Assembly (NCBI GenBank): GCA_023807065.1
Contig: JAJJLU010000003.1
Coordinates: 1-64,000 of the forward strand
Direction of reading: 5' to 3'
DNA length: 64,000 bases
From: Isotricha intestinalis
Lineage: Eukaryota > Ciliophora > Litostomatea > Vestibuliferida > Isotrichidae
In this document: piece after piece, positions 1 to 64,000 of the stretch
Layout: each line of letters begins with the position of its first letter
How positions within the stretch are numbered: the stretch's first letter is position 1
Notes under the pieces: generated by a model
Seen by the model: only the letters and a program-made list of their open reading frames with translations
Databases searched by the model: none
What the model was told of the DNA's origin: nothing
Made by a program: the position numbers and the translations under genes

Positions 1-1
1 T

Positions 2-15
2 CCCCAATCCCCAAT
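2..15. repeat. Telomere-like CCCCAAT repeat, two units
   Basis: Two exact tandem CCCCAAT units occupy the first bases of the window, followed directly by AT-rich leader DNA. Ciliate macronuclear telomeres are short C/A-rich units of this kind (CCCCAA, CCCCAAAA). The position at the very edge of the window fits a trimmed telomere, but two units alone cannot prove it. The same unit recurs at 1739-1764 and 1843-1855; the only other similar string I noticed is a single one at 36823. Confidence 0.6.
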
Positions 16-153
16 ATAAAAAAAATATGATTATTATGTAAAAATATTTAATTATAAATTTATGTAAGTTATGAATTTTTTTTATTTTTCATTTTTTATT
101 TAAATATTTAAAATGGTTAATAACACATTAAACATTATTTATTATATTTAAAT

Positions 154-1632
154 ATGAATAACTTTCAAATTAAAATTTTTAAATCAATAAGTATATCATC
201 AACCAAAAGGGAGAACCTAGTAATTTCTCCTTTAAGTATATATCATATTCTATCTTTAACAACAAATGGTGCAGTTGGTAATACAAAAAAAGAAATGCTC
301 ACAGCCTTAGAGAATGATAGCCAAGAAGAAATGAACCAAAATAATAAAATAATAAAATCTATCATAAATAATTTTAAAACTGTTGAATTTGCAAATTCAA
401 TATTTTCAAGATTTATTCCCCTATCTACATTTATTGAAAAAGCAAAAGATTATAAAACTAAAATAGATAAATTAATAGATGAAAATCAAATTAATAATTG
501 GTGTTGTGAACATACTCATGGATTAATCAAAAAAATCCTTGAGAAAATTTATCCTGAAGATATAATAGTTTTAATCAATGCAATTTATTTTAAAGGATTA
601 TGGGAAATTGAATTTAATAAAAGATTTACTGAAGAAAGAGAATTTTTAAATTATCAAAAAGAAAAAAAATTGATAAGATTTATGCATTCAAATGACTTTT
701 ATAGATATTTTGAAAAAAATGATACTCAAGCTATTTCTCTAAATTATCGAAAAGATAATATAGAAGCTCTAATTATTTTACCAAAAAATGAGTATGATAT
801 TAATAATTATATTGAAATATTTGATCAAAAAGAATACTCTAATATAATTAAAGGATTAAATATTCAAAAAGTAGAATTATATTTGCCAAAATTTGAAATA
901 AAATTTAATACTGAATTAAAAAATATTTTTCAAGAATTAGGAATAAAATTAGCTTTTAAATCAGATGCAGATTTTTCTTCTATGACAAAATCACAAGCAA
1001 TTTATATAAGTAGAATAATACATAGTTCGTATATTAAAGTCGATGAAAAAGGAACTGAAGCTTCTGCAGTTACTGCAGTAGTAGGAACAAGGGGAGGAAG
1101 ACCTCATCAATGTCTTGAAAGAAGTATTATAATGGATATTAATCATCCATTTCTATTTATAATCAGGAACAAAGATCTACCTCCAGGACATGATATATTA
1201 TTTATTTCAAAAGTAGAAAATTTAGATAGAGATGAAGTTGGAAAAGAATCAAAAAAGTCACAAAATATTAATACTAAGGAAAAAGAAAGAAAAAAAATTG
1301 ATTTCAGTAAACTTGAATATGTTAATATTTCTTTTAAAAGGCCAGTAAAATGGTATATGTATATAATTAAATTAGTACTACAAAATAGAGAAAGTGTCGA
1401 TATTAAGGCTAGGCCTTTAGGAGCTTCCCAAGCTATAAGAGTTGTAGAAGCCCTTAAAAGGTTGGGATATATTTCTTATGTAAAGTATTATACATCTACT
1501 GTTGTTAATGATGGAAAACTAAAAAGATATATCATTATTAATGTTAAAAAGACTAAAGATTTCCAAAAATTATTCGATGAAAGAGAAGCTGAAAGGAAAA
1601 GAATATTAGAAAGTCAGAAAAAATTATTTTAA
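154..1632 (+). CDS. Serpin fused to a C-terminal Alba domain
   Basis: Residues 1-357 form a serpin (protease inhibitor). Seen are the helix A-B region (VISPLSIYHILSLTTNGAVG), the shutter strand VLINAIYFKGLWE, the hinge EKGTEASAVTAVV at 298-310 and the closing HPFLFIIRNK. The small-residue hinge is typical of inhibitory serpins. The scissile bond is probably near R313 or R316, suggesting a trypsin-like target (inference). A Lys-rich linker (about 360-387) leads to an Alba-like fold at 388-485: a VNISFKRP strand, a helix with ARPLGASQAIRVVEALKR, and YYTSTVV. Alba proteins bind RNA or DNA. There is no signal peptide, so the product is probably intracellular. The frame is continuous through the junction. 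Both domains are clear; the combination is unusual and its role unknown. The gene is flanked by CCCCAAT-type repeats in inverted orientation. Confidence 0.88.
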   Translation: MNNFQIKIFKSISISSTKRENLVISPLSIYHILSLTTNGAVGNTKKEMLTALENDSQEEMNQNNKIIKSIINNFKTVEFANSIFSRFIPLSTFIEKAKDYKTKIDKLIDENQINNWCCEHTHGLIKKILEKIYPEDIIVLINAIYFKGLWEIEFNKRFTEEREFLNYQKEKKLIRFMHSNDFYRYFEKNDTQAISLNYRKDNIEALIILPKNEYDINNYIEIFDQKEYSNIIKGLNIQKVELYLPKFEIKFNTELKNIFQELGIKLAFKSDADFSSMTKSQAIYISRIIHSSYIKVDEKGTEASAVTAVVGTRGGRPHQCLERSIIMDINHPFLFIIRNKDLPPGHDILFISKVENLDRDEVGKESKKSQNINTKEKERKKIDFSKLEYVNISFKRPVKWYMYIIKLVLQNRESVDIKARPLGASQAIRVVEALKRLGYISYVKYYTSTVVNDGKLKRYIIINVKKTKDFQKLFDEREAERKRILESQKKLF

Positions 1633-1738
1633 TTTTATTTAAAAAAAAATATTTTTTATTGAAGTTATATTATAATTTTTTTAATTAAAAATGTAATAAT
1701 ATAAAAAATATAAATGAAAGAAAGAATTGAAAATGAGG

Positions 1739-1764
1739 ATTGAGGATTGGGCCCAATCCCCAAT
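1739..1764. repeat. Head-to-head telomere-like palindrome
   Basis: A 26-bp inverted repeat with one mismatch. Its perfect 16-bp core GGATTGGGCCCAATCC lies at 1744-1759. The left arm reads as G-strand units (GAGG-ATTGAGG-ATTGGG, from 1735) and the right arm as C-strand units (CCCAAT-CCCCAAT). This is the arrangement expected where two telomeric ends of type CCCCAAT/ATTGGGG meet. It begins about 100 bp after the stop of the serpin-Alba gene. It could reflect a real end-to-end fusion, an assembly join of two small chromosomes, or a palindromic regulatory element. Confidence 0.65.
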
Positions 1765-1842
1765 TATATAAATTAAAAATAAATTTATTTTTTTTAATAT
1801 AAATTACTTAATTAAAAATAAAAAAATTAAATTTTTATATTA

Positions 1843-1855
1843 CCCAATCCCCAAA
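1843..1855. repeat. Third CCCCAAT-like site
   Basis: CCCAATCCCCAAA, in the same orientation as the units at 2-15 and as the right arm of the 1739-1764 palindrome. It lies in non-coding AT-rich DNA about 80 bp further on. If the repeats are telomeric, this could be an alternative telomere-addition site; as a single site it is weak. Confidence 0.4.
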
Positions 1856-2567
1856 CCATATTTCAAATTTAATTTTAATTATTTTTTCATAAATAATATT
1901 TTTTTTTAAAAAAACTTAAAAATAATATTTACAATTATTTTTTTTAAGTAAAAAAATTTACTTATATGAGTACAAAATGAAAAAGAAATATAAAAAAGAA
2001 CAAAAAATTCCTGTATTTTACTTGAATAAATCAATGTTTTTCAACAAATCTTATTTTTAAATAATCAAATATAGGAAAAAAAATAAAACATCTTATAGTG
2101 AAAAAATTAAAGAAGAAAGGACATAAATATAATCGAAAGGAGAAAAACAAAAAAACAAAATAAATAAAGAAATCATATATTTACTGCAAATTATATATAG
2201 TTTGAAAATATAAAAAATAAAAAAATAGAAAAAAAAACATCAAATAATAATTTAGTAAAAGATTATTCTTGGATATCTCAGAAGTTTCATTGAGAACAAT
2301 GTTGGAGAAATATAGAAATTAAAAAACTTATTTAGTGGAGTACATTTTGGATGTTGAATTATAGAATTTGAAAAAAGTTCTTGTAAATTAGTTGTTATTT
2401 AGTTAAATATATATTTATTGCTTTAAAGAATTATAACCTTGTATTTAATAAAAAACCTTATATATAAATATATTATAAATTCAATAGGACAGATAAAATA
2501 AAAAAACATGCTGAATAATCTTTTGATCATTCTCATAATGATTACTTGAATGATATAAGGTAAATAA

Positions 2568-2741
2568 AGTTTTTTAAATGCTAAAAACATATTTCACAAA
2601 GAACAAATTAAAAAATTTAGAAATAAATATTTTTTATTTTATGAAAAGTTAGAATCTACTTTTAGATATTTTGATATTAATAATGATGAATTTATTGATT
2701 CTTCTGATGTTATGAAATATGTTAAGATTTGGAAAAAATAA
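2568..2741 (+). pseudogene. EF-hand protein remnant
   Basis: An open frame without a convincing start reads NAKNIFHKEQIKKF, then STFRYFDINNDEFIDSSDVM, ending at TAA (2739-2741). The 12-residue loop at 2673-2708 keeps Asp/Asn ligands at positions 1, 3 and 5, Ile at 8 and an acidic residue at 12; Gly at 6 is replaced by Glu. This resembles EF-hands of calcium-dependent protein kinases or calmodulin-like proteins. Protein-like stretches in other frames lie on both sides (roughly 1970-2565 and 2742-2900), broken by TAA and TAG, so a larger gene appears to have decayed. I could not identify a kinase domain. The rest of 1860-3119 holds nothing else I recognise. Confidence 0.45.
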
Positions 2742-3119
2742 TTTTAAATGAAGATGTTAAGGAAGTTGAAAAAAATGTAATTACCAGATTTCAAAAAAAG
2801 ATATTTTATTTGTTCATTATTTATAGGATGTTGAAGAATCCTAAGTTTAAAAAAAATAAATATAATTAAATTCTATAATTTAGTGGAGAAGTAGATAAAA
2901 TGAAATGATTAATTTTTTTTATTTGTGAATGAGATTTAAGAATTGATTTTTTAAAAAAATAAAGAATTGCTTTAATAATGATATATGTATATATAATTTA
3001 TTTAAATTATGTAAAAAACAAATAAATAAAATACAAATATTATGAATTATTAGTATTTATAATAAAAAAGCAGATTTATCTAATTTTTTTTGTTTAAATG
3101 ATATAAAATAATTAATAAT

Positions 3120-3650
3120 TTATTGAATATTCCCTCTTTTCATATTAACATAATAGCAAAAAAAAATCCAAACAAAATATAAATACATTACTAAAATAAA
3201 AGCTTCTATAAGAATATAACAAATAGTACCTAATCTGAAGAAATCATTTTCATAAATAATTATATAACCAAATATCATTAATGTAGATTTAACTAAATAT
3301 TTAATTAATAAGACAACCCATAAAAATGAATATATTGAATAAGCTAAATATGCTTTATTAACATTTAAATCAATAGTAGAATAAAAACCATAATAAGTAA
3401 CTGTTAATAAAATAATTGAAATAATTAAATCAAAAATTAAATTTATAAAATTTTCATTTCCAAAAGCATCAAAAAATTCAATTATTGATATTAATAAAGT
3501 AAATATTGAAATTATCCTTACTATTGTTTTTAATCCAAATCCATAAAAATTTTCTTCTATTTTGTTTGTTTCAAATAAAAATAAAAATGTTTCAGGCTCA
3601 TTTTCATTATTTTCTCTATTTCTAATTTCTATATTATTTGGATTCTCCAT
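3120..3650 (-). CDS. Small four-helix membrane protein, unknown function
   Basis: 176 residues. A charged, Asn/Glu-rich N-terminus of about 35 residues is followed by four strongly hydrophobic segments, near 43-63, 69-90, 103-132 and 142-166, and a short basic tail. No signal peptide or catalytic motif is visible and I do not recognise the family. It starts at an ATG preceded by A-rich sequence and lies downstream of the PP2C gene on the same strand, about 160 bp away. Composition and intact frame support a real gene. Confidence 0.6.
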   Translation of the reverse strand: MENPNNIEIRNRENNENEPETFLFLFETNKIEENFYGFGLKTIVRIISIFTLLISIIEFFDAFGNENFINLIFDLIISIILLTVTYYGFYSTIDLNVNKAYLAYSIYSFLWVVLLIKYLVKSTLMIFGYIIIYENDFFRLGTICYILIEAFILVMYLYFVWIFFCYYVNMKRGNIQ

Positions 3651-3813
3651 TATTTTTCAATAAATTAATTTTAAATATTTTTTTCAATAATTAATTATAT
3701 TATTTAATTTACTAGATAAAAATATTATATTTCAAAAATAAATTTCATTTTTTAAAAAAGAAAATATAAATAACGAAACACATATTATTATAATTTATTT
3801 ACAAAATAAGTTT

Positions 3814-6285
3814 TTATTTCCATAAATCGTTTTTCTCATTTTTAAACTGATAACTTTTTCCAACTGTATAAGATAAAAATCCATTATCTTTAAAATTAGA
3901 ATTAATCGAATTAAATTTATTAGGAACATTATTTTTCAAGTAAAAATTATAATTATCATGAATATCTAAAGTTAATTCTTTTCTTTTTTTAAATCCATTA
4001 TTATTATTATTATAATTTTTTTTAATTTTTGGATTTTTTTTTGACATAAAAATAAATGAATTATAATTATTTGGTTCAGTATAATAATTATTTTTTGGAT
4101 TATTATATTTTGGAGTTGAATATTGATGAGAAATTCTTTCTGTCATTATACTATATTTATTATTACTATTATTTAATTTATTCTCAAATAAATTGCTATG
4201 AGAAAATCCAATTTTACTTTTTGCTGTACTACTATATCTTCTATTCATTATTTTCGGAGAATATTTTTCTATATTTAAATTTATACTATTATTTATATAA
4301 TTATTATTATTTGTATCATTACTTATATTATTTATTGGTATTTTGGAACTTTTTAAATTTGAATTTTTACTCAATTGAAAAATTGTGTTTGTTTCTCGTT
4401 GAGTAAATCTTGATTGTTGAAAGTTATTTTCTGGATTTAAATAATATGGTTTAATTATTAAATTTTTAGGAGAGTTTTGTAATTTTATTACTTTATCATT
4501 ATTCGAATTTTTTGTTTGAGGGTGATGATTTTCATTAATATTTTCATTTATATTATTCAAAAATGAATTTTGTATATTATCATTTGAATTTTTACTATTA
4601 TTATTGATATTGTGGTTCTTATTATTGTTGGTCATAATTTGATTGTTATTATTTAATTTATTATTATTGTTAAGATTAGAATTATTATTAATATTGTGTA
4701 TATTATTGTTCAAATTATTATTAATACTTTGATTAATATTATAATTTACATAATTATTACTATTATGATTGATATTATCATGAATAGTATTATTATTTTT
4801 CTTTTCATCTTTATTTTCCATTTTTTTATTAAAATTAATATTATTTTCCCCAGTATTTTTCCCATTAAAATTACCATTATTATCATTGTTTAAAATCTCC
4901 TCATTATTACTATTATTATTGTGGGCAAGATTATTAATATTATCTCCTTTTCCAAAATCTTTCCCAAATAATTTCTGATCTCCTAAATCCTTAAAAGTAA
5001 CAATTAAACAAGTAACATTATCAAAACTTTTCCTAGCCATAGCTCCTTTTAAAACATAATCGACAATTTTCCCACAAATATTATGAACATTTGCTCCATT
5101 TTTACAAAAATAATTAATAACCATCCAAACAGAATTAAAGATATCATAATTATTCATTTGATCAAAAATCCCATCACAACCTAAAATGAAAAAATCAATA
5201 TTATCATTAATTAAATCTAAAATATATATTTCAGGTTCAGCGATAATAACATTAGGATTACCTCCAAATTTAATATTTTTAGCTTCAATATCACCAATAG
5301 TTCTACTAACAGATAATCTACCTGGAAAAACTCTATAAGGTCCAATTAGTATTTGATTAATAGTATTATTATTATTATTATTATTTAAAGGGGTTTGACT
5401 TTGATAAACTTTACCACCATTTTTAATAATTCTATTTTTTTCTTTTATTTCATTTGGTTTATGATCAATTGTTATTTCCTTTAAATTTTTTCCATTATTT
5501 ATAGACATAATTGCTCTTGAATCACCTACATTTGCAATATATACTTTATTATTAACTAATAATATTACTACGGCACAAGAACCACTTCTATCGTTAACAT
5601 TATTATTTAATTTAGATAAAGCAATATTATTCAAAAAATCATTTTCTGCTTGATAAAAGCCATTTTTAATTGCTTCTGGTATATTATTTGGAAAGTTAAT
5701 ATCATTACAAATAAATTTATGTAAATTATCTCTTAAATATTCTGCACAATTTTTTCCTCCATGTCCATCGTAAATTGCAAAAAAAGAAACTTTAGGCCAT
5801 TTACCTTTTAATTCTGAATTATAATTTTTAGGTTTATTCATATTAATAACAATTGAAACTCTATCTTCATTATAATTTCTAATTAAACCTTCATGAGTAT
5901 TTGCACCATATGCTTTTATTATTCCCATATTTTTACTCGAAATTTTTCCACTTTCAAAATTTTTTACTTTCATATCTAAAATATCCATTGTTAAAGGACG
6001 ATTAGCTTCTTTACCTAAATATTCATTTATTTCTATATAATTATTATTAATGTTATTGTTATTTTGGGATATTTGAATATTTTGAAATTGTATTGGATTT
6101 TTCGTTTTTGATATTTGAGATATTGCAATTGGATTTATTTCTAATATTGGTTGATTCTTATTTTTTGAATTTTCATTATTTATTTGTGTCACATTTTGCC
6201 TTATTGAGTTGTAATTTGAGGTTTCTTTGTTTATTATTTCTGGGTTAAAATAAAGATGAGATTGATAATTATTGTTTATTGACAT
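3814..6285 (-). CDS. PP2C-type Ser/Thr protein phosphatase with Asn-rich tail
   Basis: 823 residues. The PP2C (PPM) catalytic domain spans about 120-435. Metal-binding motifs are present: NEDRVS, DGHGG at 173-177, NVGDSRAIMS, LSVSRTIGD and GCDGIFDQ with D371, plus DNVTCLIV near the end of the domain. These are the residues that hold the two Mn/Mg ions, so the enzyme should be active in dephosphorylating phospho-Ser/Thr. About 115 N-terminal residues are low-complexity Asn/Gln-rich. The 390-residue C-terminal tail is dominated by Asn runs (AAT/AAC codons) and probably disordered. No membrane segment or signal peptide is seen. A second, degenerate PP2C domain lies at 51263-52879. Confidence 0.93.
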   Translation of the reverse strand: MSINNNYQSHLYFNPEIINKETSNYNSIRQNVTQINNENSKNKNQPILEINPIAISQISKTKNPIQFQNIQISQNNNNINNNYIEINEYLGKEANRPLTMDILDMKVKNFESGKISSKNMGIIKAYGANTHEGLIRNYNEDRVSIVINMNKPKNYNSELKGKWPKVSFFAIYDGHGGKNCAEYLRDNLHKFICNDINFPNNIPEAIKNGFYQAENDFLNNIALSKLNNNVNDRSGSCAVVILLVNNKVYIANVGDSRAIMSINNGKNLKEITIDHKPNEIKEKNRIIKNGGKVYQSQTPLNNNNNNNTINQILIGPYRVFPGRLSVSRTIGDIEAKNIKFGGNPNVIIAEPEIYILDLINDNIDFFILGCDGIFDQMNNYDIFNSVWMVINYFCKNGANVHNICGKIVDYVLKGAMARKSFDNVTCLIVTFKDLGDQKLFGKDFGKGDNINNLAHNNNSNNEEILNNDNNGNFNGKNTGENNINFNKKMENKDEKKNNNTIHDNINHNSNNYVNYNINQSINNNLNNNIHNINNNSNLNNNNKLNNNNQIMTNNNKNHNINNNSKNSNDNIQNSFLNNINENINENHHPQTKNSNNDKVIKLQNSPKNLIIKPYYLNPENNFQQSRFTQRETNTIFQLSKNSNLKSSKIPINNISNDTNNNNYINNSINLNIEKYSPKIMNRRYSSTAKSKIGFSHSNLFENKLNNSNNKYSIMTERISHQYSTPKYNNPKNNYYTEPNNYNSFIFMSKKNPKIKKNYNNNNNGFKKRKELTLDIHDNYNFYLKNNVPNKFNSINSNFKDNGFLSYTVGKSYQFKNEKNDLWK

Positions 6286-6519
6286 ATTTAATTTATTTTT
6301 TAAAATTTTTTCAATTTTTATTTTTTAATAAATATATCTCTTATTTAATTTATAAAAAATTTTCTATATTTTTTTAATTTATTTTTAACAATAAGTTCTA
6401 AATTTTATTTATATAAATATTCTTATTTTAATGAAAGAAAAAAAAATTTATTATAATTTGAATATTTTTTTTTATAATTTAAATATATAAATATATAATA
6501 GAATAAAAAAAATTTAAAA

Positions 6520-7334
6520 AATTATAATTCAAAAAAAAAACTTTTATACTTTAGAACTTTTTGTGATACCAACAATTTTACAACCACTTGAATTAAAGTA
6601 TTATTAACAAGAACAATTAAATTCATAAAATTATTTCTATCTTCCATTTCAATATATATTTTTCCTTTAACATTTTTAATGAGCAGTAATTGCTTGATAA
6701 ATTTTTTATTTTTCAATAAATAAATTATTAAAATATTCTTGACTTTGAAAGAAATTTGTTAAATATAATTTTTATCTTTGTTAGAATTTTTCCTTGTTAA
6801 TTATTATAATTAATGTTTAAATGATAATTAATAGGAAAAATATAATTTTTTCAAGAATTTTTTTGTAATTTTATTCTTTCTCTTATACTTGTATTTCATA
6901 ATAATCAAAATTATTTTCTATTTTATTAAATATTATATTATGTGATTCTAAATTATCTATTTTCTAATGAGTGGATAATAAAAATGAATTATTAATATTA
7001 TTATTTTTTTCTTCTACATTTAATTTTATTTTTTGTATTACTTTAAATAATTATTTGATTTGATTTATTATTATTTTTATTTCATTTGAAGAAAAAGTAG
7101 ATTTAAACTTAGAATTACTTTCAAAGTCATTTCATGTTTATTAATGATATTGAAACAATTTTCAAAATTTCTTTTATTATATTTTATATCATTATTATTA
7201 AATATATTATTTTCAATTTGATAATTCTATTCTTTGATAAATCATCATTCCAATTCATTTTTCTTTTATTGTTAAATAATTTTTTTGTTAATGAGTTTTC
7301 TAAATTATTATTACGTATTCAAAATGAAAAATAA
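6520..7334 (-). pseudogene. Decayed coding region, coiled-coil-like
   Basis: No intact gene lies between 6286 and 7436. On the minus strand, one frame from about 7128 down to 6838 keeps coding-like composition (for example DFESNSKFKSTFSSNEIK and NKIENNFDYYEIQV). It is broken by three TAA and one TAG, and shifts frame at both ends. Around 6520-6770 another frame reads SQEYFNNLFIEK and NSSGCKIVGITKSSK, again broken. The 64-codon frame at 6522-6716 overlaps this and is probably accidental. No family is recognisable; a charged helical protein related to the neighbouring coiled-coil gene is possible but unproven. Confidence 0.35.
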
Positions 7335-7436
7335 AATTTCTTTGAAATTAGTAAAGCAAATAAATTATAATATAATAATATATAATTGTTTTAAAAAAAA
7401 TGATTTTAATAGTTTTTTTAAAAATAGTTATTTAAA

Positions 7437-9317
7437 TTAATTTTGAAGTTTCTTTGACTCCTCTTTTCCTAATAATAAATGATATTGTGAATACAATAAG
7501 TTATAATTTTTGGTGATTTTATCTAATTCTTCATTTTTAATTTTTAATTGCTTTTTAATTTTATCATTTTCTTCAAACAAAGATTCTTTAATTTTATTTA
7601 TCTCATCATTACATTTGTTTTGGAAATCTTCTATTAATTGACTTTCTTTATTTTTATAATCATTTAAAAGTTTTTGTTCTTTATTTTCACATTCATTGAT
7701 TTTTTTTTTTAATAGTTCATTTTCTTTAATAAATAAATCTTTTTCAGCATTATTTTTTATATATTCATTTTTATTTGAATTCAAATATAAAGTATAAGCA
7801 GATATATTATCTAAAATTTTTTCTAAATCAATAATAATTTCTTTTATAGTAATATTATTATTAATTTCTCTTAATTTTAATCTTTGTGGATTACCTAAAG
7901 AAGATATTAATTTATTATATTTTTTAATATAATTTTTATAAATATTTCCAATAAAATTCGAGATAGATTTTATTTCATAATCACTTTTTTCTTTTCCTTC
8001 TTTTAATTTAATTATATTTAATTTATATTCATTATCAATATTTTTTAATTTAGAAGAATATTCTTCAATTTTATTTTCTAAATACTGATTTTTATTTTTA
8101 TATTTTTCTTCATTATTTTTTAATTCAAATCTTTCATTTTCTAACTCCTTATAAATACTATTTAATTTATTAGTAATAGGAGAAAAAATTTCTTTAACAT
8201 TCGAATTTAAATTTATAATATCATCATATAAAGAAATTAAATAAGAAAGAGAAGGAAAATTCTTTAAAGCACTTGAAAATTTTTCTGTGAATTTAAAAGA
8301 AGGTTCAGCATCAATTTTTTTTATAAAAATAATAGAATTATGTTCTTTAACAGATTCAAGATTTAATTTAGTTTGATTTATTATATTTGACATTTCTTTA
8401 GAAAAACTTTCAAACACTTTATCAAAGTATTCTATAAATTCATTATTATCTTTATTTAAATTTTGAAGAGTTAAATTTAATTGATCATTTAAACTTTTTA
8501 TAGAAGAATTTTCATTCGTTAATTTCTCATTTTCATTTAATATTTCTTGATTAGAATTTTTTAAATCTTCATTTTCTTTTTTATAATTTTTAATTTGTTT
8601 AATTGCTTCGTCTAATTTATTTGAAATATTTTTTAATTCTTTTAAAGCAATATCTCTTTGTTTTTCAATTTCTAAAATATTTGTTCCTAAATTATTTTGT
8701 TCCTCAATATTATTAATATAATTATTTTCTAATTCATTTTTTTCATTTAATAATTCTTCATAATCTTCATCTAATTTATTTATCTTTTTATTTTTATCTT
8801 CAATTATTTTTGTGAATTCATCTAATTGGTTTTCATATTGATCATTTTTATTTTTTAAAAAGTTTATTTTTGAATTTAAAACTTTTATTTTTTCTTCATA
8901 ATGAACATTTTCTGTTTCTTTTCCATTTAAATTACTTTGATATTCAATTATTGTATTTTCATATTCAAAAATTTTATTTTGACTTATTAAATATGCTTCT
9001 TGACATTTTTTATAATCTTTTTCTAAACTTTCATATTTTTTAACTAATAAATTATAATTAGTATTATTTTCTGCTAATTCATTTTTACATTGATTGAAAT
9101 TATTTTTTAAAGATAAGTAATTTTGTTCATTTATTTTTAACTTATTTTGTAAATTTTCAAATTCCTCATTTTCTTCTTGTAATTTATTTATTTCTTGTTC
9201 TTGACTTTCTATTATATTATATAATTCACTTAATTTTTTATTTTGTTTTTTAATTAATAACATTCTATCTGTATCATTATTTGTTTCTGTTGTACTTTCA
9301 GTAGGAATTCTTTTCAT
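7437..9317 (-). CDS. Long coiled-coil protein
   Basis: 626 residues, almost entirely Lys/Glu/Asn-rich helical sequence with regular hydrophobic spacing. There are two long coiled-coil stretches, about 25-300 and 395-620. They are separated by a less charged segment (about 335-395) that includes FTEKFSSALKNFPSLSYL. No enzyme motif, signal peptide or membrane segment is visible. Such proteins are usually cytoskeletal, basal-body or Golgi tethers, but the sequence does not say which. The ATG at 9317 is followed by a polar N-terminus. Confidence 0.7.
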   Translation of the reverse strand: MKRIPTESTTETNNDTDRMLLIKKQNKKLSELYNIIESQEQEINKLQEENEEFENLQNKLKINEQNYLSLKNNFNQCKNELAENNTNYNLLVKKYESLEKDYKKCQEAYLISQNKIFEYENTIIEYQSNLNGKETENVHYEEKIKVLNSKINFLKNKNDQYENQLDEFTKIIEDKNKKINKLDEDYEELLNEKNELENNYINNIEEQNNLGTNILEIEKQRDIALKELKNISNKLDEAIKQIKNYKKENEDLKNSNQEILNENEKLTNENSSIKSLNDQLNLTLQNLNKDNNEFIEYFDKVFESFSKEMSNIINQTKLNLESVKEHNSIIFIKKIDAEPSFKFTEKFSSALKNFPSLSYLISLYDDIINLNSNVKEIFSPITNKLNSIYKELENERFELKNNEEKYKNKNQYLENKIEEYSSKLKNIDNEYKLNIIKLKEGKEKSDYEIKSISNFIGNIYKNYIKKYNKLISSLGNPQRLKLREINNNITIKEIIIDLEKILDNISAYTLYLNSNKNEYIKNNAEKDLFIKENELLKKKINECENKEQKLLNDYKNKESQLIEDFQNKCNDEINKIKESLFEENDKIKKQLKIKNEELDKITKNYNLLYSQYHLLLGKEESKKLQN

Positions 9318-9533
9318 TTGAAATAAAATTCAAATATATTAAATTAAAATTAAATTAATTAAACATAAATAAATAAAAAAACAAAATAGAAAAAATAAAT
9401 AAAACAATTAAATTTCCCAAAAAAAGAAAAAAATTTAATAAAACAATAATAATAAATATTCCAAATTTAAAAATATATTAATTAATAATATTCCAAACAA
9501 AAAATAATAGAAAAAAAAAATAAAAAAAAAATA

Positions 9534-10814
9534 TTATTTCCTAACAAAAATTTGGGTAAGATAAAATTCTCCATAACCATTTCTAAAAGTAGCAATAGCA
9601 CAATGTGAAGTATTACTTAATAAATTTTTTCTATGACCAGGAGAATTAATCCATCCATTAACTCCCATTGCAGCAATATGATATTGACTATATCCTTTAC
9701 ACATAAAAACATTTTCTGCAGCCATTGAAAAATAAAATCTAAATTTTTTTATTCTTTCATTAAAACCTGCATGACCGAATTTTACTTTATGTTTACCCAT
9801 ATTTTCACTGTGAACATATGCTACTCTCCATATTTCATCATCCCATTCTAATTCTGGTAATTTATTTTTCTTCCTAAATTCATTTGTTAATTCTAAACAC
9901 TTTTTACCTATCTCATCTTTACATATTCTTGTATTTTCAGGATTTTGATAATATAAATCATTTAATGTCATTATTTTTGGCTTTTCATTTTTTTTATCTT
10001 CATTATTATTATTTTTAGTGTTTTTATTTTTTATAATGTTTTTAAAATATTCTGAATTTTCTTTTTTTTTTGAATGGTAATTTTTACTGTTTTTTATTCT
10101 TATTGCTGCTGTTTCTTTTAAAAATGTTTTACCATCTTTTGGTTTATAATTTGGATTTCTTATTGAATTATTTTTTGGTGTATTTGACATTTCATTATAA
10201 TTATTCTTATTATTATCATTATTATTATTTGTATTTTTGTATACTGGAACTTTATCGTAATTTTCTGGTAATATTAATGTTTTTCCTAATCTAACATCTT
10301 TTGTATTTTTTAATATATCTATTACATTTGCTTTTTTATATTTCACTTCTTTTTCATCCTCAAAATTATTATTTTGAGAATTAAAATCATTTGATGTTTT
10401 ATTTGAATTGTAATAATTTATATCAGGTTGAATATTTAAAAGTAATAAATTTAAATATGGAAGAATAATTGAAAGAGTATATATATCAACATATTCTTCT
10501 GATAGATATAAATATAATTCATTATCAAAAGGTGCTTCTGTGAATCCTAAATATATAAAAAAATCATATACTCCTTCAATTTTAAATATTTTTTGAATAT
10601 TTGGATTTGATAATTTTATTTTTCTGAATTTTTCGTTTTCTTCTTCTATTAATTCTGTATTAAGAATATTTGATAATAGTTTAATTATTATTGTTAATAT
10701 TAATATTTGATTATCATTATTTGGTTCATCTATTAGAACACAAGAAACTAGATTAAATGTATTTTCATATGCAATTACTTCAAAAGCATCATTATTTGAT
10801 TCAGATGATTCCAT
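9534..10814 (-). CDS. PUB domain-CAP (SCP/PR-1) domain fusion protein
   Basis: 426 residues from the ATG at 10814; a longer frame would need a GTG start. Residues about 25-120 resemble a PUB/PUG domain, which in animals and plants docks p97/CDC48. Motifs are LLSNILNTELIEEENEKFRK, then KLSNPNIQKIFKIEGVYDFF and YLGF. A low-complexity Asn/Lys linker follows. Residues about 292-426 are a CAP superfamily domain: CLELTNEFRKKNKLPELEWD, AYVHSENMGKH, FGHAGF, AAENVF, GWINSPGHRKNLL and FYLTQIFVRK. The two His of the CAP cavity (FGHAG and PGHRKN) are kept. CAP proteins are normally secreted, but no signal peptide is present, which fits a cytosolic PUB protein. The architecture is unusual; function unknown. 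Confidence 0.85.
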   Translation of the reverse strand: MESSESNNDAFEVIAYENTFNLVSCVLIDEPNNDNQILILTIIIKLLSNILNTELIEEENEKFRKIKLSNPNIQKIFKIEGVYDFFIYLGFTEAPFDNELYLYLSEEYVDIYTLSIILPYLNLLLLNIQPDINYYNSNKTSNDFNSQNNNFEDEKEVKYKKANVIDILKNTKDVRLGKTLILPENYDKVPVYKNTNNNNDNNKNNYNEMSNTPKNNSIRNPNYKPKDGKTFLKETAAIRIKNSKNYHSKKKENSEYFKNIIKNKNTKNNNNEDKKNEKPKIMTLNDLYYQNPENTRICKDEIGKKCLELTNEFRKKNKLPELEWDDEIWRVAYVHSENMGKHKVKFGHAGFNERIKKFRFYFSMAAENVFMCKGYSQYHIAAMGVNGWINSPGHRKNLLSNTSHCAIATFRNGYGEFYLTQIFVRK

Positions 10815-11216
10815 TTTATTCACTTATTTTTAATATATTTTTATATATTTTTTATCTTAAATTTAAATATTTTTTAGGTGAAATTTATAAAAGAAATTAT
10901 TTTAAATGATGAACAATTATATAACTCATATCTTTTTAAATTAATTTAATTGTTAAAAATTAGAGGAAGTGACAAACAAGGAATTCTATAATATTAAAAG
11001 ATATCAGAAAAAAATTTAATAAAATGAAAAATTGAAAACTTTTATTTTTTATATTCTAATTGTAATTAACTGTTATTTAAATAATTATTCTATGAATAAA
11101 AGAAAATATTTTTATATAATTAAATTCAGAAAATAAAATGAATTATTTTATTTTCAATTAATATTTTATAAAAAATCGCTAAAATAATTGAAAAAATTTT
11201 TAATCAATATATTTTA
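10815..11216. other. Intergenic, divergent promoters
   Basis: About 400 bp of AT-rich DNA between two divergently transcribed genes. It must hold both upstream regions. I see no RNA gene, repeat or protein remnant. Confidence 0.5.
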
Positions 11217-13520
11217 ATGAAAAATTCAAATTCTTTGTCTAAAAATTTAAAAAAATTAAAGCTTCAATATAACACAATAGAAACACCTACAAATAAAAAA
11301 AATTTAAAAAAATCTCAAAAAATAAATAAAACACATTCAAAGCCTTTAAACAATAATATAAATTTACAAATCCCAGAATCACCAAACGCTTCAGATTTTA
11401 TGATTCATTTCAATAAAAATAAAAAATTAAAAAAACTAATAACTTCAAAAATAAAGAAAGGAGAAATAAAATTTATTTCAAATAATTTTACATCAGAAAT
11501 AAGAAAAAACCAAATTCAAAATATAAATCAATCCAAAAATAATTTATCAATATCTCACTTAACAAATAATTCAATAAATGATTCAGGAATAAAATTAATA
11601 TTAGATTTTAGTGTAAATCATTCAAATGAAGAAATAGAAGGTTTTTTAGATGAAATGAAAGAAAAAAAAAAAGTGGAAGAAAAAAACAATAATAATAAAT
11701 TAATATTTGGAAATCAAATGAATCATGAACCATCAAATATAGAATTAATAATAAATGATGAAGAATCTTTTTATAATAATCAACCAATTATTCCTTTATC
11801 TACAATGAATAAAAGTGAAAGTGAAGAACCTTTAATTGATGGAGGAAAAATATTAAATTATGATAAGAAAAAATTAATGAATTTAGAAAAATTATTAAAA
11901 AAAAGTAATCAAAATAAATATAAAACTCATTTTGATAATTTGTATAGAAAAGATTCTTTATTTTCTAATAATTCTGAAAGTTCTTATGAAAAAAATTTAA
12001 AAAACAAAAATGTTCCTGTGCCTATGGAAAATAATTTAAAGAAAAAAAAGAAAAAATCTAAAGAAAGAAAAAATATATTAAAACAAAGATTTGAAAGAGA
12101 AAAAAAAATAGAAGAAGAACAAAATGTTATTTTAAATCAATTAGATACTTTTTTAAATAATAAAAGTGAAGAAGAACAAAAAATTGAAAAAGAAAAAGAA
12201 AATGAAAAAGCAGAAGATAGTGATGATGAGGAAGAAGATGAAAAAGATTTATTAAATGATAATAATAATAATATAAATTTAAATAATAAAAATTTATTAA
12301 ATATTAATAATAATAAACATAATAATATTATTGATAAAGAAAAAAATGAAAATTTAATAAACACAGCAAAAACAATAAACCCTAAATATATAAATGAATT
12401 AAATAAAAAAGAAGATAAAAAAAGAAATTTTAAAGAAAAAAGATATTCAGAAGATATAGAAGAAAAAGTAAAAAATTTATATTATAAATATATTGAAATA
12501 GAACCTTTATTAACTTTAAAAGATGCAGCAATTGCAGGTGAATTAAAAAATAATCAAAATTTTCCTTCTGAACAATTTAATAATATAATAAAAAAATTAA
12601 TGGAAAGAAATGAATTAAATAGTTCAAACAGTAAAGATGATATTCCTGGAGAAATTGATAAAGAAATAAAAGAAGTTTCAAAAGTAAAAAAAAATATAAA
12701 AGAAATTGAAAATTATTATGAAAATGAAATTAAAAGAATAAATTTTAAATTAAATCAAATGGGACAAAATGATGAACCTTCAAAAGAAAAAATTAAAATA
12801 ATAAAAGAAAAATTTATACAATTAGATAATTTATATTCAAAACAAGAAAATGAATATATTTCAACAATAATAGAATTAATGGAAGAATTAAAAAATTTAA
12901 ATGGAGGAATTGGAATATCAAATAAATTAATTAAAGAAATAGATTCTTTAATTATAGATAGAAATAATGAAGAAAATAAAAATACAGAAAATAATGATAG
13001 TGAAATAATTAATAGAAAATCAATTGAAAAAGAATTATTAGAAGAATTAGAAAATTTTAAAAAAGAAGAAAAAATATATAAATTTAAAATACCTTCTAAA
13101 TATCAAATGAATAATTCAATTAGATGTCTTAAACAAACTGTTGTAAAAGGAAAAATAATTAAATTTTATGAAAATTCAGTAATTGATTTAATTAATAGAC
13201 ATAGAACAATAAAAAGAATATTTCCTGATGGTTATGAAATATGTTATTATAATAATAAAGATGTTAAACAGAAATTTTCAGATGGAAGAATATATTTTTA
13301 TTATAATTTAAATAAATCTTGCGAATTTAGATTCTTTAATCAAAGTTTTGTTGTTTATAAATTTATAAGTGGACAATTTGAAAAACATTATTTTGATCAT
13401 AGTAAATCTGTTAAATATACTGATGGTACTTATAGAATTACTTCCAGTAAAGGAGGTGAGTTAATTCAATTTCCTGATGGAAATACTGAATTTAGAGATA
13501 AAAAAGGAAATTTATTATAA
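11217..13520 (+). CDS. TCP10-C domain protein (CPAP/SAS-4-like)
   Basis: 767 residues. The first 630 or so are Lys/Asn/Glu-rich with coiled-coil stretches and an acidic patch (EDSDDEEEDEKD). The last 120 residues consist of short beta repeats: KRIFPDGYEICYYNNKDVKQ, FSDGRIYFYY, FEKHYFDHSKSVKYTDGTYR and LIQFPDGNTEF. This is the signature of the TCP10 C-terminal (G-box) domain of CENPJ/CPAP/SAS-4 and STIL-binding centriole proteins. It suggests a basal-body component and hence a ciliated or flagellated organism. The length is shorter than animal CPAP and other members of the TCP10-C family exist, so direct SAS-4 orthology is not claimed. Confidence 0.8.
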   Translation: MKNSNSLSKNLKKLKLQYNTIETPTNKKNLKKSQKINKTHSKPLNNNINLQIPESPNASDFMIHFNKNKKLKKLITSKIKKGEIKFISNNFTSEIRKNQIQNINQSKNNLSISHLTNNSINDSGIKLILDFSVNHSNEEIEGFLDEMKEKKKVEEKNNNNKLIFGNQMNHEPSNIELIINDEESFYNNQPIIPLSTMNKSESEEPLIDGGKILNYDKKKLMNLEKLLKKSNQNKYKTHFDNLYRKDSLFSNNSESSYEKNLKNKNVPVPMENNLKKKKKKSKERKNILKQRFEREKKIEEEQNVILNQLDTFLNNKSEEEQKIEKEKENEKAEDSDDEEEDEKDLLNDNNNNINLNNKNLLNINNNKHNNIIDKEKNENLINTAKTINPKYINELNKKEDKKRNFKEKRYSEDIEEKVKNLYYKYIEIEPLLTLKDAAIAGELKNNQNFPSEQFNNIIKKLMERNELNSSNSKDDIPGEIDKEIKEVSKVKKNIKEIENYYENEIKRINFKLNQMGQNDEPSKEKIKIIKEKFIQLDNLYSKQENEYISTIIELMEELKNLNGGIGISNKLIKEIDSLIIDRNNEENKNTENNDSEIINRKSIEKELLEELENFKKEEKIYKFKIPSKYQMNNSIRCLKQTVVKGKIIKFYENSVIDLINRHRTIKRIFPDGYEICYYNNKDVKQKFSDGRIYFYYNLNKSCEFRFFNQSFVVYKFISGQFEKHYFDHSKSVKYTDGTYRITSSKGGELIQFPDGNTEFRDKKGNLL

Positions 13521-13726
13521 AATTATATATATTTAATCAATATTTATTTGGAATTGTTTATTTATTTATATTTTTTATTATTTTATTCTCCATTAAAGAA
13601 ATCATTTCATTTAATTAAAGGATTTGATTATTTATGTTTTTTATTTTTTTATTTGATAAATATAAATGATAAATATTTAAATTATAAATATTTTTTTGTT
13701 ATTTTATTTTATACTTAATTTAAAAT

Positions 13727-13897
13727 ATGGATGGAAATAAATATAATGGAAATGATAATAAATCTATGAAGGGAAGTCTTTATATGATGAATAGAAATTA
13801 TGCAATGGCTGTAAGTGGAAAAAAATGTGAAACTAAGGAAGAAATAAATAGAGAAATTGCGAAAAATTTATGTGAAAAAAATAAAAAGAATAATTAA
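13727..13897 (+). CDS. Small 56-residue protein, unknown
   Basis: A short frame with ATG at 13727 and TAA at 13895, between the TCP10-C and ABCC genes. It encodes a polar protein with SLYMMNRNYAMAVSGKKC and a charged helical end (KEEINREIAKNLCEKNKK). The non-repetitive composition, with Gly, Ala, Cys, Met and Val, differs from the surrounding AT-rich spacer, and an AAAAT context precedes the ATG. No family is recognised; it could be a real small gene. Confidence 0.5.
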   Translation: MDGNKYNGNDNKSMKGSLYMMNRNYAMAVSGKKCETKEEINREIAKNLCEKNKKNN

Positions 13898-14148
13898 ATT
13901 ATTAATATTTGAAAAAATCTGTTTTTTAAATAATTAATAAATAACACATTATAATTTTATTAATAAAAAAATATTATTAAATTTATTATGATGCTGTCAA
14001 ATTAAATTAAGACAATATATTCTTTTAAATTATTAAATATACTCTATATAAAATATTAACTGGAAAAAAATTATACAATAATAAATTATTATATAAACAT
14101 TTAACATATATAATAACATTCATCAAATATCAATTATAATAATTGAAA

Positions 14149-17100
14149 ATGAAAGAAGAGCAAACGGAAAAATTATTAGAAAATTCAAAAGAAATACCAA
14201 ATGAAGAGAAAATAGAAAAATTAGAAGAAGAAATTCCTAAATGTGTAAAAGATTATGGATATATAGATCAAGATCCAATAAACTCATCAAATTTTATAAG
14301 TAGATTATTTTTATATTGGGCATATAGAATAATTAAATTATCAAATTTAATTAAACTCCAACCAAATTATTTAGGTAAAATTTCAGGCAAAAACACATCA
14401 AAAGAATATTTAAAATCAATAAAATATATATGGGATGAAAAAGATTATAAATCTAAAAAAAATTTAGCATTATTATTAACTGGCTTTAGAGCAAATATAT
14501 CTTCATTATTTATAATTTTAATATTTAGTATAATTAGAAGTGCATCAAATATACTTCAAATAAACTTATTTCATGAATTTTTAAGAAAATTTAATAACAA
14601 TATAAAAAATCAAAACACAATATATGATAATTTATCTCATATTCAAATTGGTATGTCATATTTAATATTAAAATTATTTGAAATTTTTTTACAAAGACAA
14701 GCTTTTGAATATCAAATGATATTAGGTTTTAAATCAGAAACAGAATTTTCAACTTTAATATATGAAAAATTATTGAGAATGTCACCTTCAAGTATGAAAA
14801 GAAAAGCAACAACAGGAGAAATAACAAATTTTATTCAAGTTGATACTAGAAAATTACAAATGTTAATGTTAATGTCAAAAGATTTATTAACAATGCCAAT
14901 AATGTTAATTGCTTATATTTATATGTTATTTCAATATTTAGGAATTGCTTTTATTTATGGAATTGGAAGTATGACTTTTTTTTCAATAATAAATTTTTTC
15001 CTTTCAAAAATCGTAAGATCATTTTATAAATTAGTATCTTCATTACGTGATTCTCGAATGAAAATAATAACAGAAACATTTAATAATATAAAAATATTAA
15101 AATTATATTCTTGGGAAGATGAATTTAATGAAAGAATAAATAATTCAAGAAATAAAGAAATGGATACTTTTGAAACATTAAAAAAATTATCAAATATATC
15201 TCAATCAATAGGTTGGTTAGGTCCAGTAGCAACATCAACAATTTGTATTGGAAGTTATCAATATATTAATGGAAGATTAGAAATAGAAGATATATTAACT
15301 TGTATGAATATATTAGGAAATATACAAGGTCCAATGAGAATGATTCCTAATGTTTTAAATGGTTTTTATCAAACTGTTATTTCTATGTCTAGAATTGAAA
15401 ATTTTTTAAGACAAGATGATATTGATAATAGTAGAGTAATTTATAATGATCCTGAATTAATTAAAAATAATATTGCTATTAAAATTGAAAATGGAAATTT
15501 CACTTGGGGACTTGAATTTGAAGATGAAAACGAAGGGAAATTTAAAAAGAAAAAATCGAGGAAATTAAGTAAGAAAAAATCTTCTCTTAATGAAATAAAT
15601 ATGCAAAATAAATTAAATTTAAATAAACCAAAAGAAATATTAAAAGATATCAATTTAACAATTAATAAAGGTGAATTTGTAGTAATTATAGGTGAAGTAG
15701 GTTCAGGAAAATCATCTTTATTACAAGCAATATTAAACAATATGTTACCATTAACAAAAGAATCAAAAATATATGTTAATGGAACAATATCTTATATTCG
15801 TCAAATACCTTGGATTCAAAATGCCACAGTAAAAAATAATATATTATTCTTCCAAGATTATGATAGTGAAAAATATAAGAAAATTATAGATATATGTGAA
15901 TTAAAAACAGATTTAGAAATTTTAAGTGGAGGAGATTTAACAGAAATAGGAGAAAAAGGAGTAAATTTATCTGGAGGTCAAAAAAGTAGAATTGCCTTAG
16001 CAAGATGTATATATGCTGATAAAGATATATATTTTTTAGATGATCCTATTAGTGCTTTAGATGCTAATGTAGGAATGAATATATTAAAAAATTGTATTAT
16101 TAAATATTTAGAAGGTAAAACTAGAGTTCTTGCTACTCATGCTTTACAATATGTTCAATATGCTGATAAAATTATTTATATGAAGGATGGGAAAATTAAT
16201 TGGTGTGGAAGTTATGAAGATATTAAAAAAATGGATTTTTTTAAAGATTTTTATGAAAGTTCTAAAAATCCTTTATTAAATAAAACTTCTGCTCAAATTA
16301 GATATGAATTTTTAAATGCTGAAGAAGAAGAAAGTGAGGAAGAAAATGAAGAAGATGAATTAAATGAAGGTGTTGAAAAAAGAATTACAAAAGAAGAAGA
16401 ATTAAGTGATGAAAAAGTTAGTAAAGAAATATATAAAGAATATATTAATTATATAGGTGGATTTATAATGATATTATTTTTCTTAATATTTCTTCTTGGA
16501 ACCGATGGTTTAAAAAGTGGACAAGATTTATTTTTAGGTTATTGGACCGAACATCAAAGCAAAGAAAAAAATAATATTTATTTATTAATATATGTATCCT
16601 TTGGTTTAGGAGGAGCAATATTTAATTATTTAAGAATATATTTATCTTCCAAAGGAGCAATAAAAGCAAGTAGATATATTCATGAAAAAATGACAAATTG
16701 TTTAATTAAAGCACCAATTTCAACATTTCATGAAACAATACCAAAAGGACAAATATTTAATAGATTTTCAAAAGAAATTCAAAGTGTGGATTCATCAATA
16801 ATGGATTCAATAGTAAATTTTATTTCTTCAATGAGTGCTTTAATTTCAGCAATTTTTGTATGTGCTTTTTATCAACCAAATAGTTTAATAATATTACCAA
16901 TTTTAATATATTTAGGTTATAAAGTAACTAAATTTTATCAAAAATGTGCAAGAGAACTTACAAGAATGGAAAGTATTGTAAGGGCTCCTTTAATTAATAC
17001 TTTAAATGAAACTATTCCTGGTTTAATTAGTATTAGAGCTTATAATTTAACTAATGAATATCTTAATAAATGGTTTAAAGTTAGTGATGAAAATTTAAAA

Positions 17101-18132
17101 GTTAAATTAATATTAAGAGGAGTTTCACAATGGTTTGATCTTGCTTTAGATTTATTAAGTTTCATATTTGTTGTTTTTCTTATTGTTTTTACTTTCTTAT
17201 TTAAAGACCAATTTTCACCTAAAATTATTGGATTACTTTTGACTTATTGTTTTTCTCTTCAAAGAAATTTAACAAGAGGTTTAAAACAAACTACTACTTT
17301 AGAAACATCAATGATATGTTTTGAAAGATGTTTAGAATATACTAAAGTACCGAGTGAAGCAGCTAAGAAATTAAATAATGATATTAAATTAAATAATTGG
17401 CCAAAAGAAGGTAAAATTGAATTTATAGATTTTTCAACTAGATATAGACCTGATACAGATATAGTTTTAAATAAATTAAATTTTTTAATAGAACCAAATA
17501 AAAAAATAGGAATTTGTGGAAGAACTGGAAGTGGAAAAAGTACAATAACATTATGTTTATTTAGAATATTAGAAAGTATATCTGGTAAAATATTAATAGA
17601 TGATATTGATATAAGTAAAGTTGGTTTAGATAAATTGAGAAGTTCATTAACAATAATACCACAAGATCCTTGTTTATTTCAAGGTACTTTAAGATATAAT
17701 ATTGATCCATTAAACAATCACAGCGACGATCAAATAATTAAAGTTTTTGAAAAAATTGGATTTGACTATATTATTAAAAAAAACACTAAAGGTTTTAATA
17801 TGGAAGTTGCAGAAGGAGGAACTAACTTAAGTGTTGGAGAAAAACAATTAATATGTATTTCAAGAGCTATTTTAAGAAAAACTAAAATTATTATTATGGA
17901 TGAAGCAACTGCTAATATTGATTATGAAACTGAAGAAATTATACAAAAAGCTATTGGAGAAATTATGAATGATGCTACTATTATTACTATTGCACATAGG
18001 ATTAAAACTATTATTAAATATGATAAAATCTTAGTTTTGGATAAAGGTGTTTTAATGGAATTTGATACTCCGGATAATTTATTAAAGAAGAAAGATGGGA
18101 TTTTTTATGAGTTATATACTAAATCTCATTAA
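14149..18132 (+). CDS. ABC transporter, ABCC/MRP subfamily
   Basis: 1327 residues from the ATG at 14149; a start six bases earlier would be TTG. The order is six-helix membrane domain (about 105-410), nucleotide-binding domain 1, acidic linker, second membrane domain (about 765-1050) and nucleotide-binding domain 2. NBD1 has Walker A GEVGSGKSS at 515 and signature LSGGQKSRIALAR, with Walker B IYFLDDPISALD. NBD2 has GRTGSGKST at 1124, LSVGEKQLICISR and IIIMDEATANID. The N-terminus lacks the extra TMD0 bundle, so this is a short MRP. In NBD1 the residue after Walker B is Asp rather than Glu, as usual in ABCC proteins, so site 1 is probably weakly catalytic. Likely an exporter of organic anions or conjugates; substrate unknown. 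Confidence 0.95.
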   Translation: MKEEQTEKLLENSKEIPNEEKIEKLEEEIPKCVKDYGYIDQDPINSSNFISRLFLYWAYRIIKLSNLIKLQPNYLGKISGKNTSKEYLKSIKYIWDEKDYKSKKNLALLLTGFRANISSLFIILIFSIIRSASNILQINLFHEFLRKFNNNIKNQNTIYDNLSHIQIGMSYLILKLFEIFLQRQAFEYQMILGFKSETEFSTLIYEKLLRMSPSSMKRKATTGEITNFIQVDTRKLQMLMLMSKDLLTMPIMLIAYIYMLFQYLGIAFIYGIGSMTFFSIINFFLSKIVRSFYKLVSSLRDSRMKIITETFNNIKILKLYSWEDEFNERINNSRNKEMDTFETLKKLSNISQSIGWLGPVATSTICIGSYQYINGRLEIEDILTCMNILGNIQGPMRMIPNVLNGFYQTVISMSRIENFLRQDDIDNSRVIYNDPELIKNNIAIKIENGNFTWGLEFEDENEGKFKKKKSRKLSKKKSSLNEINMQNKLNLNKPKEILKDINLTINKGEFVVIIGEVGSGKSSLLQAILNNMLPLTKESKIYVNGTISYIRQIPWIQNATVKNNILFFQDYDSEKYKKIIDICELKTDLEILSGGDLTEIGEKGVNLSGGQKSRIALARCIYADKDIYFLDDPISALDANVGMNILKNCIIKYLEGKTRVLATHALQYVQYADKIIYMKDGKINWCGSYEDIKKMDFFKDFYESSKNPLLNKTSAQIRYEFLNAEEEESEEENEEDELNEGVEKRITKEEELSDEKVSKEIYKEYINYIGGFIMILFFLIFLLGTDGLKSGQDLFLGYWTEHQSKEKNNIYLLIYVSFGLGGAIFNYLRIYLSSKGAIKASRYIHEKMTNCLIKAPISTFHETIPKGQIFNRFSKEIQSVDSSIMDSIVNFISSMSALISAIFVCAFYQPNSLIILPILIYLGYKVTKFYQKCARELTRMESIVRAPLINTLNETIPGLISIRAYNLTNEYLNKWFKVSDENLKVKLILRGVSQWFDLALDLLSFIFVVFLIVFTFLFKDQFSPKIIGLLLTYCFSLQRNLTRGLKQTTTLETSMICFERCLEYTKVPSEAAKKLNNDIKLNNWPKEGKIEFIDFSTRYRPDTDIVLNKLNFLIEPNKKIGICGRTGSGKSTITLCLFRILESISGKILIDDIDISKVGLDKLRSSLTIIPQDPCLFQGTLRYNIDPLNNHSDDQIIKVFEKIGFDYIIKKNTKGFNMEVAEGGTNLSVGEKQLICISRAILRKTKIIIMDEATANIDYETEEIIQKAIGEIMNDATIITIAHRIKTIIKYDKILVLDKGVLMEFDTPDNLLKKKDGIFYELYTKSH

Positions 18133-18237
18133 TATTTCTTTAGGGTTTTTGATTTAAAAAAAATTGATATTATTATTTAATAATTACATATATTTATGTT
18201 TTTTATTTTGTATTTTTTTTTTTATAAGTTAAATTTT

Positions 18238-18816
18238 ATGGAAGGAAAAAGTTTAGCTGAGAAATTAAAAAAAGCACAAAAAGCAAAAGAATATAAATTA
18301 AAAAGATTAAGATTACAAAATTCAAAAATGAATAGTTCAATAAATAGTAATACTAGTAATACGAGTGAATCTCTTTCTAATTTAAATATTAATTCATTTC
18401 AAAGTTCAAATAATAATTCATTACATAAATTAGATAAATCATATACAATAACTTCAGGTTATAGAAGTTTATTTTCTGATTCTTTAAATACAATTAATTA
18501 TGATGATAATATTCAAGAAAAATTTGATGAGTTACAAAGTTTAAAAGAAAGATTTAGATATTTAATTTCAAAATTAAATGAAAATAGAGATGAAATATTA
18601 ACGTTAAAACTAAAATTAAATGAATTAAAAAATGCTGAAGAAATAGATCATAATGATGAATATGAACAATATAAATTTATTTTAGAATACGAAAAAAAAA
18701 GAAATGAATTATTGAAAGAAAGAAACAAACAATTATTAAAACACAATAAAATAATGAAAGACAATTATAAAAAATATAAAGGCGAAGAATGGGAAATAAA
18801 TAAAAAAATAATTTAA
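18238..18816 (+). CDS. Coiled-coil protein, 192 residues
   Basis: The frame opens at 18196, but the first 14 codons there are a hydrophobic run in typical leader DNA. The ATG at 18238 (MEGKSLAEKLKKAQ) is the likelier start. The protein has a basic helical N-terminus, a Ser/Asn-rich spacer, and a coiled coil (about 95-185) with FDELQSLKERFRYLISKLNE. Family not recognised. It is the first of three coiled-coil genes in a row on the plus strand, separated by only 70-100 bp. Confidence 0.6.
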   Translation: MEGKSLAEKLKKAQKAKEYKLKRLRLQNSKMNSSINSNTSNTSESLSNLNINSFQSSNNNSLHKLDKSYTITSGYRSLFSDSLNTINYDDNIQEKFDELQSLKERFRYLISKLNENRDEILTLKLKLNELKNAEEIDHNDEYEQYKFILEYEKKRNELLKERNKQLLKHNKIMKDNYKKYKGEEWEINKKII

Positions 18817-18883
18817 TATTATATTTTTACACATATTTAAAAATATAAAATAAAAAAAATAATACAATAAATATTTCAAAATA

Positions 18884-19693
18884 ATGGAAATAAATTTAGA
18901 TAACTTTGAAGAATCAATAAATGATGTTTCATATATAATAGAAAATAAAGATCAACAATTTGATTTAGAAGAAAGCATTGCACAATGTATAACAGAAATA
19001 AATAATGAAATAGGAAAAAAGCACAAAAAATTAAATAATACTAGAATAATTATTAAGAAAACAAATTCTAGAACTCATTCTCATAATTATAATAATCAAA
19101 AAAATATTATAAATACAGCAAATAAAATTTTAGAAAAAAAAAAAGAAGAAAAAAATAATGAAAATGATATAATTGTTTCAAAAGAAGAAATTGAAAATAT
19201 TAAAAATCAAATAATAAATATTTTTAATGAAAATTCTGAAAAAATAAAAAAAATTCAAGAAGAACAAATTGAAAATGATAAAAAAATGGAAGAAAATTTA
19301 ATAGAAGGAAGAAAAATATATGAAGAAGAAATAGATAAATTATATAATGAAAAAATAAATAAAATAATAGAATTAGATAATAAATATAAAAATGATATTT
19401 TTGAATTAAAAGATTTTGTTTATGATGAAATGAAAGGAAGAGAAAGACAAAAATCTAATTTACAACAAATTTTAGATTCTGTTACTAATGATAAAGAAAA
19501 TGAATTAAAAAAATTAGAAGAAGAATTTCATAAAGAAGAAAAAAAAATAAAGAAAAAATATAAAAATATTAATAATAATAATGAAGATATTTCCCTTGAT
19601 AATAAAAGTGTTATTTTAAAAAATCAAATTTATGATAATTTTAAAAGTAGAATAAATGAAGTCATTAATGAGAAAAAAATATCAAATAATTAA
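18884..19693 (+). CDS. Coiled-coil protein, 269 residues
   Basis: An acidic N-terminus (MEINLDNFEESINDVSYI) is followed by a basic patch and a long Lys/Glu coiled coil (about 85-260), including ELKDFVYDEMKGRERQKSNL. No known domain is seen. It resembles small cytoskeletal or axoneme-associated helical proteins in composition only. It sits between two other coiled-coil genes on the same strand. Confidence 0.6.
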   Translation: MEINLDNFEESINDVSYIIENKDQQFDLEESIAQCITEINNEIGKKHKKLNNTRIIIKKTNSRTHSHNYNNQKNIINTANKILEKKKEEKNNENDIIVSKEEIENIKNQIINIFNENSEKIKKIQEEQIENDKKMEENLIEGRKIYEEEIDKLYNEKINKIIELDNKYKNDIFELKDFVYDEMKGRERQKSNLQQILDSVTNDKENELKKLEEEFHKEEKKIKKKYKNINNNNEDISLDNKSVILKNQIYDNFKSRINEVINEKKISNN

Positions 19694-19794
19694 ATGTATG
19701 ATTTTAATATATTGTCTTTATAAATCAATTAAATTTTAAAAAATAATTAATTTAAATTATATAAAATAAAAATCCATTTTTATTTTAAATTAAA

Positions 19795-22700
19795 ATGGAT
19801 GATTTTAATGAAAACTCAAATAATATATTTAATTTAAATTCAAGAATTTCTCTTTTAACTTCAAAATGTGTTCAATATCAATATGAATTAAATGAAAAAG
19901 AAAATAAATTTCTGAATTTATTGAATGAATATGAATTTAAGAAAAAAGAATTTGAGAGCGAAAAAAAAAATTTTGAAAAAAGAGAAGAAGAAAATAAAAA
20001 AGATAAAGAAAAATTAAATAAACAAATTAATCTATTAACTGATAAGTATAATAAAAAAATAGATGAATTAAGAAAAGAAAATTCTCAAATTAAAAAAGAA
20101 ACTTTTGAAAAAGAACAAATAATTACAATAAAAAATGAAGAAATAATTAATTTAAAAAATAAATATGAAAGTGTTGAAATTACTATAGAAAATTATAGAA
20201 AGCAAATATTAAAAATGAAAAATGAATATTATTTTCTAAAACAAATTTTAAATGATAAAGAGAATGAAATTAAAGGATTATATGAATTAAAAAGTAAATT
20301 TGATTATAAAGAATTAATTGAAGATAATAAAATTTTTGATTATAATAATTATGATAATTTAAAAGAACAATTTACTTTATTAAATAAAAAATATAAAAGA
20401 TTAAAAGAAGAAAAATCTACAATTTTTAATAACAATGAATATTTAAAAAATAAATTAAAAAATTTTGATGAAATTCAAAAACAATTATTAGAATTAAATG
20501 AAAGAAAAAATCAATTTGAAGAAAATAATAAAATCATAGAATTATTAAAAATAGAAAATAAAAAATTAAAACAATCAAATAATCAATATAAAGAAATATA
20601 TAATATATTAAATCATCAAAATAAAACATTATTATATAAATCAACTTTAGAAGATTATAATTCAAGTTTTCTTTCAATTTCTTTATCAGAAAAAGATTAT
20701 AAAGATTATATTTATAAAACAATTGATGAATTATCAAATAGAATTAATGATTTAATTCAAAATAATCTTAAATTAAAAAATAATGAAAACAATTATTTAA
20801 AAGAAAAAAATGATTTAATGAAAGAAATAGAAGAATATAAAATAACTTTTCAACAAATGCAAAGTTATATAAATGAATTAGAAGAAATTAATAAAGAACA
20901 TAATAAAAAAGAGTTATTAAATTCCTCTATTCAAATTTTTCCCTTTGAAACAGATAATCAAAATATTAAACTAAATAAAGATGATTCTAATTTTAAAAAA
21001 TTACTTCAACAAAATAAAAATTTAAATGAAAGAATAATAATTAAAGAACAATATATAAATGAAATGGAAAAATTAATGAAAAAAAACAATGAAGATTACA
21101 ATAATTTATTGATTGAAAATAATAGTTTAAAAGAACAAAATAAAAATACTGAAATTGAAAATAATAAATTAAATTCAAAAATATTAGGATTACAAAAAGA
21201 TAAAAATAAATTAAATAATAATATATTAAAATTAAACAATGAAATAAATATTTTAAATAATAAATTAATACAAACAGAAATACAAAATAAAATATTTAAA
21301 GAAGATAAACAAAATATGCAAAATTCAATTCAATCAATAACAGAAAAAACAGAAAAGCAATTTTCAGAAAATAAAATATCATTTGAAGACAAAGTTAAAA
21401 ATATAAATGAAGAAAATAAAGTATTAAAAAATTCAATTGATAATCTTCAAAATACATTAAATCAATTTATAGAAAATCACACAAATTTAAATTTATTAAA
21501 TGAAGTTTATAATAATGTTAATGAAATATCACAAAGAGAAAAAAATAAAGATAATGCTTTAATTGAAGAAATTAAACAAAAAGAAAATGATATTAAATTA
21601 AAAGATGAAAAATTAAATGAAATGCAAAATTATATTAATAATCTTGAAATAATTAAAAATGAATATAATAATAATTTAGATATTTTAAAAGAAAAAGAAA
21701 TTGAATTAAATAATAAAAACGAAAAAATAAATAATATTGAAATTTCAATTAATAATTTAGAAAAAGAAAAAATAGAAAAAGATAATTTATTAAATCAAAA
21801 AGAAAATGATATAAAAATTAAAGAAGAAAAAATAAATGAAATGACAATTCAAATTTCTGAATTAGAAAAAGATAGAAATTTATTTTTAAATTCTGGTAAA
21901 AAATTACAAGAAAAATATAATAAAATGAAAGAAACTTCAGAAATGAATGAAAATAATTTAAAAAAAGAAATAGAAAAATTAAAAAATGAAATTGAAAAAT
22001 TTAAAAATGAAATTATTAAATTAAAAAGTAAAATTGAAAAATTAAATTATAAACCAAAAGATTATAATATTGAATTTTTACAAAATGCAATTGAACAAAT
22101 CACTTATTATAATGAAATTCTTGATATTGGTATGGAAAATTTAAATAAAAAAATTCAAGATTTTTTCTCTGGAAAATTAAATGAAGAAAAAAAAGAAGAA
22201 AAAGATAAAAATGAAAATAATAATCAAATGGATATTGATGATGGAAATAATAACACAAAGAAAGTCGTTGTAGAAGAAAAAAAGGTATTAACTACATTAA
22301 ATCCTAAATCAGATGATAAAAAAGAAAATGAAGAAATAATTGAAGAAAAAAAAGAAGAAGATAATGAAGAAGAAGAGGATGAAGAAAAAACATTAAAAAT
22401 TGAAGAAAAAAAAGAAGAAAATAATGAAGAAGAAGAGGATGAAGAAAAAACATTAAAAAATGAAGAAAAAAAAGAAGAAAATAATGAAGAAGATGAAGAT
22501 GAAGAAAAAACAGAAAAAATTGAAGAAAATAAAGAAGAAAAAATTGAAGAAAATAAAGAAGAAAAAATTGAAGAAAATAAAGAAGAAAAAATGGAAGTAA
22601 ATGAAGAAGGAAAAAAGGAAGTAAATGAAGAAGAAAAAAAAGAAGACAATAATGTAGAAAAAATAGATGAAAAAAAAGAAGAAAAAATAGATGAAAAAAA

Positions 22701-23496
22701 AGAAGAAAAAATAGATGAAAATAAAGAAAAAAAAATAGAAGAAAATAAAGAAGAAAATAATGTTGAAAAAATAGATGAAAATAAAGAAGAAAAAATAGAT
22801 GAAAATAAAGAAGAAGAAGAAGATGAAGATGAAGATAAAGATAAAACTGAAGAAGTTAAATCAGAAGAAGAAGCCAAAAAAAATGAAATTATAATAGAAG
22901 AAAATAAAGAAAGTGAAAAAAATGATAAAGAAAATCTAATAAATGAAAATATAAAAGAAAATAAAGAAAATGAAAATAAAGAAATTAAAGAAAATGGAAA
23001 TAATAATGAAGAAAAAAAAGAAAATGAAATTAAATTAGATGAAAATAAAGAAAATAAAATTAATGAAAATAATAAAATGGAAATAGATGATGAAAATGAA
23101 AAAATTGAAGAAATAAATGATAAAAAAGAGAATGAAGAAATGGAAGAAGAAGAAAAAAATGAAGAATTAAAAATGGAAGAAAATTTAAAAGAAGAAAAAA
23201 AAGAAGAAGAAAAAAATGAAGAAAATAAGAAAGAAGAAGAAAATATATTAAATAATTCATTAATTCAAAATCAATTAAATATAAGTCAAACACATAGATT
23301 TTCATATAATCAAACAAAAAGTAATATATCTCAAATTTTAAATCCTCAATCAAATGAAATAAAAGAAGAAACAGAAGAAAAATTTCATCCTTTTAAAGGT
23401 TTAGAAAAAGCTTTTCAAAAAATTCGTGTTGCTGGAATAAATTATAAAAATGGATTATCATATCTTTTAAGAAAAGAAATGGAATCTAAAAAATAA
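19795..23496 (+). CDS. Large coiled-coil protein with acidic repeat array
   Basis: 1233 residues. Residues 1-790 are nearly continuous coiled coil (Leu/Ile heptads in Lys/Glu/Asn-rich sequence). Residues about 800-1150 are low-complexity Glu/Lys/Asn, including an internal tandem repeat array. The last 85 residues are more ordered (FHPFKGLEKAFQKIRVAGIN, ending LSYLLRKEMESKK). No motor or nucleotide-binding motif is visible. A structural role (cortex, basal body or vesicle tether) is plausible but not shown. The poly-Ser reading on the opposite strand of the acidic array is a shadow. Confidence 0.7.
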   Translation: MDDFNENSNNIFNLNSRISLLTSKCVQYQYELNEKENKFLNLLNEYEFKKKEFESEKKNFEKREEENKKDKEKLNKQINLLTDKYNKKIDELRKENSQIKKETFEKEQIITIKNEEIINLKNKYESVEITIENYRKQILKMKNEYYFLKQILNDKENEIKGLYELKSKFDYKELIEDNKIFDYNNYDNLKEQFTLLNKKYKRLKEEKSTIFNNNEYLKNKLKNFDEIQKQLLELNERKNQFEENNKIIELLKIENKKLKQSNNQYKEIYNILNHQNKTLLYKSTLEDYNSSFLSISLSEKDYKDYIYKTIDELSNRINDLIQNNLKLKNNENNYLKEKNDLMKEIEEYKITFQQMQSYINELEEINKEHNKKELLNSSIQIFPFETDNQNIKLNKDDSNFKKLLQQNKNLNERIIIKEQYINEMEKLMKKNNEDYNNLLIENNSLKEQNKNTEIENNKLNSKILGLQKDKNKLNNNILKLNNEINILNNKLIQTEIQNKIFKEDKQNMQNSIQSITEKTEKQFSENKISFEDKVKNINEENKVLKNSIDNLQNTLNQFIENHTNLNLLNEVYNNVNEISQREKNKDNALIEEIKQKENDIKLKDEKLNEMQNYINNLEIIKNEYNNNLDILKEKEIELNNKNEKINNIEISINNLEKEKIEKDNLLNQKENDIKIKEEKINEMTIQISELEKDRNLFLNSGKKLQEKYNKMKETSEMNENNLKKEIEKLKNEIEKFKNEIIKLKSKIEKLNYKPKDYNIEFLQNAIEQITYYNEILDIGMENLNKKIQDFFSGKLNEEKKEEKDKNENNNQMDIDDGNNNTKKVVVEEKKVLTTLNPKSDDKKENEEIIEEKKEEDNEEEEDEEKTLKIEEKKEENNEEEEDEEKTLKNEEKKEENNEEDEDEEKTEKIEENKEEKIEENKEEKIEENKEEKMEVNEEGKKEVNEEEKKEDNNVEKIDEKKEEKIDEKKEEKIDENKEKKIEENKEENNVEKIDENKEEKIDENKEEEEDEDEDKDKTEEVKSEEEAKKNEIIIEENKESEKNDKENLINENIKENKENENKEIKENGNNNEEKKENEIKLDENKENKINENNKMEIDDENEKIEEINDKKENEEMEEEEKNEELKMEENLKEEKKEEEKNEENKKEEENILNNSLIQNQLNISQTHRFSYNQTKSNISQILNPQSNEIKEETEEKFHPFKGLEKAFQKIRVAGINYKNGLSYLLRKEMESKK
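22342..22593 (+). repeat. In-frame tandem repeats (3 x 60 bp, 3 x 24 bp)
   Basis: Three 60-bp units start at 22342, 22402 and 22462. Each encodes a 20-residue block of type EEKKEENNEEEEDEEKTLKN. Three 24-bp units follow at 22522, 22546 and 22570, each encoding EENKEEKI. More diverged 8-residue units (such as DEKKEEKI and DENKEEKI) continue to about 22820. All unit lengths are multiples of three, so copy number can change without breaking the gene. Confidence 0.85.
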
Positions 23497-23709
23497 TTTA
23501 AAATCAACACAAAAAAATATTTTGTTTACTTTTTATAAAAATAAAATTTATTCTTTATAAAACATATTAAAAATACTTAATATTACTTTTATTAAATCAT
23601 AAACTCAAATAAAATCTTTTTTACTTTTTTTAATATTAAAAATTATGATAAACCTAAGTTGATATTATTATTATTATAATATATTTTTATAAATTGATTT
23701 AATTAAATA

Positions 23710-24660
23710 TTAAATTGGCCAAATTTTAATTAAATTATCATAACCACCAGAAATAAAATTATTTCCAAATAAAATAACAGAAGAAATATTTCCTTCATGC
23801 CATCTTTTAATTTTTCCTTTTTTTTGTTTATTATTATCATTAATATTCCAAAATTCAATTTCACCATCATAAGAACAACTTAAAATATTATGTTCTTTAT
23901 ATTCAAATAAAAAAGAAATATAATTTTGATGACTGTGATTTAATTGAGTACATTGATGTTTTTCATAATCCCAAATTTTTAAATCTTTATTAAAATAAGA
24001 AGCTAATATTTTCCTATTTTTCAATTCAATAATTTCCATACAACATTCACTAGAATCTAAAGTATGATGACAAAATTTATTTTGATATTCCCAGATTTTA
24101 ATAGTACAATCATTTGAACAAGAAGCTAAATTTCCATTTTTTAATAATATTATTTTATTAACTTTTCCCTTATGACCAGATAATTTAATTTTTTCATGTT
24201 CTGATTGATTTATTTCCCATATATTAATAAAAGTATCTTCACTACAAGAAGCAAATTCTTTTTCATTTAAATTTAATAAACAATATATTGCTTCTGAATG
24301 ACCATTATATGTATTAATTGGTTCATTATTATTTAATTTAAATTGAAAAATTAATGAATCTGAATCACCTGAAATTATTGTTTCATCATATATTTGAATA
24401 CAACATAATAATGATTCTTTATTTGGATTTTCAAATGTTTCATCACATATTTTTTTATCATTTTCATTCCATATTTTTATTGTTCCATCCCATGATGATG
24501 AACATAATCTTCCATCTTTTAATATTATTATTTCACTTATTGAATCTTTATGGCCTGATATTATTTGACAATTTGTTTCTATTGGATGTAATTTTATTGA
24601 TTTTGTCCTTTGAAATTCTATTCCTTTTGATTCTGTAACTGTTCCGTTTGAACATCCCAT
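23710..24660 (-). CDS. WD40 repeat protein with lipidation-type N-terminus
   Basis: 316 residues forming about seven WD40 repeats, a full propeller. Visible units include GHKDSISEII...DGTIKIW, GHSEAIYCLL...DTFINIW, GHKGKVNKII...DCTIKIW, NKDLKIWDY, DGEIEFWNI and a closing DNLIKIWPI. The N-terminus MGCSNGTVTESKG has Gly2, Cys3 and a small residue at position 6. That is the pattern for N-myristoylation plus S-acylation, so the protein may be held on a membrane (inference). A broken DHHC S-acyltransferase lies elsewhere in the window. WD40 propellers are scaffolds; partner unknown. Confidence 0.85.
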   Translation of the reverse strand: MGCSNGTVTESKGIEFQRTKSIKLHPIETNCQIISGHKDSISEIIILKDGRLCSSSWDGTIKIWNENDKKICDETFENPNKESLLCCIQIYDETIISGDSDSLIFQFKLNNNEPINTYNGHSEAIYCLLNLNEKEFASCSEDTFINIWEINQSEHEKIKLSGHKGKVNKIILLKNGNLASCSNDCTIKIWEYQNKFCHHTLDSSECCMEIIELKNRKILASYFNKDLKIWDYEKHQCTQLNHSHQNYISFLFEYKEHNILSCSYDGEIEFWNINDNNKQKKGKIKRWHEGNISSVILFGNNFISGGYDNLIKIWPI

Positions 24661-24792
24661 TTTTTTTATTTGTTTTTTTTATTTATTGAAAAAAAAAATA
24701 ATTTACAAAAGTTTTTTTATTTATTGTTTTTATTCATTTTTTTTTAATATTTTTTTATTTATGTTAAAACATTTTATTATTTAGGAAAATAA

Positions 24793-25401
24793 TTATTTTA
24801 TTTCTATTGTTTTTTGGTTTTCAATATTGTTTTCATCATTAGGATTAACATTATTATTATTTTCTTTTTGACTATTTAAATTCTCATCTTTAGATTTAAT
24901 CTCATTCGAAGTTATATGAGGGAATTTGATATTTTTAGGTCTTCTTCCTCTTTTTTTTCCACTTAAAATTGGAGTAAAATTTCCATTTTTAAAATCAATT
25001 CCTTTATTTTCAAAATCTTTAATTTCTAAAATCTCATCGCTTTTTTCTTTTGTTTTTTCATTCTGATTTTCTTCTAATTGTTCTTTAATTAATTTTTTTA
25101 TTGTTTTTTTCTTTTTTGTTTCTGCTTTTTTGTTTTTTTTTTTTCCTTTATGACTAAAATTTAAAACATGAATTTCTTTTTTTTCTTTCATTAATATTTG
25201 ATTATTTATTTTACCTTTTTTGTTGTTTTTTTCATGAAAATTTGTTTCATTAATAATATTTACATCTATCTTATTTTTTTTCATTAATAGATACCATTTT
25301 AAATTCGTTAATTCTTCATTGTCTAATGAATCTAAATTTTGCATTATTTCTTTTTTGATTTCATCTTTTGAATGAGATTTCAATTTTACTGGAAAATACA
25401 T
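24793..25401 (-). CDS. Basic protein with AT-hook-like motif
   Basis: 202 residues, very Lys-rich. The N-terminus (SKDEIKKEIMQNLDSLDNEE) looks helical. Near residue 148 is SGKKRGRRPKNIKFPH, similar to an AT-hook (core RGRP) with an extra Arg. Several Lys clusters would serve as nuclear localisation signals. AT-hooks bind the minor groove of AT-rich DNA, so a chromatin role is reasonable but rests on one imperfect motif. Confidence 0.6.
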   Translation of the reverse strand: MYFPVKLKSHSKDEIKKEIMQNLDSLDNEELTNLKWYLLMKKNKIDVNIINETNFHEKNNKKGKINNQILMKEKKEIHVLNFSHKGKKKNKKAETKKKKTIKKLIKEQLEENQNEKTKEKSDEILEIKDFENKGIDFKNGNFTPILSGKKRGRRPKNIKFPHITSNEIKSKDENLNSQKENNNNVNPNDENNIENQKTIEIK

Positions 25402-25629
25402 TTTGAAATTTTTTTTTGTTTAATATTTTCAAAAAAGTCTTTTAAATATGAAAAGTCAATTATTAGAAAAATTTATTTCATAATTTTGAATAAAAATAAC
25501 TTTAAAAAACCTTAAAAATAAATAAAAAATAAAAAAATAAATGTTTAAAAATTTATGAAATTTAATAAAAATACTAATTTTTTCTAATCTTTAAACTCAA
25601 ATAAAAACTAATAACTTTAAAAATAAAAA

Positions 25630-28600
25630 TTAAAAAATAAATATTCTTTTCATATAATAAGCAATTTCATTTAATCCATCAGATTCAATCATAGAAATAG
25701 CAGCAATATATAAACTAGAAAATAAAACCCAATTAAAAATCATTCCCCAAATTCCAGAATAAAACCATTCAATTTGAGCATTTTGATATATAGAGAAAAA
25801 AACAACAGAATAATAAAAAAAGAAAACAGTAACTACAAAAATAAATATAATAGTAATTAATCTTTGAATATACATATCTTTTTCAAAATGATCAGCTTCA
25901 TTTAATTTAGCTTTATCATCTTTTGAACCTCTAATTAAATTATCTAATTCATTCCATTTTTTTTTTGTTACTAAACATATTAATCTTACTATTGCATTTA
26001 ATAACATCATTGATATTATTGATAATAATATTCTATGAAAGTTTTTAAAACAAAAAAAGAAATTATTTCTTCTTTCACTTTGAATTCTTTTTTCTAACAT
26101 ATTTTGAGTAAAATATAATGAATTAAAACCAAAAGTAGTTATTATACTAAATAAAAATATTAATGAATTTATCATTTGATTTCCTATTAAAGAAGGTAAA
26201 AATATTGATACTAAAGGATGTAAATGAATTAAATTTGTTATAAAATAATCTTGAAAGGGTTTTGATTCTTCGTGGTTTGAAACTTGACTATTTGAATTAG
26301 AAGAATTAGAATCAATATCATAATCTTTTTCTATTTCTTTTGGACCATTTGATTTATCTTGTAATTCAGTTTCTTGTTTAATTTCGGTTCCTAATTTATC
26401 ATTTTTAATTGCTAATAAATTATGCTTAAAAAAGTTAAATAATGCAATAATTCCTGATAATAGAATAATCATAATTAAATAAAACCAAAAAGCATAATTT
26501 TTGTGAATTTTAGATATTTTTAACAAACATAAAAATGGGATTTTCCCATTATTATATTCTTTATCATCTTTTTCAAATGATTGATTAATTTGTTTTATTT
26601 CATATGAAAAACCATTTTCTGTAATTAAATTTGATGGATTTGGACATGACATTATTACTTTTTTATTTTGAGTGTTTATATATGAAAAATAACAAGAAAC
26701 AGAATTTTGAGATTTTGTTATTTTATATTGTTGAATAATATTTTTTCTATTATAAAGAATTGGAATATCATAATTTAATCCATTTTCACATCTAAAACAT
26801 TGATTATTAAATGCAGGGTCTTTTGAATCATATATATTTATTCCATTTTGAGAACATTGAGAATATTTATTTATTATATCATATTTAATTGTTGGACTTG
26901 AATTCATTTTTAAAATTAAATTTGAACATTGATTAATTATATTGTCTTGTAAATTTGCTTTTTTTAAATTTGAATCATAGGAATATGCTCCTATATTTAT
27001 TAATTCTGATATATATACTGATTTTGATGATTCTTTTGAATTTGCTATTTCTTTGGAAAATATTATTTGAGTAAATAAGGTTTTTCCATTTTTTGATGAA
27101 GTAAATAAATTTGATGAGCAATTTGATGTATCTATTGTAGATAAATCCATTTTATCTGTGAATTGATTTAATTTTTTTATAGAATCCTCTTGATTTGTTG
27201 TAAAGATATAATTTATACTTGATAAATCTGTAGTAAATAATTTTATTGAATTTTCCTCAAAAGTATTTTGAGACAAATAATAATTAATAAAATCTTTTGA
27301 TAAATTAATTAAATCTTTCAATACATCTTCCTCTTCTTGAAGATTTCTTTGTTTAATATTAACTTTAATAGTTTGTTTTTTCAAAGCAGCATTCATTCCT
27401 AAATTAATTAATAAATATAAATTCTCATTATATTCAATAGATTGTTCTTTTATTGTTTTAGTTGTATCAATAATTATATTTAAAAAATCAAGATATTCAC
27501 TATTAGAAATTTTATTAGAATAATTATTAATGTAATAATTAATTTCTTTTACAATCAAAGGATCATCATTTAATTTATAAATATCATAACTTTTAAAATC
27601 ACTTTTTAATTTTAACATATAATTAAAAATTTCATTTTCTTTTATATCACAATATAAGCCAGTATATTCTTTATTACAGTTACAATTTGGAATTAAACCA
27701 TTTTCAACACAAACACCATTTACACAATAATTAGTACTGCATTTTTTAGATGAAAAATCATTTGAATTTTCTGGTAATATACATTTATTATCTAATGATA
27801 TATAACCTTTTTTACATGATTCAATTGGTTCTTTCCCTAATACTTTAATTTGAATATTTGATATAATTTTTTCATTTTTATAATCAAATGATTTTAAAAT
27901 ATATTCTCCTTTGGAAATATTTGTTAAATCAAATATACATTTTAATGAACTCTCTGTATTTTTTATACAATTTTTGAAAGGAAAGTTATTATTTGTTGAA
28001 TTATTTATTATAATATTTGTAATTTCTTCTGGAAGAATATTTTTGTTAAAGAATATAATGATTGATTGATCTTTTTCATATTCATATAAATTATTACTTA
28101 TTATTTTATCTATTTGAATAGGCTCTTCAGGATTATCATTTATAATAATATTTACTTGTTGTATTGTTGGTTCATGTGATAAATCGCTTTCAAAAAATGT
28201 TCTTGTTAATTCTATTATTTTATATGATATTTCAGATTCAATATTTAAATTAAATACTACAATATTATTTTCAATAGTGAAAATGTAATCTGCTATAATT
28301 TCTGGTTTTTCTTTTGTATAAATAAAAATCTGTTTATTTGAATTTTCTATCTTTATCTTTTCTAAATAAGACATATTAAATTGGGTTGATATTAATTGAA
28401 TTTTATTTTCTCCTATTTTTAAACTTCCTTCAATTTCTACTTTAAAATCAGAAATTGAAAAAGAGGGAATAATTAGAGTATCTGTTAATTTATAATTTTC
28501 ATAATTAAGATAATAATCTTGATGATTTAATAAAAATGGAATTTCAAAAGGATATTCACATTTTAAAATTTTATTATCTGTAAGATTACAATTTAATAAA

Positions 28601-31600
28601 TTTTTTTCTTCACTTTCTTTTTCAATTAAATTAATATTATTGATATTACAAATAACATCATTAAAAATAATATTATCAAAAGTATATTTTGAATAATACA
28701 TTAAATTAGAAAAAGTAATTTTCTGTGATAAAAGTGGATTCTCAAAATCATCGTTTTCAACGATTTTAATATAATAATTTCCATAATCTATTTTTTTAAT
28801 TTCATCAGAATATAAAATATAACTATTATCAATTTTATTAAAATAAAATTGAACTTTAAATAATCCAGTATTAATAACATAAGCTTTAATACTTTGCATA
28901 TCAATAGGATGAGGAGATTTTCTATAACTTTTGAAAATAATGTTATTTGAATTTTCAAATTTATAAAAACAATCATTAATATTATCAAATTGAATAAAAT
29001 CATCTACAGATTCAAAAACTCTAATTACTCTTGAAATAACTAAATATTGATCTCCAGTTTCAATTTTAGAATATGAAAATTGTTTATCTTCAACATTATT
29101 TATAATAAATGAATAAGTAAAATTTCCTTCATATTTTCCTTGTTCATATTGAGCATCAAATTTATTTACTGGTTTCATATAAATATTTGTTACTTTTTCT
29201 TTTTCATCTCCTAATATTTTAACTCTTAATATTTGAGATTTAGAATTTAATATTATATTAAATCTACTAAATTCAAAATTTAAAGCTAGAAATGTTATTG
29301 TTAAATCTGATAAACCATAATCTCCGTTATTAAAAACAAATTTAATTTTAAATTCTCCTTTTATTGATTCTTCTATTTTAAAATCTGTTAAACTAATATT
29401 CGCCTGATTATCTTCATTAATTGTAACATTAAATGAATAACTTAATTCAGTATAATTTTCTTTATATACAAATCTTATTTTTTCTACATAAACAGTATCA
29501 GTAAAATTTTTATCGAATAATAAAAATAATTCTTCTTTTTGATACATTGGTAAACTTAAACTTTTAGGATTTATTTCTAAAATTTGATAATTTGTAACTA
29601 ATTCTGCTATTAATATAGGAATATTATCATCTGTTATTTTAATTTCTTTACCACAAGAATCAACATAATATAAATTATATTCTCCTGATTTTTGACCTCC
29701 AAAATTAAATCTACATTGAATTGAGAAATTATTGGTTTTTACACATTGAGAAGATTCAATTGTATTAATTAATTCATTACTTTTATATTTAAATATTAAT
29801 TTTGAAATATCATAATCTAAAGTTTCTTCAAACTCAACATTATATAAACTTGTAACTTTTTTTTCTATTGTAGTTAAATAATTTAAAGATGTATATTTCT
29901 TTAATATTGTTATTTCACTATCTGGTAACTCAATCAAAGTATTAGTTCCATTAAATTTAATATAAAGTTTATATTCTCCACTTGTAAAATTTTCTCCTCT
30001 AAATATTTCATTATCTTCAATATCTTTATCTAATTTATATTCTCTTTCACTTGATATTATATAGATATCTAAATCATTGAAATATGAAGCATGAACTTCT
30101 AATTTTTTTGTAGTTTCTGTATGACATTGTCCTTCATTTACTGAAAAAGTGGATATTTCCATAATTCTTTGAGAATAAAAATATTCTTTATCTTCTGAAA
30201 ATTCAATTGATAAACTTTTTTTTGAAGGAATTTCAATATTTAATTCACATTGTATATTATATGTTTCTTCTGTCTTTAATATACAAGTTAATTTTTTTGG
30301 ATTTTGATTTAATTCTCGATAATAAAAATAATCTATGTAATAAATTGGATTTTCTATATTTATCTCTATCGGTAAGTTTTTTTGAGAAGTTTTTGTTATA
30401 TCAAAATAAAATTGGGGATTTATTAATTTAAACATGTAATATTTTATTGAATAAGTTAAAATTTCCTCATTTATTAATTCAAATTTCAGATCATATTTAC
30501 CTTCAGATTTCATTTCATTAATTAATTCATTTGTATTGATCTTTATAATTTTATTTTCATATGTAAATGGTAATTTAAGATAACCAAATGAAATTTTTAA
30601 AATTTGTTCAGAAAGAATTTCATTGTTTAATTGTATTTCTAAAGGATTTTCTAAAGTTTTATTAAAAATAAGAAATGTAGAATTTTGTACAAATTCAACT
30701 TCATAATTATATACAAGTATATATTTTTCTGATTCTTGAATTCTATCATCTTTAATAATACAAATAAAATATTTTCCAGGAGATGTAGAATTTTTTCTTG
30801 GAGGAATAGTAAAGCTAAAATAAAATTCTTCTTCAAATGGAATTAATTCATAAGGTACATCATCTAATTTTTCATTTTGTTCATTTTTCAATAAAAGTTT
30901 AGTTCCTTCAATTGCGCCTAATAATGTAATATTATATGTAACATAATCAGTTTGTGTTATATTATAATACGGTGGAGAAACTTTGTAAACATTAAGATTA
31001 CCAAAAAAAACAGACAAACCTGAATTAGATTCTGACCCACATTTATGATAATATTTAATCATATATTCACCTTCAGTTAAATAATTTGCATAATCAAAAT
31101 TAATAGAACAAATTACTTTATCTTCATATGTTTTAGGATATCTTATTTCTTCTGTGTTATTTTTATCTTTAAAAAAAATAATTTTTTCAAATTCATACTT
31201 CTGTAATTGTCTTGAATATGTTAAAATAATTGATTGAGTTTTATCCATTGGAATAATATTTCTATCAACATTTATAAAATAATGAGGATAAAATTCTAAA
31301 AAATAATCCTCAATAATAGTTAATTCTTCATCAGATAAATAAACATATAATGTTGAAGTATTAAAATCTTTATTAAATTTAAAATGAGCAATTTGATTTG
31401 TTTTTTCATAAACTTGAGTAGAAAATTTATATTGTTTCTCTTTATCTAAATAAATATCAAAATTATATCCAAGATTTTCTTCAGATTCGATTAATAAAGA
31501 AATATTTTTACCATTATCAGAACAAGTTGAATTACCAATTATTGAATAAATAAAAATATATAATGAAAAAGTTATAGTGGTAGATTTTGGAAGTTCATCA

Positions 31601-32244
31601 TAATATGTAATACTTACAAAATAAGGAGAAAATTTATTTAAATCAAAAATAAAATCACAAGTATAAATTCTTAAATTTTGTTTATCACATTTATATGTTG
31701 AATTTGTTGATACTGCGACATCAATTTTGAAATTTTCTAAAATATTATCTTCAAAAAAATCAAAATTTATTTTGGCAGTTTTTTCAGATTTATCTTTTTG
31801 AAAAAACAATTTATTTTTATCTGGTTTAAAACTTCTTAGGTAATAAGAACTGTTTGATAAATCAATTTCTTTTTCTTCATCTTTTATGTTTATTAATTGA
31901 TAAATTCCTCCATAATACTCTATCATTATTATAATTTTAGATGAATCAGATTTAAATTTATTTGAACAATTTGCTTTCTTTGTACAAAAAGTTAAATTTT
32001 TTTTTTCAATATCATCATCTTCATTATCGTATATAATTGTTATTTCTGTAATATTTGATATATTATAATAGTCTGAAGTTATTGTTATAGTTGAATTTAA
32101 TCTTGCTGGCTTTGGAATTTCTATGTTAAGTAAATCTTCTGATAATGAATTTTGTGATTGAGTATTTCTGAGAAATCCTTTGTTTTTTTCATAAGTGAAT
32201 GATGTCAATACTAATAAGATAAATAAAAAATTTTTATCAATCAT
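25630..32244 (-). CDS. Giant surface protein with repeats, EGF-like segment and polytopic C-terminus
   Basis: 2204 residues. A signal peptide (MIDKNFLFILLVLTSF) is followed by about 1450 residues of beta-rich sequence. Modules of roughly 100-130 residues each close with a G-[EKN]-Y-x-[IL] motif (EGEYMIKYY, SGEYKLYIKF, SGEYNLYYV, KGEFKIKFVF, KGEYILKSF), like stacked Ig/E-set domains. An EGF-like cysteine cluster (CSTNYCVNGVC...CNCNKEYTGLYC) lies at about 27640-27760. A membrane helix near 26430-26500 is followed by a charged loop, then about five more helices to the end (FIFVVTVFFFYYSVVFF, WVLFSSLYIAAISM). The order, large ectodomain, TM, loop, TM bundle, recalls polycystin-1-like receptors, but no clear GPS cleavage site or PLAT domain was seen. 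Likely a plasma-membrane adhesion or sensory protein. Confidence 0.7.
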   Translation of the reverse strand: MIDKNFLFILLVLTSFTYEKNKGFLRNTQSQNSLSEDLLNIEIPKPARLNSTITITSDYYNISNITEITIIYDNEDDDIEKKNLTFCTKKANCSNKFKSDSSKIIIMIEYYGGIYQLINIKDEEKEIDLSNSSYYLRSFKPDKNKLFFQKDKSEKTAKINFDFFEDNILENFKIDVAVSTNSTYKCDKQNLRIYTCDFIFDLNKFSPYFVSITYYDELPKSTTITFSLYIFIYSIIGNSTCSDNGKNISLLIESEENLGYNFDIYLDKEKQYKFSTQVYEKTNQIAHFKFNKDFNTSTLYVYLSDEELTIIEDYFLEFYPHYFINVDRNIIPMDKTQSIILTYSRQLQKYEFEKIIFFKDKNNTEEIRYPKTYEDKVICSINFDYANYLTEGEYMIKYYHKCGSESNSGLSVFFGNLNVYKVSPPYYNITQTDYVTYNITLLGAIEGTKLLLKNEQNEKLDDVPYELIPFEEEFYFSFTIPPRKNSTSPGKYFICIIKDDRIQESEKYILVYNYEVEFVQNSTFLIFNKTLENPLEIQLNNEILSEQILKISFGYLKLPFTYENKIIKINTNELINEMKSEGKYDLKFELINEEILTYSIKYYMFKLINPQFYFDITKTSQKNLPIEINIENPIYYIDYFYYRELNQNPKKLTCILKTEETYNIQCELNIEIPSKKSLSIEFSEDKEYFYSQRIMEISTFSVNEGQCHTETTKKLEVHASYFNDLDIYIISSEREYKLDKDIEDNEIFRGENFTSGEYKLYIKFNGTNTLIELPDSEITILKKYTSLNYLTTIEKKVTSLYNVEFEETLDYDISKLIFKYKSNELINTIESSQCVKTNNFSIQCRFNFGGQKSGEYNLYYVDSCGKEIKITDDNIPILIAELVTNYQILEINPKSLSLPMYQKEELFLLFDKNFTDTVYVEKIRFVYKENYTELSYSFNVTINEDNQANISLTDFKIEESIKGEFKIKFVFNNGDYGLSDLTITFLALNFEFSRFNIILNSKSQILRVKILGDEKEKVTNIYMKPVNKFDAQYEQGKYEGNFTYSFIINNVEDKQFSYSKIETGDQYLVISRVIRVFESVDDFIQFDNINDCFYKFENSNNIIFKSYRKSPHPIDMQSIKAYVINTGLFKVQFYFNKIDNSYILYSDEIKKIDYGNYYIKIVENDDFENPLLSQKITFSNLMYYSKYTFDNIIFNDVICNINNINLIEKESEEKNLLNCNLTDNKILKCEYPFEIPFLLNHQDYYLNYENYKLTDTLIIPSFSISDFKVEIEGSLKIGENKIQLISTQFNMSYLEKIKIENSNKQIFIYTKEKPEIIADYIFTIENNIVVFNLNIESEISYKIIELTRTFFESDLSHEPTIQQVNIIINDNPEEPIQIDKIISNNLYEYEKDQSIIIFFNKNILPEEITNIIINNSTNNNFPFKNCIKNTESSLKCIFDLTNISKGEYILKSFDYKNEKIISNIQIKVLGKEPIESCKKGYISLDNKCILPENSNDFSSKKCSTNYCVNGVCVENGLIPNCNCNKEYTGLYCDIKENEIFNYMLKLKSDFKSYDIYKLNDDPLIVKEINYYINNYSNKISNSEYLDFLNIIIDTTKTIKEQSIEYNENLYLLINLGMNAALKKQTIKVNIKQRNLQEEEDVLKDLINLSKDFINYYLSQNTFEENSIKLFTTDLSSINYIFTTNQEDSIKKLNQFTDKMDLSTIDTSNCSSNLFTSSKNGKTLFTQIIFSKEIANSKESSKSVYISELINIGAYSYDSNLKKANLQDNIINQCSNLILKMNSSPTIKYDIINKYSQCSQNGINIYDSKDPAFNNQCFRCENGLNYDIPILYNRKNIIQQYKITKSQNSVSCYFSYINTQNKKVIMSCPNPSNLITENGFSYEIKQINQSFEKDDKEYNNGKIPFLCLLKISKIHKNYAFWFYLIMIILLSGIIALFNFFKHNLLAIKNDKLGTEIKQETELQDKSNGPKEIEKDYDIDSNSSNSNSQVSNHEESKPFQDYFITNLIHLHPLVSIFLPSLIGNQMINSLIFLFSIITTFGFNSLYFTQNMLEKRIQSERRNNFFFCFKNFHRILLSIISMMLLNAIVRLICLVTKKKWNELDNLIRGSKDDKAKLNEADHFEKDMYIQRLITIIFIFVVTVFFFYYSVVFFSIYQNAQIEWFYSGIWGMIFNWVLFSSLYIAAISMIESDGLNEIAYYMKRIFIF

Positions 32245-32846
32245 TTTTATATATAATTAAAATTATATATTTAAAATGAAATATAATTTTCTATTTATTA
32301 TATAATTATTTAAGATTAAAATAAAATAATTATCATTTCAATTTTTAATCAAAAAAAAAAATTGAAAATAAAAATTCCAAAAGTTAAAAATCCAGAAAAA
32401 AACATAAAAATTCTAAAAAATAATATATTATAATATATAAAATAAATTTAATTATCTATTACATTTATTTTAATGATAAATATAATTTCATTTAGAATTT
32501 TGAGATAAGATTTGATAATTTTGTTTTTGGTAACATTTATTTGCATTTATAGAAAATTGGATTTGTTTTTTAATATTTCTTCATACTAAAAGTAGGTTAA
32601 TTAGTAGATATTCAAGGGTACAATTGAAATTTTTTATTACGTTTTTTAGAGTTTTAATAATTTTAAAGTGTTTTTTATTTTTGATGATTGTTTTAAAAGA
32701 ATTTGATTTTTTTTTTTTTATATTTTTTAAAAAAAGACAATTTCTTTAAATTAGTATCAAAATAAGTTATATAAAAAGAAAATAATAAAAAATTAAAATT
32801 TATATACATCAAAATTGTCATTTGAAAAATATATATTAAATAAAAA
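32245..32846. other. Intergenic, no gene seen
   Basis: 600 bp of AT-rich spacer between divergent genes. Short minus-strand frames at its right edge overlap the kinase gene and are shadows. No RNA gene or repeat recognised. Confidence 0.5.
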
Positions 32847-33863
32847 ATGAGGTCTTTTTCAACAACATCATCAACTTCATCAAAAGATAATACAGACAAC
32901 GAAATATACATAGATAAAGAGAAAGATATAGTATTATATCTAAATAAGCAACTTGGAAAAGGAGGATTTGGTCAAATATACAAAGGTGAACATATAAAAT
33001 CACATACACCTTTAGGAATAAAAGTAGAAATAATAAATTCTCATCCTCATTTAGAAAGTGAATATAACATATTAAATTTATTACAAGGAGGAATAGGAAT
33101 ACCAAAAGCATATAAATTTATTAATACAAAAGAAAAAAATTATTTAATAATGGAATTGTTAGGTCAATCATTAGATAAATTATATTCTTTATGTAAAAAA
33201 TCTTTTGATATGAAAACAATAATAAAAATAGCAATTCAAATGATAGAAAGAATAGAATATATTCATTCAAAAGGAATAATACATAGAGATATAAAACCTG
33301 CAAATTTTTTAATAGGAACAAAAAAGAGGAAAAATATATTATATTTAATAGATTATGGTTTATCAAAAAGATATATAGATAAAAATAGTAAAGAGCATAT
33401 TCCATATAAAGAAGGGAAAGGATTAACAGGAACTGCAAGATATGTTTCTTTATTTACTCATCATGGAATAGAACAAAGTAGAAGAGATGATATTGAAGGA
33501 ATTGCTTATAATTTAATATTTTTAGCCAAAGGAAAATTACCTTGGCAAGGAGTGAGAGTTAAAAATAAAAAAGAAAAACATAAAAAAATTATGGAAAAAA
33601 AATTAATGTATTCTCCTGAAGAATTATGCTATGGTTTACCTGAAGAATTCCCTATTTTACTTAAATATTCCAGAAAATTAGATTTTATGGAAAAACCCGA
33701 TTATGAAGGAATTAAAGGCATGTTTAAAGAATTATTAGAAAATAACAAAGAATCTTTAGATATGAAGTTTTGCTGGGAAAATCAAAGTGATTTTGAAAGT
33801 GATAGTGAAGATAGTAAAGAAAAAAATAATACTAAAATTATTTGTAAAAAAGATAATAAGTAA
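32847..33863 (+). CDS. Casein kinase 1 family protein kinase
   Basis: 338 residues; the kinase domain spans about 30-310. Seen are the glycine loop LGKGGFGQIY, Lys59 in GIKVE, the catalytic loop HRDIKPANFL with D148, the metal motif DYG (169-171) and the CK1-specific TGTARYVS...GIEQSRRDDIEG block. CK1 lacks the usual APE motif, as here. The metal-binding motif is DYG rather than DFG; Asp169 is kept, so activity is expected. The tail is short and acidic with Ser (SDFESDSEDSKEKN). CK1 enzymes phosphorylate primed Ser/Thr sites and act in membrane traffic, cilia and DNA repair; the specific role here is unknown. Confidence 0.95.
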   Translation: MRSFSTTSSTSSKDNTDNEIYIDKEKDIVLYLNKQLGKGGFGQIYKGEHIKSHTPLGIKVEIINSHPHLESEYNILNLLQGGIGIPKAYKFINTKEKNYLIMELLGQSLDKLYSLCKKSFDMKTIIKIAIQMIERIEYIHSKGIIHRDIKPANFLIGTKKRKNILYLIDYGLSKRYIDKNSKEHIPYKEGKGLTGTARYVSLFTHHGIEQSRRDDIEGIAYNLIFLAKGKLPWQGVRVKNKKEKHKKIMEKKLMYSPEELCYGLPEEFPILLKYSRKLDFMEKPDYEGIKGMFKELLENNKESLDMKFCWENQSDFESDSEDSKEKNNTKIICKKDNK

Positions 33864-34109
33864 TTTTTTTTTTGATTTTTTTTTTGACTTTTTTATTTAT
33901 GATTTTTGATGTTTGCTTTATATATTTTTTAATTTTAAATGATTACTTTTATTTTATTTTATTTTTAAAAATATAAATTATCAAATTGATTTATTTATTT
34001 CAATATGTTTAAAAAGGTTTCCTATATTATTCTTTTTTTTAACATTCCTATATTTGATTATATGAGTTTTATATTATCAGAATTTAGTTAATAAATATAT
34101 TTTTATCAA

Positions 34110-35111
34110 ATGATTAAAAATTATTTTTATGGAAAACAAAGAAAAAAAAATATTAAAATTGCTCCATTTAACAATAAAATGTATATTTCAAATTCAATCA
34201 CTCATGATGAAATAAACATTATAAAAGTAGAAAGACAAATATTATAAAATAAATCATAGAGAGAATAAATAAATATTGTAAATGAAAGTATAAATCCATA
34301 TGATAATGATAATTGGATTACAAATCAAAAATCAAGATTTTTACACAAACACCTAGAAAAAACATATTTATATATTGTTTAGATAAAGAAGAAAATCCAT
34401 TTTTTAGAACCTCATCGAGGAGGGTATTTTTATTTAAATGGAATAATAATAATGAAAATGATATTTATATTTATTTTATATAATTTTAATAGAATAAAGA
34501 AAATTTAGGTTATTATTATTTTTGCTTTTTATTATTAGTTGCACTTTATTTTGATCCTGAATATCCAAAAAATAATATTGGGAAATTTATTAGAAAACCA
34601 AGGATTATTTTTGTCAATTAATCAAATTATTATGTTATTTATTGTTATTATATTTCTAATGAAGATTATGATCATCATTGCCCTTGGATAGGTCATTTTA
34701 TTGGAAAAACAAATAATTATTATTGCTTATTATTTAGTACTTTTTTCTCTTTTTAGATATTTAGCCAGTGATCTTACAAATTTTCTTTTTTTTAATTAAT
34801 TTTTGTTTATCACAGAAATTTTCTTATTTTTTAATTGTCTCGAAAAGATTTGAAAAATGGCCTTTAATCTTTTTAGATGGGATTTTATTTCTTATTTATA
34901 AAGTGTATATAAATTATAATATACTGTTTTCCAAAAAATTTGAAAAATAGATAATATCTCTTCTAAAAAAGAAAATAAAAATGAACCTACAATAGAATTA
35001 TCTTTGGCCAATACTCAAAAAAATAAAGAAGAAAATCTGAATAAAGAAATATATAAAAAGAAAATAATCTTAGATTTATATGATGTAAATAATTGTTTAT
35101 TTGAATTTTGA
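34110..35111 (+). pseudogene. Broken DHHC palmitoyltransferase gene
   Basis: A frame from ATG 34110 reads protein-like (IKNYFYGKQRKKNIKIAPFN) but is broken by TAA, TAG, TAA and TAG. A membrane-helix stretch and ALYFDPEYPKNNIG follow, matching the DP motif after TM2 of DHHC enzymes. At 34655-34710 comes EDYDHHCPWIGHFIGKTNNY, the catalytic DHHC core. Upstream zinc cysteines expected before the core appear as Tyr (CYYISNED). After a TAG the reading shifts to 34768-34947 (membrane helices) and again to about 34952-35108. S-acyltransferases attach palmitate to cysteines. Multiple stops, frameshifts and lost cysteines make this a pseudogene rather than a spliced gene. Nothing else is seen from 33864 to 35234. 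Confidence 0.7.
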
Positions 35112-35234
35112 ATTATACTTTTCAAAAAGAAAAAGATAAAATTTTAAAACTTTAAAACAATTATTATAAATATAGTGTAAAGGCGAACCATTAAATTATA
35201 AAAAAATTAATTTAATTTTTTAAATTTTTTTGAA

Positions 35235-36755
35235 TTATTTAAAATAATGTTCAAACTTTTTATAATCCTCATAAACTTTTAATGATTCTAAATCAGAAAG
35301 TTTTAAATATATCCCTTTAAATTCATTGACATAAAAATTCTCACCTCCAAATTGATTTTTAACTTTTTCACCTACTTTAATAAATAATGTCATTAATCTT
35401 ATTACAGCAGTAAGTCTCATATCAATTAATTGTTTTTCAATACAATTATCAACTTGTTGCATAAAAATTTTAGTTACATCATATTTATTTTTATGAAATA
35501 TTTTGATAATGCATTGATTATCTGGATTTAATAATAATCTCCATATACCTTCATATTCACCTAACCATATATCATATTTAAGAGTTTCTAAAATTTTTTG
35601 AAAGATAATACTATTATAAAGAGATTTTTCGAGATTTTCAACATCTTTATCATTTACAATATTAGTAAGAATTTTTAATATTTCTCTAAATACTCTCCTC
35701 TTTATTCCTGCTTTAGGTGGTGAAATAAAAACTAATATTTTAAACAGCAAGTCTGGACTTTTACACATTGACATAAATTCTTCTAAATGATTTATACAAT
35801 GTCCAAATTCATCTCCTTCCCTATTTAATGTCTCATTTAATAAATTAGATTCATTTATTAGATGATTAAATATATCATCTTTATTATTACACATCTCTCC
35901 CATTTTCAATAAATATACACTACAAACATTCTTCCCTAGATTCTTTACCATAAAATCTACACATTTCATTTTTGTCTCTTTTATATTTATTGATATATTT
36001 TTTGTATCTGCATATTTAAATATTTCAAAAATAATTTGTCCTGTTTTAAAACAAGAACAACAGAGATTATCATTAAGTCTTAACCCATGACCACAACAAC
36101 ATACATTAGTAATATATATTGCTATTACTAATACCTTATAAAAAAAATCAGGATATTTTTTTAATATATATATACTATGAAAATAATCCTCATCTTTTGA
36201 CATACATATACAAAATAAAGTTAGAAAATATTCCAATGAATATATTTTATTTTTATCATCAACTAATATATATACTTTTGGAAGATTCTGAAAATCAATA
36301 CAAATATTAAATAATTTTAAATGCATTTCAATCCAATGATCTTGAAAATACATTTCAAGATAATTTGGAATTAAATCATATATATTACATAATGTACAAA
36401 ATATTCGTTGTATATTTTCGCCAAATTCTGTCTTATCTTCAGTATTATAATTATATTTTTTCAATATATTTTCATAATCATTATATACTTTTTTATTTAT
36501 TTCTTTTGCCTTCTCATTACTATTCTTATTTTTATTTTTTAATCTATCTTCATCTAAATTAATATTCCATATTTTATCCATATCATAATCTTTCTCAATA
36601 TTTTTTGAAAATTCTCTAAAAAAATTCTTTTTAAAATCTCTTAAAAAATTTTCTTCAAACTCTTCTGTAAAATCTTTTTTTTTTTTGGGTTGTTCTATAT
36701 TATTTTTTTTTTTTATTTTTTCTTTTTTTTTTTCTTTATTATTCTTTCCTCCCAT
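35235..36755 (-). CDS. Unrecognised helical protein with Cys-rich insert
   Basis: 506 residues. A strongly basic start (KNNKEKKKEKIKKKN) is followed by acidic helical sequence, then about 380 residues of alternating hydrophobic and polar helices that look like an ARM/HEAT-type solenoid. In the middle sits a cysteine- and histidine-containing insert (NVCCCGHGLRLNDNLCCSCF) that could bind zinc. No membrane segment or signal peptide. I cannot assign a family. The intact long frame and varied composition argue for a real, folded protein. Confidence 0.6.
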   Translation of the reverse strand: MGGKNNKEKKKEKIKKKNNIEQPKKKKDFTEEFEENFLRDFKKNFFREFSKNIEKDYDMDKIWNINLDEDRLKNKNKNSNEKAKEINKKVYNDYENILKKYNYNTEDKTEFGENIQRIFCTLCNIYDLIPNYLEMYFQDHWIEMHLKLFNICIDFQNLPKVYILVDDKNKIYSLEYFLTLFCICMSKDEDYFHSIYILKKYPDFFYKVLVIAIYITNVCCCGHGLRLNDNLCCSCFKTGQIIFEIFKYADTKNISINIKETKMKCVDFMVKNLGKNVCSVYLLKMGEMCNNKDDIFNHLINESNLLNETLNREGDEFGHCINHLEEFMSMCKSPDLLFKILVFISPPKAGIKRRVFREILKILTNIVNDKDVENLEKSLYNSIIFQKILETLKYDIWLGEYEGIWRLLLNPDNQCIIKIFHKNKYDVTKIFMQQVDNCIEKQLIDMRLTAVIRLMTLFIKVGEKVKNQFGGENFYVNEFKGIYLKLSDLESLKVYEDYKKFEHYFK

Positions 36756-37465
36756 AAATTATTATTTATTATTATCTATATAATTTTTATTTTAAATAAA
36801 AAAAATAATTTTTAATTTAGGTCAATCCCCATTTGACTTTAATTCTTTAATTTATAATATACTTTTATATATTAATTAAATTATTTATTTTTCTTTTTTT
36901 CTACAATAAATTTTTTTTCTTTTGATTTAATTTTGTTGTTCAATTTTTATTTAAAAAAAACTATTTGAATACAAAGATGAAAATGAGGATGATACATTTA
37001 TTGAGCTAAATTATTTTATTTTTAATTGAATTAATTCCTTTATATTTAAAGTTAAAACTATTTGATGGATTAATTTTGATTAATATAAAAATATAATAAA
37101 TATATATTTAAAATTCTAGGATTTAATTAATTAATAATTATTTTCTCATTAATGGGAAATATTTTGATAATTTAATTTCATTATTTATCATTTATTGGGA
37201 AATTTAAATAAATTGTTAAAGAATTAAATACAATTCAAATTATTTAAAAAAAATTTAAGAACACAAAACAAATCAAATCATATATGAAAATTTTTTAAAA
37301 ACATTGAATAATAAAAAGTAAATTCATTATAATATATTATTATATTATATGATAATATTTTGAATAAGTAATTTAGATTTCTAAAATTTTAAAAAACAAA
37401 AAACATAATTTTAAATATTTATAAAAATAATAAAATAACATAAATTTAAAAATTAATATTAACAT
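36756..37465. other. Intergenic, no gene seen
   Basis: 710 bp of AT-rich DNA between two minus-strand genes. It includes one isolated CAATCCCC at 36823, without tandem copies. No coding remnant or RNA gene recognised. Confidence 0.45.
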
Positions 37466-39373
37466 TTATTTATGTTTCTTTCTTCTCTTATATTTCTGAT
37501 AACTTCTACTTCTACTTCTTCTCCTCTTAAATTTTTTTTCTTTCCTTTCTTTATATTTTTCATCAAAAGATTCTTGACTAAAAGATCGTTTAGAAGTATA
37601 ACTAGAAATACTTTCTTTTCTTTTTTTATTACTTAATTTAGGAGTTTCTTGACTATCACTTTTATCTTTCAATAAATTATTATTTTCTTCTTCCTTATCT
37701 TTAATTAACTTTTCAGCATTTTCTCTAAATTCTCTTAATTCATCAGTTAAAGCACCTAAACCAATTGAAGTAAAAAAATTAATAGCAAAAGTAGTATTTT
37801 TTGGATTATCTCTACAAAAAATGCCACTATAATCATCTAAAGCTCTTTCTTGTAATTGGTCATTTAATTTTTCTAATCCCATATCTTCTGCCATTTCTTG
37901 AAAAAGAAATTTAATAAATATTCTTGAACTTGAAGTTGTATCTTCAACTGTTAATTTAATTATACTTAAAATTTTCCAATCAATTGCAAAAGTATATAAT
38001 AAATGAGCATATAATTTACTTAAATTTCTTATTTTATTTGTATCTAATCTATGTAATTTACTATATTGCTCATAAAATTGTGTTTCAAAATATTTTTTAT
38101 ATATATCTTTTAATTTACATAATCTTTCTGATAATAATCCATGAAATCTTAAATATGTTCTTTCTTGAATACAACATTCTATTACCATATTTACTATTTC
38201 TATTTCTTGACCTTCTTTAATTTGGAGTTTTAATAATTTATGAACACATTCCTGAAAATCTAATGTTGATATAATTGTTAAATATATATTTTTTCTTAAT
38301 TTAATTAAATCTCCATTATTATAATTCATTATTTCATTATTTTCATTTTCCTCTTCTTCAGATTCATTATTATTTTCCACCACATTATTTTCATTTTCTA
38401 TATTTTTTTTTGCTAATTCTGTTATTTCTTTATTTAAATTTTCTGTAATATTATTTACTTGATTTTCTTCTTCTTCATCTCCTAAAATTCCTTTTTTAAT
38501 TTCTTCCCAAATTTTTTCATTAACTTCATAATTATCATCATATTGGAATTTATTTAAATTATTTTGTTCATTAATTTCATCATCAATAAAAAATTGATGA
38601 ATAACTTTATCTTCATCAGCAACTAAATCAAGTTCTTGAATAATAGAAGGATATTCATTAAAATTATTTTTTCTCATTTCAAATAATTTTTCAATAGAAT
38701 ATTGAACTCTTTTACTTACTTTTCCTTCTTCTAACACTTTTCTTAAATTATCAAATATTTTATTAGTTTCTTTACTATTATTTTCGCATAAAAATTGACC
38801 ACATTCCATTAAAAAATTACAAATTAATTCTATTGAATCATCACTAATAAACTCAATTAATATAATTAAAATACCAAAAGCAAGATATGAATTATTAATT
38901 TGTTGATTAATTAAATGAGCAATCATTTTAGTAATAGAGAACAATTGTATTTTATTATTTTTTTTAAAGGCTCTTCTAAAACTTAATATATATCTTCTAA
39001 TAGTTAAAGAGCCAATATCTGGAATTTTAGAATTAATAACACTAATTAAAGCTGCATATACTGAAGTAAAATTTGGAGAAGCCATTTGTGCTTTTATTAT
39101 TGAATTTACTAATAATCCTTGTCCTCTGAATAAATTTTCATGAAATAATTCTATTATTATATTTTGTATATTTGAAGTATTTACTTTGTTTATTATTCCA
39201 TTTATTGATTTTTGAAGAAGATCCCACATTACTTTTTGATATTCTTCACTGTTTTTATCATTTTTTTCTATTATTTCTGCAATCTTTTGATTACGCTTAA
39301 ATGGTGGGATATATAATCTTTCAAAATCTTCTTCTTCTTCTATTTTTGATGTTGAGATTTCTTCTTTTGACAT
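37466..39373 (-). CDS. CWC22: Pre-mRNA-splicing factor CWC22
   Basis: 635 residues. The N-terminal MIF4G domain (about 40-260) opens with WDLLQKSINGIINKVNTSNI and contains LFRGQGLLVNSIIKAQMASP and LTIRRYILSFRRAFKKNN. After an acidic linker, the MA3 domain (about 345-560) begins LRKNIYLTIISTLDFQECVH and contains IECCIQERTYLRFHGLLSER. The protein ends in an Arg/Ser/Lys tail (KRRRSRSRSYQKYKRR). This is the CWC22 architecture; CWC22 acts in the spliceosome and, in animals, loads eIF4A3 for the exon junction complex. Its presence implies active splicing, although none of the genes in this window needs an intron. Confidence 0.92.
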   Translation of the reverse strand: MSKEEISTSKIEEEEDFERLYIPPFKRNQKIAEIIEKNDKNSEEYQKVMWDLLQKSINGIINKVNTSNIQNIIIELFHENLFRGQGLLVNSIIKAQMASPNFTSVYAALISVINSKIPDIGSLTIRRYILSFRRAFKKNNKIQLFSITKMIAHLINQQINNSYLAFGILIILIEFISDDSIELICNFLMECGQFLCENNSKETNKIFDNLRKVLEEGKVSKRVQYSIEKLFEMRKNNFNEYPSIIQELDLVADEDKVIHQFFIDDEINEQNNLNKFQYDDNYEVNEKIWEEIKKGILGDEEEENQVNNITENLNKEITELAKKNIENENNVVENNNESEEEENENNEIMNYNNGDLIKLRKNIYLTIISTLDFQECVHKLLKLQIKEGQEIEIVNMVIECCIQERTYLRFHGLLSERLCKLKDIYKKYFETQFYEQYSKLHRLDTNKIRNLSKLYAHLLYTFAIDWKILSIIKLTVEDTTSSSRIFIKFLFQEMAEDMGLEKLNDQLQERALDDYSGIFCRDNPKNTTFAINFFTSIGLGALTDELREFRENAEKLIKDKEEENNNLLKDKSDSQETPKLSNKKRKESISSYTSKRSFSQESFDEKYKERKEKKFKRRRSRSRSYQKYKRRKKHK

Positions 39374-39670
39374 TTTTATGATTTTCTATGATAATATTTC
39401 AAAATTAATTATTTGATATTATTTTTTATTTATTCATTTAATCTTTAATTGTTTTATTGAATTTATTTCTTGAAAGAATACAAAATCATGATAATAAATA
39501 ATTAATTATTAATGACGTAAAAATTGAGATTCTTAGACACAAATAAAAAGGAAATCATTTTCTATATAAAGATAAATAAAAAAGATTAGACCCTGAATAA
39601 GCTTTAAAATAAATATTTAAAACATGAAAGAAAATAAAGAATTAAACAAAATAAAAAATTTAAAAAAAAA

Positions 39671-39690
39671 TATAAAAGCCTTAAAAAAAA
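39671..39690 (+). promoter_or_regulatory. TATAAA-CCTTAAAA element upstream of the 103-residue protein
   Basis: TATAAAAGCCTTAAAAAAAA begins 38 bases before the ATG at 39709 and is followed by ATATATATTTAAAA. The same arrangement is found upstream of the next two plus-strand genes (40503 and 41544), suggesting a shared core promoter or initiator. The rest of 39374-39708 shows nothing else. Confidence 0.45.
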
Positions 39691-39708
39691 GCATATATAT
39701 TTAAAAAA

Positions 39709-40020
39709 ATGGATAAAATTCCTCCAGAAGTATTAGCAAAAATAAAAGAAGCAAATAAAGCAGCATTAGCAGATCCAGCAAAATTAGATGCTCATTTAGA
39801 AACAACTTGGAAAAATGTTGCTGGAGATGCTGAAAAAATTCCAGTTGAAAAAATTGCAGATTTAATGAAAGAAGGTTCTAAATTACATGGAAGACCTGAA
39901 CCTAAAAAAGAAATGCTTGATTTAGCTGTTAATATAATGAAAAAAGAAGGAGTTACTGAACTTGATAAAGAATTTTTTAAGAAAAGATCTATTGAGCAAA
40001 TGAAAAAAATGGCTGCTTAA
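39709..40020 (+). CDS. Small acidic/basic helical protein, possibly degenerate EF-hand
   Basis: 103 residues, well-balanced composition with many Ala, Pro and Gly codons, unlike most genes here, which hints at strong expression. Helical segments MDKIPPEVLAKIKEANKAAL and KIPVEKIADLMKEGSKLHG, then ELDKEFFKKRSIEQMKK. The spacing resembles paired EF-hands whose calcium ligands are lost, but no canonical loop is present. No signal peptide. Family not recognised with confidence. Confidence 0.7.
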   Translation: MDKIPPEVLAKIKEANKAALADPAKLDAHLETTWKNVAGDAEKIPVEKIADLMKEGSKLHGRPEPKKEMLDLAVNIMKKEGVTELDKEFFKKRSIEQMKKMAA

Positions 40021-40549
40021 AAAAATTATATTTTTTTAACATTTATTTGTTTAATTTATTGATTTATTTGGATTTATCAACTTCTTTTTTAAATTTTTTT
40101 ATGATTTTTTCAATAAGATAAAATTGAATAATAATATAAAAATCAATAATAAATTTGAAATAGAGTAAATATATTTGTTATTAAGCGTTTAAAAAAAAAA
40201 TAATATCAATATCATTTGATTTCATAACATAAAATTTAAAGAAATAAATTCATTATTTTGATATAATAAAGGAACAAATATTAAAAAATAAAAATAGTTA
40301 AAATTTAATATATTAAAACACAATAATTCCAAATAATTAAAAACTAAAAAAGACAAAAATTAAATTTTATATTTTGTTTAAATTTAATTCTAAAAAAAAA
40401 AACCTATTTTAATTATATAAAAATAATGATTTTAAAAAGAATACAAAAATTAATAATCAAAAAAAAAATAATTAATTTATATGTATATAAGAATAAAAAT
40501 AATATAAAATCCCTTTTAAAAGAAAAACTTTATTCTTAAAATTTATAAA
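40021..40549. other. Intergenic spacer with promoter of the methyltransferase
   Basis: 530 bp of AT-rich DNA. The only element I can point to is the TATAAA/CCCTTTTAAAA motif at its right end. Confidence 0.45.
40503..40521 (+). promoter_or_regulatory. TATAAA-CCCTTTTAAAA element upstream of the methyltransferase
   Basis: TATAAAATCCCTTTTAAAA starts 47 bases before the ATG at 40550. It matches the elements at 39671 and 41544 except for a 2-base expansion of the T run. Confidence 0.4.
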
Positions 40550-41209
40550 ATGAAAAAAGAAATTGATCACAATAAAAAAGCATTATCAATGTGGAATGGT
40601 TGGTCAAAATCTCGTTCAGGAAAACCAATATATGATTTATGGTTAGACGATTATAAAAGTGATTTAGAAAAATTTAAAAATAGTAAATTTTTAGATTTAG
40701 GTTGCGGAATAGGAGCAGATACATTATATTTAATAGAAAGAGGATATAAAGTTATTTCTGTTGATTATTCAAAAGAAGCAATAAATAATATTTTATCAAA
40801 TATTAAGGGAAGTGAAGCTAAAATTCTAGATATGAATGAAAAATTTACTTTTGAAAATAATTCTTTTAATTTAATCATTGCTGATATTTCTTTACATTAT
40901 TTTAATGAGGAAAAAACTAAAAATATTATGAACGAAATTAAAAGAATTTTAAATAAAAATGGACTTTTAATTTGTAGAGTTTCTAGTATAAATGATAAGT
41001 ATTATGGTGCTGGTTCTGGAACAGAAATTGAAAAAAGATTTTATGATCATGGTAGTTATGCTCAAAGATATTTTAATGAAGATGATTTAAATAAGTTTTT
41101 TAGTATTATTGGAAAATTCACTTTTGTTGAAAAAGCTATGACTAGAAAAGAATCTTACTATTCAATGCCTAAAATGCTTTATCAAGTTAGAGTTGAATGT
41201 GATAAATAA
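40550..41209 (+). CDS. Class I SAM-dependent methyltransferase
   Basis: 219 residues. Motif I FLDLGCGIGADT (48-58) is the SAM-binding loop; VISVDYSKEAI provides the acidic residue for the ribose, and LIIADISLHYF matches motif IV, followed by RILNKNGLLICRV. The N-terminal MWNGWSKSRSGKPIYDLWLD is the usual cap in bacterial TehB/UbiE-like methyltransferases. Substrate cannot be told from sequence. The compact 219-residue form, absence of eukaryotic extensions and bacterial flavour suggest lateral transfer (inference). Followed by 370 bp of spacer before the phosphoglycerate mutase gene. Confidence 0.85.
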   Translation: MKKEIDHNKKALSMWNGWSKSRSGKPIYDLWLDDYKSDLEKFKNSKFLDLGCGIGADTLYLIERGYKVISVDYSKEAINNILSNIKGSEAKILDMNEKFTFENNSFNLIIADISLHYFNEEKTKNIMNEIKRILNKNGLLICRVSSINDKYYGAGSGTEIEKRFYDHGSYAQRYFNEDDLNKFFSIIGKFTFVEKAMTRKESYYSMPKMLYQVRVECDK

Positions 41210-41486
41210 TTTATGAAAATAATTTTTAGTTATTTTTTTATATTTTTTCAGAATTGTAATTCCATAATGTTTTTTAGATTTAAACAATTTTTTTTTATTT
41301 AAAAATTATTTTTTTTGAGCTTTTTGATGATGTTATTTTTTATTCTAATTATTTAATATGCTGGACTAATACTGTCGTTAAGAACTACAAAACATAATAT
41401 TTTTTAAATAAAATAACTATTAAACGATCAAATATACTTCACAAAAAGAAACAAAAATTAAAATAAATTTATCTTGCAATTCTCAA

Positions 41487-41504
41487 TATAAAAACCTTAA
41501 AAAC
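41487..41504 (+). promoter_or_regulatory. Upstream copy of the TATAAA-CCTTAAAA element
   Basis: TATAAAAACCTTAAAAAC lies 95 bases before the phosphoglycerate mutase ATG, ahead of a second copy at 41544. It may be an alternative start region or a chance match in AT-rich DNA. Confidence 0.3.
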
Positions 41505-41543
41505 TTTATCTATTAAGAATAAAAATCTTCCTTTTCCAATTAT

Positions 41544-41562
41544 TATAAATCCCTTAAAAAAA
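41544..41562 (+). promoter_or_regulatory. TATAAA-CCCTTAAAA element upstream of phosphoglycerate mutase
   Basis: TATAAATCCCTTAAAAAAA begins 38 bases before the ATG at 41582, exactly the spacing seen at 39671. It is likewise followed by an alternating AT run and TTTAAAATG. Confidence 0.45.
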
Positions 41563-41581
41563 AAATATATATATATTTAAA

Positions 41582-42337
41582 ATGGCAACATATAAACTTG
41601 TTTTAGTTCGTCATGGAGAAAGTGAATGGAATAAATTAAATTTATTCACAGGTTGGACTGATGTTCCATTATCAGATAAAGGAGTAGAAGAAGCAATAGC
41701 AGGAGGTAAAGTATTAAAAGAACAAGGATATGAATTTGATAAATGTTACACATCAGTATTAAAAAGAGCAATTCATACTGCATTCCATGTATTAAATGGT
41801 GTAGACCAAGTATATCTTCCAGTTATAAAGGATTATCGTCTTAATGAGAGACATTATGGTGATTTACAAGGATTAAATAAAAAGGAAACAGCTGAAAAAT
41901 ATGGTGCTGAAAAAGTTCATGAATGGAGAAGATCATATGATATTCCTCCACCTGCTCTTGAAGAAAATGATAAAAGAAACCCAGCATCACAAGAACAATA
42001 CGCTGGTATTGATAAAAAAAATTTACCTCTTCATGAAAGTTTAAAGGATACTGTTGCAAGAGTTATTCCTTATTATGAAAGTACAATTGTTCCTGATCTT
42101 AAAGCTGGTCAAAGAGTATTAATTGCAGCTCATGGTAATTCATTAAGAGCATTAGTTAAATATTTAGATAACATTTCTGATGCTGAAATTGCAGAATTAA
42201 ATATTCCTACTGGAGTTCCTCTTGTTTATGAATTAGATGCTGAATTAAAACCTATTAAACATTATTATCTTGGAGACCAAGAAGCTATTAATGCTAAAAT
42301 TAATGCTGTTGCCAATCAAGATAAAGTAAAAAAGTAA
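41582..42337 (+). CDS. gpmA: 2,3-bisphosphoglycerate-dependent phosphoglycerate mutase
   Basis: 251 residues, the usual length of bacterial-type dPGM. It interconverts 3- and 2-phosphoglycerate in glycolysis. The phospho-accepting His11 lies in [24 protein letters not shown], Glu89 in [12 protein letters not shown] and His184 in [15 protein letters not shown] complete the active site at the same numbers as the E. coli enzyme. The region [11 protein letters not shown] is also conserved. Cytosolic; no targeting peptide. GC-richer codon choice than its neighbours fits high expression. The family is widespread in bacteria and several eukaryotes, so transfer is possible but not proven. Confidence 0.96.
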
Positions 42338-42586
42338 ATAAGAAGTTATTATTTAATTATTAAAAATTGGGTGTTTTATTATTTATTTTTTTTTTTAGAT
42401 TTTAAATAATGAAAAACATAATAAATCATAAATTATACAACAAAAAAAATGTAAAAAAAAAATAAGCCAATATATAATTTAAATAAAAATTTAAACATCT
42501 TAATAAATTCTTTTTAAATATTTTTCTTAAAATTAAAATAATACGCCAAAAATAGCAAAAATATAAAAACTTTTCCAAAAAAGTTT

Positions 42587-44206
42587 TTATTGCATAATAT
42601 AAACTTCTAAATTTTTAACATTAAAACTTCCATCACCATCAGAAACTAATTTAACATCTCCAAAAACAGAATTATCCATCGACCATCCTTCATTTAAATC
42701 TTTATCAAGAGTAATAGCAGGTCCATTTTCACCAAAGCCAAATCTTAAAGCTCCAGGTTCAACTAATATTATTTCATTTTCATTTGGAATTTTAGGACTA
42801 TAAATTTTTAAATTTGGTTTCACTGTAATTAAAAAGGAACTTTTTGGAACATCATATTTACCTTTCTCATTTAAATATATACTATGTTTCATTATTCCTC
42901 CAAAAATATCATTTTTATCTGTTTCAATTAAGAAAAATATTGTTGAATTTTTATCAAATTTTTCACATATATCTATTAAAGAGTTTAAATCTGCATTTGG
43001 GGAATTTTTTTTATCTAAAAGTAATTGGCCATCAACTAATTTTATTTCTAAAGGAAGATAAGACCAAATTTTAGGAACTTCATCTTCACTTAAAATATTA
43101 CTGTTTGGAAGTAATCTTGGTATGTAAAAATATTTATCAAAATAAGGTAAGTTATTCTTTTCACTTTTTGGTACTTGAATATCAATAAAATTATTATTAT
43201 TATGAGTTAAATTCCATTTGAATGATATATCAAATAAATAAAATAAGTTTTCTATTCTATTGGAAAATCCTTTATAAGCTTTAATAAATTCTTCTTGTGT
43301 TTTTTTCCCAGGAGAACTATAAATAGTCATTGAAACAATTCCATAACATATTCTATATATAACTTTTTGTCCTTCAGTCATAAATAAAGGAAGTAATTTA
43401 ATTAAGGCACAAAAATTGATGTAATCAAAAAAGAAACTTTCAGTCATATCTTGAATTAAATCATATCTATTAAAACCTAAAGTAGTTAAATTTTTAAATC
43501 TTTTAACAACTTCATTATCACATAAATCAATAATACATTTTTCAATAGCATATTTTAATTTTAAATAATCATTATATTTAAATCTGAATTGCCATCTAAT
43601 ATTTATTAATTCATCTTCAGGTGTTTGTAAGTTAACTTCTAATAATTGTCTCATAACTTCATAAGTTTCTTCTTTAGAAAGAAATAATAATAATAAAGAA
43701 CTTACTTTGATTATTAATGGGGAATATTCAATTGGTCCAATTACAGTATTTAAACACCATAATATTTCTTTTAAAGATTCTATTCCTTTATCATTTAGAA
43801 AATTAACTGGAAGAGCTTCATTGAAAAATTTATTTGTAAAAGTTGGACAATGTTGATCTAAATTATTTACATTTCTTCCTCTTAAACATTCTTTTTTTTT
43901 ATTTTCAAAATCTTCACTTGTAAAATTTACATTAAACATTTTTAAAAGAACATTTTTCATATATTTTATTGGTACTCCATCTCTGCACATTTTTTTAGCA
44001 TTTTTACTTGTTAAAAGTATTTTTTTTGACATTACATGTTTATAATCTGATTCTGAGAAATCTGAATCCAATTTTCTTAATTGATCTACTAAATATTTGT
44101 ATGATTTTACATGTGCTCTTATTTTTTCAAAATCAGTGTATTCTGTGAAATGCTTTTTATATTCTTTTTCAAAAAATGCTTTTGATTTTGGATCATCATC
44201 TGACAT
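42587..44206 (-). CDS. TBC-TLDc domain protein (TBC1D24-like)
   Basis: 539 residues. The C-terminal 170 residues form a TLDc domain: LSEDEVPKIWSYLPLEIK, NSLIDICEKF, DIFGGIMKHS, FGFGENGPAITLDKDLNEG and VKNLEVYIM. The upstream region looks like a Rab-GAP TBC fold (RDGVPIKYMKNVLLKMF, KVSSLLLLFLSKEETYEVM, LPLFMTEGQKVIYRICYGI). The catalytic TBC motifs IxxDxxR and YxQ are not apparent: the expected YCQG position reads EYSPL. TBC1D24/Skywalker proteins share this order and also depart from the classical fingers. TLDc proteins bind V-ATPase and affect vesicle acidification; a role in membrane traffic is inferred. Confidence 0.82.
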   Translation of the reverse strand: MSDDDPKSKAFFEKEYKKHFTEYTDFEKIRAHVKSYKYLVDQLRKLDSDFSESDYKHVMSKKILLTSKNAKKMCRDGVPIKYMKNVLLKMFNVNFTSEDFENKKKECLRGRNVNNLDQHCPTFTNKFFNEALPVNFLNDKGIESLKEILWCLNTVIGPIEYSPLIIKVSSLLLLFLSKEETYEVMRQLLEVNLQTPEDELINIRWQFRFKYNDYLKLKYAIEKCIIDLCDNEVVKRFKNLTTLGFNRYDLIQDMTESFFFDYINFCALIKLLPLFMTEGQKVIYRICYGIVSMTIYSSPGKKTQEEFIKAYKGFSNRIENLFYLFDISFKWNLTHNNNNFIDIQVPKSEKNNLPYFDKYFYIPRLLPNSNILSEDEVPKIWSYLPLEIKLVDGQLLLDKKNSPNADLNSLIDICEKFDKNSTIFFLIETDKNDIFGGIMKHSIYLNEKGKYDVPKSSFLITVKPNLKIYSPKIPNENEIILVEPGALRFGFGENGPAITLDKDLNEGWSMDNSVFGDVKLVSDGDGSFNVKNLEVYIMQ

Positions 44207-44439
44207 TTTTTATATATCAACTTCTTTTTTAATACTATTTAATATTATTGTTTTTTTTTATTATTACTTTGGAAGATTTATTATTAAAAGAGTAATAAAT
44301 TTTAAAAAAATAATTAAATTGAATATTAATATAATTAAATAAATACGGTATTATTTCATAAAAAAAAAAACAAAAAAAATAATAATAAATTTAACTTAAG
44401 AATAACAAAAATTTTTTATTATAATAAATAAATAATAAT

Positions 44440-45738
44440 TTACTCCAGTCCAACTCTTTTATAAATTTTATCAACATTCCTTAAATAATATTGAAAATCA
44501 AAAATACTATTAAATTCTTCTTCACTTAAAACATTTTTAACTTTATCTAATTTTTCAACTTCATCTTTAAAAGAAGGAATTTCTTTAAGAGCAGCTTTCA
44601 TAGCTAAAGGTTGAATTAAATCATAAGCTTCTTCCCTAATCATTCCTTTATCAATTAATTTAGTTAATAAATGTTGAGAGAAAATAGCACCACCAGTAAG
44701 ATTAATATTTCTAATCATATTATTTTCAAAAATTCTTAAATTTTTAACAATACCATTAATTCTTCTTAACATATAATCAAATAATTCAATAGAAGAAATG
44801 AGACTAACTCTTTCAACAGAAGAATGAGAAATATCTCTTTCATGAAAAAGAGCATTATTCTCTAAAATAGGAATTAAATATCCTCTCATCATTCTTGCAC
44901 ATCCACAAATATTTTCAGAACTTATTGGATTTCTTTTTTGAGGCATTGCAGAACTTCCTTTTTGATTTGAAGAAAATCCTTCTTCAACTTCTTGAATTTC
45001 ACTTTGACATAATAATCTAATATTTAATGCTATTTTTTCTAAAGTTGATGCTGTTAATGATAATATCATTGTATAATATGCATGTTTATCTCTTGATAAA
45101 ACTTGAGTTGAAATTTTACTTGAAGTTATATTAAATTTATTACATACATAATCTTGTATTTCTGGATCTATATTACAAAAATTCCCTACTGCTCCTGATA
45201 TTTTCCCACATTCAATTTCTTTTCTTGCTTCTTTAAATTTATTTAAATCTCTGTTCAATTCATCATAATATAAAGCAAATTTTAAACCAAAAGACGTTAT
45301 TTCAGAATGCATTCCATGTGTTCTTCCTATACAAGGAGTATATTTATATTTTAAACTTATTTCTTTTATTGTTTCTATTAATGTTAGAAAATCCTTTTCT
45401 ATTATATCATTTGCTTTCTTATATAATATTCCCATTGCTGTGTCTACTACATCTGTGGAGGTTAAACCATAATGAACGTATTTTTTTTCTTCACCTAATG
45501 TTTCACTTATTTGACGTGTAAATGCTACTACATCGTGTTTTGTTTCGTTTTCTATTTCTTTTATTCTTTCTACATTTACTTTTGCGTTTTTTTTTATTTT
45601 TTCTACTATTTCTTTTTCTATTTTGTTTTGAATTGATAAACCTTCTAAACATGCTATTTCTATGTCCAAATATGTATTAAAACGACTTTCGTCTGTAAAT
45701 ATTGAACCTAATTCTTTTATTAGATATCTGTCTATCAT
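44440..45738 (-). CDS. purB: Adenylosuccinate lyase, bacterial type
   Basis: 432 residues. It cleaves SAICAR and adenylosuccinate to release fumarate in purine synthesis. The short bacterial form is present, with His68, His89 and His141 at the same numbers as Bacillus subtilis PurB (KHDVVAF, YVHYGLTSTD, GRTHGMH). The flexible catalytic-Ser loop is GSSAMPQKRNP at 261-271; Gln replaces the more usual His in the middle. Exact length and numbering match Firmicutes enzymes, so lateral acquisition is likely. No organellar targeting extension. Other purine genes are not in the window, so salvage or AMP formation rather than a full de novo pathway may be its use (inference). Confidence 0.95.
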   Translation of the reverse strand: MIDRYLIKELGSIFTDESRFNTYLDIEIACLEGLSIQNKIEKEIVEKIKKNAKVNVERIKEIENETKHDVVAFTRQISETLGEEKKYVHYGLTSTDVVDTAMGILYKKANDIIEKDFLTLIETIKEISLKYKYTPCIGRTHGMHSEITSFGLKFALYYDELNRDLNKFKEARKEIECGKISGAVGNFCNIDPEIQDYVCNKFNITSSKISTQVLSRDKHAYYTMILSLTASTLEKIALNIRLLCQSEIQEVEEGFSSNQKGSSAMPQKRNPISSENICGCARMMRGYLIPILENNALFHERDISHSSVERVSLISSIELFDYMLRRINGIVKNLRIFENNMIRNINLTGGAIFSQHLLTKLIDKGMIREEAYDLIQPLAMKAALKEIPSFKDEVEKLDKVKNVLSEEEFNSIFDFQYYLRNVDKIYKRVGLE

Positions 45739-46047
45739 AAATTTTTATTTATATTTAATTTTTTTTTATTGGGGTTTTATTTGGTTTGTGATTAATTTAA
45801 TTTTTTTGTTTACATTTTATATATTTTCATTTTGGGTTATTTTATAATATTATTAAGTTTTTATTATTTTTTTTGAAGATATTATGCTTTTTGCAGTATT
45901 TTCTAAAATAGAATCATTAAATTGTTAAACAATTAATTCAATATTCCATATTTTGAGTTCATTTTTATGAATAAAAATATTATTTACATTTATATTAAAT
46001 TAGAATCTAATATATTATATACTAGAATTAAAATATTAAGACATAAT
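45739..46047. other. Intergenic, no gene seen
   Basis: 309 bp of AT-rich spacer between two minus-strand genes; no recognisable element. Confidence 0.4.
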
Positions 46048-49000
46048 TTAAAAATATTTATCATTTAGCTCCAAAATATCATTATAAAAATCTTCTTTTT
46101 CATGAATATATTTTAATGGAAAAATAACAACAAAGTTCATCAATGAATCAGTTTTTTTCATTTGAAAAATAGACAAAATTAATATACAATATAAAATAAG
46201 AATTTCAATAGCAGTAGCATAAACAATAAAATTAAAGATTTTAAACATAATTTTAATTTTTTTTTCTTTTAAACGATTAAAAAGAAGTAATTCATATTTA
46301 ATGGCTGGAAAATAATAATGAATAATAAATAGTTCAACACTATAATATTTAACAAAACAATTGACTAATTCATATATATCATTATTTTTATTATAATCAC
46401 TAAATCCTTTAATAACATTTTTTAAAATAGAATGACTATAAATTCTACTTTGTTTTAAACCTTGTGTTAATATAGAATCCCAATATAAGCTACAATCTGT
46501 GTAATTTAAATAAATATATTCCAATAATTCTTCACACATGTTTCCACTATATATTTTTGTTATTTTACTTCGATAATAACTCTTATCCATATTATTTTTA
46601 CTTACAAAATTAATCATTAAGTTTCCTGAATCTCTTGTATATAAATTTTCTTCTGATAAAATTGAAAACAAAAATTTTGCTTCTGTGATATTATCAATTG
46701 TATATATTTGGTAATTTATTATACAATTATTTTTTAGATTTCTTTTTAAATTATATTCACATTCAAAATAATTATTTAAATTTAAAGCAAAATTTGTTAT
46801 TTCATATTTAATATTAGTAAAATCTAAAAATGTATTTAATGATTCCCCTATTTCTTCTTCTTCAATATTATCATATGATATATATTTATTTTTTTGACTT
46901 TTATATAAGAAATAAATTAATAAATAATATGACATGGCAAAAATAAAAACTGATCCTATTTTATATCCTGAAAAAACACTTTTTTTAAAAAAATAATGTG
47001 ACATTATTTTCTTCTTTTCTACTTTTTGTTGATATATTTTATTTATTATTGATTTTTTTAATTTTCTATTTTTTCTATTTATTACGTTTTGTTTTTGATT
47101 CTGTATTTTATTTTTTTTTTCATCATCTATTCTACTTTTATCAATAGAATCATTTTCATTTTCATTTTCTTTTTCATTTTCTTCTTCATTTTCTTTTTTT
47201 TTATTTTCTTCTTCATCATCTTCTTCTTCATTTTGATTTTCATTTTTTAATTTCTTTTTTAATTCATTTAAATATTTTAAATAATTATCAAAATTGTCAG
47301 TATGAAAATCAATCATATTACCTAAATAATAAACTTCATTTTTATATTTTTTAATAATTACAAAAATAGAAGAAATAAAAGCAACAATAAAAAAAAATAA
47401 ATTGATAAAAAGATATTTTAAATTCATAGAAAAAGTAATTTCATTTAATTTTTTTTTTTTTTCTTCTCCAGAAAAACCATATCCAACAAAATCATCAAAA
47501 ACATAATTATATATATTCAATAAAGTATTATGTATTTCAATTTCAATAATATTACTTCCATTAATATATTCTTTGACATGTCCAATAATTTTTAAACATT
47601 CAGAAATAGTATTATATAAAAGAGAATAAGAGTCAATATATTCTTCATTAGGTAAAGAGGAAGCATCAACATAAACAAAAGTTTTTTTAGGAGTTAAAAT
47701 TAAATTTCTAAAATCAGGATTATAATTTAAACTTAATGTCAAAGATTCTTTTAAATCTTCTAATATTTCTTTATATGCTTTTATATATGAATCAATACAA
47801 TTTCCTATACACATACTATTTTTTAATCCATAACCTATATTATATAAAAAAAATTCTGAAGTTATTAAATAAATCACACTTGATTGAATTTTTGTGTTGT
47901 TAAATAAATAATTTTCTATTAAATATTCTTGTATTTCATTAAATTTTTTATCTATTGATAAATTATTTAATGTTATTAAAGTAAATGTAATTATTGAAAA
48001 TATTGTTATTGGAATTATTTGATATATTAAATATTTTGGTGTTTTTTCATTAATTATATTGTTTTTGATTTTTAAAAATATTATTTCATTTTTTAATTGT
48101 TTTAATTGATTTTTAGATTTTTTATGTAATATCTTTTTTTTTTCATAATTATTTTCATTTTCTTCTGTTTTTTTGTCAGATATTTTTAAAGTTTTATCAT
48201 CTATTTTTATTGTTTTACCACTATTTCTAGTTTTTGCTTTATGACTTTTTTGTAAAAGAGTTGTTGTTCTTTTTGTTAATAAATAATTTATCATTTCCAT
48301 TGAATTACTATCATTTTGAATAAAGAATTTATATATTATATATTTATCGTTAAAATAGTTTTTCATTAAAATTCTATAATAAATGTTAAAATTTATTCCA
48401 TCACAATTTTTACATTCTGTGATAAAATCATAAAAATCAAAATTACTTAAATTTTTCTCAGATCTTTTTTTTGATAATGTAGGAGAATTTCTTGTTGTAA
48501 TAGTTTCTTTTTTATGTATAACAAATAATTTTCCTTCCTCTCTAATTTTTTCTAAAATATTATTAATAGAAGATTCATTTATTGAATGAGTGTTAGTAAA
48601 TATTGTTCCTTTATATTCTTTTTGATCATTTTCAATAATAAATTTTTGATTTTTATAAGTTATTAACATCAATATATTTGGAATTAAAAGTATAATACTT
48701 TTTCCAAGCATTGTTTTATTTAAATCAAAATTAAAAATATGTTGATTTTTTAATTTATATATTAAAGAATTGGTTAATATATTTACATTATCAGTCATTC
48801 CATTTATTTTAAATAGACTATCTGTTTCTATTATAAAATTTTTTAATTCTAATTTTCTTAAAGAAATTAAGTAAATAAAACCTGTTGATAAATTTGGTAA
48901 AATTTTTATAAAAATTCCTGTATTATATAAAATATCTTTTACTTTTATTGATATATTAAATTCCCTTTTATATAAAGATTTTAAATTTGAAAATTTTAAA

Positions 49001-51045
49001 GTATATTTAACTAATTGTTCATGAAATTCAGAAATACATTTTGGCATTAAATCATACATATCTATATTTAAACATTCTTTAGGAGAAATATTAAATACTT
49101 CTGGAAAATTAGGAGTAAAATATAATATTTTTCCTTTTGAATTATATCCATCAGCTAAAAGAATTGTGTTATTTTTATCAAAAAGAGAATAATATTTTGA
49201 ACCTATATTTTTCTCTTCCTTTATTTTTACAACCAAAAATTTCTTACTTTCTTCTCTTAATAAATCTTCATCTTGAATTATATTTTCTATATATAATAAA
49301 TAATCTTTTTCTGCTTCAATTGTAAAAGGATTTAAATCTATTATTTTTTCCCATAATAAAGTTATTTTTTTTCTTAATTCTAATATTTGACTCCCCAATA
49401 ATAATAATTTTTTAGATGATTGATTATTTATTTGTGTATTTGCTTTTAATATTTCAAAATATTCAACTTGGCATGATGCTGCATCATATATTTTCAATTT
49501 TAAATCTTCTATATATTTATAATATAAAATTACTCTTGTTACCTCTACATGAAAATAAGAATCTTTTGAAATTACTTTATTCAATAATCCTTGTAATAAA
49601 TATTCTTTTAAATCTTCCATTAAATTAAATTTCAAATATATTGATAAATAATCATTAAATTTTGTTTTAGCACAAAGATAAGCACAATAACCAAAATTTT
49701 TTAATTTATTGATTAAGAAATACCCAAATCTAATTAATACGTCTTCTTTCATATTTGATTTTTCAATAAAAGTAAAGTATATAGAATATATAATCGAATA
49801 TATTTTTAATATCATTCCATTTTTTCCAAATTTATGTTCCATTGTCTTACTTTCTGAAAGGGAATAATAATTATCTTTTATATCTAAATTAGAGTTAAAA
49901 TAATCTTCAAAAGTATTAATAATTCCAGAAACAGATATTTTATCTTTTATTTTGACTGATTGAGCTAATTGTTCAACTCCAAATAAAAATATTTCAAGTT
50001 CTTTAATTGAAGATGCATTATAAACATTAGAATGAAATAAATAATAATCAATTCTATATTTTTCAATTAAAATTGATAAAAAAGTAATTAATGTAATTCC
50101 AACAACAATCATAATAACTAAATCTTTAAAGGTAAAAATAGTAGCTATTAAAATTGCAAATGATATCCATATATTAAAACCATATCCGCATAAAAAAAAT
50201 ATATTTATAAAACTATTATAATAATATACTTTATGAATATAATAAATATAAAATCCTAAACAAGAAAATAAAATAAATATCCTATAAAGGTCTCTAAAAG
50301 TTGGGTCTAAATGATAAAAATGATAATGAATGAAACCAAAAATATAAATTAACAATGAATGAATAAAAGAATAAATTTCATAATTTGTATTTACTCTACA
50401 ATATATTCTTTTATATTCTAATGAACCTACTTCATTAAAAAAAATAGATAATAAAAACATATAAAATATTAAAATCAATAAACTAATTGATGAAATTATT
50501 GATATTAAATAATAATTGAATGAATATGTTTTTTCCATTGTAAAAATATGTTTTCCATTTTTCGAAACAAAACCCAAACAAAAAATATTTAATAAAGGAC
50601 AAAAAAGATAATTCATTGTTATTAATGATATTAATGAAAAAACTTCGATTATTTTTTTGTTTGGTTTATTAATATTTAAGAAAATATAAACACAGAAAAC
50701 AATTATTAAAATTATAATTATTAAACCTATAAAAAAGGAAATATAAAATGATGTCTTTGATTTAATATATTCATGAGGAAATATAATAAATTTGAAATAA
50801 TTTACAAATTTGAAAAAATTATCAATATTTTGATATATTTCTGGAGTACCTAATAAAATGTGCTTTATCATTTGAAAAAAAAATATAAATTTTATCAATA
50901 AAAATAAGTAATATTCATTTGGTTTATATTTACTTATTAGATAAAAAAAAGAAAAAATGTTTAGTATTTTTTTATTATTATAAATTTCAATTTTTGTAAA
51001 TAATTCATTCATATCAGCCAAATTTATTAAATTACCTTCAATCAT
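46048..51045 (-). CDS. Large PAS-domain, multi-pass membrane protein (tiny macrocysts-like)
   Basis: 1665 residues. About nine hydrophobic helices lie in 38-345, followed by a soluble helical region with YxxY-type repeats (about 345-600). A PAS-like module at about 620-740 contains FTPNFPEVFNISPKECLNID and MYDLMPKCISEFHEQLVKY. Further membrane helices sit near 1005 (IIPITIFSIITFTLITL), 1190, 1345 and 1600 (IVYATAIEILILYCILIL), with an acidic/basic low-complexity loop around 1265-1310. This layout matches the 'tiny macrocysts' (TmcB)-type PAS proteins common in ciliates. PAS domains sense light, redox or ligands; here the signal is unknown. Probably in the plasma or ciliary membrane. Confidence 0.75.
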   Translation of the reverse strand: MIEGNLINLADMNELFTKIEIYNNKKILNIFSFFYLISKYKPNEYYLFLLIKFIFFFQMIKHILLGTPEIYQNIDNFFKFVNYFKFIIFPHEYIKSKTSFYISFFIGLIIIILIIVFCVYIFLNINKPNKKIIEVFSLISLITMNYLFCPLLNIFCLGFVSKNGKHIFTMEKTYSFNYYLISIISSISLLILIFYMFLLSIFFNEVGSLEYKRIYCRVNTNYEIYSFIHSLLIYIFGFIHYHFYHLDPTFRDLYRIFILFSCLGFYIYYIHKVYYYNSFINIFFLCGYGFNIWISFAILIATIFTFKDLVIMIVVGITLITFLSILIEKYRIDYYLFHSNVYNASSIKELEIFLFGVEQLAQSVKIKDKISVSGIINTFEDYFNSNLDIKDNYYSLSESKTMEHKFGKNGMILKIYSIIYSIYFTFIEKSNMKEDVLIRFGYFLINKLKNFGYCAYLCAKTKFNDYLSIYLKFNLMEDLKEYLLQGLLNKVISKDSYFHVEVTRVILYYKYIEDLKLKIYDAASCQVEYFEILKANTQINNQSSKKLLLLGSQILELRKKITLLWEKIIDLNPFTIEAEKDYLLYIENIIQDEDLLREESKKFLVVKIKEEKNIGSKYYSLFDKNNTILLADGYNSKGKILYFTPNFPEVFNISPKECLNIDMYDLMPKCISEFHEQLVKYTLKFSNLKSLYKREFNISIKVKDILYNTGIFIKILPNLSTGFIYLISLRKLELKNFIIETDSLFKINGMTDNVNILTNSLIYKLKNQHIFNFDLNKTMLGKSIILLIPNILMLITYKNQKFIIENDQKEYKGTIFTNTHSINESSINNILEKIREEGKLFVIHKKETITTRNSPTLSKKRSEKNLSNFDFYDFITECKNCDGINFNIYYRILMKNYFNDKYIIYKFFIQNDSNSMEMINYLLTKRTTTLLQKSHKAKTRNSGKTIKIDDKTLKISDKKTEENENNYEKKKILHKKSKNQLKQLKNEIIFLKIKNNIINEKTPKYLIYQIIPITIFSIITFTLITLNNLSIDKKFNEIQEYLIENYLFNNTKIQSSVIYLITSEFFLYNIGYGLKNSMCIGNCIDSYIKAYKEILEDLKESLTLSLNYNPDFRNLILTPKKTFVYVDASSLPNEEYIDSYSLLYNTISECLKIIGHVKEYINGSNIIEIEIHNTLLNIYNYVFDDFVGYGFSGEEKKKKLNEITFSMNLKYLFINLFFFIVAFISSIFVIIKKYKNEVYYLGNMIDFHTDNFDNYLKYLNELKKKLKNENQNEEEDDEEENKKKENEEENEKENENENDSIDKSRIDDEKKNKIQNQKQNVINRKNRKLKKSIINKIYQQKVEKKKIMSHYFFKKSVFSGYKIGSVFIFAMSYYLLIYFLYKSQKNKYISYDNIEEEEIGESLNTFLDFTNIKYEITNFALNLNNYFECEYNLKRNLKNNCIINYQIYTIDNITEAKFLFSILSEENLYTRDSGNLMINFVSKNNMDKSYYRSKITKIYSGNMCEELLEYIYLNYTDCSLYWDSILTQGLKQSRIYSHSILKNVIKGFSDYNKNNDIYELVNCFVKYYSVELFIIHYYFPAIKYELLLFNRLKEKKIKIMFKIFNFIVYATAIEILILYCILILSIFQMKKTDSLMNFVVIFPLKYIHEKEDFYNDILELNDKYF

Positions 51046-51262
51046 TTTATTTTTTTTTCTAATATTTAAAATAAAACAATTTATATTTATTTAATAAATA
51101 AAATTTATATGAAATTCACATATATATTTTTTTCAATTCATTTACTTTTTAATTTTTTATGATTCCAAATTAGAATAGTGACTAATATTAAATTATATTT
51201 TCACAATAAAATTCTAATTATATTATTTTAATTTAAAAAAAATAAAACCAAATTTAACATAA

Positions 51263-52879
51263 ATGAATGATGAATCAATATTTAAAAATTCATATGTTTA
51301 TGGAGATTCTTTAGGAAGAATGACAGGAAATGGAAGATTTAATAATGTGAATTCAATAATAGTAAATTCTCATAGAATTTTTTTACCAAAAAGTTTAAAA
51401 GAAAAAGAAAAAGAACAAGAACCAGAAATAAAAAATAACTATAGATTCAACAATGTATATTCAAGTTCTTTTAATAAGCCATCTTCATATAATATATCAT
51501 TAAATAATAATTATTTAAAATTAAATGAAAGTTTAAAATCATTTGCTCCAACATCGTTTTCAAATCTTAAAAATGAAGACCAAAAATTTAAATTCGCTCA
51601 ATCTTTCAATTCAAAAAAGCCAATAAATCAAAAAGGAGAATTAATAGAAAAAATATTTTATAATTATAATAAATCAATAACTCCAACATTAAATAGATTA
51701 AACCCATCAAATAATTATTATTCAATAGATAAAAACTCAACAAAAAATTATTATTTAAATAAATATTCCTCAAATTACAAACCAGAAATATCAGATACAC
51801 AATATATAAGATCATCATATTCACAATTAAAAAATATAGATCCAAATTATAATCCTTATAAATCATATGATTTTCATAGTGTATACTCAAAAGAAAAAGA
51901 AATATTTCAAAAACCTTTATTAAATTTATCTCCAAATATAATAATAAATTCAACAATAAAAAATAATGAAAAATCAATAACCACTAAATTTCAAAATCCA
52001 AATCAATCAACAACAATAAATTGTTCAAGTGTGAAAGAATTTACAATAAAAAAGATTCAAAATATAAAATATAATCAATCCTTAGATATTTATACTACAT
52101 GTTTGGATAAATTTGAAGGAAAATTATATCAAGGTTTATTTTGTTTATTTGATGGAATAAATGGAAGTGAAGTATCAAAATACTCTAGTGAAACTTTTGC
52201 AGATTTATTTGAAAGAAATATTCGTCATAATCCTAAAAGAATAACACCATTTAATGTGGAAGGAAATGAAGAAGAAAATCAAACACAAAGAAAAGCTATA
52301 AGAACATCAATAGAAACAATATTATTAAGAACTTTTTTAAAATTTGATGATGATATTAAATATATGAATTGTTTAAATGTTGGTTCAAGTTCTTGTGTTA
52401 TTTTTATAACAAATGAAAATGAAAAAATTACTGGATTTGAGCAAATTGTAAGAACATTATATTGTGCAAATATAGGTGATGTGGAATGTTGTATTATTAC
52501 AAAAATGAATGTTAAATTTATAACAACTAAACATACTTTAGATAATGAAAAAGAAAGAGAAAGAATTAAAAATATTGGTGGAAGTGTATATGATAATAAA
52601 ATATATGGACAGGTTAATATTACTAGAAGTTTTGGATTATTTAATTTAAAAACTTATGGTATTACTGCTGTTCCAGATGTTTATAAAGTTAATTTAAGTG
52701 AAAGAGATAAATTTATTATAATTGGAACTAATAGTGTTTTTGATTTTATTAGTCCTGGAGATTTATTACATATTTGTAATGGAAGTGATAATACTGAATA
52801 TATATCTGAAAGTATTATGAATAATGTTTTGTTGAGGAATATTAAACAAAATTTAGGTTTAATTGTCATTAAATTATAA
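51263..52879 (+). CDS. PP2C-like protein, probable pseudophosphatase
   Basis: 538 residues. About 260 N-terminal residues are Ser/Asn/Tyr-rich and probably disordered. The PP2C fold follows (about 268-530): LFCLFDGINGSEVSKYSSET, CANIGDVECCII, IKNIGGSVYD, VNITRSFG and IIIGTNSVFDFI. Compared with the active PP2C at 3814-6285, the DGHGG loop reads DGING, GDSRA reads GDVEC, and the later metal-binding Asp (CDG) is Asn (TNS). Loss of a metal ligand, as in animal TAB1, suggests it does not dephosphorylate but serves as a binding or scaffold protein. The N-terminal Arg/Asn/Ser tracts could be regulatory. Confidence 0.8.
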   Translation: MNDESIFKNSYVYGDSLGRMTGNGRFNNVNSIIVNSHRIFLPKSLKEKEKEQEPEIKNNYRFNNVYSSSFNKPSSYNISLNNNYLKLNESLKSFAPTSFSNLKNEDQKFKFAQSFNSKKPINQKGELIEKIFYNYNKSITPTLNRLNPSNNYYSIDKNSTKNYYLNKYSSNYKPEISDTQYIRSSYSQLKNIDPNYNPYKSYDFHSVYSKEKEIFQKPLLNLSPNIIINSTIKNNEKSITTKFQNPNQSTTINCSSVKEFTIKKIQNIKYNQSLDIYTTCLDKFEGKLYQGLFCLFDGINGSEVSKYSSETFADLFERNIRHNPKRITPFNVEGNEEENQTQRKAIRTSIETILLRTFLKFDDDIKYMNCLNVGSSSCVIFITNENEKITGFEQIVRTLYCANIGDVECCIITKMNVKFITTKHTLDNEKERERIKNIGGSVYDNKIYGQVNITRSFGLFNLKTYGITAVPDVYKVNLSERDKFIIIGTNSVFDFISPGDLLHICNGSDNTEYISESIMNNVLLRNIKQNLGLIVIKL

Positions 52880-52961
52880 TATTTTTTTATTTTTATATAT
52901 TTATTAAATTACCCTTCTATTCATTATCATTTTTTTTCAATATTCCATTTTTTTATAAATT

Positions 52962-55900
52962 TTACAATTGATTAAAACTGTCTATTTCATTTTCTATCTC
53001 ATTAAAGTCTTTTTCATCTAAATCTTTTTTTCTACAGAAAAAATACATACTTACCCCCGCCATAATTAATAAAGCAATTATTAGACATAAAAATAAAAAA
53101 AATAAAAAACCAAATTTTTCTACTTTTTTATGATAAAAATTTATGTTATTGTAAGTTGCCATAATTTTATAATTTTCTTTTTGTAAAGCAAATATATTAA
53201 TATAATATATATCATCGTATTCAAACTCATATTCAATTTCTTTTGTAATATTATTATTTTTTCCATCATCTTCAAAAACAATAATTTTTGCTTTTTTATG
53301 CTCAATTAAATTATATAAATAACATTCATCATTCATTAATGTTTCATTTATATCTATTTTTCTACTTATAATAACGTTATATTCAGTTTTTTCATTTTTT
53401 AGAAAAGCTTCATAATTCAATTTTATTTCATTTGTGGAATTACTAATCTCTATTGTAATATTATAATTATCTGTTGGATTAAAAGTATATTGCAGTTCTT
53501 TTTCAAAATTTATATATTTAAATAAAGTTTCATTTAAAGAGTTTATGGATAATGTAATTTCTGTTTGTTTATCAATTAAATAACTTTCAATAATAAATTT
53601 ACTTGTATTATATCTAAAGTTTCTATATTTATTTTCTGTTTCATTTAGAATAATTTCTACATTTTCACTTTGACATTTATTTATTTGATAAACAAATTGT
53701 TTTTTATTTTTAATATCAATAGAAAAATTATTAATTCCAGGTTTTAATACTTCAAAAAAATTAGGATAAACTCGAATTTCTCTAACAATTTCATATGTAA
53801 ACAATAAAGCAATTTTTATGGTATTTCCAAAAATATAATGGTAATAATATTCATCATTGCTTAATTCTCTTTTACCCAAATCATTATAAGGATTTTTAAT
53901 AGTGATATTATAATTATTATTATATTTTGAAGTATATTTTTCAGCATCAAAAAAACTTATATCATAAAATGGTTTTTTACCATAATTATTATATAGGAAC
54001 AATAATATTTGTTCTTGATTTAAAAGTTTAGTTTTAATATTTACTTCTTTTATTGTTTTATCATTTTTTGGAAAAACAAAAACATTTTTCATTTTATATT
54101 TATATGAATAAGTATCATCAACAATTATTCCTTCATCTTCATTTAATCCTCCTCTTAAAATTAATATATTATTTCCTTTTGTTGAAATAATTTGAATATA
54201 ATTAAAATATTGTATTTCTTCTGTAAAATAATAATTTAAATTATTTTTATTTATATTATTATCGGTTTGATTAACTTTAACAATAATATTTTGTTCTTTT
54301 TGGTCTTTATCAGCAATTAATTCAAAAGCCATATAAAATTTTAATGAAAAATTAACATATTCATTTTCTCTTAAATAAATATATCTTGTTGAAGAAGTTG
54401 TAAAATAATTTATAAAATCATCTTTTATTATATAAATATCAATGATTGAAGGTAAATTACATTTTAATTTTAAAACTAAAAAATTTTCTTTGCTTTCATG
54501 TTGATTTTCTATTAATTTTTGTTTATCTGAAGACATTGGATAAATATCTTCAATGTTTAAATCATCATTATAATCTTTAATTGTATAAATATTTGAATCT
54601 CCTTTTATTAATTTTGGATAAATAATAAAATTTGTATCGGTGAAATAAAAGAAAAAATAATTTTTATTACAATCATTTAATTCTATTCTTTTTTCTATAA
54701 AAAAATCTTTTTCATTTATTATTCTTTCATTATCACCGTAATCTTCAATATATGGATAAAACTTTATTTCAAAGTTAAAATCCTTATCTTTATTATATAA
54801 TACAATGTTTGTTTCTTTTTTTATTTTATACAATTTTCTAGGATAATCTCTTAAATTATTTAATTGGGAAACATTCGAATAAATTTTTATTCCTGAAGAC
54901 TCTGAAACATAGATTATATATTCTTTTGTTTCATTTTTTGATTTAAAATCTATTGAATAAAAATAAAGTGTATTTTTTTTAATGATTTCTTTTTTATCTG
55001 TGTTTAACTGTGTTGGTTTTGGTATAAATTTAACATATATTCTATTTGTATAATAAAGTCTAATTAACACACATAAATTATTTTCTGAATCTTTTGTGAT
55101 TTTTTCTAAATTTTCAAATTTAGATTTAGTTAAATTATAATCAAAATCTTCCTTTTTTTCTGGATATTTTTTTTTAATTTCTTCTTTATCAATTGTATCA
55201 TAAAATTTATAAAAAATATCAAAATCATCATTTGTTTCACACAATAAATAAGTATCATTTATTTTAGTCATATTTATAATAAAATCAATATATATATTTT
55301 CTCCCATTTTTTCAATTGAATTTCCTTCATTTAAAATTTCTAAATCTTCTTTATAAAAATTACCATATAAATTACCATATTTTTTTCCTAAATTAAATAA
55401 TAAATAATACTTTCCTCCTTTTTCTAAATCAAAAATTCCAATATTATTTCCATTATTTATTATTTCATTATTCTCATTATTGTTTTTTATCAAAGAAATA
55501 TTTCCAGAATTAATTTGATATTGTAATTTAATATTTTCAGTAATATCTCCTAAAGATAAAGTAACATTATTTCCAGAATTATAAGCTAGATAATTAACAT
55601 TAAATGAATAATAAGGAGTAATTTTTTTTATATTTTGTATATTAAATATTTCAAATTCTCCTGTAATTAATCCTGAAAAAAAAATATAATAAGTTCCATT
55701 TCCTGAATTTATCGTATATTTTTTGTCTTGTCTAATTTCATAAAGATAATTAAATTTTTTTGTAAAATAAGTTCTATATATTATTTGTTTAATTGTGGAA
55801 TTTTTCGTTTCATTATATATATCATTTATATTCTTGACTATATAACAGGTAAAATTATCGTTATAATCTTTATCTTTTTCTCTTTTATAATATATTACTA

Positions 55901-56072
55901 TATCAGTTAATATATCAGGCTTTAATATAATATTATCAAATTGAAAAAGAATTTGTTTTTTATGTTCTATTTTGTATTTTTGAAAAGGTTCTAATTTTAT
56001 AGGGGTTAAGGATTTGATATTATTAATTTGAATAATGAATGAAAATAATATAGTAATTATATATAATTTCAT
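52962..56072 (-). CDS. Type I membrane protein, unknown family
   Basis: 1036 residues. A cleavable signal peptide (MKLYIITILFSFIIQINNIK) is followed by a roughly 950-residue ectodomain of repeated beta-like segments with many Asn-X-Ser/Thr sites. One membrane helix near the C-terminus (FFLFLCLIIALLIMAGVSMY) leads to an acidic tail of about 27 residues after basic FCRKK. Few cysteines, no known domain. It resembles the 2204-residue surface protein in general character but lacks its EGF segment and polytopic end. Likely a cell-surface glycoprotein. Confidence 0.68.
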   Translation of the reverse strand: MKLYIITILFSFIIQINNIKSLTPIKLEPFQKYKIEHKKQILFQFDNIILKPDILTDIVIYYKREKDKDYNDNFTCYIVKNINDIYNETKNSTIKQIIYRTYFTKKFNYLYEIRQDKKYTINSGNGTYYIFFSGLITGEFEIFNIQNIKKITPYYSFNVNYLAYNSGNNVTLSLGDITENIKLQYQINSGNISLIKNNNENNEIINNGNNIGIFDLEKGGKYYLLFNLGKKYGNLYGNFYKEDLEILNEGNSIEKMGENIYIDFIINMTKINDTYLLCETNDDFDIFYKFYDTIDKEEIKKKYPEKKEDFDYNLTKSKFENLEKITKDSENNLCVLIRLYYTNRIYVKFIPKPTQLNTDKKEIIKKNTLYFYSIDFKSKNETKEYIIYVSESSGIKIYSNVSQLNNLRDYPRKLYKIKKETNIVLYNKDKDFNFEIKFYPYIEDYGDNERIINEKDFFIEKRIELNDCNKNYFFFYFTDTNFIIYPKLIKGDSNIYTIKDYNDDLNIEDIYPMSSDKQKLIENQHESKENFLVLKLKCNLPSIIDIYIIKDDFINYFTTSSTRYIYLRENEYVNFSLKFYMAFELIADKDQKEQNIIVKVNQTDNNINKNNLNYYFTEEIQYFNYIQIISTKGNNILILRGGLNEDEGIIVDDTYSYKYKMKNVFVFPKNDKTIKEVNIKTKLLNQEQILLFLYNNYGKKPFYDISFFDAEKYTSKYNNNYNITIKNPYNDLGKRELSNDEYYYHYIFGNTIKIALLFTYEIVREIRVYPNFFEVLKPGINNFSIDIKNKKQFVYQINKCQSENVEIILNETENKYRNFRYNTSKFIIESYLIDKQTEITLSINSLNETLFKYINFEKELQYTFNPTDNYNITIEISNSTNEIKLNYEAFLKNEKTEYNVIISRKIDINETLMNDECYLYNLIEHKKAKIIVFEDDGKNNNITKEIEYEFEYDDIYYINIFALQKENYKIMATYNNINFYHKKVEKFGFLFFLFLCLIIALLIMAGVSMYFFCRKKDLDEKDFNEIENEIDSFNQL

Positions 56073-56181
56073 GAATTTTTATTACAATAAGAATAATTTG
56101 TGAAAAATTAAAATTTATATCAATTTAAAAAATATAATAAGTGTATAATATAAAAATTAATTAAAAATTAGGAAATATAAA

Positions 56182-59031
56182 TTAAAATTTATTCTCTCCA
56201 TAAACTAAAGGATAATCTCTTAATAAAACATGTTGTTTTTTCTGAGAAGAATTTCTGTTAAGTAATCTATCTCTAATATTATCTTTCTTATAATTAACAA
56301 TATTATCTTTTTTATTTTGAATAAAGTCAAAATCAGGAATTTGATTTAAGCATGAAAAATTTGATAAATTTTTAATATTTTCTTTCTTAAAAGTTGAATC
56401 AGAAAAACAAATTCCATGATTTAAATTTCCTTTTTGATTTTTATTTTTTGAATGAATAAATTTCCCGTTGGATTCAAAAATTAAATTATTAGAATAGCTT
56501 GCACTATTATTATTTGAAAAGTGATTAGGTTTTTTAATTTTTGAATCTTCAATATATTTATTTATTTTTTGAGCAAGTAAACCATTTCCATTTTTAATTA
56601 ATATATTATTAGCATTTAAACTTTTATTTTCATCATTTTTTCTAAGATAATTTAATAAATTATTATTTAAATTTGAATTATAACTTCCATGATTTTGCTT
56701 TGAGAAATGACTACAACATTTATAAGAATTATTATTAATATTATTTATTGAATAATTATCCACAAATTCAATAGTTTCATTATTACTATTAATCCTAGTG
56801 GAATTATTGTAATTTCTGAAAAAAAATTCGTCACTTTCAGTGACAGGTCTATTAAATTTTGTTCCTTTAATTCTAATAACATTAATTTTATCATCAATAA
56901 TATAATCTTCAGGATTATTAGTAACATATATTTTTTTTCTTACATTAAAATTTTCTTCTGGAATTTCAATATTATATTCATTTGAGTCATTAATATTATT
57001 AGTAACATATTCATCATATCTATATATTTTCTTAATTACATTAATTTCAGGTTCTTCATGACATGAACATTTATTATTACATATTTCCCCAATTTTACAA
57101 AAACAATTTTGACATATATTACCTTGAATAATGTCTTTAAATAATTCATTTGAATATTTTATAATTCCAAATATATTTCTATTATATAATGGTTTCATAA
57201 ATAATCTACTTTCAATAAATGAATCACTTATTAAATCAAAATCTTTTTCAGTTTTTAAAAAGAAGTTAATATATTTTGAAAGTAAATTATTTTCATTGAT
57301 ATTATAAATTTGAGATGTTCTTAATATATGAGAATTTTTTTTTTCTATATAAGGTATTATTTTCCTATTATGAATTGGATTAAAATATTTAGGTAAATTT
57401 TGATGAAGAAGATTATAAATTCTTTTATCTGGAAGATATTCTGAATTTTTATTGTTAATAAGTTTCAAATTTTTTCTTAATGCAGAGAAATAGAAAGTTT
57501 CTTTATTATTATTATATGAAATATTTTTATAGTTTTCTTGTGTATTTTCATCATTTATATTATTATTTTTATTAAGATAGTATTTTACTTTTTTATAAGT
57601 TTCTTGTTGAACTTTTTTTTGAATTCTTTGTATTAATATTTTAAGGAAATCAAAAAATTTAATTTCACTATATATTTCCTGAAAAATAAAGGCAAGTTTG
57701 TTATGAATATCTTTATAAAACATATTTTTTAATTTATTTTGGGATTCTGTTTTAAGTTGATTATTTTTATTTTTGATTAATTTATTATTGTAATATTTTT
57801 TATATAATTTTTGAATAAATATTATTTGGTTGAAAGGAATTGTGTTTTTAGTGATAAAATTACCTGATAATTTAACACTATAATGAATTTTTGAATTTTT
57901 GATTTTTCTTATTTTAGTAATAAAACAAGAATTAATTGGTTTTTTTATATTTATGTGGAAATTTAAATATTCATTAATTCCTTCAATAAATATTTCAAGA
58001 TATTTTTTTCCAACTAATTTATTTAAATTTAATAATGCTTCTTTAATCTTATTTTCCTTATTTCTTTTTTTTATTTTTAAATATTTTCTTAAGCATTTCT
58101 GAATTTTAATAATATTAACTATCTTTTTTATTTTTTTCTTTTGAATATATTTTCTAATTGACCTTTGAATTATTAAAATACTTTTTTTCTTTTGATTAAT
58201 TTTTTTCACTTGAATAAATCTTCTAATAAAACTTTGAATTACAATAACTTTCCTAATATATTCTTTAAATAAATATCTTCTCCACCAAGACTGAATTTTA
58301 ATAATATATTCATTTTTATTTTCATAATAATTATTATCATATTTATTATTTTTATTGCTTTTATAAATTGAAGAAATTAAATCAATTCTTCCTCCTCTTA
58401 AATTTTCTTTTTCAGTTAAAAGATTATTTTTAGTATCAACTTTCACTAAATTTTTTCTTAAATCTCTTTTTTTATTTGAACTACTATTATTATCATCTTT
58501 CAAAAAATTTGAAAAACTCATTTTTCTAACATTAGGTTTTTTTTCACTTAAACATCTATCTCTTAATTTTTTTTCACTTTGATTTTTTTTTAAAGAAAAA
58601 CTTTGTTTTTGTAAATTTTTAACATTTTCTTTAAAAGAATTTCTAAGTAAATAAGAGCTTAACTTTTTTTTCTTATATAAAGGAATAGATTTCCTAAAAC
58701 TATTATTTAAAGTATTTTGATTACATAAAGAATAAGTAGATAAATTTGAAATATTAGAAATATGATTATATTTAATTTCACTTTCACAAGAATCTGTTGT
58801 TTTTAAATTTTTGAGGGAAGATATTGGTTTTGGAATTTTAACTTTATTTCTTGATGATTTTATTGAATCATAATTTTCATTTCTTCTTATTAAAAGTTCC
58901 ATTGGAATATTTTTCTGCTTATTTAATTTTATTGTTATTCCTTCTTTCTCTAATTGAAGCATTCTTGCTGATTTTGGAGAAGGAATTTTTAAATTTTCAC
59001 TTGAATTTTGTTCGTTAATGTTATTTATCAT
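56182..59031 (-). CDS. IQ-motif (calmodulin-binding) protein
   Basis: 949 residues. Around 240-325 is a run of four or five IQ-like motifs: IIKIQSWWRRYLFKEYIRK, VIVIQSFIRRFIQ, ILIIQRSIRKYIQ and IIKIQKCLRKYLK. These bind calmodulin or EF-hand light chains. The N-terminal 230 residues are basic and Ser/Asn-rich. The C-terminal half is low-complexity with one cysteine cluster (NICQNCFCKIGEICNNKCSC) that could bind zinc. No motor domain. Probably a cytoskeletal or cortical calcium-responsive scaffold. Confidence 0.78.
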   Translation of the reverse strand: MINNINEQNSSENLKIPSPKSARMLQLEKEGITIKLNKQKNIPMELLIRRNENYDSIKSSRNKVKIPKPISSLKNLKTTDSCESEIKYNHISNISNLSTYSLCNQNTLNNSFRKSIPLYKKKKLSSYLLRNSFKENVKNLQKQSFSLKKNQSEKKLRDRCLSEKKPNVRKMSFSNFLKDDNNSSSNKKRDLRKNLVKVDTKNNLLTEKENLRGGRIDLISSIYKSNKNNKYDNNYYENKNEYIIKIQSWWRRYLFKEYIRKVIVIQSFIRRFIQVKKINQKKKSILIIQRSIRKYIQKKKIKKIVNIIKIQKCLRKYLKIKKRNKENKIKEALLNLNKLVGKKYLEIFIEGINEYLNFHINIKKPINSCFITKIRKIKNSKIHYSVKLSGNFITKNTIPFNQIIFIQKLYKKYYNNKLIKNKNNQLKTESQNKLKNMFYKDIHNKLAFIFQEIYSEIKFFDFLKILIQRIQKKVQQETYKKVKYYLNKNNNINDENTQENYKNISYNNNKETFYFSALRKNLKLINNKNSEYLPDKRIYNLLHQNLPKYFNPIHNRKIIPYIEKKNSHILRTSQIYNINENNLLSKYINFFLKTEKDFDLISDSFIESRLFMKPLYNRNIFGIIKYSNELFKDIIQGNICQNCFCKIGEICNNKCSCHEEPEINVIKKIYRYDEYVTNNINDSNEYNIEIPEENFNVRKKIYVTNNPEDYIIDDKINVIRIKGTKFNRPVTESDEFFFRNYNNSTRINSNNETIEFVDNYSINNINNNSYKCCSHFSKQNHGSYNSNLNNNLLNYLRKNDENKSLNANNILIKNGNGLLAQKINKYIEDSKIKKPNHFSNNNSASYSNNLIFESNGKFIHSKNKNQKGNLNHGICFSDSTFKKENIKNLSNFSCLNQIPDFDFIQNKKDNIVNYKKDNIRDRLLNRNSSQKKQHVLLRDYPLVYGENKF

Positions 59032-60084
59032 TTTTTACTTGTAATTTTTTTTATTTTTTTTTTTTTTATTTTATTTTTTATATCAGAAAAATAATTAAAT
59101 ATTTTATTTAGAATCAATTTTTTTTTTATTTATTAATAAAATTAATAAAATAAATAAACTAAATTATGGTTAAACAATAAGAAAATTATTTTTCGATTTT
59201 CTTCCAAATTTTACTTATAGAATCCAATTTTTATTTAGATATATATTCATTATAAAATTTTAAATTATTTTTTATTTTAATAAAAAAATTTTTCAATAAT
59301 AACACCATTAAATTTTTCATTGAGAAATAAAAATGATTATTTAGATTTATACATTTCATTATTTGTATAGCAGATATTGTTAATCTAGAATTAAATAAAA
59401 TCAAAAATAATTTAATTAGAAAAAGATTCATAAAAAATTGAGAAGAATATGTTAAATGAAGAAGAAGATTTCATAAAAATTTAAGTAATTTCATTTTTAT
59501 TAATTATATTGATTATACTAAAAAATATGAATAAAATTATTATAATGTAAGATGCTTTTTCATTTATTGGTTTTATTTTTATTTACGTTTAATTTTTAAA
59601 TTCTATTTATCTATAAAATTTTAATTATGGATTTAACTAATAAATTTTTTCAAAAACATGTAATAGTTTTTCTAACATTTAAAAAACTCATTTTGGATAA
59701 ACAACTTTTCAATTGAATTCTAATATATTAATATCATCATCATTTTAACCCTCTTTTTAATAAATTTTGAAAAGCATTCATTAATTTATAAAACAAATAA
59801 TAATAGTAAAAATATCATTCTTAATACTTCAAATCAAAGTAAACAAATTTATATGATATCATATTTTGATTATTTATTCCCTTATAGATGTTTAAAAAAT
59901 CATTTGTAAATCTAGTATATTATAATTATTCTCAGAAGTTATAATGATTATTTAAGTTTTGAAAAAATGATACACAATAGAAAGTTTTTCAAAACATATT
60001 TTTTAAAAAGAAGTGATGATAGAAAAAGAAAAAAAAAATTTAATTAACTTTAATATTAATTAAATAATAATTAAAAATCAGGAC
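59032..60084. other. Long intergenic region with possible decayed gene
   Basis: A 1.05-kb gap. Frames such as 59231-59431 (minus) are short and hydrophobic and unconvincing. Apart from the remnant listed at 59766-59906, I see no RNA gene, repeat or promoter element. Confidence 0.4.
59766..59906 (+). pseudogene. Possible coding remnant
   Basis: An open stretch of 47 codons without a start reads as ordinary protein (EKHSLIYKTNNNSKNII, then QIYMISYFDYLFPYRCL) before TAA. A further protein-like stretch (NDYLSFEKMIHNRKFF) follows in a nearby frame. It may be the relic of a membrane or PAS-type protein, but it is too short to name. Confidence 0.25.
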
Positions 60085-61743
60085 CTAAACACCTATATCA
60101 TCTATATCTATATCTTCATTCCTCATTAAAGGTTCATCATTTCTATTATTAACACGATTATTTCTTAAAAAGAAAAAGTGAATAATTTTTTCAATCAAAA
60201 GTCCAATTCCAATAAAAATAAAAACACTAACATAAATGAGATTGTAAACAGAAAAAAAGCAAATAGCCCAAATCCAGGAAGTAATCAAATAAGTATATTT
60301 AAAAAAATTATTATTAAAAATCCTTCTTAAAGGAGGTCTAGGATTTTCTACAATAATAGAATTATAAAAGAAAGCAAAAACAAGACTTAAAGGTGAAAAA
60401 ATAAGTGAAAAGAGTACAAAAGCAATTAAAATTCCGAAGAACACTCTCATAACATTTAAAAGAAAAGGATGAGTATTTCTATAACGATAAAAAAAGGAAT
60501 TTTCATCAACAAATTGTAATCCAGCACAAGAGCCAAATTGATAATGATTAGGTAGACTTTCTTTTAAACATAACCAACAAAATTCATAGTGGCATATTGG
60601 ACATGTCATATGATTACATCCAGAATCTTTTTTTATAAATGCTAAACATTTTGGACATTTTTTTATGTTTTTTAATAATATATATTTCTTTATTGAATCA
60701 TCTATACATTTTCCTTCATGAATTCTACGACCACATGAACAAAATTCATGTTTGTTTTTTATACAATAAACATTTTGCTTTGGAATACTTAATATTGAAT
60801 CTGATAAATTATTTTCTTTGTTTTTATTCATTTTTTTCTCTATTTCAGCGTAACTATCACAAAATGGACATGATATTTTATTCGGACTTTTACGTATTTC
60901 ATTCTGACTTTTAAATGTTTGATATTTAAATATTTGCTCTTCTGATAAGAAATTAAAAAAAAATTCTTCTGATATATTTTTATTTAAACATTCGTGATTT
61001 GGACATGGCATTGTTTCTATATCATTTGTTGTTATTTTGTTAACTAAATAATCATAAAAACAATCATGACAAAATTTGTGCTCACAATTTGGTATTATTA
61101 TTGGATCATCTATTTTACCCATGCAAATACCACATATTATTTCATCTTCGCTTTTTATTTCTTCTATATTATTATTACTATTATTATTATTAATATTATT
61201 ACTATCATTATTATTATTATTATTATTATTACTATTATTAATATTATTATTATTACTATTATTAATATTATTATTATTACTATTATTAATGTTACTATTA
61301 TTATTATTATTGTTATTTTGGATACTTTTTATTTCACTACTTGATTTACTTTTTATTGCATAATTTCCATGATCAATGTGATTTGATATTGGAGAACCAC
61401 ATATTTCACATATTGAAGTTGAATTTACTTTTGCTATAATTTTATTTATATTTCTTATAAATCTTTGATTTATATTATTTGGATCTATTCTATTTGGATC
61501 TTCTTCTTTTTTTGGAATAAATGGATGTGTCCATACTCCTTCTATTGGTAATAAATAATTTATTGCTTGTTCTTCATCTATTATATCATAATTTTCAAAA
61601 ATTTTATTTATCATTGTTAAATCAAATTGCATGTTTATTAAATTTAATTGAATTTGTCTTTTTTGTTCATTTGTTATTTCATTATTATTATGATTACTTT
61701 CTTTAATATTATTATCATTCTCATCGTTATCTATTTCTAACAT
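60085..61743 (-). CDS. RBR-type E3 ubiquitin ligase with membrane anchor
   Basis: 552 residues, ending at TAG. The N-terminus (about 25-70) resembles a UBA-like helix bundle. After an Asn tract, the RING1-IBR-RING2 triad runs from about 205 to 410. RING1 is CGICMGKIDDPIIIPNCEHKF...CFYDYL, the IBR contains CPFCDSYAEI and FCSCGRRIH, and RING2 is CPKCLAFIKKDSGCNHMTCP...CWLCL. C376 in SGCNHM is the expected catalytic Cys that carries ubiquitin as a thioester. Two or three membrane helices follow (VFFGILIAFVLFSLIF; ICFFSVYNLIYVSVFIF), like RNF19/RNF144-type ligases. Likely acts at the ER or another internal membrane. Confidence 0.9.
   Translation of the reverse strand: MLEIDNDENDNNIKESNHNNNEITNEQKRQIQLNLINMQFDLTMINKIFENYDIIDEEQAINYLLPIEGVWTHPFIPKKEEDPNRIDPNNINQRFIRNINKIIAKVNSTSICEICGSPISNHIDHGNYAIKSKSSSEIKSIQNNNNNNNSNINNSNNNNINNSNNNNINNSNNNNNNNNDSNNINNNNSNNNIEEIKSEDEIICGICMGKIDDPIIIPNCEHKFCHDCFYDYLVNKITTNDIETMPCPNHECLNKNISEEFFFNFLSEEQIFKYQTFKSQNEIRKSPNKISCPFCDSYAEIEKKMNKNKENNLSDSILSIPKQNVYCIKNKHEFCSCGRRIHEGKCIDDSIKKYILLKNIKKCPKCLAFIKKDSGCNHMTCPICHYEFCWLCLKESLPNHYQFGSCAGLQFVDENSFFYRYRNTHPFLLNVMRVFFGILIAFVLFSLIFSPLSLVFAFFYNSIIVENPRPPLRRIFNNNFFKYTYLITSWIWAICFFSVYNLIYVSVFIFIGIGLLIEKIIHFFFLRNNRVNNRNDEPLMRNEDIDIDDIGV
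61166..61316. repeat. Trinucleotide AAT/ATT microsatellite in the RBR gene
   Basis: About 150 bp of ATT repeats with occasional ACT/GTT units on the plus strand. On the coding strand they give Asn runs broken by Ser and Ile. A larger N-(NNSNNNNI)-like periodicity is visible. It lies in the linker between the UBA-like region and RING1, so length changes should be tolerated. The Ile/Leu-rich frames on the plus strand are shadows. Confidence 0.8.
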
Positions 61744-61887
61744 TTTTTTGAATAAAAAATTGATATTTTTTATATTAATAAATAAATCATAAATAAATTC
61801 GTATGATAATACTTTAAAAGGTTATAAAACTAGAAAAAATAATAAAATTTTTAATTATTTTTGAATATAAATTATTTATTTAAAAAG

Positions 61888-62997
61888 ATGACCTCAGAAA
61901 TTAATAATGAAAGTTCAGATAATATACTTAATTATTTAATTGATTTTTTTACAATTTCTATAATAAATACTTTATCTATTCCAAAACATATACTTTTATT
62001 TTTTTTTAAAGGGATTGAAGTAATGGATTATATTTATCAACCTGATATTGATCAAATTTTATTAGACAAAGAGAATAAAACACTTAAGAATGATAAACAA
62101 TTAATTCCATTTATTTCTATTGATACATATATTAAATTCGAAAAAATTTTATTTAAAGAAAATGCACAATATCCTTTTTTAATATTTGATTTTTTTTTAT
62201 TATCAGGAATAAGTTCTAGTTTTATTTCAATAATTCATATTTTTATAGATAAAAATAATGATTCCAATATTATTTTTTTAATCAGTAATTTGACTTTTTT
62301 ATTCTTTCTTTATATTTTTTTCATAGTATTTCTAAGTTCAGTAAAATATTTTACTGGAATAATATATTTTATTATTTCATTTATTATTTATTATTTTTTT
62401 TTTGATAAAATAATTTTGAATTGTCTTATGTTTTCTATTTCAATTCTAACATATTATTTTTTAGGAAGTGTTTCAAGATGTTATTCTTTTAAAAATATAG
62501 GTAAAGAGAAAATAACTTTTATTTATAATTCAATGAGATTTATTATAAATTTCTTTTTATTTGTTTTAGTTGGTTTTCCCAAATTTAAAACTAATAAAAA
62601 TGATAAATATTTCATTGGTTTTTTAATTATTTTTCTTTCATTAATTGAACTCTTTTTTTATAAAAAAATTATTAAATCAAGAGGGATTTTTGTTAGAGAT
62701 GAATATTATAAAGTTATGAAAGGGATATTACTTGATGATAAATATAAAGAAGATTTAGTAGAAAGAAAAGTAATGTCAACTATTTCTTATTTAAACGTTT
62801 CAATTGTTGAATTTATTAGAAATGAAATATGGCAATGTTTAATATATATTTTTAGTATTTTCCCTTTAATTTATTTTAAATTTAAATCTGGAAATGAAAA
62901 TAATTATTATGAATTAGAAACTATTAAATGTTGTTCTTTTATATTAATGAAATTAATTCTTTTCATTCAAAATTTATTCCAAGATTTTTTGTTGTAG
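61888..62997 (+). CDS. Multi-pass membrane protein, unknown
   Basis: 369 residues from the ATG at 61888; the longer frame from 61861 would need a TTG start. About seven very hydrophobic segments rich in Phe, Ile and Tyr (for example YPFLIFDFFLLSGISSSFIS and YFIGFLIIFLSLIELFFY). A charged loop near 270-305 (DEYYKVMKGILLDDKYKEDL). Stop codon TAG. No family recognised. It is followed 140 bp later by another membrane protein on the same strand. Confidence 0.55.
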   Translation: MTSEINNESSDNILNYLIDFFTISIINTLSIPKHILLFFFKGIEVMDYIYQPDIDQILLDKENKTLKNDKQLIPFISIDTYIKFEKILFKENAQYPFLIFDFFLLSGISSSFISIIHIFIDKNNDSNIIFLISNLTFLFFLYIFFIVFLSSVKYFTGIIYFIISFIIYYFFFDKIILNCLMFSISILTYYFLGSVSRCYSFKNIGKEKITFIYNSMRFIINFFLFVLVGFPKFKTNKNDKYFIGFLIIFLSLIELFFYKKIIKSRGIFVRDEYYKVMKGILLDDKYKEDLVERKVMSTISYLNVSIVEFIRNEIWQCLIYIFSIFPLIYFKFKSGNENNYYELETIKCCSFILMKLILFIQNLFQDFLL

Positions 62998-63136
62998 AAA
63001 AAAAGCAAATTAAAAACAATAAAGATAATTATATAAACATTATTTAATAACATTTATAAAATTAAGTATTATGAATTAAACCAGTTCAAAGAGATTAAAA
63101 AATTAATTAAATATTTTTTATATTAAAAAAAATTAA

Positions 63137-63808
63137 ATGAACAAACAACCTAGTTTTGTTTTATTTTTTTTCTTAATAACAATTACCTTATTATTTGATT
63201 CGGTAGAGATTTTTTATAAGATTTCAGAAACAAAAAGATATAAAGAGATTTACTTACTAAGTAGAGCCTTAAATTATGAATTACTTTTAAAAACAGAATA
63301 TAACTATTTAAAAAAAAAATCTGTAAGATTCACGGAAGAAATTAAAAATTATCAATTTTTAATGAAATTATCTCATATTTTATATTATTCATTTTTTACA
63401 TTTATCATATTTGCTTATTTATATATTAAATGTGTAATTAAATATGATAAAAAAGAAAAATCTAGAATTTGTATTTATCTTGAAGTTATTTGTATGATAT
63501 TATGTTCTTTTTTGGGACTTTTTACTTGTTATATTTTTATTATAAGGATTTATATGATAAAAGGAGAAGAAATGATGGATTTAAAATTTTCATTAAACTC
63601 TGATGATGATGATTTTCAATTTAGAAATATTATTTGTATTATTTTTGATATTATTAAATTTATTAATCTTTTATTGATTTGGTTAGTTCATGATATATAC
63701 AATGACTATTTATTTGATTCTTATAAAAAGGTTGAGAATAGTTTTGAAAACAAAAGAATTGAAGAAAAAAAATCTAACTTTCAAAAAACTGAAAAAAAAG
63801 AAAGTTAA
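63137..63808 (+). CDS. Multi-pass membrane protein, unknown
   Basis: 223 residues with about four hydrophobic helices: a possible signal anchor (SFVLFFFLITITLLFD), two central helices (FFTFIIFAYLYIKCVI; VICMILCSFLGLFTCYIFII) and one near 190 (IIKFINLLLIWLVHDI). The tail is basic and charged. It could be a separate gene or the second half of a complex with the upstream membrane protein; the 140-bp gap has many stops. After 63808 the window ends in AT-rich DNA with no feature. Confidence 0.55.
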   Translation: MNKQPSFVLFFFLITITLLFDSVEIFYKISETKRYKEIYLLSRALNYELLLKTEYNYLKKKSVRFTEEIKNYQFLMKLSHILYYSFFTFIIFAYLYIKCVIKYDKKEKSRICIYLEVICMILCSFLGLFTCYIFIIRIYMIKGEEMMDLKFSLNSDDDDFQFRNIICIIFDIIKFINLLLIWLVHDIYNDYLFDSYKKVENSFENKRIEEKKSNFQKTEKKES

Positions 63809-64000
63809 AATAAAAAATTCAACAAAAAAACAGATTAATTTTTATATTATTGTTTTTGACACTTTTTTTATTTAACATAAAAAATAACACATATAAATAA
63901 ATAATTATTGACATTGCCCAAAATTAAATAATAATAAATAAAAAAATATAATCCTTTTAACAACAAAAAATTAAAAAAAATAATAAAAAACCTAAGATTC

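Follow-up and report, generated by a model that had tools for sequence, protein, structure and literature searches.

A gene near the left end of the window (the whole stretch of DNA that was analysed, 64,000 nucleotides of a contig of the ciliate Isotricha intestinalis) encodes a serpin that is continued in the same frame by an Alba domain. It is close to certain that this fusion is real, a conserved two-domain protein in a ciliate. It is a novel pairing of two known families, not a new kind of molecule. From its sequence and by analogy with known systems, the product may be an intracellular inhibitory serpin that acts against papain-like cysteine proteases and is held on RNA or chromatin by its Alba part; a probability of roughly one half was assigned to this reading. 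The features of the gene are as follows.

154..1632, plus strand: serpin-Alba fusion gene, 492 amino acids, stop codon TAA; continuous frame, with 21 further predicted proteins alike
157..1221, plus strand: serpin domain, residues 2-356
1045..1122, plus strand: reactive-centre loop (RCL), residues 298-323, with the hinge at 298-308; invariant hinge residues, pLDDT below 50 at 308-322
1087..1095, plus strand: [T/F/Y]-R-G motif in the loop, residues 312-314, here T-R-G; R and G in 23/23 fused rows
1222..1302, plus strand: polar linker, residues 357-383, its middle predicted to be disordered (pLDDT below 50 at 361-380); length varies
1309..1557, plus strand: Alba domain, residues 386-468, by profile and fold; 65% identity to a separate Alba protein of the same genome
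1561..1626, plus strand: predicted C-terminal helix of the Alba part, residues 470-491; alignments with T. brucei ALBA1 and rice Alba reach into this helix

The product of 154..1632 was assigned to the serpins by full-length fold and by profile. For the fused C-terminal part, the predicted structure had the beta-alpha-beta-alpha-beta-beta fold of Alba proteins, and a profile match to rice Alba1 was obtained at 2.7e-5; a chance Alba match was set aside on these two grounds. With Pfam PF01918 the fused domain scored 18.2 bits, under the curated cut-off of 25. The standalone Alba protein that this genome also encodes likewise fell short of it (17.4 bits), which indicates that this model is weak for the present branch of Alba proteins. 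The HMM support that the earlier note had asked for was thus found for the serpin, and for Alba by profile and fold but not at the Pfam cut-off. The Alba structure comparison rests on the first predicted model (mean pLDDT 51); the best 50 solved-structure matches listed for a second, better model were serpins only. T. brucei ALBA1 and the plant proteins At2g34160 and rice Alba1 are small solved chains (target lengths 93-114), whereas Alba forms the tail of a serpin in the fusion.

The single frame joining serpin to Alba, proposed in the earlier note, was confirmed, and the search for the same architecture in other proteins was successful. Among the best 120 listed of 735 matches to the whole protein, 21 fused relatives (P0002-P0022) of 464-496 amino acids were found, 64-97% identical to the I. 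intestinalis protein. Three of them (P0004, P0006 and P0007) have a predicted start at a later methionine and are without the first serpin helix. In P0023 the Alba end is broken or lost. The shorter piece P0024 begins with G-rich, CCCCAAT-type telomere words translated in frame directly before the serpin, which fits a ciliate host. In P0027 a different N-terminal part is joined to the serpin end and Alba; both P0024 and P0027 look like joined molecules. When the Alba region was used as query on proteins whose length was 0.55-1.75 times that of the fusion (270-860 amino acids), 24 of 241 candidates matched, and a serpin domain was present in 24/24.

To our knowledge, most serpins are standalone proteins and few have ties to nucleic acid; the best studied of these is MENT. 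The statement of the earlier note that no such fusion is described agreed with the open-licence literature searched, in which no description of a serpin-Alba fusion was found (rumen-ciliate, protist and multidomain serpin topics included) and nothing on a serpin in Entodinium. The word 'serpin' was absent from the available part of the main text of a 2024 survey of Alba domains (PMC11621453), as were 'fusion' and 'multidomain' from the available part of a 2021 serpin phylogeny (PMC8233489).

The genome comprised 57.3 Mb in 2153 contigs. Three-repeat CCCCAAT gave 1586 overlapping matches in it and none in the reversed control; the plus-strand matches, among those listed (part of the 1586), lay within the first 71 bases of contigs. 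This telomere repeat has been reported for Entodinium (PMC6211341) and, in the accessible parts of the sources, for Balantidium (PMC10978948) and Muniziella (PMC11316547). The window had 18% GC, and the stop codons of its 27 frames of at least 150 amino acids were TAA (25), TAG (2) and TGA (0). With CCCCAAT telomeres present in the sequence, the genome was read as the macronucleus of a trichostomatid (gut) ciliate. Two further predicted proteins of the window were recorded: at 9534-10814 (minus strand) PUB and CAP (cysteine-rich secretory) domains occur in one protein, an odd pair in which one domain belongs to the ubiquitin pathway and the other is usually secreted, and a 2204-amino-acid frame at 25630-32244 (minus strand) had no Pfam match at E 0.001. 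In viral contigs, 86 stretches matched a pattern and none was a relative.

The contig, C3, measures 88,630 bases and carries two telomere repeats at each end, and the fusion gene lies within its first 1.63 kb, between these features:

1..15, plus strand: left end of C3, two CCCCAAT telomere repeats; the repeat starts many other contigs
1744..1759, no strand assigned: telomere-like palindrome GGATTGGGCCCAATCC, 16 bp, 112 bases past the stop codon; 67 places in the genome

A form of the palindrome with four G and four C occurred nowhere in the genome; counts of other forms cover only the retrieved loci. The surroundings were AT-rich at the four copies read. Candidate explanations for the palindrome are a mark for chromosome breakage, a dispersed element and a regular join. 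One form at 67 places and the four-G/four-C form at none argue against random end-joining, without excluding random joins, and weakened the candidate view of 1-1751 as a chimeric telomere-to-telomere join. The longest contig measured 1525-1749 bases in 17 of the 21 fused relatives. Taken with the position of the gene and the palindrome, these lengths are compatible with a unit of about 1.7 kb that carries one gene, be it a short chromosome or a stretch prone to assembly breaks. The palindrome calls for care with contig joins in this genome, and the fusion might in principle be an artefact in which assembly or gene reading had joined two genes. The palindrome lies outside the gene, however, and the same domain order in 21 further predicted proteins, together with the serpin domain in all 24 proteins recovered with this Alba type, makes such an error extremely improbable; an assembly or frame error was set aside.

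The origin of the two parts was examined with quick trees, in which all support values are SH-aLRT only. As unfused rows, the serpin tree (92 rows) included the members of P0032-P0121 with at least 330 amino acids, 87 in all, of which 60 were left after thinning at 92% identity. All 23 fused rows formed one clade (support 100), the unfused serpin C584 of the same genome fell outside it, and the unfused P0032 was its sister (support 91). By this sequence grouping, the fused serpin parts share one origin. The search for separate Alba proteins yielded 430 matches; among the best 120 listed, at least five (P0123, P0124, P0125, P0128 and P0129) look like pieces of fused genes. The standalone set of the Alba tree was taken without P0122-P0125 and P0129, the rest of the 120 being thinned to 66 at 93%, and P0123 and P0129 were re-entered as fused fragments. 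The fused rows grouped together (support 91, P0128 included) inside the family of separate small Alba proteins. The label 'fused' needs two changes on this tree, with P0128, taken as standalone, nested inside; the start of P0128 reads by eye like a frame-shifted fused linker, and it was counted as a fragment.

The separate Alba proteins, mostly of 126-136 amino acids among the matches listed, were 62-75% identical to the fused Alba part. The lead-in E-R-K-x-x-D-F/L-S just before the Alba core is present in the I. intestinalis fusion and in many separate copies read, and is altered in some fused rows; its retention is expected if nearly the whole of a small Alba gene was appended. As judged from tree and sequence, the fused Alba part derives from the family of small separate Alba proteins, which share its lead-in but, unlike it, are standalone and somewhat more conserved. 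The I. intestinalis genome retains both unfused counterparts, a separate Alba protein (C1519), 65% identical to the fused domain, and the serpin C584, with 67% DNA identity over 226-1224. Thirteen serpin matches were found in the genome, and only the copy at 154..1632 carries the Alba part. Elsewhere in the genome, ten other Alba matches lay above the Pfam cut-off (L001-L008, C991 and C1380), with RG-rich tails in several of the frames read. Seven further Alba-like paralogues were 32-40% identical to the fused domain.

The inhibitory-type hinge described in the earlier note was supported: E298, G300, T301, A303 and A305 are invariant in 23/23 fused rows, as in the G-T-E-A-A-A type hinge of inhibitory serpins, which was counted in favour of a tethered inhibitor. 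R313 and G314 are likewise invariant in 23/23 fused rows, the fused fragments P0025, P0027, P0029 and P0030 being left out of this count, and are preceded by T (12 rows), F (10) or Y (1). At the same columns of 86 unfused relatives, the commonest residues were K (50%) at 313 and R (29%) at 314. The truncated fused relative P0121 is without R-G and was counted against a tethered inhibitor. It was also considered that the R-G might serve as an RGG motif for RNA binding inside the loop; the K-G-R of unfused P0032 points to the glycine having come first. The distance from E298 to R is 15 residues inclusive in 12 rows and 16 in 11. By hinge count the strict P1 is G314 in the I. intestinalis protein, not R313, and differs in other rows. 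With the hinge-to-R distance one residue shorter in 12/23 rows, the cut may fall at R-G or at the next bond, and a strict trypsin-type P1 of Arg was unsupported on account of this variable distance.

Phe-Arg ahead of the cut is the classic bait of papain-type enzymes, and Thr is poor for a papain-type S2; the Thr before R in 12/23 fused rows was therefore counted against a papain-type target. When the RCL segment (residues 283-345) alone was searched against solved structures, the best matches were miropin (4.5e-9), MENT (5e-7), SERPINB3 (1e-6) and leukocyte elastase inhibitor (1.3e-6). This ranking fits cysteine-protease inhibitors without separating the classes, as miropin leads and leukocyte elastase inhibitor, by name a serine-protease inhibitor, follows. 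In SERPINB3, according to the accessible part of the source, the scissile bond is 354/355, with G351 and F352 just before it (PMC4136820). SERPINB3 and clade B resemble the fusion in having no extension before the core, an inhibitory hinge and a similar loop up to Gly 311, but they are single-domain proteins with other cut-site residues, and no orthology is claimed.

The argument on the class of target draws on an exon-by-exon search of the genome for four protease families. Peptidase_C1 gave 17 matches (15 strong and free of stops, one with stops and one short), trypsin one weak match, subtilase one, and C14 proteases none. A trypsin or a metacaspase was accordingly set aside as the most likely target, although the exon-wise search does not prove their absence. 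The abundance of C1 makes papain-like enzymes the likeliest endogenous target among the four families, and papain-like (cathepsin-type) proteases are probably the target, with [F/Y/T]-R-G as the bait. The two cystatins of the genome were counted against the tethered-inhibitor reading. In the portions of the sources that were available, SERPINB3 is an inhibitor of cathepsins K, L and S (PMC7863939), and loss of srp-6 or of SERPINB3 homologues leads to cathepsin-dependent cell death, cytosolic serpins guarding against leaked cathepsins (PMC8755814). The serpin core of the I. intestinalis fusion has no N-terminal extension, which was counted for an intracellular protein; by eye, several paralogues (C141, C1724, C2131, C1039 and C1125) start with a hydrophobic leader.

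In archaeal Alba, a role is known for basic residues at the turn between strand 1 and helix 1 and for those in the loops. Such residues were found at 396 in 22/23 fused rows, at 399 and 418 in 23 and at 420 in 21; over the seven positions 396, 399, 406, 418, 420, 429 and 435 they are retained in 21-23/23. The consensus of the fused domain (22 rows) equals that of separate Alba proteins (66 rows) at 81/101 columns, and the mean frequency of the commonest residue is similar in the two sets (0.82 vs 0.86). By sequence comparison the fused Alba domain is under constraint. The T. brucei Alba proteins are described, in the part of the source at hand, as cytoplasmic, mRNA-binding, mutually associated and present in starvation granules (PMC3141063). 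Four of 11 Alba genes of Oxytricha are preferentially expressed during macronuclear development, according to the available part of that report (PMC5312943), and by this analogy a nuclear site would be equally possible.

Under the tethered-inhibitor reading, akin to the suggestion of the earlier note that inhibition might be placed on RNA granules or chromatin, a papain-like (cathepsin-type) protease would cut near [F/Y/T]-R-G, the cut loop would insert into sheet A and the protease would be trapped. The Alba part, as a homodimer or paired with a separate Alba protein, would anchor the trap to RNA-protein particles or chromatin, and proteins bound to nucleic acid would be shielded when lysosomal proteases leak in the phagotrophic cell. 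Dockerin-bearing cellulosome serpins are likewise targeted by an added domain; unlike the fusion they are extracellular, and the added domain binds protein rather than nucleic acid. MENT is a chromatin-bound serpin that, as given in the available part of the source, inhibits cathepsin V when DNA is present and changes shape on chromatin via parts of the serpin itself (PMC2648895). It resembles the fusion in being tied to chromatin, as is proposed for the latter, and in an RCL that was among the best solved matches. It differs in that its DNA binding is by the M-loop and the D/E-helix area of the serpin, whereas the fusion has a separate C-terminal Alba domain. The comparison is an analogy, and no membership is claimed.

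The same features were weighed under other functions. The protein could be a sensor or switch of proteolysis, an idea also raised in the earlier note, in which cutting or binding of nucleic acid would lead to loop insertion and altered Alba action, inhibition not being the point. The scissile bond, off the canonical distance in some rows, would suit this, but the linker (columns 357-380 hold 7-24 residues in the alignment of the 23 fused rows) is predicted to be disordered and resembles a tether more than a rigid lever, and the conserved hinge equally suits plain inhibition; a switch is considered unlikely. Next in rank, and rather unlikely, is an Alba part that serves as an assembly handle only, which would dimerise the serpin or recruit it to separate Alba proteins with no contact to nucleic acid. 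A 65% identical separate Alba protein is available in the same genome, and T. brucei Alba proteins co-purify with one another in the accessible part of that study (PMC3141063); retention of the basic positions, 396, 399, 418 and 420 included, speaks against a mere handle. It is improbable that the fusion is neutral, its Alba tail a passenger that drifts in sequence and has no function of its own. Fused Alba rows are indeed more divergent than standalone ones (mean identity 0.71 vs 0.77), and P0023 has lost the end of the domain, but 22/23 rows of one clade retain the whole domain, and Alba (386-470) is about as conserved as the serpin core (20-292), with mean commonest-residue frequencies of 0.81 and 0.79. 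Against these alternatives, the tethered inhibitor was preferred.

Appendages of at least 25 amino acids, N- or C-terminal, were found in 28/87 unfused relatives. A net charge of +4 to +18 was found in 24/28 and 4/28 were not basic; many of these rows are near-copies, so they do not represent 24 separate events. P0032, which the tree places closest among the unfused rows, has an RS-rich tail. The recurrence of basic appendages on unfused relatives was counted for the tethered inhibitor. Asn-rich tails with PFDF(V/I)N near the end and lysine-rich leader repeats (DKKIVPTDKK) were also observed (P0053, P0055, P0112 and P0119; P0038, P0062 and others). The I. intestinalis locus C1397 (L017:793-2562) has two C1_2 zinc-finger stretches ahead of a serpin without an inhibitory hinge, and the order is similar in C200 (L020:889-1908), where the serpin match contains two in-frame TAA. 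P0065, recorded as the anaerobic gut fungus Anaeromyces robustus, falls among the relatives of the ciliate serpin; by this record the unfused relatives are not all ciliate. Its place there points either to a transfer of genes among gut eukaryotes or to a record with the wrong source.

A wider proposal is advanced tentatively and is held with low confidence: ciliates may have evolved a nucleic-acid-tethered suicide protease trap on RNA particles or chromatin, whose irreversible loop insertion would also report or reset the RNA- or DNA-bound state, and which would be one of several independent gains of basic appendages in this serpin group (Alba, RS-rich tail, lysine-rich leaders). Mapping of this group, with its repeated gain of appendages, across gut ciliates and fungi would be worthwhile. 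Through the conserved fusion it can be tested directly whether a modular domain ever brings protease inhibition to RNA or chromatin, here in a cathepsin-rich cell.
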